NCBI GenBank assembly: GCA_945865375.1
Contig: CAMBEJ010000056.1
Coordinates: 1-32,466, forward strand
Source of the DNA: Akkermansia muciniphila
Lineage (GTDB): Bacteria > Verrucomicrobiota > Verrucomicrobiia > Limisphaerales > F1-80-MAGS106
Length of the DNA: 32,466 nt
Reading direction: 5' to 3'
Below are positions 1-32,466 of this stretch, one piece after another. The notes under the pieces were generated by a model, which saw nothing but the letters and a program-made list of their open reading frames with translations, was not told the origin of the DNA and did not search any database. Position 1 is the stretch's first letter; each line of letters begins with the position of its first letter. A program made the translations under genes and the position numbers.

Positions 1-216
1 CCCTGGTGCAACCGGGAATCCGAGTGGGCCTTTATCAAGGCGACGAGCATCGAAACGACGCTCCAGAGGCGGTCTTTTCCTGACAGCACTTCCTCCCCAG
101 GACATCGGCCTTTGGCCACGAGCACATCGAGGGCGGCGGCACTTTTCAAAGCAGATCCACGGGCATTACCAAAGGGTAAACCTCCAGCTTTTCGTGGTCG
201 AATCGGCGGTTCATGG

Positions 217-256
217 GATGACGATTACGATTACGAGCACGAGTACGAGTAAGAAG
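217..256. repeat. Degenerate GATTAC/GAGTAC simple repeat
   Basis: A run of hexamer-like units (GATTAC, GATTAC, GAGCAC, GAGTAC, GAGTA) with period six. The ATTACG hexamer is shared with the palindromic element at 25125-25336, where it appears as CGTAAT on the plus strand. It is short and imperfect here, with no detectable inverted repeats around it. It may be a decayed relic of the same kind of element or an independent microsatellite. Confidence 0.6.
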
Positions 257-312
257 CGCGAGCACGAAAAATCTGAGAGGCGCACCGATCGGCTCCTTTT
301 CGGGCGTTTTTC

Positions 313-341
313 TTGCAATGCCCATGTGGCTCTCTTAGTAT
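313..341 (+). promoter_or_regulatory. Candidate sigma70-type promoter for glpF-glpK
   Basis: TTGCAA at 313-318 and TAGTAT at 336-341 are separated by 17 bases, close to the -35/-10 consensus. Transcription would start near 348 and give a leader of about 28 bases before the glpF ATG at 376. This also argues against starting glpF at the upstream ATG at 313, which would lie inside the -35 box. Prediction from consensus only. Confidence 0.4.
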
Positions 342-375
342 CGACGGTGTCGCCCCAAAGTTATCGAGCTCGACT

Positions 376-1113
376 ATGTCCCCATTCACTGCGGAATTGA
401 TCGGAACGATGCTGCTCATCATCTTCGGTGATGGCGTCGTCGCCAACGTCCTTCTCAACAAATCGAAGGGACAACACGGGGGATGGATTGTGGTGACGGC
501 CGGGTGGGCTTTTGGTGTTGCCCTCGCGATCTACTGCGTGGGCTCCGTCAGCAAAGGACATCTGAACCCGGCCGTGACGATTGCGTTGGCGAGCATTGGG
601 GCATTCGATTGGGATCTGGTTCCATTCTACATCACCGCTCAAATGGCTGGTGCCCTGCTCGGCGGTGTGGTCGTCTGGCTGGCGTATCTTCCACACTGGG
701 CGGTGACGGAAGATACGGCAGCAAAATTGGGCGTTTTTTGCACGGCACCCGCCATTCGGAACACCACGGCAAACCTGCTTTGTGAGATCTTGGGAACGGC
801 TGTCCTGTTGTTGGGTGTTTTGTTGATCGGCCGACCCGGAAACCTCAACGTTCGTGCCGGGTGGGACACAGGGTTCGGGCCATTCCTGGTAGGCATTCTG
901 GTTTGGGGCATCGGCCTTTCGTTGGGAGGACCGACCGGTTATGCCATCAACCCGGCTAGGGATCTTGGCCCTCGCATCGCGCACGCTTTGCTGCCCATTG
1001 CTGGGAAAGGACATTCTGACTGGAAGTACGCCTGGATTCCAGTTCTGGGCCCAATCCTCGGAGGTGTCTTAGGAGCGCAACTCTTCAAGTGGTTGAACAC
1101 CTCGAGCCTCTGA
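376..1113 (+). CDS. glpF: Glycerol uptake facilitator / aquaglyceroporin
   Basis: Inner-membrane channel of the MIP family that lets glycerol and similar small solutes diffuse into the cell. The 245-residue product has the two half-helix signatures of the family: NPA at residues 64-66 (GHLNPAVTIA) and NPARD at 192-196 (AINPARDLGPR). The Asp after the second NPAR motif is typical of the glycerol-conducting branch rather than water-only aquaporins. Six hydrophobic segments are visible and the length is normal. The frame is open upstream to an ATG at 313, but the stretch before 376 (CPCGSLSIDGVAPKLSSST) is not membrane-protein-like, and MSPFTAELIGTMLL is the usual N-terminus. No strong Shine-Dalgarno is seen. 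glpK follows after 6 bases, so the two are almost certainly one operon. Confidence 0.93.
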   Translation: MSPFTAELIGTMLLIIFGDGVVANVLLNKSKGQHGGWIVVTAGWAFGVALAIYCVGSVSKGHLNPAVTIALASIGAFDWDLVPFYITAQMAGALLGGVVVWLAYLPHWAVTEDTAAKLGVFCTAPAIRNTTANLLCEILGTAVLLLGVLLIGRPGNLNVRAGWDTGFGPFLVGILVWGIGLSLGGPTGYAINPARDLGPRIAHALLPIAGKGHSDWKYAWIPVLGPILGGVLGAQLFKWLNTSSL

Positions 1114-1119
1114 TCCACA

Positions 1120-2619
1120 ATGGTGTCGTCTATGAAGCATATTCTCGCTCTTGACCAAGGAACCACCAGCTCCCGCGCGATCGTTTTCGACCATGCCGGT
1201 TCCATCGTTTCAGCCGCTCAGCAGGAGTTCCGCCAGATATTCCCCAAGCCAGGATGGGTTGAACACGATGCTGCGGAGATCTGGGCCACGCAATCAGGCG
1301 TCGCCGCCCTCGCTCTTGAAAAGTGCGGTCTCACAGCGAACGACATTGTGTCGATCGGCATCACGAACCAACGTGAAACGACCCTGGTGTGGGACCGGGC
1401 GACGGGCACCCCGGTCATGAACGCGATCGTTTGGCAGGACCGACGCACCGCACCCGCCTGCGACCGGCTCAAGAAGCGCGGTCTGGAACCGATGATCAAA
1501 CGCCGGACAGGCCTGGTTGTGGACGCCTATTTTTCCGCAACAAAACTCCAGTGGATTCTCGAGAACGTCCCAGGGGTACGAGCTCGAGCCCGCCGGGGCG
1601 AACTCGCCTTCGGAACGGTCGATTCCTGGCTGCTTTGGAACCTCACCGGGGGAAGGGTCCATGCGACCGATGCCAGCAACGCCTCGCGGACGATGCTCTT
1701 TAACATCATGAAAGGCGATTGGGACAAGGATCTGCTGGAGCTCTTCGAAGTGCCTCGTTCCATGCTCCCCGAAGTTCGCAGCTCGAGCGAAGTCTACGGT
1801 GAAACATCCCAGTTCGGAGCGTCCATTCCCATCTCCGGCATTGCGGGCGACCAACAGGCAGCCTTGTTTGGGCAGATGTGCATCCGTCCCGGCATGGTCA
1901 AAAACACGTATGGCACGGGGTGTTTCATGCTGATGAATACAGGCGACAAACCCATTGTGTCCAAGCACAAGCTGCTGTCGACGGTCGCTTGGCAGATCGG
2001 TGGCAAGACTGAGTACGCCCTGGAGGGCAGCATCTTCATCGCCGGTGCCGTCGTGCAATGGCTGCGGGATGGGCTTGGAATAATCCAGTCTTCGGGCGAC
2101 ATCGAGGCGCTGGCCTCGCGAGTCCACGATACGGGAGGGGTGTATTTGGTGCCAGCCTTTGCCGGGTTAGGCGCTCCACATTGGGATCCCTACGCCAGAG
2201 GATTGCTAGGAGGGATCACCCGCGGAACCACTTCAGCTCACATCGCTCGCGCCGCCTTGGAGGGGATCGCCTTTCAGGTTGCCGATGTGCTGCGCGGCAT
2301 GGAAGCAGATGCCGGCCTCAAGCTTAAGGAGCTGCGTGTGGATGGCGGTGCCAGCATGAACAACCTGTTGATGCAGTTTCAATCTGACATTCTTGGCACC
2401 AAAGTGGCACGCCCCAAGGTGTCCGAGACCACCGCCCTCGGTGCCGCCTACCTCGCCGGCCTTGCGGTGGGTTATTGGAGCAGCTTGAAAGAGATCGCGG
2501 TGCAATGGCAGTCGGATAGAAGGTTTGCACCCACCATGAAACCTGCGGCGCGGCGTCTGCGGATGATCGGCTGGAAAAAGGCGCTTGAACGATCGAAGCG
2601 TTGGGAGCAAGACGACTAA
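1120..2619 (+). CDS. glpK: Glycerol kinase
   Basis: FGGY-family kinase that converts glycerol and ATP to sn-glycerol 3-phosphate in the cytoplasm, trapping the glycerol admitted by GlpF. The 499-residue length matches the family. Visible signatures are the N-terminal phosphate-binding [25 protein letters not shown]-like [26 protein letters not shown], the adenosine-site [27 protein letters not shown], and the C-terminal [19 protein letters not shown]. The ATG at 1132 ([10 protein letters not shown]) is an equally plausible start, giving the more usual length ahead of ALDQGTT; neither has a good ribosome-binding site, and translational coupling to glpF is likely. The last 40 residues are basic, with no sign of truncation. 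Confidence 0.95.
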
Positions 2620-2802
2620 AGGGCTTCCGTTAATTGACTGAGAACCACTCCGATAATGGAGCGTGAGGCGAATTGACACCATGAACGCGCCACGGCCGGG
2701 CTTATCCGGGAATCAGATCAGTCAGGCCGGTAAGCGCTCAGCTAGCTTGTAACTGGGAATGGAGCACCGCAACCCTACCGGTCGCCAGGTCTTAGAGACT
2801 GT

Positions 2803-4032
2803 TTAAGGCGGCGTCCACGTTGCGTTCACGTCGCCCAGTTTGATGCCGATGAAATCGAGGTTTGGCTGGTTACTCGTGGGGTTGGAAATTGAACGACTCC
2901 TGTCAAATATCCACGGCGCTGAAGGGTTCGCAAAAGTGAAGTCGGATCGAACGAATTTCCACAGCCCGCCAGGGTAAGAATCCGCACTGCGCAAAATGAC
3001 TCGCCGAATCAAGGCGATGTCGAGGGTCGTCACAGAACCTGAAGCGTTCACATCGGCCGCCAACAGTTTAAGAGACGAATCCAACGGACCGACGCCGAGG
3101 ATGTGGCTACGAATGAGCGCGATGTCCTGGGTCGTCACCCCTTGATCAGGGGGCGTCTCTGCGAGCTTGCTCGGGCTCACCGCAAAACTGCCGCTCTGGC
3201 TGACCGAAAAGCTAAAAGCGCCGCCGACATCGGTCGCGGCGATCTCGGTCTTGTCTCCTGTCAAACCCACGGTCACGCCCGGCACGGTTTGGACCCCGTT
3301 GTAATACGTCACGTGGCCCGAAATAGCCACCGCCGCCGCAGGCACGGAATACTGAACGACGAGAGTCGGCGCATTGGCAGCGTCCTCACGCGCAGCGAAG
3401 CGCCGCGCGGTTTGATTGATCCCCTCAGCCTGGCAAACCAGGATCCATCCAAAATTCGTTACAGGGTTGCTGGCCCATGCCTGAACATCGCTCACAAGTC
3501 CGCTGGAGGAAATGAATGGGTACGTGGCATTCCCCGCAATAAAGACCGATCCACTCGCGGCAGCGGTATAGTCCGATCCAGCAGCGGCACCGGGGCTCGA
3601 CCATTGGGAGGCAGGGTGGACGCGCGAATTCCACGTCACTTCTGAAGCACCCGCGAGGCCGCCTCTCCTCCCAGAATGAACCCCTTCAGACCAGCTCTTC
3701 AACAGGCGATGCAGTCCGAACGTGGACGACGGCCCTCCGGGCGGGGTAATCACCACCCTCAAGGTCAGAGTGACGCTCTGGATGATGGCATTGGCCGGGA
3801 CCTGGCCGAGATCAAAGCGGTAGAGCGCACGCGAACGTTGTCCTGTCCTGATGGTGCCTGCAGCCAGATGAGTTGAAGCCCCCAAGTTGTTCTCAGGATC
3901 AAGCTCGAAAAGACAGGCGTCGGCGGTGGGCATGAGCGTCACCGTCGCAGCCATCATGTCCTGGAGGATGGCGAACTGCCCTGCAAGAAGAAGGGATCCC
4001 ATCAAGGTCATGGGAATCCGAAATAGTCTCAT
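2803..4032 (-). CDS. Secreted DNRLRE-domain protein with C-terminal dockerin-like repeats
   Basis: A 409-residue exported protein of unknown substrate. Residues 1-29 form a signal peptide (MRLFRIPMTLMGSLLLAG... ending near MMAA). Residues about 30-230 match the DNRLRE fold: LMPTADACLFELDPENNLGAS, then RALYRFDLGQVPANAIIQSVTLTLRV and a late WILVCQAEG/AAREDAANAPTLVVQY strand. A carboxypeptidase-regulatory-like Ig domain follows (AISGHVTYYNGVQTVPGVTVGLTG). The C-terminus carries two dockerin type I-like helices, VTTQDIALIRSHILG and DVNASGSVTTLDIALIRRVIL, then a final IGIKLGDVNATW. Dockerin-like repeats bind calcium and usually mediate protein-protein attachment; the partner cohesin is not in the window. 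The gene is convergent with glpK and monocistronic. Cell-surface adhesion or polysaccharide-related function is inference. Confidence 0.8.
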   Translation of the reverse strand: MRLFRIPMTLMGSLLLAGQFAILQDMMAATVTLMPTADACLFELDPENNLGASTHLAAGTIRTGQRSRALYRFDLGQVPANAIIQSVTLTLRVVITPPGGPSSTFGLHRLLKSWSEGVHSGRRGGLAGASEVTWNSRVHPASQWSSPGAAAGSDYTAAASGSVFIAGNATYPFISSSGLVSDVQAWASNPVTNFGWILVCQAEGINQTARRFAAREDAANAPTLVVQYSVPAAAVAISGHVTYYNGVQTVPGVTVGLTGDKTEIAATDVGGAFSFSVSQSGSFAVSPSKLAETPPDQGVTTQDIALIRSHILGVGPLDSSLKLLAADVNASGSVTTLDIALIRRVILRSADSYPGGLWKFVRSDFTFANPSAPWIFDRSRSISNPTSNQPNLDFIGIKLGDVNATWTPP

Positions 4033-4174
4033 AAATTAAATTCCGGAGAACTCTCTCCACGCAAAAGCCGCTTCGTGATCGTAGCAACAGGACCTCTGCT
4101 GCACCCGAATAACGAAAGCGACGTTCCGGAAACCTGGAGGGCATCGCGTGCCATCGACACAGGAACCAATCATT

Positions 4175-4498
4175 TCAAAACCGAAGCTGAATCCGGTCAG
4201 TCCAAACCTGCCTCAGCCGAACAGCGTCGGCTGGGGAAATCACGCCTAACTGCCGGCGCGAGAGTGATTGCTCGAGAGAATCCAGCCGCAACAACCTCAC
4301 ACTGGAACGCACACGCAGCCCTTCCGTGGCCCAGTCTCGGAGTGCGACATCCGTCGCGGAACGTGGCGCAATAGAAGTCACAGCGACCGCAACGACATCG
4401 GCGGGACCCACCCAGAGCACCGAAACAGGGCGCATCTTAGGCTGGGTTCCGCCCGTGAAGGGTATCTCGGCCAGCCAGATTTCAACGGGTTGCGGCAT
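4175..4498 (-). CDS. PemK/MazF-type toxin of a type II toxin-antitoxin pair
   Basis: Predicted mRNA interferase of the MazF/PemK superfamily, 107 residues as expected. The family's N-terminal pattern is visible as VEIWLAEIPFTGG followed by KMRPVSVLWVG (basic-RP-hydrophobic core strand), then AVTSIAPRSATDVAL, the conserved T/S-rich segment, and SVRLLRLDSLEQSLSRRQLGVIS, equivalent to the C-terminal strand-helix. I use the ATG at 4498 (MPQPVEIW) rather than the one at 4528, because it gives the standard N-terminus and overlaps the antitoxin's 3' end by 17 bases, the usual coupling in these modules. No residue is obviously missing, so it may be active. A neutralised or dead copy cannot be excluded because the upstream antitoxin looks damaged at its start. 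Confidence 0.78.
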   Translation of the reverse strand: MPQPVEIWLAEIPFTGGTQPKMRPVSVLWVGPADVVAVAVTSIAPRSATDVALRDWATEGLRVRSSVRLLRLDSLEQSLSRRQLGVISPADAVRLRQVWTDRIQLRF

Positions 4499-4745
4499 CG
4501 TTATAGAGCCCCTCGTCCTCGGGGGCATAGCTGTTCAGAAAAGCTGTGTGGTCACGGAACACTATCGAGGCGACCTGAGATTGAGCGGTCTCAGTTTGTT
4601 CTTTCGGGATGAAACACGTTTCGAAGTAAACGGGCAGCGCGGCTTCGACTTGCTTCCGCCGACCCTCTATCATGGCGCTCAACTTGGCAAGCTCTTCCAG
4701 AGATAACCCCTCCAGCGCTTGCTCGATTTCCTCTAGCGTCTTCAG
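4482..4745 (-). CDS. Antitoxin-like protein partner of the PemK/MazF toxin, start codon doubtful
   Basis: The open frame reads LKTLEEIEQALEGLSLEEL, an amphipathic opening common in small antitoxins, continues with an IEGRRKQ helix and ends in HTAFLNSYAPEDEGLYND, an acidic tail typical of toxin-blocking extensions. It immediately precedes and overlaps the toxin. The start is the odd part. An in-frame TAG lies at 4755-4757. The codon where ATG would be expected, just before AAG-ACG, is CTG at 4743-4745. The first conventional start is TTG at 4680-4682, then ATG at 4671-4673, and both delete the first helix. Either CTG is used, or the antitoxin has lost its start. Family identity is inferred from context and tail. 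Confidence 0.55.
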   Translation of the reverse strand: MKTLEEIEQALEGLSLEELAKLSAMIEGRRKQVEAALPVYFETCFIPKEQTETAQSQVASIVFRDHTAFLNSYAPEDEGLYNDAATR

Positions 4746-4810
4746 GGACTGAAACTACCCGAGCTCCGGCAGAGTTGCAAGAAGCGACTGGGCGACCTTT
4801 CGCGTGGAGC

Positions 4811-4818
4811 TTGAACAT
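4811..4818. repeat. Left target-site duplication of the copy 1 element
   Basis: TTGAACAT, identical to 5029-5036. Removing the element and one duplication restores a continuous sequence ...GTGGAGC-TTGAACAT-TTACCCC.... The complement of this target contains an ATG (ATGTTCAAG on the minus strand). Confidence 0.85.
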
Positions 4819-4819
4819 C

Positions 4820-5028
4820 GGGTGCAACTCACGTTATCCGAGGTCGCCTCCCCTGACGCGTGTATCCCGCCGCTTCACCACGCTGAAGTGACACCACGGA
4901 TGAGGAAAGGGAGCTGAGATGGGTACTTTATCCGTGCTATCCGTGTTATCCGTGGTTAGGAACTCTTCCCATTCTGCGGTAGGTATTGTCCTCCGAACGA
5001 CACCTCCCGGAAACCGTGAGTTGCACCC
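4820..5028. mobile_element. MITE-like element, copy 1, with terminal inverted repeats and target-site duplication
   Basis: A 209-base non-autonomous element. The ends are inverted: GGGTGCAACTCACG at 4820-4833 and its complement at the right end (5015-5028), with imperfect pairing continuing inward. It is flanked directly by TTGAACAT at 4811-4818 and TTGAACAT at 5029-5036, an eight-base target-site duplication, or nine bases with one mismatch (C versus T). Inside are three head-to-tail nine-base units TATCCGTGN at 4929-4955. The right 73 bases (4956-5028) recur inverted at 32249-32321 with three differences. No transposase is encoded, so it would need one in trans. Confidence 0.85.
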
Positions 5029-5036
5029 TTGAACAT
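5029..5036. repeat. Right target-site duplication of the copy 1 element
   Basis: TTGAACAT, the second copy of the duplicated target. It abuts the terminal GTTGCACCC of the element. On the minus strand it supplies an ATG preceded by AGGGGTAA, which opens a 26-codon reading frame into the element (4956-5036). Confidence 0.85.
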
Positions 5037-5095
5037 TTACCCCTAATTTTCAGGATCGACTTCCGCCTTGGTATCCAGGAGCCTCACCGGCGTTT

Positions 5096-6151
5096 ATGCG
5101 CTTCATCACCAGCGTGATCGAGAAATTACAACGTCACCCCAAGCGGATTGTTTTTCCGGAGGGGACAGAACCGCGCGTCCTGCAGGCAGCGCGACAGTTC
5201 TTCGCGCTCCGAATGGGCGTGCCCATCCTTCTAGGGAATCGAGGCCAGATCAAGCATGCCGCAGAGCAACTGAACGTGCCCCTTGATGGAGTGCGCATCA
5301 TCGACCCCGCACAGAGCGAGGAATTGGAGGTTTTTACAAGGAGATTCGAGAGACTCCGACGCTCCAAGGGCATCAATGAAAATGAGGCCCGAAAGACGAT
5401 GCTCAAACCCAATTACTTCGGCGCGATGATGATCGCGATGCGGCATGCGGATGGGTTGGTCTCGGGAACCAGCGAGGTCAGCGGCAGCGTCTTGAGGCCT
5501 CTTTTCCAGATCATCAAGGTCGCTCCTGCCACCACGACCGCCTCGAGTTGCATGGTGCTCGAAGTGGAACAAACTTCAATCGGTGAAAACGGAACGCTCT
5601 TCTTGGGGGATTGTGGCGTCATCCCAGAACCCACGGTCGAGCAACTGGCCGATATCGCCGTCGGCACAGCCGAACTCGCGCGCCAGTTACTCGGGGTGCG
5701 CCCGAGGGTCGCCCTGCTATCCTATTCCACGAAGGGAAGTGCCACCCACCCATCCATTGGAAAGGTCCAGGCAGCGACCGCCCTCGCCGCACAGAAGGCA
5801 GCCCAGAAAATGATCGAGGCCGACTTTGATGGCGAACTTCAGGTGGACGCGGCTATCATTCCCGAGGTGGCAGTCCGAAAGGCCTCGGACAGCAAGGTGG
5901 CTGGACGCGCCAATGTGTTGATTTTTCCTGACCTGAATTCGGGCAACATCGGCAGCAAACTGATCCAGCACATTGCCCGAGCGCACGCCTACGGCCAAAT
6001 CCTCCTCGGCCTGGACCGCCCTGCTGCGGAGATCTCCCGCGGATCCAGCGCGCATGATGTCCTGGGGGTGGCGGGAATCGTGGGTGTTCAGTCGATTGAA
6101 TTTTCGAGACTCTATCCAGAGGAAAGCAGCATGGCTCATCTGGACACCTAA
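5096..6151 (+). CDS. pta: Phosphate acetyltransferase, catalytic domain only
   Basis: Interconverts acetyl-CoA plus phosphate and acetyl phosphate plus CoA, linking central metabolism to acetate. The 351 residues correspond to the PTA/PTB catalytic domain alone, the short form of the enzyme. Visible blocks are KRIVFPEGTEPRVLQAA, ADGLVSGTSEVSGSVLRP, CGVIPEPTVEQLADIAVGTAE, RVALLSYSTKGSATHPSIGKVQAA, LQVDAAIIPEV and VAGRANVLIFPDLNSGNIGSKLIQ. The start at 5096 (MRFITSVIEKLQRHPKRIVFPEG) gives the standard N-terminus. The BioD-like P-loop/DRTGG half that is fused upstream of this domain in long Pta proteins is encoded by the next gene, 59 bases downstream, in reversed order. No acetate kinase gene is in the window. 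A phosphate butyryltransferase is less likely given the SYSTKGS and PDLNSGN blocks. Confidence 0.88.
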   Translation: MRFITSVIEKLQRHPKRIVFPEGTEPRVLQAARQFFALRMGVPILLGNRGQIKHAAEQLNVPLDGVRIIDPAQSEELEVFTRRFERLRRSKGINENEARKTMLKPNYFGAMMIAMRHADGLVSGTSEVSGSVLRPLFQIIKVAPATTTASSCMVLEVEQTSIGENGTLFLGDCGVIPEPTVEQLADIAVGTAELARQLLGVRPRVALLSYSTKGSATHPSIGKVQAATALAAQKAAQKMIEADFDGELQVDAAIIPEVAVRKASDSKVAGRANVLIFPDLNSGNIGSKLIQHIARAHAYGQILLGLDRPAAEISRGSSAHDVLGVAGIVGVQSIEFSRLYPEESSMAHLDT

Positions 6152-6210
6152 GCGAGCTCGCCCGAAGCGCCCGGCTCGGTTCCACCAAGATGGACCGAAG
6201 CCCCGGGCGA

Positions 6211-7341
6211 ATGACTCAGATCACCCGACCGATTGTGAACGACACGACGCCGAGAGTTTTTATCGCCGCAACCCGCCAGAACGATGGCAAGACCACGTCC
6301 TCGCTCGGATTGTTGTCGGCACTCCAAACGATCTATCCACGCATCGGATACATCAAGCCGGTCGGCCAACGATTCGTCCAAATTGATGAACAAAAGGTCG
6401 ATGAAGACTCCGTTCTCATGGATAAGGTGTACCGGCTCAACTGCCCGCTCGTGGACATGAGCCCCATCGCGGTCGAGCCCGATTTCACGCGCAAATACCT
6501 CCAGTCATCCAACAACGACGTCCTCGTGAAACGCATCCAGAAGGCGTTCGACCGTGTCGCGTGGGAGAAGGATTTTGTCCTATGCGAGGGGACCGGGCAT
6601 GCGGGCGTCGGATCGGTTTTCGACCTTTCGAATGCGCAGGTGGCCAAGATCCTAGGGGCCAAGGTCATTCTTGTCACCCAGGGCGGCATCGGACGACCCA
6701 TCGACGAGGTTTCTCTTAACCAGGCTCTTTTCGGTCGCGAGGGTGTCGAAATCATCGGTGTGATTTTGAACAAGGTCCTCATGGACAGGCGGGATTACGT
6801 GACGGAATTCGCGCGCAAAGGGCTCAAGCGGAAAGGGCTTGAACTGCTGGGGGTCATCCCGCACCAACGCCTCCTATGCAACCCTACTCTGGAGTTGATC
6901 CAGGAGGAACTCTGCGCCGAACTGCTCAACCAAAGCGGGAACATTCACAATCTTGTCGAGAACGTTGTGGTGGGAGCGATGACGACTCGTAACGTGCGCG
7001 GTTTTTTTCAACCTGGAGTTCTCATCATCACTCCCGGAGATCGCGAAGACATCGTGATCGCCGCCTCCCCATTCACAGAGGATATGCCTCACCCACCTCT
7101 TGCCGGCATTGTTCTCACGGGAGATCTTCGTCCCTCAAAACCCGTTCTAGAACTGATCCAATCGATGCCATTCCCCGTTCTGCTAGCCCGCGAGGAATCC
7201 TACCAAGTGGCGTCCAAAGTCCACGATCTGACCGTGAAAACTCGCCCGGATGACACGCAAAAAATTATGCTTATCCGCGACATGGTGGCCAAACATGTCG
7301 ATGTCAATAGAATCATCACCCTCCTCAATCAAAATGCCTGA
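6211..7341 (+). CDS. Stand-alone P-loop (BioD-like) and DRTGG-domain protein, equivalent to the N-terminal half of long Pta
   Basis: A 376-residue cytosolic protein with two domains. Residues about 10-230 are a dethiobiotin-synthetase-like P-loop NTPase: FIAATRQNDGKTTSSLGLL is the Walker A segment, YIKPVGQRF follows it, and FVLCEGTGHAGVGSVFDLSNAQVAKILGAKVILVTQGG is the Walker B/switch region. Residues about 245-355 are a DRTGG domain (VVVGAMTTRNVRGFFQPGVLIITPGDREDIVIAAS). In long-form Pta this half regulates the catalytic half through NADH, pyruvate or ATP. Here it follows the catalytic gene by 59 bases, so a regulatory partnership is likely but unproven. An upstream in-frame ATG at 6190 would add MDRSPGR; MTQITRP is preferred. 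The 3' end overlaps hisC by 8 bases. It may alternatively be an independent nucleotide sensor. Confidence 0.8.
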   Translation: MTQITRPIVNDTTPRVFIAATRQNDGKTTSSLGLLSALQTIYPRIGYIKPVGQRFVQIDEQKVDEDSVLMDKVYRLNCPLVDMSPIAVEPDFTRKYLQSSNNDVLVKRIQKAFDRVAWEKDFVLCEGTGHAGVGSVFDLSNAQVAKILGAKVILVTQGGIGRPIDEVSLNQALFGREGVEIIGVILNKVLMDRRDYVTEFARKGLKRKGLELLGVIPHQRLLCNPTLELIQEELCAELLNQSGNIHNLVENVVVGAMTTRNVRGFFQPGVLIITPGDREDIVIAASPFTEDMPHPPLAGIVLTGDLRPSKPVLELIQSMPFPVLLAREESYQVASKVHDLTVKTRPDDTQKIMLIRDMVAKHVDVNRIITLLNQNA

Positions 7342-8434
7342 CGAGCTTCTCATCAACCCCGCCCTGGCCAGCCTGCCAGTCTATCAACCCGGCAAGCCCA
7401 TCGAGGAAGTAGCCCGCGACCTCGGCATGCCGACGGCCAGCCTCATCAAGATGGCTTCGAACGAGAATCCCCTCGGTCCTTCGCCAATGGCGCTCGAAGC
7501 CATTCGCAATGTCCTCTCTCATCTTCATCTGTATCCCGATGGCAACGCGTTCTACCTCAAAAACAAGCTGGCCACTCACCTGGGTGTAAAGCCTGAAAAT
7601 CTGATCCTTGGTAACGGTTCGAATGAAATTTTGGAGTTCATCGGTCACGCCCTGATCTCTCCTGGTGCCGAGGTGGTGGTCTCAGAATATTGTTTTGCGG
7701 TCTACCCGATCGTGACTCACTTGTTTGCGGGCACGCTGGTGACGGTTCCGCACAGAGAGTTTGGGCATGACCTCGAGGCCATCGTCGGAGCCATCACGCC
7801 ACGAACGCGCGTGGTGTTCATCGCCAATCCTAACAATCCAACAGGCACTCGCGCTTCCAACCAACAGGTCCTGGATTTCATCCGAACGGTCCCGAAAAAC
7901 GTCCTGATCGCGTTTGATGAAGCGTATGTGGAGTTCCTTGAAGACCCTCCTGATCTGATCGATCTCATCCGATCGGACCGGCATCACAACCTGCTTTTGA
8001 TGAGGACTTTTTCCAAGATTTACGGGCTGGCCGGCTTGCGGCTCGGCTATGGCATTGCCTGCCCCGATCTGATCCGGGTCCTCGAAAAGGTACGGCAGCC
8101 CTTTAACATCAACGCAATGATCCAGAGCGGCGCCATGGCGGCCTTGGAAGACACAGACCATCTTCGTCGAACCCTCGAAAATAACCGCTCGGGCTTGCAG
8201 TTTTTGGAAACCAGTTTTCGAGACATGGAGCTCCCCTACGTCCAGTCCCACGCCAACTTCGTGCTCGTCAAAGTTGGCGACGGAGCAGCCGTGTTCGGGG
8301 CGCTGCAAAAGGAAGGTGTCATTGCGCGCCCCATGGGAGGTTACGGGCTCCCTGACTGGATTCGCATCTCGGTGGGCACGCCGAAGCAAAACGAACACTG
8401 CATTCTCTCGCTCCGAAAAATCCTTGCCAAATGA
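7334..8434 (+). CDS. hisC: Histidinol-phosphate aminotransferase
   Basis: PLP-dependent class I/II aminotransferase, converting imidazole-acetol phosphate and glutamate to histidinol phosphate in histidine synthesis. The 366-residue product has the family order: YQPGKPIEEVARDLG, IKMASNENPLGPSP, LGNGSNEILEFIGHAL, FIANPNNPTGT, FDEAYVEF (cofactor-ring Asp and Tyr), and the PLP-lysine motif RTFSKIYGLAGLRLGYG, ending with a C-terminal IRISVGTPKQNE arginine block. The ATG at 7334 is embedded in the preceding gene's end and overlaps it by 8 bases, suggesting coupling. A longer in-frame start at 7250 would lie deep inside the upstream gene and adds nothing family-like. HisC-type enzymes can also use aromatic keto acids. 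No other his genes are present, so the gene is outside a his operon. Confidence 0.92.
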   Translation: MPDELLINPALASLPVYQPGKPIEEVARDLGMPTASLIKMASNENPLGPSPMALEAIRNVLSHLHLYPDGNAFYLKNKLATHLGVKPENLILGNGSNEILEFIGHALISPGAEVVVSEYCFAVYPIVTHLFAGTLVTVPHREFGHDLEAIVGAITPRTRVVFIANPNNPTGTRASNQQVLDFIRTVPKNVLIAFDEAYVEFLEDPPDLIDLIRSDRHHNLLLMRTFSKIYGLAGLRLGYGIACPDLIRVLEKVRQPFNINAMIQSGAMAALEDTDHLRRTLENNRSGLQFLETSFRDMELPYVQSHANFVLVKVGDGAAVFGALQKEGVIARPMGGYGLPDWIRISVGTPKQNEHCILSLRKILAK

Positions 8435-8536
8435 GGGTCACAGACTTCCTGGAAGTCATGTCATCATGATGCCACCGGCCCGAACCCGCTTGGGCTAAGC
8501 TCAAGCGCCGTCTGCTTCGAGCACCCCAAGCCTATG

Positions 8537-11500
8537 TCAGTTCTGGAGCCGAACTCGGTAGAAGAATGGCCCTGATCCAAAAGCGTTCGAGTCGGTGACC
8601 GAGTTCAACGGGGGAGTGGCCTTGACGTTCCGAGCGCCCACCACGGTGAACTTCCCAGCGAGGTTCTCCGACCGTTCGAGCGCGTAGGTCTGCCCCTCCA
8701 CGCTCGACCAAAGGATCGTCATTCGATCTCTGCCAACCCGTGTGATCGCATGGATTTTCAAGGCTGATCTCCAATCTCGGGGGTCTGTGCCCGACAGAAA
8801 TTCCTGATGATCGGACACGCCGTCCCGGTCGATATCGGTGTTCAAGTCCGCTGCGCCGAGCAACCCAAAGTGCTTTAGCTCCCACCAATCGACCAACCTG
8901 TCGGCATCCACGTCATCGTTGGCGAGATCGAGGGTCACGATCTCCACCCGCTTTCCAGGCAAACCAAAGTGATGCAACAGGAGAACGCGGGGCAAGCGCT
9001 GGCCCGACTGAGAGGCCACCTCGCGGTCCAACCGGACTTTCAAAGGGGCTCCATCCTCGTAAAGTGGGGTGCCATCGCCCTCGATGTCCGTGGTGTCGAT
9101 CACGGGATGAGCGGCGTCAAACGGGATCCAATCCGTGTCGTCGAATGAACCAAAGGACGAGAAAGACAGCACGCGATACCTGAACGCAGGAGATTCTTTC
9201 GTGAGTCCAAGAAGTGCTGCCGGTGCCGAGAGAACCATGACGTTGTTGTTGAAAACTGCGGTGTCCAGTTCGTCGGCGGCAAAGACGTTTAGGTAACTCA
9301 CGACATTCGTGCTCACAACATTCCTGGCGGCGCCAATTTCGATAAGCCCGCTCACAAACACATCCTTGCCAGCAGTGCTGTTTGTGAGGGAGGCATTGTC
9401 GTTGAAAACTACAAAGTCAACGAGGCCGTCGTTATCGGTATCAATGAGGACCTCGAATACAGCGATGTTTGGCTGAGGCGACGTCCAGGGTCCGGAGGTG
9501 GCGAGGCCGAAGTAGAGCGTCGTGTCTGCGAACGTCCTCACGCTGGCAAAGTCGGTGGCAGCCCCAACCGCAATCAAGTCTGCCATGGCGCGGTTCGGAT
9601 CGGTGATGTGTTTATCCGGGCTTGTGGCTCCCAGTTGGAAAGCCGAAACGAGGGGAAAAATGTTGGTCGATAACGAGGCCCCATTAAAACGAAGGGTGAC
9701 CTCAGGCTTTGCGAGTGTGCTGAGGTCGGCGGACAGCGTCATCAGGGTGTTTTCCACCTTGAAATCGGAGGCAGCCCTCGCGTTGGCATAAAACGGCACA
9801 TGAATGGTGTCAGGACCCTTCGTGAACAGCACCTGGCCGCTAGCTTCATAGAGGAAATGTCGTGGAAGGAGGGTGCCAGCACCGATGCTGGCGGGTGTGG
9901 TGCCGTCTGGAATGGGTTCGAACTCCTCAGGATTGGCCGTCAACCGCAAGGACACGGATGCGGAGCCGTTTGGCGGAACCGACACGGTTTTTGCGAGGAC
10001 CCGGAAACTGATGCCTGATTGCTGGACCGAGTTGGAGACGGTGATTTGGTAGGTGACGCCGACGTTGCTGTGATTGGTGAGGCGGATGGCGCGTGTGTCC
10101 TCGTAGGGCGCGGCGAGGGCGAGTGCTCCGAAGGACACGCTCACGGAGCCGTTGGCGTCATCGGCGGCGGCGGTCACTCTCACCCGCGAGGCGGCGTCCA
10201 CTTGCAGGCGGCCCGCACCCATGCGCGACTCCGGATACGGAGTGCCCGTGGCGTCGGTAATCGGTTTGGCGCTGTTCATCAACGCCGCTTTGATATCCTC
10301 CACCGGCCAAGAAGGATGGAGTTGTCGAAGCAATGCTGCGGCACCCGCGACCGTGGGCGAAGCCATCGAGGTGCCCGTGAACGCGATGCCTTCGGTTCCC
10401 GAGCCCGCTTTCACCGAAACGATCTCGGTGCCCGGCGCGCTGATATCGGGCTTTAAAAGACTTCCTGGCGAGCCTGGTCCCCGCGAGGTGCTGTCATGCA
10501 GAGTGTCCACGAACTCAGCCCGCTCCACTGTCGCTTTCGCATCCAACCGGATGGTGATGGATTCCTCGATGTGCGCTTTCAGCAGCTCGCCGTCAGCTTT
10601 GGAAATCATGCCACCTGGAATTCTAATCCCGGCGCGATCCCCGCCCATGATGGTCGGCGTCGCATCCTGGTTGTTCACCACCACCACGGCGGTGGCCCCC
10701 GCCTCTTGCGCATTCAGGATCTTATTGGAAAAGAAACAGGTGCCACGGTCGATCAACGCGATGTTGCCGTTGAGATTGGCGGCGTTTGAGGGAGGAACGC
10801 AACCGAGGTTGGGTTTCATGTAGACAAGTTTGCCTGAGATGGGGCCTGAATTCGTGAGGGACTCGGTGATGTCACCTGGGACGAAATAGTAATTGCCAGC
10901 GACGACAGACGGGCTGGTGACTTGAAGGGCCTGTCCGTTGCCGCGGTTGACGACGTTCGCGACGGAAATCGCACGGTCGGCGATGCTCGGAGCAGCGATG
11001 GTGTAGAAGATGTTCTCGTCATTGCCTGCGGCGCACACGACGACGCACCCGAGTTTGGCAAGCCGGTTGGCCGCCCCAACGTCCGAATCTTCGGGGTCCA
11101 ACGAACCAAACTCGCCTCCTAACGAGAGATTCACCACATCCAGGCGGTCCGAAAAATCAAAGTCACCGTTTGGGTCGGCTGCCCATTCGAGAGCGTCCGT
11201 GACCAGCGCCGTGGGACCCTCGCACCCAAACACCTTCAATGCATAGAGGAGGGCGCGGGGCGCGACGCCCGGGCCAACCGAGAACTGGCTGAGGTCCAGA
11301 CTCGCCGAGTAACCACCCGTGTATGTCTGTCCGCTCTTGAGCACGCCGAACCCGGAAGCAATCCCCGCCACATGGCTGCCGTGTCCAATTAATGCGCAAT
11401 CCAATGGATCCGGATCGGGTATGGGCGTCGCGTGCGCATCGTCAAAGGGATTGTAGCTGTCTCCCGCAAAGTCGAACCCACCGACCACTTTCGCGGTCGG

Positions 11501-12106
11501 AAAAGAGCCTGGCTCAATGCGGGTCGGGTCGTTGGCCGTGAAATCCTCCACCTTCCCCGAGCCTCCGAAATCCGCGTGGGTGTAGTCGATGCCAGAATCG
11601 ATAATGCCGACGCGCACGCCGCGCCCATCCGCGCCCCCGACCGCTGCGGACCAGACAGAGGGTGCGCCGACGAAGGGTACGCTCGCGGTCAAGAGTCGAT
11701 GGTAGAGGCGAGCGTGCTCGATGCGTTTGACACCGGGCAAGCCGGCGAGATGGGGCAATTGATCTTGGGGCACGCGCACACGAATGGCGTTGGCCACGCG
11801 AAGGAACCTCCCGGTCACCTGAGCGCCCGCCGATTCAAGTTGAGCCTGGAGCGTGGCTTGTTGGGTCTGAACTTGTATGGCGCGACTTTTGGTGCGCGAG
11901 GACAGGCTGGCCAACGCCACGCCAGACCGGGCGCCCACCGCGGAGGAAGCCACCGGTTCGCCTTCCAGGACAAGGTAGACGGTGACGCTCCGGTTCTGCA
12001 CGAAACGTCCGGCAGGAAAGGACTGCGCGGAGAGGTGAGGTGTGGTCGCAAAGAAGCAAAAAATGATCTGCACGAAAAGCGATCGGAAAAGCAGCTGGGG
12101 TGTCAT
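8537..12106 (-). CDS. Large secreted subtilisin-like serine protease with PA domain and calcium-binding C-terminus
   Basis: An 1189-residue exported S8 peptidase. Residues 1-27 are a signal peptide (LLFRSLFVQIIFCFFATTPHLSA), so I start at 12106; the longer frame to 12205 adds a charged, non-export-like extension. An I9-type propeptide region spans about 40-140. The catalytic triad is visible as Asp170 (GIIDSGIDYTHADF), His242 (GHGSHVAGIA) and Ser580 (GTSMASPTVAGAAALL), with oxyanion Asn362 (CAAGNDEN). A PA domain is inserted at about 400-525 (NGNIALIDRGTCFFSNK, AGATAVVVVNN), as in Vpr/lactocepin-like enzymes. An Fn3-like domain follows. Near the end DLNTDIDRDGVSDHQEFLSGTDP is a thrombospondin-3/EF-hand-like calcium loop, then a beta-rich C-terminus. 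It probably degrades extracellular protein. It follows the orphan potA-like gene in the same direction. Confidence 0.92.
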   Translation of the reverse strand: MTPQLLFRSLFVQIIFCFFATTPHLSAQSFPAGRFVQNRSVTVYLVLEGEPVASSAVGARSGVALASLSSRTKSRAIQVQTQQATLQAQLESAGAQVTGRFLRVANAIRVRVPQDQLPHLAGLPGVKRIEHARLYHRLLTASVPFVGAPSVWSAAVGGADGRGVRVGIIDSGIDYTHADFGGSGKVEDFTANDPTRIEPGSFPTAKVVGGFDFAGDSYNPFDDAHATPIPDPDPLDCALIGHGSHVAGIASGFGVLKSGQTYTGGYSASLDLSQFSVGPGVAPRALLYALKVFGCEGPTALVTDALEWAADPNGDFDFSDRLDVVNLSLGGEFGSLDPEDSDVGAANRLAKLGCVVVCAAGNDENIFYTIAAPSIADRAISVANVVNRGNGQALQVTSPSVVAGNYYFVPGDITESLTNSGPISGKLVYMKPNLGCVPPSNAANLNGNIALIDRGTCFFSNKILNAQEAGATAVVVVNNQDATPTIMGGDRAGIRIPGGMISKADGELLKAHIEESITIRLDAKATVERAEFVDTLHDSTSRGPGSPGSLLKPDISAPGTEIVSVKAGSGTEGIAFTGTSMASPTVAGAAALLRQLHPSWPVEDIKAALMNSAKPITDATGTPYPESRMGAGRLQVDAASRVRVTAAADDANGSVSVSFGALALAAPYEDTRAIRLTNHSNVGVTYQITVSNSVQQSGISFRVLAKTVSVPPNGSASVSLRLTANPEEFEPIPDGTTPASIGAGTLLPRHFLYEASGQVLFTKGPDTIHVPFYANARAASDFKVENTLMTLSADLSTLAKPEVTLRFNGASLSTNIFPLVSAFQLGATSPDKHITDPNRAMADLIAVGAATDFASVRTFADTTLYFGLATSGPWTSPQPNIAVFEVLIDTDNDGLVDFVVFNDNASLTNSTAGKDVFVSGLIEIGAARNVVSTNVVSYLNVFAADELDTAVFNNNVMVLSAPAALLGLTKESPAFRYRVLSFSSFGSFDDTDWIPFDAAHPVIDTTDIEGDGTPLYEDGAPLKVRLDREVASQSGQRLPRVLLLHHFGLPGKRVEIVTLDLANDDVDADRLVDWWELKHFGLLGAADLNTDIDRDGVSDHQEFLSGTDPRDWRSALKIHAITRVGRDRMTILWSSVEGQTYALERSENLAGKFTVVGARNVKATPPLNSVTDSNAFGSGPFFYRVRLQN

Positions 12107-12201
12107 GTGAATAGTGGTTACCTTCCTCTCAGATTTTGATTCAAGCTGATGCCACGGCGGCCCTAGGGTCAACAAGATACGGCAGTCGTCGTCACCCAGA
12201 T

Positions 12202-13308
12202 TCATCCTTCCAGGACGCGCACAGCAGAAGGGAGAATCGAAAATTCAATGGCACCGCCGATCAAAAGTTTGAGGAGATGGGCCTGCGGCGAGGGCAGGAC
12301 GGATTGCAACACGAGCGAGCCCGACGTCAGGGTGACTCGCGTTTCCGAGCCTGAAAACACAACCTCCCGGACGTGGCCTCGAAAAATGTTTTCAATCCCG
12401 GGGCCTGGCCTCAGCGTGACAGACTCCGGACGGACCCCCAGACAGACGACGGCACTGCCCCGAGGGAGGCCTCCATCGTGTGTTTGAACTCGCAGTTCTC
12501 CCAGGGAAGTTTCCACAAGCGCACACCCTTCGAGATGAGCCAGAAAACGCCCCTCGAAAATGTTGCATGCCCCGAGGAACGACGCCGCGAAACGGCTCTT
12601 GGGTTGATGGTACAGCTCGGTTGGAGAACCCACCTGTTCGATCCGTCCACGGTTCATCAAGGCGAGCCGGTCACTGAGGGCGAAGGCCTCCGTTTGATCG
12701 TGAGTGACATGAATAAAGCTGATCCCCACACGGCGTTGCAAATTCCGCAGCTCATCCTGGAGCTGCTTGCGCAAACTTAAATCGAGAGCCGCAAGCGGCT
12801 CATCCAGCAACAGCACTTTGGGCTCGTTCACGACGGCTCGAGCCAGTGCGACACGCTGCTTCTGTCCGCCAGAGAGCCTTTCAGGCATCCGGTCGAGAAG
12901 GTCCTCGATACGCACCATCTCCGCGACCTTCGAAACGCGCTCTACAATCTGTGTTTTCCCAACTTTTTTCATTCGCAAACCAAACGCCACATTCTGTCGG
13001 ACTGTCATGTGGGGGAAAAGGGCATAGTTTTGGAACACGGTGTTCACAGGCCGACAGTGTGCCGGAGTCAACCCCGACAGTTCGCCGCAGAGAAACAACT
13101 CTCCGTCGTCCGCCACTTCCAGCCCGGCGATGATCCGCAGGAGCGTGGTTTTGCCACAGCCTGAGGGCCCCAGCAGAGAAAAATATTCTCCTTCGCGGAT
13201 CGTCAAGCTCACCGAATCCAAGGCGGCCACCTCGCCATAGCGTTTGCATAGGCCCTTTAGCTGCACAGCATTCCGGTGCTCTCCTGTTGCCTCTGAGGTC
13301 ATCGACAT
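12202..13308 (-). CDS. PotA-type ABC transporter ATP-binding protein, without its permeases
   Basis: A 368-residue ATPase of the spermidine/putrescine or iron/thiamine importer class. Order of motifs: Walker A GPSGCGKTT, Q-loop FQNYALFPHMTVRQNVAFGL, signature LSGGQKQRVALARAV, Walker B VLLLDEPLAALD, H-loop ISFIHVTHDQTEA, then ELYHQPKSRFAASFLGACN, the standard transition into a C-terminal TOBE domain that ends near AVRVLEG. The PQNYALFP-type Q-loop and LYHQP block favour PotA over MalK, but the substrate is not decidable from the ATPase. Starts at 13308 and 13302 are both plausible; the frame extends to 13380. No permease or binding protein accompanies it: the next gene in the same direction is the subtilase and the neighbour upstream is divergent. 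It must pair with subunits encoded elsewhere. Confidence 0.85.
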   Translation of the reverse strand: MSMTSEATGEHRNAVQLKGLCKRYGEVAALDSVSLTIREGEYFSLLGPSGCGKTTLLRIIAGLEVADDGELFLCGELSGLTPAHCRPVNTVFQNYALFPHMTVRQNVAFGLRMKKVGKTQIVERVSKVAEMVRIEDLLDRMPERLSGGQKQRVALARAVVNEPKVLLLDEPLAALDLSLRKQLQDELRNLQRRVGISFIHVTHDQTEAFALSDRLALMNRGRIEQVGSPTELYHQPKSRFAASFLGACNIFEGRFLAHLEGCALVETSLGELRVQTHDGGLPRGSAVVCLGVRPESVTLRPGPGIENIFRGHVREVVFSGSETRVTLTSGSLVLQSVLPSPQAHLLKLLIGGAIEFSILPSAVRVLEG

Positions 13309-13421
13309 TCGATTTGTGGCCGGAATGACACAGTCCCCTGTTCGCCCCGTCGAGTCTGAATTCTCAACCGACGGTTTCAAAGTCGTTGTTCAATGCCAGA
13401 GATCTGCTAGGTTAGGCGCCG

Positions 13422-14387
13422 ATGACAGGCATTCTCCTTACTGTGGCGTCTGTGCTCGTCGCCACCAACCGTCCGTCCGCGCTGAGCAACGCGGTCGTCA
13501 GAACCACGGGTATTCGTGTCTCGGCACCGGCTTCCAAGTCCGCCGATCCCGTCGAGCGCGATTACGAGGCGTTGCTCGAAAAAGACAACGAAGCCCAGGT
13601 CGAGGTGGATGAATGGATCCGGAAGGAAAATGCCTTCGCCGAAAAAGGGGCGAACCTCCCAAGCGCCACCCTCAACGGCCGGATCGAGCAACGCTTTGCG
13701 CCCGTCAAGAAAGCCTACGAACAATTCATTCTCCGCCATCCCGACCACGCACGCGCTCGGCTTGCTTTTGGCAGTTTCCTCAATGACATTGGAGAGGATT
13801 TGGAAGCCGTGAGCCACTGGGAAAAGGCCCTGAAATTGGACCCAACGAAACCAGCCGCCTGGAATAATCTGGCCAATTATTATGGGCACAACGGGCCCGC
13901 CCTCAAAGCGTTTGACTACTATCAAAAGGCCATTGAACTCAAACCAGATGAGTCGGTTTACTACCACAACTTTGGAACAGCGGTGTACATGTTCCGCCAG
14001 GAGGCAAAGGTGTTTTTCAAGTGCGGGGAGCAAGAGGTTTTCGATCGGGCGCTCGAGCTCTACCAAAAGGCGTTGCACTTCAACCCCAACGACTTTCCTC
14101 TGGCGAGCGACCTTGCCCAGACCTATTACGGAATCAAGCCGCTCCGCGTAGATGACGCCGTCAAGGCTTGGGAATACACCCTGAAAATCGCGCGCGATTC
14201 CATCGAGCGCGAAGGCATCCAAATCCATCTGGCTCGCATCAAGCTCAATGCCGGCCGCCTCACCGAAGCCCGGCAGCACCTGGATTCTGTCACCAACACG
14301 ATGTATGCTCCATTGAGGAACCGGATCCATCGCAACATTGACGAAAAAGAGGAGAAAACAAAGAAGCAGATCGGTCCCGTCCTGTAA
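13422..14387 (+). CDS. Tetratricopeptide-repeat protein
   Basis: A 321-residue protein built of TPR helices. After an N-terminal hydrophobic stretch (GILLTVASVLVA, a possible short signal or anchor), a coiled-coil-like charged region spans about 45-100 (RDYEALLEKDNEAQVEVDEWI). Clear TPR units run from about residue 105: HARARLAFGSFLNDIGEDLEAVSHWEKALKLDP, AWNNLANYYGHNGPALKAFDYYQKAIELKP, and ALELYQKALHFNPNDFPLASDLAQTYYG. A final helical pair reads IQIHLARIKLNAGRLTEARQHLDSV. Such proteins are scaffolds; no specific partner can be named. It is divergent from the potA-like gene and is followed after 25 bases by an EamA permease in the same direction, so co-transcription is possible. Confidence 0.8.
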   Translation: MTGILLTVASVLVATNRPSALSNAVVRTTGIRVSAPASKSADPVERDYEALLEKDNEAQVEVDEWIRKENAFAEKGANLPSATLNGRIEQRFAPVKKAYEQFILRHPDHARARLAFGSFLNDIGEDLEAVSHWEKALKLDPTKPAAWNNLANYYGHNGPALKAFDYYQKAIELKPDESVYYHNFGTAVYMFRQEAKVFFKCGEQEVFDRALELYQKALHFNPNDFPLASDLAQTYYGIKPLRVDDAVKAWEYTLKIARDSIEREGIQIHLARIKLNAGRLTEARQHLDSVTNTMYAPLRNRIHRNIDEKEEKTKKQIGPVL

Positions 14388-14412
14388 TATTGGGCCCTCC
14401 CGCCCTGAGCCC

Positions 14413-15381
14413 ATGCCGCATTCCCAACCTGGCACCCATTGGAAAGCACTCCGGATGCTGCTCCTGGCAAATCTTTGCTGGGGTCTCAGCTTTCCAACCA
14501 TGAAAGCCCTCGGTGCCGCTCAACAAGCAGGGATGCCAGACCATAGTTCCTGGTTTTTTGCCGCGCTGTGTATCACTTACCGGTTTGGCATCGCGGCAGG
14601 AGTTATGCTCTTTCTATGCGGACGCACGATCCGCGCCCTCACGCGCTCGGAGATATCCCAAGGCCTCGGCCTCGGGCTCTTCGCCGCCGGCGGGCTCGTT
14701 TTTCAAATGGACGGTTTGGCCCACACCGCCGCATCGACCTCCGCTTTCCTCACTCAATGCTATTGCGTGTTCATCCCAGCATGGATCGCCTTTCAGGAAA
14801 AGCGGCTCCCCTCAAAACTCACATTCCTAAGCTGCTCGTTGGTCTTTGCCGGAGTTGCCGTTCTGTCGGGACTCAATCTCGCCAACCTAAGTTTTGGACG
14901 GGGCGAACTCGAAACCATCCTCGCTTCCGCCATCTTTACAGGCCAGATCCTATGGCTCCAACGTCCGTCCTTCTCCAACAACAATGTCTTCCACTTCACC
15001 TTCGTCATGTTCCTCACCATCGCAGCCGTGTGCGCCCCTGTCGCCCTGTTGACGTCCCATCGGATTGACGACGTGATCCGCGCGTACGCCTCACCGGCCT
15101 CGGCCATGATGCTCGCGATCCTGATCGTTTTTTGCACCTTCAGCAGCTACCTGCTCATGAATCGATGGCAGCCCCAATTGACCGCAGTTCAGGCAGGCCT
15201 AATTTATTGTGTGGAACCTCTGTTTGCCAGCGTGTTTGCCCTGGTCCTGCCTGGCTGGTTTTCCGCCCTCGCGAACATCGATTATCCGAACGAGACGATT
15301 ACCTCCTCATTGCTCTTGGGAGGTGGCCTGATCACGGCAGCCAATGTTCTGATCCAACTCGAGCCACCGCCAACCACCTAG
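14413..15381 (+). CDS. EamA/DMT-superfamily permease
   Basis: A 322-residue inner-membrane protein with about ten hydrophobic segments arranged as two five-helix EamA repeats. Helix 1 has the typical LLLANLCWGLSFPTMKAL motif. The first repeat ends with GLAHTAASTSAFLTQCYCVFIPAWIAFQEKRLPSKLTFLSCSLVFAGVAVL, and the second with TAVQAGLIYCVEPLFASVFALVLPGW, both characteristic of drug/metabolite transporters. The substrate cannot be assigned; family members export amino acids, nucleobases or osmolytes. The frame is open to 14338, but that start overlaps the preceding gene and gives a basic leader; MPHSQPGTHWKALR at 14413 is preferred. The gene ends 10 bases from the convergent mpl stop codon. Confidence 0.85.
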   Translation: MPHSQPGTHWKALRMLLLANLCWGLSFPTMKALGAAQQAGMPDHSSWFFAALCITYRFGIAAGVMLFLCGRTIRALTRSEISQGLGLGLFAAGGLVFQMDGLAHTAASTSAFLTQCYCVFIPAWIAFQEKRLPSKLTFLSCSLVFAGVAVLSGLNLANLSFGRGELETILASAIFTGQILWLQRPSFSNNNVFHFTFVMFLTIAAVCAPVALLTSHRIDDVIRAYASPASAMMLAILIVFCTFSSYLLMNRWQPQLTAVQAGLIYCVEPLFASVFALVLPGWFSALANIDYPNETITSSLLLGGGLITAANVLIQLEPPPTT

Positions 15382-15391
15382 TCGCGGCGGT

Positions 15392-16786
15392 TCAGGGCGA
15401 CTGCAGTCGCTCCAGAAGTTTCTCGTGAATGCCCCCAAAACCGCCGTTGCTGAAGACACAGATCACGTCCCCACCGATGGCCTCTTTTGCAACATGGTTG
15501 GCGATGCTTTCCACGTTCGGCAGGTACCACGCAGGACGCCCCATGCTGTGCAAGTCGTTCATCAATTTCACCGGATCCAATCGTTCCGAAGGCGCCAGTA
15601 ACTCTAGCCGGGCGATCTCAGAGACCACCACCAGGTCGGCGAGCCCGAGGGATCCAGCGAGTTCGCCCTGAAACACATTGCGCCGTGTGGTGTTGCTGCG
15701 CGGCTCAAAAACAACCCAAAGCCGGCGGCCCGGAAATCGCACGCGCAACGCCCGGACCGTTTCGCGAACCGCTGTCGGGTGGTGCCCAAAATCGTCCACC
15801 ACCGTCACCCCCCCGGCGACACCCCTCACTTCCATCCTCCGCCGGATGCCCTTGAAGGTGTCGAACGCCCCCTGGATTTGATCATGAGTGAGTCCGCAAT
15901 GAAGGCTGCAAGCGGCCACTGCCAAAGCGTTCCTCACATTCAATTCACCGGTCAATGGAATCGAAAAAAGGCGGCCATCCAAAACGAATTCGGAGTGCTC
16001 CGCATGCAGGTGCTTCACCTTCGCTCGAACCTCGTTTGCTTCGCTCAAACCAAACCGCTTGATGGGGCAATGGTTGACCCCCAAGAGCGGTGCCAAGTTT
16101 GGATCGTCCCCATTCACCAGCAACAAGCCGTTCCGTGGGATGAGCGAAATCAAACGTCGAAACATCACGACAATGGCATCCAGGTTTGGAAAAATATCCG
16201 CGTGATCGAATTCCAGATTGTTGATGACCACCACTTCAGGCAAATAATGAAGGAACTTGCTCCGTTTGTCGAAGAACGCGGTGTCGTACTCGTCCCCCTC
16301 GATGATGAACCAATCGCTGTCCGTAAACCGCGCCCCCTGTCCTAAGTTGCCAGGGATGCCGCCGATCAAAAAACTCGGGTTCAGGCCGCTGTGCTCAAAG
16401 ACCCAGGCCAGTAGGGAGGTCGTGGTGGTTTTTCCGTGTGTCCCGGTCACCACCAAGGAGCGCTTGCCACGAATGAAAAATTCCTTCAGTAGCTCCGGCA
16501 ATGAACAATATCGCAGCTTTTTCTCCAAAACCGCCTCAACCTCGGGATTCCCCCGCGATAGGGAGTTTCCAATCACCACCAAGTCAGGGCGGCCTGCCAG
16601 GTTTTCTTCATCATACTGAGGGAAAACCCGGATCTTGCGCTCCGCCAAAAAAGTGGACATGGGCGGATACACATTCTGATCCGACCCGGTGACGGCGTAA
16701 CCCCAATCCTGAATCGCAACCGCCGCCGACGCCATCGCGGTTCCACAGATGCCCACGAAATGGACAGAGAGAACGTTCAATAACAT
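15392..16786 (-). CDS. mpl: UDP-N-acetylmuramate:L-alanyl-gamma-D-glutamyl-meso-diaminopimelate ligase (murein peptide ligase)
   Basis: Cytoplasmic Mur-family ligase that joins recycled murein tripeptide to UDP-MurNAc at the cost of ATP, bypassing MurC, MurD and MurE. The 464-residue length fits Mpl. The N-terminal Rossmann motif VHFVGICGTAMASAA, the Mpl-type VIGNSLSRGNPEVEAVLEKKLRYCSLPELL, the P-loop VVTGTHGKTTTTSLLAWVFE, IIEGDEYDTAFFDKRSKFLHY, INNLEFDHADIFP (magnesium-binding) and DDFGHHPTAVRETVRALR are all present. The NSLSRGNPEVEA segment and the EYDTAFFDKRSKF block separate it from MurC. It presumes DAP-type peptidoglycan with recycling. It lies 46 bases downstream of gatB in the same direction, possibly one transcript. 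Confidence 0.92.
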   Translation of the reverse strand: MLLNVLSVHFVGICGTAMASAAVAIQDWGYAVTGSDQNVYPPMSTFLAERKIRVFPQYDEENLAGRPDLVVIGNSLSRGNPEVEAVLEKKLRYCSLPELLKEFFIRGKRSLVVTGTHGKTTTTSLLAWVFEHSGLNPSFLIGGIPGNLGQGARFTDSDWFIIEGDEYDTAFFDKRSKFLHYLPEVVVINNLEFDHADIFPNLDAIVVMFRRLISLIPRNGLLLVNGDDPNLAPLLGVNHCPIKRFGLSEANEVRAKVKHLHAEHSEFVLDGRLFSIPLTGELNVRNALAVAACSLHCGLTHDQIQGAFDTFKGIRRRMEVRGVAGGVTVVDDFGHHPTAVRETVRALRVRFPGRRLWVVFEPRSNTTRRNVFQGELAGSLGLADLVVVSEIARLELLAPSERLDPVKLMNDLHSMGRPAWYLPNVESIANHVAKEAIGGDVICVFSNGGFGGIHEKLLERLQSP

Positions 16787-16832
16787 GGTCGGAGTATGGC
16801 CGGTTGTCGTCCCGAAGGAAGCAGGAAATGGC

Positions 16833-18257
16833 CTAGCCCTTCAGCTTCCGCTCCAGAATGTCACCCACCAGATTCGGGTTCGCCTTCCCTCTGCTGAGTT
16901 TCATCACCTGGCCTTTGAGGAAGTTCAACGCCGCCCCTTTCCCGGCGCGATAATCCTGAAAACTCCTCGGATTCGCAGCGATCGCCTCGTCGCACAACTT
17001 CTCGATCGCCCCGGCATCGCTGACTTGCATCAACCCCTTACCTTCGACGATGCTGGTCGGCGATTCTCCGCTCATGAACATCTCCGCAAAAACCTCCTGA
17101 GCGATCTTTGAACTGATTTTCCCACATTCCACGAGCTCCACGAGCTCCACCAGCGACCCCGTTGCAAACTTCAATCCGCCCAGATCCAGGCCGCTCTCTG
17201 ACATCTTCGCCCGCAAATTGTTAATGACCCAGTTCGCTACCGCTTTGGGGTGGGCCACTTTGACCGCAATGGTTTCGAAATAATCCCCCAAAGCCCTGTC
17301 GTTAACAAAAGTCTCCGCATCAGGGCCAGGCAACTGGTATGCGGTGATAAAACGCTGCTTCCTGGCCAGCGGCAGTTCCACCAAACGGGACCGCACTCCT
17401 GCCATCCATTCCTCGGTGGGTTCAAACGGCATGAGGTCGGGATCCGGAAAGTAACGGTAGTCGTGAGCGTCCTCTTTCGACCGCATGCTTTCAGTGACGC
17501 CGGCTCCGTCATCCCACCGGCGCGTTTCCTGACGCAACGTGCCACCTTTGCTGACGACCTCAATCTGGCGTGGAATTTCGTATTCCAGAGCTCGGCCGAC
17601 GCCACTGAAGCTGTTCATGTTCTTTATTTCAATCTTGGCTCCCAACTCTGCCTGCCCCACAGGCCGCACGCTGACGTTCACATCGCACCGCACCATGCCC
17701 TTTTCCATGTCGCAACTGCTGATGCCTCCGTACATCAAGACGTCCTTGAGGGCGCTCAAGTACGCGCACGCCATGTCTGCGCTCGTGATGTCCGGTTCGG
17801 AAACAACCTCCATCAAAGGCACCCCGGCCCGGTTGAAATCCACTCCGCTAGTCCGGTCAAAATGAACGTTCTTTCCTACGTCCTCCTCCAAATGGGCCCG
17901 CGTGATGCGCACCTGTCTCACTCTGCCCTCAAACTCAAAATCCAACACCCCGTTGCGTGTCGATGGCCGGTCATACTGCGTGATCTGGTAGTTTTTGGAG
18001 GCGTCTGGATAGAAGTAGTTCTTCCGGTCAAACTTCGCCGAGGCAGGCACCTCGCATCGCAAGAGCAAGCCTGTCAAAACCGTGAGCTTCAACGCCTCCT
18101 CGTTCGCGACAGGCAGCACGCCCGGCAAACCCAGACAAACAGGGCAGACGTTCGTGTTCGGGGCCGCCCCAAACGCATTCGCGCAACCACACCACATCTT
18201 CGACTTTGTCTTCAGCTGAACGTGGGTTTCCAGGCCGATGACCGCTTCGTATTCCAT
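16833..18257 (-). CDS. gatB: Aspartyl/glutamyl-tRNA amidotransferase subunit B
   Basis: Kinase/tRNA-binding subunit of GatCAB, which converts misacylated Glu-tRNA(Gln) and Asp-tRNA(Asn) to their amide forms. The 474-residue product is full length. It starts with YEAVIGLETHVQLKTKSKMWCGC, followed by the zinc-associated NTNVCPVCLGLPGVLPV, then FDRKNYFYPDASKNYQITQYDRP, DFNRAGVPLMEVVSEPDI, VRCDVNVSVRP, KIEIKNMNSF and ESMRSKEDAHDYRYFPDPDL. The C-terminal GatB/YqeY helical domain ends with KGAALNFLKGQVMKLSRGKANPNLVGDIL. Its presence implies indirect amidation and hence missing GlnRS and/or AsnRS in this organism. gatA and gatC are not adjacent. It is divergent from carB, with about 108 bases between them. 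Confidence 0.95.
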   Translation of the reverse strand: MEYEAVIGLETHVQLKTKSKMWCGCANAFGAAPNTNVCPVCLGLPGVLPVANEEALKLTVLTGLLLRCEVPASAKFDRKNYFYPDASKNYQITQYDRPSTRNGVLDFEFEGRVRQVRITRAHLEEDVGKNVHFDRTSGVDFNRAGVPLMEVVSEPDITSADMACAYLSALKDVLMYGGISSCDMEKGMVRCDVNVSVRPVGQAELGAKIEIKNMNSFSGVGRALEYEIPRQIEVVSKGGTLRQETRRWDDGAGVTESMRSKEDAHDYRYFPDPDLMPFEPTEEWMAGVRSRLVELPLARKQRFITAYQLPGPDAETFVNDRALGDYFETIAVKVAHPKAVANWVINNLRAKMSESGLDLGGLKFATGSLVELVELVECGKISSKIAQEVFAEMFMSGESPTSIVEGKGLMQVSDAGAIEKLCDEAIAANPRSFQDYRAGKGAALNFLKGQVMKLSRGKANPNLVGDILERKLKG

Positions 18258-18365
18258 AGATCAGGCCATTGATGACACATCTCGCCGCCCCTGAACATCC
18301 CTTTTTCAAAAGCTTCAAAAAAACTCGCGTTCATCCCGATTCCTGCCTACGGTTCGACGCTTTTT

Positions 18366-19871
18366 ATGCCCAAGCGCACTGACATCCATTCGGTTCTCAT
18401 CATCGGAGCTGGCCCGATCATCATCGGCCAAGCTTGCGAGTTCGATTATTCAGGCACCCAAGCCTGCAAAGCACTCAAGGAAGAGGGCTACCGGGTCGTC
18501 CTCATCAATTCGAACCCGGCGACCATCATGACCGATCCCGAATTCGCGGATCGGACCTACATCGAGCCTATCACGCCCGAAACTGTCGAAAAAATCATCA
18601 CCCGCGAAAAAGAAGAGATGCGGCGGCTCAACGCCTCTGGTAAGCTGGTTCTCCTCCCCACGCTCGGCGGACAGACCGCCCTCAACACAGCGATGGCGCT
18701 CCACAAAAATGGTGTGCTCCAACGCCACGAAATCGAGATGATCGGAGCCAAAGCCGATGCCATTCATAGGGGCGAAGACCGACTGGCCTTCAAGGAGTTG
18801 ATGATCCAAATTGGCCTCGACGTCCCAATTTCGGGCGTCGCCCACAACCTCGAGGAAGCACGCGTCGTCGCCGAAACGATCGGACGATTCCCGCTCATCA
18901 TCCGGCCCGCCTTCACCCTCGGAGGGACTGGAGGAGGGATCGCCTACAATCGTGAAGAATTCGATGGGATCGCCAAGCGCGGCATGGACCTCTCTCCTGT
19001 ATCCGAGGTCTTGATCGAGGAATCCCTGCTCGGATGGAAGGAATACGAGATGGAAGTCATGCGCGATCACGCCGACAATTGTGTGATCGTTTGTTCCATC
19101 GAGAACTTCGATCCCATGGGGGTCCATACCGGAGACTCCATCACGGTCGCCCCCATCCAAACGCTCACCGACAAGGAATACCAGATCATGCGCGACGCCA
19201 GTTTCGCTGTCATACGGGCCGTGGGTGTCGAAACAGGTGGCTCAAATATCCAGTTCGGCGTCAATCCTGATAACGGACGGATGGTCATCATCGAGATGAA
19301 CCCGCGAGTCTCCCGAAGCTCCGCGCTCGCGTCCAAAGCCACTGGCTTTCCCATCGCGAAGATCGCCGCAAAACTGGCCGTCGGCTATCTGCTGGACGAG
19401 ATCCGGAACGACATCACTCGCGAAACCCCGGCCAGCTTCGAGCCCACAATCGATTACGTGGTCACAAAGATCCCCCGCTTTGCCTTCGAAAAATTTCCTC
19501 AAGCCGACCCAACTCTGAACACCCAGATGAAAAGCGTCGGCGAAGCCATGGCGATCGGCCGCACCTTCAAGGAGAGCCTCCAAAAATGTCTGCGCTCCCT
19601 CGAGATAGGGCGCAGCGGCCTAGGGGGTGACGGCAAACCCTGGCGGATTGGAACCGAACTGTACGGCGACCGCGACATCCTCCCGCGCGATGTCATCAGC
19701 CGCAAACTCAGCGTTCCCAACGCCGAGCGCATCTTCTTTATCCGCCACGCCCTCCGCGCAGGATTCACCATCGACGACATCTTCAACCTCACCAAAATCG
19801 ACCGTTGGTTCCTGGTCCAGATCAAAGAAATTGTGGACTTCGAGGAGGAACTGGCGAGGTCGAAGAACTAG
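18366..19871 (+). CDS. carB: Carbamoyl-phosphate synthase large chain, N-terminal half only (CarB1-like)
   Basis: Encodes only the first of the two ATP-grasp halves of CarB, 501 residues against about 1070 for the fused protein. The start [30 protein letters not shown] is canonical. It then carries [76 protein letters not shown] and [32 protein letters not shown]: the carboxyphosphate-forming site. It ends in the oligomerisation region at [29 protein letters not shown], with a clean TAG. The carbamate-phosphorylating half and the allosteric domain are absent, and the 48 bases before the next gene show no remnant in any frame. A separate carB2 is expected elsewhere, as in Aquifex and some methanogens. 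A four-residue insertion lies before LVLLPTLGG. Confidence 0.9.
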
Positions 19872-19919
19872 GGTTTCAGCAACATTTTGCGCGGCCGCGC
19901 ACCGGTACAGGCGCCTCCC

Positions 19920-21137
19920 TCACTCGTAGCGCAGAGCCTCAATGGGGTCGAGCTGGGCCGCTTTTCGGGCCGGATAAAATCCAAAGAAAATGCCTATCGC
20001 GGCGCTGAAAACAAAAGCGATCATGATCGAGTCCGTTGACACGAGAGTGGCCCAGCCAAAGTTGGCGGCCAGAAGCCGCGAACTGCCAACGCCCGTGGCG
20101 ATCCCTATCACTCCACCCAAGATGCTGAGCACCACGGCCTCGATGAGGAATTGTAGCAGGATGTCCCGGCTCCGTGCTCCGACTGCCATCCGCACCCCGA
20201 TCTCCCTGGTCCGCTCCGTCACGCTCACCAACATGATGTTCATGATGCCAATCCCTCCCACCAAAAGGGAAACCCCGGCAATGGACCCTAGGAGCACCGT
20301 CATGATTTTTGAGGTCGCCGTCGCCGTATCCGAGATCTCCTGCTGGGTGCGGACAATGAAATCGTCATCCTTGGCGGGCCCGATTTTGTGCCGCTGTCTC
20401 AAGAGATCGGAAAGCTCGGACTGCACATCCGCAAGCGTCTCTGGGGACGCCGCTTGAACGGTGAAGGATCGAAACGTGGTCTGCCCAGTCAGGCGCTTCA
20501 TGGCGCTCGTGAACGGCACCAGAACCACGTCATCCTGATCACTCCCCATCATCGACATGCCCTTCCCCGCCAGTGCCCCTACAATCGTGAACGGCGCGTT
20601 TTTGATCCGCACAATCTGTCCCACGGGATCTGAATCCCCGAACAAGGTGGCCGCTGCGGTTTTCCCGATCAAGGCGACTTTGTTGGAATTGCGTACGTCT
20701 TGGTCGGTAAAATTGGACCCGCTCTCAACCGGCCATGCCCGGATTTCGACGTAATCCTCTCCGACGCCCATGACCTGCGTGTTGATGTTTTGATTTCCGG
20801 CTGCGAGTTGCGCAAACGTGCGCACTTCCGGGCTCACACCGTTGATTCCCGACACCTCTTTTCGGATGGCATCAAAGTCCTCGCGCGTCAGTGAGGACGC
20901 ACTGCCAAATCCCATGCTGAAACCGCCCCGAGAAGAGTTGCCGGCGAGAACCAAGACGACGTTCTGCCCGAGGCTGGCGATCTGCGCTTCAACCTGTGCC
21001 TTGGCGCCATTCCCAATGCTCACCATCGCTATCACCGCCCCCACCCCGATGATGATCCCGAGCATCGTCAACAAGGTCCGGAGCGTGTTGCGCCTCAGCG
21101 CACGGATCGCGATTCGTAATGTGGCAAGTAGGATCAT
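19920..21137 (-). CDS. MacB-type ABC transporter permease
   Basis: A 405-residue inner-membrane mechanotransmission permease. It starts with the family's RIAIRALRRNTLRTLLTMLGIIIGVGAVIAMVSIGNGAK (TM1), has a large periplasmic domain (about 45-275), and ends with three C-terminal helices containing GGIGIMNIMLVSVTERTREIGVRMAVGARSRDIL, a signature of MacB/FtsX permeases, and GFYPARKAAQLDPIEALRYE. It is encoded separately from its ATPase, unlike E. coli MacB, which is a fusion. The start codon overlaps the ATPase stop codon (ATGA, 21134-21137), so translation is coupled. It is the last gene of the sigma-factor operon. It probably works with the MacA-like adaptor and an outer-membrane TolC-like channel encoded elsewhere. 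Confidence 0.92.
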   Translation of the reverse strand: MILLATLRIAIRALRRNTLRTLLTMLGIIIGVGAVIAMVSIGNGAKAQVEAQIASLGQNVVLVLAGNSSRGGFSMGFGSASSLTREDFDAIRKEVSGINGVSPEVRTFAQLAAGNQNINTQVMGVGEDYVEIRAWPVESGSNFTDQDVRNSNKVALIGKTAAATLFGDSDPVGQIVRIKNAPFTIVGALAGKGMSMMGSDQDDVVLVPFTSAMKRLTGQTTFRSFTVQAASPETLADVQSELSDLLRQRHKIGPAKDDDFIVRTQQEISDTATATSKIMTVLLGSIAGVSLLVGGIGIMNIMLVSVTERTREIGVRMAVGARSRDILLQFLIEAVVLSILGGVIGIATGVGSSRLLAANFGWATLVSTDSIMIAFVFSAAIGIFFGFYPARKAAQLDPIEALRYE

Positions 21138-21895
21138 GGGGCAAGCTGGATGGCTTTTTGTTCTTCTTCGAGTTTTTTCAGTTGCGTGGGCGCGTCCAAC
21201 CGATCCTCCACCGCCTGGTCGCTCACGACACGCCCGTCTCGCATCACTATCATGCGTTTCGTGTAACGCGCCACATCCATCTCATGGGTGACCATCACAA
21301 CCGTCATTCCCTTGCAGTTCAGCTCCTGGAAAATCCCCATGATCTCGATGCTTGTCTGGCTGTCCAGGTTGCCTGTGGGTTCGTCAGCCAGCAACAGCTT
21401 CGGTCGGTTGACAAGCGCCCGGGCGATAGCCACGCGTTGCTGCTGTCCCCCAGAAAGCTGGTTGGGATGATGATCCGACCGATCCCCCAATCCGACCAGC
21501 TTCAACGACTCCATCGACCGCTCCCGTTGCTCACCGGCCCCGATGCGATTCCTCGAGTAAAGAAGCGGCAGCTCCACGTTCTCCAGGGCCGAGGTTCGGG
21601 ACAACAAATTAAAGCCCTGAAACACAAAACCGATTTTCTCGTTCCGCAAATCAGCAAGATCATCCCGCCCCAACTCGCCGATATCCACGCCATCCAACAG
21701 GTACTTGCCGCCGCTGGGACGATCCAGGCACCCGATCGTGTTCATCATCGTGGATTTACCCGAACCGCTAGCTCCCATGATCGCCACAAATTCGCCCGGC
21801 ATCACCGTGAGCGTGACGCCGCGAACCGCCCGCACTTCGATCTCACCGGTCTGGTAAGTCTTGGTGAAATGATCGAGCTGAATGATGGGTTGCAT
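21134..21895 (-). CDS. MacB-type ABC transporter ATPase
   Basis: A 253-residue ATP-binding subunit of the LolD/MacB class. It has Walker [17 protein letters not shown]-loop [23 protein letters not shown], signature [15 protein letters not shown], Walker [17 protein letters not shown] and H-loop [11 protein letters not shown]. The Q-loop FQGFNLL and the [11 protein letters not shown] block are typical of MacB. The in-frame ORF runs to 22075, but residues before [17 protein letters not shown] are arginine-rich, overlap the adaptor gene and do not fit the family, so I start at 21895. It overlaps the permease gene by 4 bases and lies 52 bases after the adaptor gene. It powers export from the periplasm by conformational coupling in known MacB systems. 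Confidence 0.93.
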
Positions 21896-21947
21896 CCGGA
21901 AATAAGGAGCGTCGAATGGGGTTCCGCAAAGAGTCGCTTGAGAATCG

Positions 21948-23435
21948 TCAACGCGGACCCCGACCGCCGCCGCCGCCGCCGGGACGACCGCCGAACGGCC
22001 CACCAAATGGGCTGCTCCCACCCGATTGCGCCCCACCCGCCGGGGATGCGGGCAAGTTGAGACCCGTCGCCACAAGATCGCCTTCCTGAAGTCCGCTCAG
22101 GATCTCCGTGTAGGATCCATCCGTAACCCCCGCCTTGACGGTCACAGGTTTCAAAACAGCCGGTTTACCCTCGACACCTGTTCCTTTTTCCAGGACGTAA
22201 ACCGTCCGGGTCACGGGACCGTCCTGCGAAGCCCTGGGCCCTCCTCCTTGTCGTCCAGATCCGCCTCCTCCCCCGCCCCTGCCCCCTTCACCACCCCCAC
22301 GGGAACGCATCCCTTCACGCATCCGCTCCCGATCCTCAGGGGACATGCTCTCGAAACGCTTGCGCATTTCTTCACGATTCGAAGTCGTGCCGCCTTCTTC
22401 AGAGGGTGTCGAAACCGACGCCACCGTGGTGTTGCTTTCGCTCACAGAGGTTTTCAAAACCAGGTTCGTCTTCGAGGATGGGCTGTTGGTTGCTTTGGCG
22501 ACCTCTGGAGGCCTGAAGCGCAGCGCGGCGTTGGCCAGACGCAATACTCCCGGCTTCTGGGCCGTCACCACCGTCGCATTCGCAGTCATCCCGGGGCGCA
22601 GCCTGAGGTCCGCGTTGTTCACTTCAACCACGGTCGTGTAATACACCACATTCTGGTTTGTCGTGGGCGCGTAACGGACCTGCTTCACCAACCCTTGAAA
22701 CGACCTCGACGCGAAAGCGTCCACGTTGAAGTTGACCTTCTGCCCCACATCAACTCCCCCGATATCCGTCTCCGAAACCATGGCTTCAATCTGCATTTTG
22801 GAGAGATCGTTCGCGATCAGAAACAGCGTGGGGGTGCTAAAACTGGCCGCCACCGTCTGGCCCACATCCACGTTCCGGGAAATAACCACTCCATTGATAG
22901 GCGCGTAAATCGTGGTTCTCGAGAGCTCCACCCGGCTCTTGTTCACCGATGCCTGCCGGGTCTTGACAATCGCCTCGGCCTGATGGAGTTGCGCCTGAGC
23001 TCTCTCATGCTCGGCCGTGGAGATGAGTTCGCTGACTCGCAACGCCGTGCTCCGCTTGAAATTCAACTGCTCCATCTCCAGCCCCGCCATGGAGTTGGCA
23101 AGCTCCGCTTCGGCTTGCGTGATGTTCTGTTGGTAGGTCGAGGGATCGATCTGGGCGATCACTTGTCCATTTGTGACCACCGAGTTGAAGTCGACGTTCA
23201 TCTCCTGGATAATCCCGGAGATCTGGCTGCCCACCTGCACGCTCTTGACCGGGCTGATCTGGCCGTTGGCGGTCACTGACTGAACGATATCTCCCCGGGT
23301 CACTGCCGAGGTCTTGTAATCGACAGGTTTGTCCTGGGATCGCTTTTGCTTGTACCACCACCCGCCACCGACTCCTCCTACGAGCAGCAAAATCAAGATC
23401 CACTTCCACATTCCAGAGCCCTTCTTCGATGCCAT
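21948..23435 (-). CDS. MacA-like periplasmic adaptor (HlyD/RND-type) with glycine-rich insertions
   Basis: A 495-residue membrane fusion protein. A short cytoplasmic N-terminus is followed by an anchor helix (WKWILILLLVGGVGGGWWY, about 11-29). The lipoyl/barrel-sandwich half is at about 45-85 (RGDIVQSVTANGQISPVKSVQVGSQISGII), an alpha-hairpin coiled coil at about 95-180, the second lipoyl half as TTIYAPINGVVISRNVDVGQTV, and a beta-barrel as MQIEAMVSETDIGGVDVGQKVNF. Two unusual stretches follow: a Ser/Thr-rich then R/G-rich segment at about 330-405, including REEMRKRFESMSPEDRERMREGMRSRGG, and a Gly/Pro-rich C-terminal tail. Membrane-proximal domain strands (VTVKAGVTDGSYTEILSGLQEGDLVATGL) lie between them. 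The gene begins 3 bases after the Spy-like gene ends and precedes the MacB ATPase gene. Confidence 0.9.
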   Translation of the reverse strand: MASKKGSGMWKWILILLLVGGVGGGWWYKQKRSQDKPVDYKTSAVTRGDIVQSVTANGQISPVKSVQVGSQISGIIQEMNVDFNSVVTNGQVIAQIDPSTYQQNITQAEAELANSMAGLEMEQLNFKRSTALRVSELISTAEHERAQAQLHQAEAIVKTRQASVNKSRVELSRTTIYAPINGVVISRNVDVGQTVAASFSTPTLFLIANDLSKMQIEAMVSETDIGGVDVGQKVNFNVDAFASRSFQGLVKQVRYAPTTNQNVVYYTTVVEVNNADLRLRPGMTANATVVTAQKPGVLRLANAALRFRPPEVAKATNSPSSKTNLVLKTSVSESNTTVASVSTPSEEGGTTSNREEMRKRFESMSPEDRERMREGMRSRGGGEGGRGGGGGGSGRQGGGPRASQDGPVTRTVYVLEKGTGVEGKPAVLKPVTVKAGVTDGSYTEILSGLQEGDLVATGLNLPASPAGGAQSGGSSPFGGPFGGRPGGGGGGRGPR

Positions 23436-23438
23436 AAA

Positions 23439-23867
23439 TCAACGCCTCTCGTTATCCCGGTCGTCCCGACGTCCCGGCTCCGGCCGAGCGAACTTGCGAA
23501 AGGACACCTCCCGTTTCGATTCGAAATTCTTCAACAATAGCCGCTGTTGTTCGGTGAGGATCGGTTCGATCTTCCGGTTGCAGCGCCGCATGAGCTCGCA
23601 AACACGTCCGAAAGTATCTCCGTGAGCCGCGAAAATCTCCGCGTTCGTCTCCTCGACAAGCGGTCTGACCTTCGCCACCTGCGCCGCATCCAACTGCAAC
23701 TCGCGCGTCAACCGTTCCAAGGCACGCGCCGTCATGGACTTCGGATCAGGAGGACGAAAGGCGGCCTTCCTGCCTGTCGAATACCCCAATCCTCCGCCCG
23801 CTACAAACCCCGCTATAAAAACGGCGACAAGCGCGATTGCGGCTCTTCCTTTGAAAGTCGAGATCAT
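23439..23867 (-). CDS. Periplasmic Spy/CnrR-like (heavy-metal-sensor-type) protein
   Basis: A 142-residue membrane-anchored or exported helical protein. Residues 7-28 are a hydrophobic N-terminal segment (GRAAIALVAVFIAGFVAGGGLGYSTG). The rest is alpha-helical and charged, with the LTREL-x-LD-xx-Q (residues 52-62) and LTEQQRLLLKNFE (LTxxQ-type) patterns typical of Spy, CpxP and CnrR-like proteins. The C-terminus is Arg/Asp-rich. In known systems such proteins sense envelope stress or metal ions, or act as chaperones, and often signal to an anti-sigma factor. No His/Cys-rich metal site is visible; only single His and two Cys residues are seen, so metal binding is uncertain. It sits between the candidate anti-sigma factor and the adaptor gene, which supports a sensing role. 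Confidence 0.72.
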   Translation of the reverse strand: MISTFKGRAAIALVAVFIAGFVAGGGLGYSTGRKAAFRPPDPKSMTARALERLTRELQLDAAQVAKVRPLVEETNAEIFAAHGDTFGRVCELMRRCNRKIEPILTEQQRLLLKNFESKREVSFRKFARPEPGRRDDRDNERR

Positions 23868-23876
23868 GTCAACACC

Positions 23877-24170
23877 TCAGCGTAATGCCACAAATTGCAC
23901 CAGCATTCCCGAAAACTCCAACTCTTCGGCGGGCGACTCGGCCATCTGTGCCAAACTGGCTATGAGCGCAATCGCGGCAAGCCCCATCGCAAGCGCCACG
24001 CCACGTCGGCAAAGACGCATCACCACCGCCGTTTCCTTGTCGGATCCTAGACTATTCCATGCGGCCATCAACCGCAGCTCCAACCCAAATGACGGGGATC
24101 GAAGCTCCCTGTCCCACGAGAGCGCCGCCGATCGAAATAATCTCTCTAATGAATCTGGATTCTTGTTCAT
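23877..24170 (-). CDS. Small single-pass membrane protein, candidate anti-sigma factor
   Basis: A 97-residue protein whose ATG overlaps the sigma-factor stop codon (ATGA, 24167-24170). This is the usual arrangement of an ECF sigma factor and its regulator, and it decides the start; the frame itself extends to 24275. The N-terminal cytoplasmic half (MNKNPDSLERLFRSAALSWDRELRSPSFGLELRLMAAW) is amphipathic, and one hydrophobic helix lies at about 60-80 (GVALAMGLAAIALIASLAQM). The tail AESPAEELEFSG is short. There is no zinc-binding HxxxCxxC motif, so it is not a ZAS-type anti-sigma factor. The function is inferred from position and topology only. It may alternatively be just a small accessory membrane protein. 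Confidence 0.65.
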   Translation of the reverse strand: MNKNPDSLERLFRSAALSWDRELRSPSFGLELRLMAAWNSLGSDKETAVVMRLCRRGVALAMGLAAIALIASLAQMAESPAEELEFSGMLVQFVALR

Positions 24171-24790
24171 TTCTTTTTCTCGGCCATGAGCTGATCCAAC
24201 CGCTTTCGCATCTTGGCGCGTGCTCGAAAAGCCCTTACTTTCACAAGAGCCATGTTCCAGCCCGTCATTTGGCACACTTCAGCCACACTCCGGCCTTCCA
24301 TGTGCAGCAGGGTCACTACTAACCGGTCGGCCGGGCTCAAAAAACCGAGCAATTGGCCCACCAACTCACTCGATCCCACAGCATGCGATGGCGGCAGCTC
24401 TCCTGAGGTCATCGCAAGAGCCGTAATAGCCTGCTCTTCTTCCTCGGACAAATCCGCCAGACGAAACTCAGGCCGAACCCGCTCCTTCTCAATCTGCGAG
24501 AGGCACGAGTTGACCGCGATGCGTGATACCCAATGTTCCAACGGCACTTTTCCCGAATACTGATCCAGCTTGACGAACACCTTCATGAACACGGTCTGGA
24601 CCAGATCGTCCTCATCCGTGCGTTTAGGCAGATGCGACCGGACCAATCGCAACACAAAGGGATGCAACCTGTGAAAGAGCTGCCGGGCCGCTTCTCCATC
24701 CCCGCCGCGGACACGCTGCACGCACTCGGTGTAATCCCCCGCTGATTCTGCCGCATCCAAAGCCCCTAGCGCCTTTCTCTCGGTATTCAA
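24167..24790 (-). CDS. ECF-family RNA polymerase sigma factor
   Basis: A 207-residue alternative sigma factor. Region 2 is visible as LFHRLHPFVLRLVRSHLPKRTDEDDLVQTVFMKVFVKLDQY with the following EHWVSRIAVNSCLSQIEKERVRP. Region 4 is LSPADRLVVTLLHMEGRSVAEVCQMTGWNMALVKVRAFRARAKMRKRL, with the helix-turn-helix. Between them is a longer acidic linker (LSEEEEQAITALAMTSGELPP). The product should direct RNA polymerase to its own operon and to envelope genes. Downstream, with overlapping or near-touching ends, lie a membrane protein, a Spy-like protein and a MacAB system. The EF-hand gene is 21 bases upstream on the same strand, so sigma may be the second gene of the transcript. Confidence 0.92.
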   Translation of the reverse strand: MNTERKALGALDAAESAGDYTECVQRVRGGDGEAARQLFHRLHPFVLRLVRSHLPKRTDEDDLVQTVFMKVFVKLDQYSGKVPLEHWVSRIAVNSCLSQIEKERVRPEFRLADLSEEEEQAITALAMTSGELPPSHAVGSSELVGQLLGFLSPADRLVVTLLHMEGRSVAEVCQMTGWNMALVKVRAFRARAKMRKRLDQLMAEKKK

Positions 24791-24811
24791 GACCGAGTGC
24801 CCTTGGCCCGG

Positions 24812-25111
24812 TTACAGGTCTTTATTGCGCAAAGCATACAATCGACCTTCCGCCCGCACCGCACACAACGCATTCTCCGCTCTAGCAACCATGCCCGCCA
24901 TCTCCGCCCATTCCAGTGGGGTCACCCGGCCGTCCTTGTCCAGGTCCATCTGCGTCAATCTTTCCCTGATACCTTGTGCTTGATCGGTCGTCGGTGCCTG
25001 AGCGACCAGGGACTCGAACCACGCGCAAACGGTAAGAACGAGGATTTCAGCAAAACCAGCGAAGGACGGTGAAGCGGAAAGTGGCACGCCCCTATTCAAG
25101 CCCGCAGCCAT
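24812..25111 (-). CDS. Small EF-hand protein, probably exported
   Basis: A 99-residue protein. A hydrophobic N-terminal segment (FAGFAEILVLTVCAWFESLVAQA) is followed by a possible signal peptidase site at VAQA. The only recognisable motif is one EF-hand loop, DLDKDGRVTPLE, preceded by the helix GIRERLTQM, so calcium binding is likely. The rest is a helix (EWAEMAGMVARAENALCAVRAEG). The ATG at 25111 is chosen; an upstream TTG at 25123 would start just outside a palindromic repeat. The coding region ends 21 bases before the sigma-factor start on the same strand. Its promoter would have to lie in or beyond the 25125-25336 repeat. Whether it is functionally linked to the sigma circuit is unknown. 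Single EF-hand proteins of this size are common in this phylum. Confidence 0.6.
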   Translation of the reverse strand: MAAGLNRGVPLSASPSFAGFAEILVLTVCAWFESLVAQAPTTDQAQGIRERLTQMDLDKDGRVTPLEWAEMAGMVARAENALCAVRAEGRLYALRNKDL

Positions 25112-25492
25112 CAAGACGGTCAAGTTCTGAACTCAGTAAAACAACCGTGTTTAGCCTGATGCTCGAGCAACTCCAATTCCAATTCCCTGCCCCTAATCGT
25201 AATCGTAATCGTAATCCACCCCTCTATTTCAAGGGCAACATTCGAGAATTACGATGACGATGACGATGACGAAAAATGGAGGAATTGGGGTTGCGCATTC
25301 AGATCACGATTTCGACCGATTTTACTGAGTTCTGAAGTTTGAACCCACCCTGTCAAGAGGCCGAAGGAGTTTATTTCTCCGGCCTGAGAAATAGATCACT
25401 GAGCATACAACAGTTTGCAAAGCCGCCTTATCTACCTTTGCTTCTCTGGTTGGTGGTCTCCCGATCCGAGAGGACCCCACTCAACGGCCGCT
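25112..25492. other. Intergenic region dominated by an imperfect palindromic element
   Basis: About 380 bases without a gene. The part 25125-25336 is the palindrome described separately. The part 25337-25492 is the 3' flank of the pseudopilin gene, with no convincing terminator, RNA gene or conserved reading frame visible. Confidence 0.6.
25125..25336. repeat. Long imperfect palindrome containing CGTAAT tandem repeats
   Basis: The outer arms are inverted: 25125-25141 reads TTCTGAACTCAGTAAAA and 25320-25336 is its complement with one mismatch. A second inverted block, CAAyyCCAATTCC-like, lies near 25170 on the left and near 25280-25292 on the right. The central stem is made of tandem units: AATCGT repeats at about 25193-25216 face GATGAC repeats at about 25252-25272. 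The whole region could fold into one long hairpin. The flanks show no clear target duplication. It lies between the pseudopilin and EF-hand genes. Confidence 0.75.
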
Positions 25493-26263
25493 CTAAAGCG
25501 TCGTGGCGATGGTGACTTTGATCCTTTCAAAGTCACGGTCGATAGGCTTCTTCGCCGGCGCATTGTAATCGTGCTTCCCGGTCTGGGGCTCCAGCCATTT
25601 GAAGATCTCCGCGTGCCCGTCGGCAAAGGAAAGATTTGCGCCCTTATTGTGTCGGTCCGAAGGATCGTTCTGCCAAATTTTAGTGTCAACCTGAATGGCG
25701 AAATAGGTGTCCTCAAGCGTTTTTGTGCTTTCGTCGATAAAAACAAGTGCCTGTGAAGGTGATGGCGCAATAATATCGCCGTATTTCCGGTTAACTTTGT
25801 ACTTGGGATTGACCCAATCCACGTCGCTGTTCATTTGGCCGTTCATTGAGAAGCTGCGCACTCGCTTAAAGGGCCTTCCTTTGAGCTTAAAATCATCCGC
25901 CGGGCACACATAGATTCCGGGCGATGTGTTATAGGGATACAAGGAACCAGTCTTGATCGCATTCACATTGGTAGCCCCAGGAAGCGCGTTGACGTCGCTC
26001 CCGCCTGGAATCCACGAGTTCGGACCTCCTCCGATATAATTGGGTACAATCTTGTCCTCGTTATCGTTGGGATACATAAACCATGCGAGCCCAAGCTGTT
26101 TCCCGTTGCTCAGACAGGAAATCGATTGCGCTTTGGCTTTCGCCTTGGACAGCGCGGGCAGGAGCATGCCGGCTAGAATCGCAATGATGGCAATCACCAC
26201 CAGGAGCTCAATCAGCGTGAACCCTCTTGCGAACGGGTTGGTCTTAATCGTCTTCATAATCAT
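25493..26263 (-). CDS. Pseudopilin-like secreted protein with prepilin N-terminal methylation motif
   Basis: A 256-residue protein. The type II secretion/type IV pilin prepilin motif is present as [28 protein letters not shown], with Gly before Phe as the cleavage point and Glu five residues on (FTLIE). A type II secretion-like G-H family region follows ([29 protein letters not shown]), and the C-terminus has the H-x-G-x-N-x-x-F-x-DGH motif ([18 protein letters not shown]). This DUF1559-like architecture is abundant in Planctomycetes and Verrucomicrobia, with unknown roles; it is not a conventional fibre-forming pilin gene. No secretion apparatus genes are near. A methionine at 26257 is an alternative start. 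It is likely monocistronic. Confidence 0.9.
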
Positions 26264-26343
26264 TTATCGGGATTGGGATTGCTGGCGTTAGAGGACACTG
26301 CTCCAACCGGCATGCTGGGTCAAGTGAAGACTCGTTACATTCA

Positions 26344-26350
26344 GCGAGCC
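26344..26350. repeat. Left target-site duplication of the 26351-26493 element
   Basis: GCGAGCC, repeated directly at 26494-26500 immediately outside the other terminus. Flanking A and T are also shared, so the duplicated target could be seven to nine bases. Confidence 0.8.
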
Positions 26351-26493
26351 TCAGGGCTGATTCAAGAAAACAGCTGCCGCCCAGCCGGACGGGACGGAGC
26401 GCCGATTTCCAATCGGCTTGGGAGCGCGACCGGCGGATCCGTGAAGCAAAGCCGGCTGGAAGCCGGCGCTCCGTTTTCTTGAATCAACCCTGA
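26351..26493. mobile_element. MITE/REPIN-like element with 21-base terminal inverted repeats, target duplication and two internal hairpins
   Basis: A 143-base element. The termini 26351-26371 and 26473-26493 are inverted repeats with one mismatch in 21. The flanks carry GCGAGCC at 26344-26350 and again at 26494-26500, a direct duplication of seven bases. Inside are two hairpins in inverted orientation: GCCGAT-TTCCA-ATCGGC at 26401-26417 and GCCGGC-TGGAA-GCCGGC at 26451-26467, each preceded or followed by ACGGAGC / GCTCCGT. The two hairpin stems differ at positions where both strands changed together, so base pairing is kept. No coding capacity. Confidence 0.85.
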
Positions 26494-26500
26494 GCGAGCC
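26494..26500. repeat. Right target-site duplication of the 26351-26493 element
   Basis: GCGAGCC, identical to 26344-26350, directly adjoining the terminal CCCTGA of the element. Confidence 0.8.
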
Positions 26501-26636
26501 TTCAGTAGGGCTCAAAAAATACGGCCCAAACCCCGCGTTATTGCGGTGAGAGTGACTTGCTTAAGCCACTGCGGAGCAACGCAATAATTATGGGCTTGCC
26601 GTGGAGGCAACAAACAGGTTCTTCTGACCCAAAGCG

Positions 26637-28025
26637 ATGAAGACGTCGGCGGAAACCCAAAGGATGTCCCGGCTTACTGGCTGGTTGGAACGGGCGCCTG
26701 CGCCCGTTTTCGTGGCCGTGGCCGTGGCCGCCGCGTTCACAACGTACTTCGCGATGTACGCGTTTCGCAAGCCGTTCGCTTCGGCTAAATTCGAGGGTCA
26801 ATTTTTTTTAGGCACGCAAGTGGCATTAAAGACGGCTATCGTCATCAGCCAAATCATCGGCTATGCCCTCTCGAAGTACATCGGAATTAAAATCTGCTCG
26901 GAGGTAACCCGCGAAAGGCGGGCTGCGACGTTGATCGGGCTTGTCGCGTGGTCTCAAGCTGCCCTGGTGGTCTACGGATTGGTGCCGGGTGATTGGAAGG
27001 TTGTCGCCATTTTCTTCAATGGCCTCCCGCTCGGCATGATCTGGGGATTGGTGGTGTGGTATCTGGAGGGTCGGCGAACCTCGGAGCTTTTACTTGCGGG
27101 GCTGAGCCTCTCCTACATCATGGCCAGCGGCGTGGTGAAGGATTTTGGTCGAGCACTGATGGAGGGCGGCGTGGCGGAGTGGTGGAAGGCGGTCCCGCTC
27201 GCGGGTCCACTCATTGGAGAAAGTCTCGGAAAAGTCAGCGAAGCCTGGATGCCTGCTGTGGCTGGGTTTCATTTCATGCCAGTGCTGCTCGTCTCGGTCT
27301 GGCTGCTCAACCAACTGCCCCGGCCCAATGCCGGTGACGTGGAGGCCCGAGCCGGGCGCGAACCCATGAAAGGCGCGGATCGGCTGGCGTTCGTAAAAAA
27401 GTTCGCCCCAGGCTTGGCGATGTTGTGCGTGGGATATTTTTTCCTGACCGCCTACCGCGACTTCCGCGACAACTATCAGGTGGAAATCTTTGACGGCCTG
27501 GGTTACCCCTACAAGGAGAACAAGACCATCATCTCGCGGGCAGAGAGCATCGTGACCTTCGGCGTGATGGGCATTCTCGCGCTCCTGAACGCGGTGAGAG
27601 ACAACCGGCGCGGGCTGTTGTGCGCGCTCGGAATCATGACCGGCGGCGTGTTGTTGCTCGGCGTGTCCACGGCCTTGTTGCAAGCCAGGATGATCAGCGG
27701 TTTCTGGTGGATGACGCTCACGGGTCTCGGATCCTACCTCGCCTATGTCCCGTTCGGTTCCGTACTGTTCGATCGATTGATCGCCTCGACTCGCGTCGCG
27801 GGAACCGCCGTGTTCGCGATTTACCTCGCGGATGCGATCGGTTATACCGGATCCGTGGGTGTGCAGCTCTATAAAGATCTCGCGGCCGGTTCGGTATCGC
27901 GGCTGGGGTTTTTTACCGGGTTCACTTGGTTTATGTGTGTTCTGGGCGCGGTGTGCTTGCTGGGCAGCACTCTCTATTTCGCCCGCTGCACACGCGTCCC
28001 TCATTTCAAACCGAACTCAGCATAG
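26637..28025 (+). CDS. DUF5690/MFS-like multispanning membrane transporter
   Basis: A 462-residue inner-membrane protein with about twelve hydrophobic segments, resembling the DUF5690 family of MFS-like transporters. Visible marks are TTYFAMYAFRKPFASAKFEG after TM1 (an MFS phosphate-ester-antiporter-like RKP motif), VISQIIGYALSKYIGIKICSE, a charged central loop with PMKGADRLAFVKKFAPGL, YFFLTAYRDFRDNYQVEIF, and a C-terminal half with FWWMTLTGLGSYLAYVPFGSVLFDRL and FAIYLADAIGYTGSVG. The substrate is unknown. It starts with MKTSAETQRMSRLTG; the Met at residue 10 is an alternative. The 3' end overlaps the convergent aldolase gene by 25 bases. Family naming is from memory of motifs, not from a search. 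Confidence 0.82.
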   Translation: MKTSAETQRMSRLTGWLERAPAPVFVAVAVAAAFTTYFAMYAFRKPFASAKFEGQFFLGTQVALKTAIVISQIIGYALSKYIGIKICSEVTRERRAATLIGLVAWSQAALVVYGLVPGDWKVVAIFFNGLPLGMIWGLVVWYLEGRRTSELLLAGLSLSYIMASGVVKDFGRALMEGGVAEWWKAVPLAGPLIGESLGKVSEAWMPAVAGFHFMPVLLVSVWLLNQLPRPNAGDVEARAGREPMKGADRLAFVKKFAPGLAMLCVGYFFLTAYRDFRDNYQVEIFDGLGYPYKENKTIISRAESIVTFGVMGILALLNAVRDNRRGLLCALGIMTGGVLLLGVSTALLQARMISGFWWMTLTGLGSYLAYVPFGSVLFDRLIASTRVAGTAVFAIYLADAIGYTGSVGVQLYKDLAAGSVSRLGFFTGFTWFMCVLGAVCLLGSTLYFARCTRVPHFKPNSA

Positions 28026-28927
28026 AGCCCCCGTAAATCACTCACCAACGTCTTGTAAAGCAACTCTATTCTGGTTGCATGCACGGTCTTGGGAACTCCC
28101 GTCGGCAGCTCTCGAGCCTCCATCATCGCGGCAATGTTCAAAGGAAAAGGAAAACAGTCAATCAGTGCCGCTATCGCTTTCATTTGAGAAGTTTTCAATT
28201 CCATTGCGGGCTGGTCCCCACGGACAATCGCCTCAAACAAATCAACCTTCAGATCGCCCACAGCATTGCCCATCCCGCCGATGCACCCACGGACGCCTAC
28301 CGCCATTGCTTCAGCCAGCCGGGGATCCGAACCTGTAAACACCGAGAATCCCTTTTCATGACCCAGGTGGACCAGCTCCGCGTGATAGGCAAATTCACCC
28401 CCGCTTTGCTTGATGCCCACCATCGGCACCCGATCCGCCACCCAAGCGATCGTCTCCGGTTCGATCCGCGTGCCCGTGCGCTCAGGAAAATTGTAAAGCC
28501 ACACGGGCAGGGCTGAAGGGTCGGTCACACGCACTAGAAACTCTCTCAAATCCTCCTGGCTGATCGCATAAAAATAGGGCGGCATGATGGAGACCCCCAT
28601 CGCCCCTACGCTTTTCGCCCGCCTTGACAACTGGATCGCTGCACCCGGGTTCACATGGCTGATATTGGCCAGGATAGGCAACCCCTGTGCGTGCTTTGTC
28701 ACCTGCTCCAAAAATTGAAGCCGGGTCTCCAGGCCCAGATGAGGAAATTCGCCCGTGGTCCCCATCGCCATGATTCCATGAACCCCATAAGCTTTGAGGA
28801 CTGCCAAGTGATCTCGCAGGGCGGATTCCATCAGCCTCCCATCGCCGTCCGTGGGGGTCATGATCGCAACAAGGATTCCCTTGGGCAGGGTTGATGAATG
28901 GTGCCGATCGTTTAAGGTAGTGCTCAT
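28001..28927 (-). CDS. DapA-family (DHDPS/NAL-like) pyruvate aldolase
   Basis: A 308-residue class I aldolase of the dihydrodipicolinate synthase/N-acetylneuraminate lyase family. It has the GTTGE loop (AMGTTGEFPHLGLETR), the active-site Tyr of YNFPERTG (with the Arg that binds a carboxylate in DHDPS), and the Schiff-base Lys of VGIKQSGGE. The C-terminal helices include GCIGGMGNAVGDLKVDLFEAI. The long frame to 29074 begins in an unrelated basic stretch; MSTTLNDRHHS at 28927 is used. The substrate cannot be told: it could be DapA proper, a 2-keto-3-deoxy-sugar aldolase or a sialic-acid-type lyase. The convergent DUF5690 transporter shares 25 bases with its 3' end, which makes a common pathway possible but not shown. 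Confidence 0.88.
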   Translation of the reverse strand: MSTTLNDRHHSSTLPKGILVAIMTPTDGDGRLMESALRDHLAVLKAYGVHGIMAMGTTGEFPHLGLETRLQFLEQVTKHAQGLPILANISHVNPGAAIQLSRRAKSVGAMGVSIMPPYFYAISQEDLREFLVRVTDPSALPVWLYNFPERTGTRIEPETIAWVADRVPMVGIKQSGGEFAYHAELVHLGHEKGFSVFTGSDPRLAEAMAVGVRGCIGGMGNAVGDLKVDLFEAIVRGDQPAMELKTSQMKAIAALIDCFPFPLNIAAMMEARELPTGVPKTVHATRIELLYKTLVSDLRGLYAEFGLK

Positions 28928-29025
28928 CTTCCAAGAATGGTGCGGAAAACATCCGCCGCGTCGAGTCAGAACTCCTAAAACCGAGAGCCGAAACCCGATC
29001 GCGCGAGCGTTTCTGAACAATTGGG

Positions 29026-29055
29026 TTGCGAAGTGGTGAAGAATGGAGTTATAGG
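29026..29055 (+). promoter_or_regulatory. Candidate promoter for the hemerythrin gene
   Basis: TTGCGA at 29026-29031 and TATAGG at 29050-29055 with an 18-base spacer, about 20 bases upstream of the ATG at 29077. It resembles a sigma70 promoter and sits in the 149-base divergent region shared with the aldolase gene. Consensus match only. Confidence 0.3.
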
Positions 29056-29076
29056 ATCCGGCATCGCAGCTCATTT

Positions 29077-29526
29077 ATGAAAATTACAGACGCGCTCCGC
29101 GCAGAACACATTGTGTTTCATAACCTCTTCGACCATATTGAAAAGGGCGTCCCAAGGCTCAAAAATTTGCATGCTGTCCAGGCCGTGACCGCAGTGCTCG
29201 AAGGAGTTCTTGAAGACCATGGAACTGTCGAAAATAATCTGCTATTGGAACCTCTGGAAACCAGCCTTGGGCAAATCGGGCATCTTGAGAACTTTCATGA
29301 GGAACACGAGGTCATCGACCTCGCGCTCCGCAACATCAAAAGCTGCCGCAGTCTCAAGAATGGAAAAACCCTGCTGCTTCGAGCAGTCCAGCTTTCGCGA
29401 CAACATTTCGACAAGGAAGAAAGGGTTGTCTTTCCACTCATCGAAAAGCAGCTCAAAGCGAAAACCTTGGCCGCCTTAGGCGCGCGTTGGGCGCAGCAAC
29501 GGGATGTCTCCGGGACAATCGAGTAG
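29077..29526 (+). CDS. Hemerythrin-domain protein
   Basis: A 149-residue cytoplasmic four-helix-bundle protein of the hemerythrin/HHE cation-binding family. Candidate di-iron ligands lie in the four helices: His in LRAEHIVFHNLFDHIE, His and Glu in LEDHGTVENNLLLEPLE, His and Glu in FHEEHEVIDLAL, and His and Glu in SRQHFDKEERVVFPLIEK. Proteins of this type bind oxygen, nitric oxide or iron. The start at 29077 is preferred over 29026, which would add a basic leader in the promoter region. Other start candidates are absent. The gene is alone: the aldolase upstream is divergent and the helicase downstream is convergent. Confidence 0.85.
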   Translation: MKITDALRAEHIVFHNLFDHIEKGVPRLKNLHAVQAVTAVLEGVLEDHGTVENNLLLEPLETSLGQIGHLENFHEEHEVIDLALRNIKSCRSLKNGKTLLLRAVQLSRQHFDKEERVVFPLIEKQLKAKTLAALGARWAQQRDVSGTIE

Positions 29527-29539
29527 CCCGACGGACCCT

Positions 29540-31591
29540 TCACCCAATCAGCTCGCGCATGCTCGCAAAAAGGTTCTTGCTCTCCCCTGTGTTCACCGGC
29601 TTTTTGGCTCTCTCACTCCCATCTTGGATCAATTCCTCCGGCAATTCTTTGAGAAACGGGGACGGATGGCACGGCGTCAGGGTGCCATATTTCTTTCGGC
29701 CTCCACAATGGCTGATCGACAGGGTCTTCTTCGCCCGCGTCATCGCCACGTAGAAAAGCCTGCGTTCTTCGTCCAGATTCCCCGTCTCCTTTGAGTTGGT
29801 GTGCGGCAGCAACCCGTCCTCCACACCCACCACGAACACGTGCGGGAACTCCAGCCCCTTGCAACTGTGCATCGTGATCAAGGTCACCGCTTCTTGAGTG
29901 GTTTCTTTCTCGGTCTCCCGACCTCCGTCCAAAACTATATCCGCCAAGAAAGTCTCCAGACGCTTGTCCGCCCCCACGCCGACAGAATCCCCATCCATGG
30001 TCGTCACCAGATCCCGAATGTTGCGAATCCGGTTCTCACCCGCCTCGGGCGTCTTCTCCGACTTCCGCAGATCCGCCCAATACTCCACCTCGTCCAGAAA
30101 TCCGAGCGCCCAGTCCTTCAGACTCACATCCGCACCGCCTCCGCCAGCCTCACCAGCTCCGGAGCCCATCACGATGGCTCGGGTCCGCTCCACAAAATTC
30201 ACAAAATCGCGAAGACTCTCGACCGTTCTTGGGGAGAACTGACGCTCCATGTCGGTGTGGCGCATCACGGCAAAAACCGAGCTTTCCCTCTCTTGGCTCA
30301 AGCCCAAGAGTTTCTCCATGGTCCCATCGCTCAACCCCCGGGGCGGCACATTCGCGATCCTCAACAGGCTGTTATCGTCGTTCGGGTTCAAGAACATTTT
30401 CAAGTAGCCCAGAAAATCTCGGATCTCGCGCCGGTCAAAGAAGCTTTGCCCGCCCACCAGATGATAGCGTACCCCGGCTTTTCGCAAGGCCGTCTCAAGA
30501 GGGCGCGACTGCGCGTTGGTCCTGAACAGGATCGCGTGCTCCCGCCACCCCACCTGCCGTGCCATCCGGCTGAACTCAATTTCCTCCACAACGACTCGCG
30601 CCTCCTCATCGTCGTCCACAAACGCAAACATCGAAATGGGATCTCCCCGTCCGTTCTCGGACCATAATTTTTTTGGGCGTCGTCGCACATTCCGCTGGAT
30701 CACCGCGTTCGCCGCCTCCAAAATCACGTTTGTGGAACGGTAATTCTGCTCGAGCTTCACAACCTTGACCTCGGGAAAGTGGTCTTCCAGGTTGAGCAGA
30801 TTGCCAATCTCCGCCCCGCGCCACCCATAGATGCTCTGATCGTCATCCCCCACCACGCACACATTCCGATGTTTCACCGAAAGATATTTGACCAGTGCAA
30901 ATTGCGAGGCGTTGGTGTCCTGATACTCGTCCACCATGATGTAACGGAACCTCTCGCGGCATGCCTCCAGAGCCTCCGGATGCTCCTTGAACAATCGTAG
31001 TGTCAGAAGGATCAAGTCATCGAAATCTACCGCGTTGCAAGCATGCAGCGCCCTTTGGTAACGTTCGAGAATTCGCACACGAATGGGATCCTCCTCGGGC
31101 GCAACACCCTCCTTCCATGCCGTGTTCTTCATCCGGCTGAGAGCGGATAAAAGCTCCCTTGGATCGACTCCCTTTAGGCCCGAAATCTGGCTGAGAATTT
31201 TCCTCACCACGCCGACCTGCTCGCTCTCGTCATAGATCACAAAGCCGGCCTTGTAGCCGAGATGGTGGATGTGCTCCCTGAGGATGCGCACACACAGAGA
31301 ATGGAAAGTGCAGAGGATCGGGCGTCGCGGTTTTCCATCGGATCCCTTGGCTCTCGAGATGGATTTGGGCATCATCTCTCTCACCCGCTCCATCATCTCC
31401 CGGGCGGCTTTGTTTGTGAAAGTAACCCCCAAGATGTTTTCTGGGGCGACACCTTTAGCCATCAAGTGGACGATCCGGCATGTGATCACCCGAGTCTTCC
31501 CAGTGCCTGCACCCGCCAGGATCAGCACAGGCCCTTCGGTAGCCTGGACCGCATCCCGTTGCTGCGGGTTTAACGAATGGATATCGAACAT
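29540..31591 (-). CDS. Rep/PcrA/UvrD-family superfamily I DNA helicase
   Basis: A 683-residue 3'-5' helicase with all motifs in order: Q motif LNPQQRDAVQ; I (Walker A) AGAGTGKT; Ia TFTNKAAREM; II VDEYQDTN; III GDDDQSIYGWRGAEIGNLL; IV LEQNYRSTN; V VTLITMHSCKGLEFPHVFVVGVEDGLLPH; VI EERRLFYVAMTRAKK. The GDDDQSIYGWRGA and LEQNYRST blocks, and the absence of an extended C-terminal basic tail, place it nearer Rep than UvrD; Rep, PcrA and UvrD cannot be separated with confidence. The start at 31591 (MFDIHSLNPQQR) gives the standard N-terminus; the frame extends to 31717 into basic, non-family sequence. It follows the STAS gene by 52 bases in the same direction. Confidence 0.93.
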   Translation of the reverse strand: MFDIHSLNPQQRDAVQATEGPVLILAGAGTGKTRVITCRIVHLMAKGVAPENILGVTFTNKAAREMMERVREMMPKSISRAKGSDGKPRRPILCTFHSLCVRILREHIHHLGYKAGFVIYDESEQVGVVRKILSQISGLKGVDPRELLSALSRMKNTAWKEGVAPEEDPIRVRILERYQRALHACNAVDFDDLILLTLRLFKEHPEALEACRERFRYIMVDEYQDTNASQFALVKYLSVKHRNVCVVGDDDQSIYGWRGAEIGNLLNLEDHFPEVKVVKLEQNYRSTNVILEAANAVIQRNVRRRPKKLWSENGRGDPISMFAFVDDDEEARVVVEEIEFSRMARQVGWREHAILFRTNAQSRPLETALRKAGVRYHLVGGQSFFDRREIRDFLGYLKMFLNPNDDNSLLRIANVPPRGLSDGTMEKLLGLSQERESSVFAVMRHTDMERQFSPRTVESLRDFVNFVERTRAIVMGSGAGEAGGGGADVSLKDWALGFLDEVEYWADLRKSEKTPEAGENRIRNIRDLVTTMDGDSVGVGADKRLETFLADIVLDGGRETEKETTQEAVTLITMHSCKGLEFPHVFVVGVEDGLLPHTNSKETGNLDEERRLFYVAMTRAKKTLSISHCGGRKKYGTLTPCHPSPFLKELPEELIQDGSERAKKPVNTGESKNLFASMRELIG

Positions 31592-31643
31592 GAATGTGGG
31601 GGACCGCTCCTTGAATTGCCGACGCGAAGAAACCGTCCGCCGC

Positions 31644-32168
31644 CTAGCCGGCCGAACCTCTTTGCGTCGCCAGATCTTCCTCCAAAAAGTGAACCACATC
31701 CTTGAACCGCCCAGCATTCTCCGAACTCAACGCAGCCAAGGTCCGATGCGCCTCCAAACAGTGCTCAGTCAGCGCCTCCTTGCTCCATGTCTCGGTCGCT
31801 CGCGGCACTTCTGCATACTGGATGTCACGCAGATCCGCAAGCTTCGACACGCGAAAAACACTCAGCAAAGCAAGGTTGTCCAGCAGCTCAACGATCTTGG
31901 CGCTCGCATTCATAATCGACGGCGAGCTCAGCTTCGGCTCGGCCCTATCCCGGTCATTTCCAAAACGGGCTAGAATCCCCAGAAAAGTGCTGTCCATAAA
32001 ATGGCAGTCGGCCAGATCCAACACCACTCTCACCGTTGGATCCAGAGATAAGCGCGCGATCAGCCGCTTGAAATCCCGGCTCAAAACGGAGTCCGCTTTG
32101 CCGCTGATCTTGATGAAAGCAGCATCGGAAACCAAACAAACCGAGATTGTGGACGAAGTCTGGCCCAT
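31644..32168 (-). CDS. STAS-domain protein (anti-sigma-factor-antagonist-like) with C-terminal extension
   Basis: A 174-residue protein. Residues about 8-110 form a STAS domain with the strand-helix pattern ISVCLVSDAAFIKISGKADS and VRVVLDLADCHFMDSTFLGILARF. The Ser in DST is at the position phosphorylated in SpoIIAA/RsbV-like proteins, so partner-switching regulation is plausible. The pattern DSTFLG replaces the commoner DSSGLG. Residues about 115-174 are a helical C-terminal extension with no named domain. Partners (a kinase, a phosphatase or a sigma factor) are not adjacent. The gene starts about 80 bases from an intron-interrupted repeat element at 32249, so that element lies in its upstream region. 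The helicase follows on the same strand. Confidence 0.75.
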   Translation of the reverse strand: MGQTSSTISVCLVSDAAFIKISGKADSVLSRDFKRLIARLSLDPTVRVVLDLADCHFMDSTFLGILARFGNDRDRAEPKLSSPSIMNASAKIVELLDNLALLSVFRVSKLADLRDIQYAEVPRATETWSKEALTEHCLEAHRTLAALSSENAGRFKDVVHFLEEDLATQRGSAG

Positions 32169-32248
32169 GGTTCGGAAGAATCACTCAGCCCCATCATCTT
32201 GCGTCCGTCGCTCGACCGCGTCAAGAAATGCGTCACTCTCCCAAGAAG

Positions 32249-32321
32249 GGGTGCAACTCACGGTTTCCGGGAGTTGTCGTTCGGAGGACAATACTTACCG
32301 CAAAATGGGAAGAGTTCCTAA
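32249..32321. mobile_element. MITE-like element, copy 2, partial and interrupted at 32321/32322
   Basis: Starts with the same terminal GGGTGCAACTCACGG as copy 1 and matches 4956-5028 in inverted orientation, 70 of 73 bases. Homology stops exactly at 32321, where a group II intron end begins. In copy 1 the equivalent point (4955/4956) is uninterrupted and adjoins the third TATCCGTGN unit. The rest of copy 2 should lie beyond the window. Confidence 0.85.
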
Positions 32322-32466
32322 GTAGAGTAGGCGAAGCGGACGGATTGAGAGGCACAGGCCAATGACCGTCTCGCTTCGCCCCTCATCGAACCGGACAGGC
32401 GGTTTTCCCGCATCCGGCTCTCCGAGGGCCATTCATCGCATTGCTTATTGTTCACCGATTCGATTT
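32322..32466 (-). ncRNA. 3' end of a group II intron: domains V and VI
   Basis: On the minus strand, 32420 down to 32388 folds as a domain V hairpin: GAGCCGGA pairs with TCCGGTTC, GCGG with CCGC across a GAAA-containing loop, and the AGC catalytic-triad start is present. Below it, 32387 to 32322 forms domain VI: GGCGAAGCG pairs with CGCTTCGCC, and at its base GAG pairs with CTC, leaving one unpaired A (complement of 32328) seven bases from the 3' end, the expected branch point. The molecule ends in AC, matching the AY rule. The 5' domains and any reverse transcriptase gene lie past the window edge. Intron subclass cannot be assigned. Confidence 0.85.

Follow-up and report, generated by a model that had tools for sequence, protein, structure and literature searches.

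The analysed window, a stretch of 32,466 nucleotides that makes up the entire contig C56 of a draft Verrucomicrobia genome (5.79 Mb, 266 contigs), ends 145 bases into a group II intron. On the sequence comparisons described below, this feature is very probably one copy of a mobile intron that retrohomes into a palindromic core found in two unrelated MITE families. The window stops inside the intron because the intron is repeated in the genome, so that the assembly breaks at it.

The intron 3' end occupies 32322–32466 on the minus strand and represents the last 145 of 1976 nt. A covariance-model search over this segment matched 32322–32422 on the minus strand to group II intron domains V–VI (Rfam RF00029) at 49.2 bits (E 6.3e-07), and it folds with an energy of -57.1 kcal/mol, where shuffled sequences average -34.3 (z -6.6). 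The domain V helix was placed at 32388–32420 (minus strand) by the RF00029 match and the fold, and domain VI at 32325–32384 (minus strand) by the fold. Domain VI contains one bulged branch-point A at position -7 (32328) and the intron terminates in AC, the AY 3' end of a group II intron. The original prediction, that the second copy of a repeat is broken at precisely such an intron end, is therefore upheld by both model and fold. Positions 32452–32466 (minus strand) are the end of the reading frame for the intron-encoded reverse transcriptase/maturase, its last four codons plus the stop, as located by offset from contig C180, where the frame ends at position 143. Over the whole of 32322–32466, the other full-depth intron copies in the genome have the same 3' end, with 100% identity. 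A TAA stop codon had also been pointed out beside the junction, at 32319–32321; it is the TTA that opens the right half of the MITE and is without meaning, since it lies inside a non-coding repeat. Elsewhere in the window, 26637–28025 encodes a protein of the DUF5690 family (422.9 bits), for which no function is known.

The interrupted repeat, referred to as MITE-1, has the characteristics of a MITE, being short and non-coding with GGGTGCAACTCACG termini, and is flanked by duplications matching at at least 8 of 9 bp in 16 of 22 copies. An unoccupied copy (copy 1) is located at 4820–5028 on the plus strand, with terminal inverted repeats GGGTGCAACTCACG...CGTGAGTTGCACCC and target-site duplications TTGAACATC on the left (4811–4819, plus strand; 8/9 identical to the right flank) and TTGAACATT on the right (5029–5037, plus strand; by flank comparison). 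About 33 near-full-length matches to copy 1 were found in the genome, most of them at 85% identity or above. The right half of copy 2, which forms the 3' exon of the intron, lies at 32249–32321 on the minus strand and is identical to 4956–5028 at 70 of 73 positions. The junction at 32321/32322 aligns with 4955/4956 of copy 1, directly after the third ATCCGTG unit, as expected if copy 1 is the empty version of the same site. The empty IBS1 target ATCCGTGG occupies 4948–4955 (plus strand), and its insertion point at 4955/4956 is the one used in all occupied copies. A motif match identified a second, inverted empty target in the same MITE (ATCCGTGG on the minus strand, 4894–4901). The equivalent of this inverted site is occupied in other MITE-1 copies (3' exon TGTCACTTCAGC); copy 1 is without the adjacent second unit there, owing to a 9-bp gap relative to the window copy.

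The predicted 5' exon, the other half of the interrupted MITE, was found on contig C207, where it resembles copy 1 and ends in ATCCGTGTCATCCGTGG at the intron 5' end. Its outer flank is CTTCTTGGG, a perfect match to the 9-bp target-site duplication at 32240–32248 (minus strand) in the window. Joined together, the two halves form a MITE of 218 bp; its alignment with copy 1 shows one 9-bp gap and, beyond that, a few substitutions. Exact 9-bp duplications pair the split halves of C224 with C145, C231 with C82 and C22 with C113 in the same manner, and the halves on C110 and C248 are paired by a duplication matching at 8 of 9 positions. A total of 123 MITE-1 terminal arms in the genome corresponds to about 60 copies, of which roughly 17 carry the intron.

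A complete intron copy of 1976 nt (GTGCG...CTAC) was identified on contig C180, so that with both MITE halves also in hand the nesting of a group II intron in a MITE-like element is substantiated, as are the domains I–IV and reverse transcriptase expected upstream of the window's intron end. The copy starts with GTGCG at C180:1988, in agreement with the GUGYG 5' end of group II introns, and its domains I–IV match RF02005 at 52.2 bits (gathering threshold 49). The open reading frame begins with an ATG at intron nt 524 and encodes a 439-aa reverse transcriptase/maturase that scores 357.8 bits against TIGR04416 (cut-off 300) and contains the RVT_1 and GIIM (maturase) domains. No endonuclease domain was detected in this protein by domain profile search. 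Its relatives in named genomes are mostly from Verrucomicrobia. C180 carries MITE-2 sequence on the 5' side and just 12 nt of MITE-1 at the 3' end, and this mismatch is most likely a collapsed repeat. One representative intron body was assembled, and the identity of the other bodies is assumed from their ends; in the draft assembly, no single contig holds the full intron plus both halves of one MITE.

Junctions were gathered by searches and from fetched regions of the same genome. All 15 intact 5' junctions read ATCCGTGG/GTGCG (the slash marks the junction) and lie inside MITE-1, in either orientation, or inside MITE-2. All 16 of the 3' junctions with host flank likewise fall inside MITE-1 or MITE-2 and have T at +1, the position with which an EBS3 would pair in group IIB-type recognition, so that each of the 31 visible junctions sits at ATCCGTGG/T within a MITE. 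Three insertion contexts are represented, namely MITE-1 forward, MITE-1 reverse and MITE-2. The MITE-2 termini, CACTACAGCGACACTT, differ from those of MITE-1, and MITE-2 has TA at each end as opposed to the 9-bp duplications of MITE-1.

The target of the intron is thus a palindromic ATCCGTG core common to several repeat families and not one MITE, which is why a second, unrelated MITE family has been hit as well. Homing to a single MITE had been proposed; the spread into MITE copies was observed, but over a wider range than anticipated, covering two unrelated families through the ATCCGTG core. Similarly, the idea that every MITE copy is a landing site is supported by the many occupied copies and underestimates the number of sites, since the palindromic core offers one on each strand of every element, that is, two per element. 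For the tandem target ATCCGTGNNATCCGTGG, 170 occurrences were counted in the genome, compared to 0 for a reversed-pattern control. Extrapolation from shuffles of the window predicts about 280 isolated ATCCGTGG sites in the genome, and none of the 31 junctions in this genome was found at one; the 8-mer ATCCGTGG alone is therefore probably insufficient for insertion. The ATCCGTG palindrome was also observed as a stand-alone small repeat, TTAACCACGGAT...ATCCGTGGTTAA, outside both MITE families (loci L252, L254, L258 and L259). Across the order, the motif was present in 100 of 293 genomes, with 0 control hits. Neither a published name for the palindrome nor a description of the repeat sequence itself was found in the literature searched.

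Recognition of this target is very probably by base pairing with the intron. EBS1, CCACGGAT at intron nt 201–208, is complementary to ATCCGTGG at 8 of 8 positions, and eight related introns of the order, each with a different 5' exon of its own, show covariation between EBS1 and that exon. The reverse complement of EBS1 and the corresponding exon read, among others, ATTCGGGT and GTTCGGGT, GTCTGCGG and ATCTGCGG, CTCCTTGG and GTCCTTGG, and ATCTGTGT and CTCTGTGT. In a position-blind scan of the intron 5' region against exon positions -8 to -1, performed with nine introns picked for a recognisable EBS1 loop, a single place emerged, the CCACGGAT loop. This loop pairs with its own exon at 6.96 of 8 positions on average versus 4.25 for the exons of other introns, an excess of 2.71 where the next best place reached 0.75. 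When exons were permuted among the nine pairs, the observed 63 of 72 matches (shuffled mean 41.8) were reached in 2 of 200,000 shuffles. An earlier covariation scan with 18 sequences gave no signal, the distant introns in it probably being misaligned. EBS2, at nt 174–178, pairs with exon positions -14 to -10 in one register only among seven introns (p about 0.001, uncorrected for the 27 registers scanned). In the present intron, EBS2 forms 3 of 5 pairs, and these involve the GTG in the repeat unit before the target unit; EBS1 and EBS2 thus read consecutive copies of one motif. A conserved GGTTCACGACC loop was rejected as EBS2 on the grounds that it is constant while the exon varies. The nearest relative, an intron of the same genus with an 82% identical reverse transcriptase, has EBS1 ACCTAAAC and a different kind of site.

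An EBS2–IBS2 pairing in addition to EBS1 is exon recognition of the group IIB type. A group IIC-type intron, reading the hairpin of the palindromic core and not its sequence, is an unlikely alternative that would account for an insertion point at the outer base of the inverted repeat CCACGGAT...ATCCGTGG and for a reverse transcriptase that lacks an endonuclease domain and among solved relatives scores slightly higher against 7uim (187.5 bits, the best match) than against 6me0 (169.7) and 6ar1 (166.6). Group IIC introns at terminators and attC sites resemble the present intron in inserting beside palindromic DNA with an endonuclease-less reverse transcriptase. They differ from it in that a group IIC intron has no EBS2, whereas here an EBS2 was located, EBS1 pairs over 7–8 bp, and specificity is by sequence rather than by hairpin. 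The 8-bp EBS1 and the EBS2 both covary with the exons in relatives, which themselves insert at varied sequences fitting their own EBS1 and in which no common hairpin was seen by eye. Furthermore, group IIC introns have been reported at terminator and attC motifs and not at homing sites of 20–35 bp (PMC4424553).

Distinct duplications place the number of intron sites at about 22, with a firm minimum of 16, giving about 16–22 near-identical intron copies in the genome. The visible 5' ends of these copies are 100% identical while the host MITE copies differ from one another by many substitutions, which suggests a recent burst of an intron that may be active or was very recently active. Single capture of the intron by one MITE, followed by passive spread as transposing or recombining cargo, would also place it in MITEs with target-site duplications, and this explanation is very improbable. 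Two unrelated MITE families hold the intron, with different termini and duplications (9 bp versus TA), and within MITE-1 it is present in both orientations. The contrast between invariant intron ends and variable hosts is likewise not expected of cargo, the intron-bearing MITEs were confirmed to comprise diverse internal variants, and a 2-kb insert in a MITE of ~210 bp would be an unusual transposition substrate. That an assembly artefact at contig ends falsely joined intron to MITEs, as might be thought from the many contigs ending within the intron and the seemingly chimeric 3' end of C180, can be set aside almost entirely given one exact breakpoint in 31 separate junctions, 9-bp duplications that pair MITE halves on independent contigs, and a decayed intron copy on contig C155, whose assembly is complete and takes in both ends of the MITE as well as a 9-bp duplication without mismatch.

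The C155 copy (minus strand, 1500–1467) retains the first 34 nt of the present intron, joined directly to the MITE with the loss of about 20 bp of MITE sequence, and its duplication reads GCAACGATC. A second degenerate element, at C12:58706–59916, is an older, diverged relative of the intron that is truncated at the 5' end; its domain V is interrupted by an insertion, and a MITE-2-like terminus lies downstream. An apparently identical intron was encountered in G166, a genome assigned to a different family. Horizontal transfer was rejected as its origin, and the G166 intron is most likely binning contamination, because G166:C15 and contig C135 of the present genome overlap at 100% identity for at least 1.6 kb, and the duplication on G166:C75 pairs with contig C98. 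At G000:C189:8700–8909, a MITE-1 copy was observed that has two right arms and flanks that do not match; these flanks correspond to the duplications beside two intron-bearing halves (C156 and G166:C468, the latter in the contaminating bin). The arrangement would result from recombination of MITEs that carry the intron or from a jump by the assembler.

By analogy with RmInt1 and from published reviews (PMC8914252, PMC4424553), the favoured retrohoming reading would proceed by reverse splicing followed by cDNA synthesis. Spliced intron RNA together with the endonuclease-less reverse transcriptase would recognise the core ATCCGTG-NN-ATCCGTGG/T, carried by the two unrelated MITE families, through 8 bp between EBS1 and ATCCGTGG and about 3 bp with EBS2. 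The intron would then reverse splice at the GG/T junction and be copied into DNA, with priming presumably at the replication fork, as the absence of an endonuclease domain implies. The recent burst may have followed once EBS1 came to match the repeat.

Several elements of this model are already known, namely EBS–IBS homing, retrohoming onto repeats, EBS drift, homing to insertion sequences and occasional REP insertion. RmInt1, a group II intron of Sinorhizobium meliloti, homes into the insertion sequence ISRm2011-2. Its reverse transcriptase/maturase is without an endonuclease domain (PMC8914252), and in this respect, as in homing into another mobile element, the present intron resembles it. 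The host of RmInt1 is an insertion sequence, whereas the target here is an 8–9 bp core in unrelated non-coding MITEs that offers landing sites on both strands. The group II introns of Thermosynechococcus elongatus (families F1–F6, 28 copies) show a comparable copy number and EBS drift to new sets of sites (PMC2882425). In that organism six EBS families are found at different sites and some introns lie inside each other (PMC2882425), while in the present genome a single EBS1 fits a motif of which about 170 copies already exist. Group II introns inside short palindromic repeats are also found in Pseudomonas putida KT2440, with 2 of 9 copies in REP elements as tabulated in PMC1525189; this compares with 31 of 31 junctions within the repeat here, together with a pairing basis backed by covariation. 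In the literature searched, no description of introns in MITEs was found, nor of an intron guide matching a motif of unrelated MITE families with sites on both strands, and an intron fitted to the core motif of a MITE thus appears undescribed there.

A related intron in another genome (G319:C179) occupies the precise end of a different phased repeat, CCTTTGCGGTCCTTGG, and its EBS1 matches at 7 of 8 positions. From this relative and the presence of ATCCGTG in 100 of 293 genomes, it is conceivable, if rather doubtful, that the lineage specialises in short phased palindromic repeats widespread in Verrucomicrobia and retunes EBS1 between repeat units. If so, such repeats would act as renewable safe landing sites that govern intron copy number. 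Relatives with other EBS1 sequences, for which fewer copies were found, provide a natural comparison for testing how guide sequence, abundance of the repeat and intron copy number are linked. The intron is in addition a candidate programmable targeting tool for a phylum with few such tools. A guide that fits a dispersed motif, largely harmless to hit, offers a site-specific retroelement a route out of low copy number, and the intron is very probably a clear natural case in which one mobile element spreads by using others as its targets.
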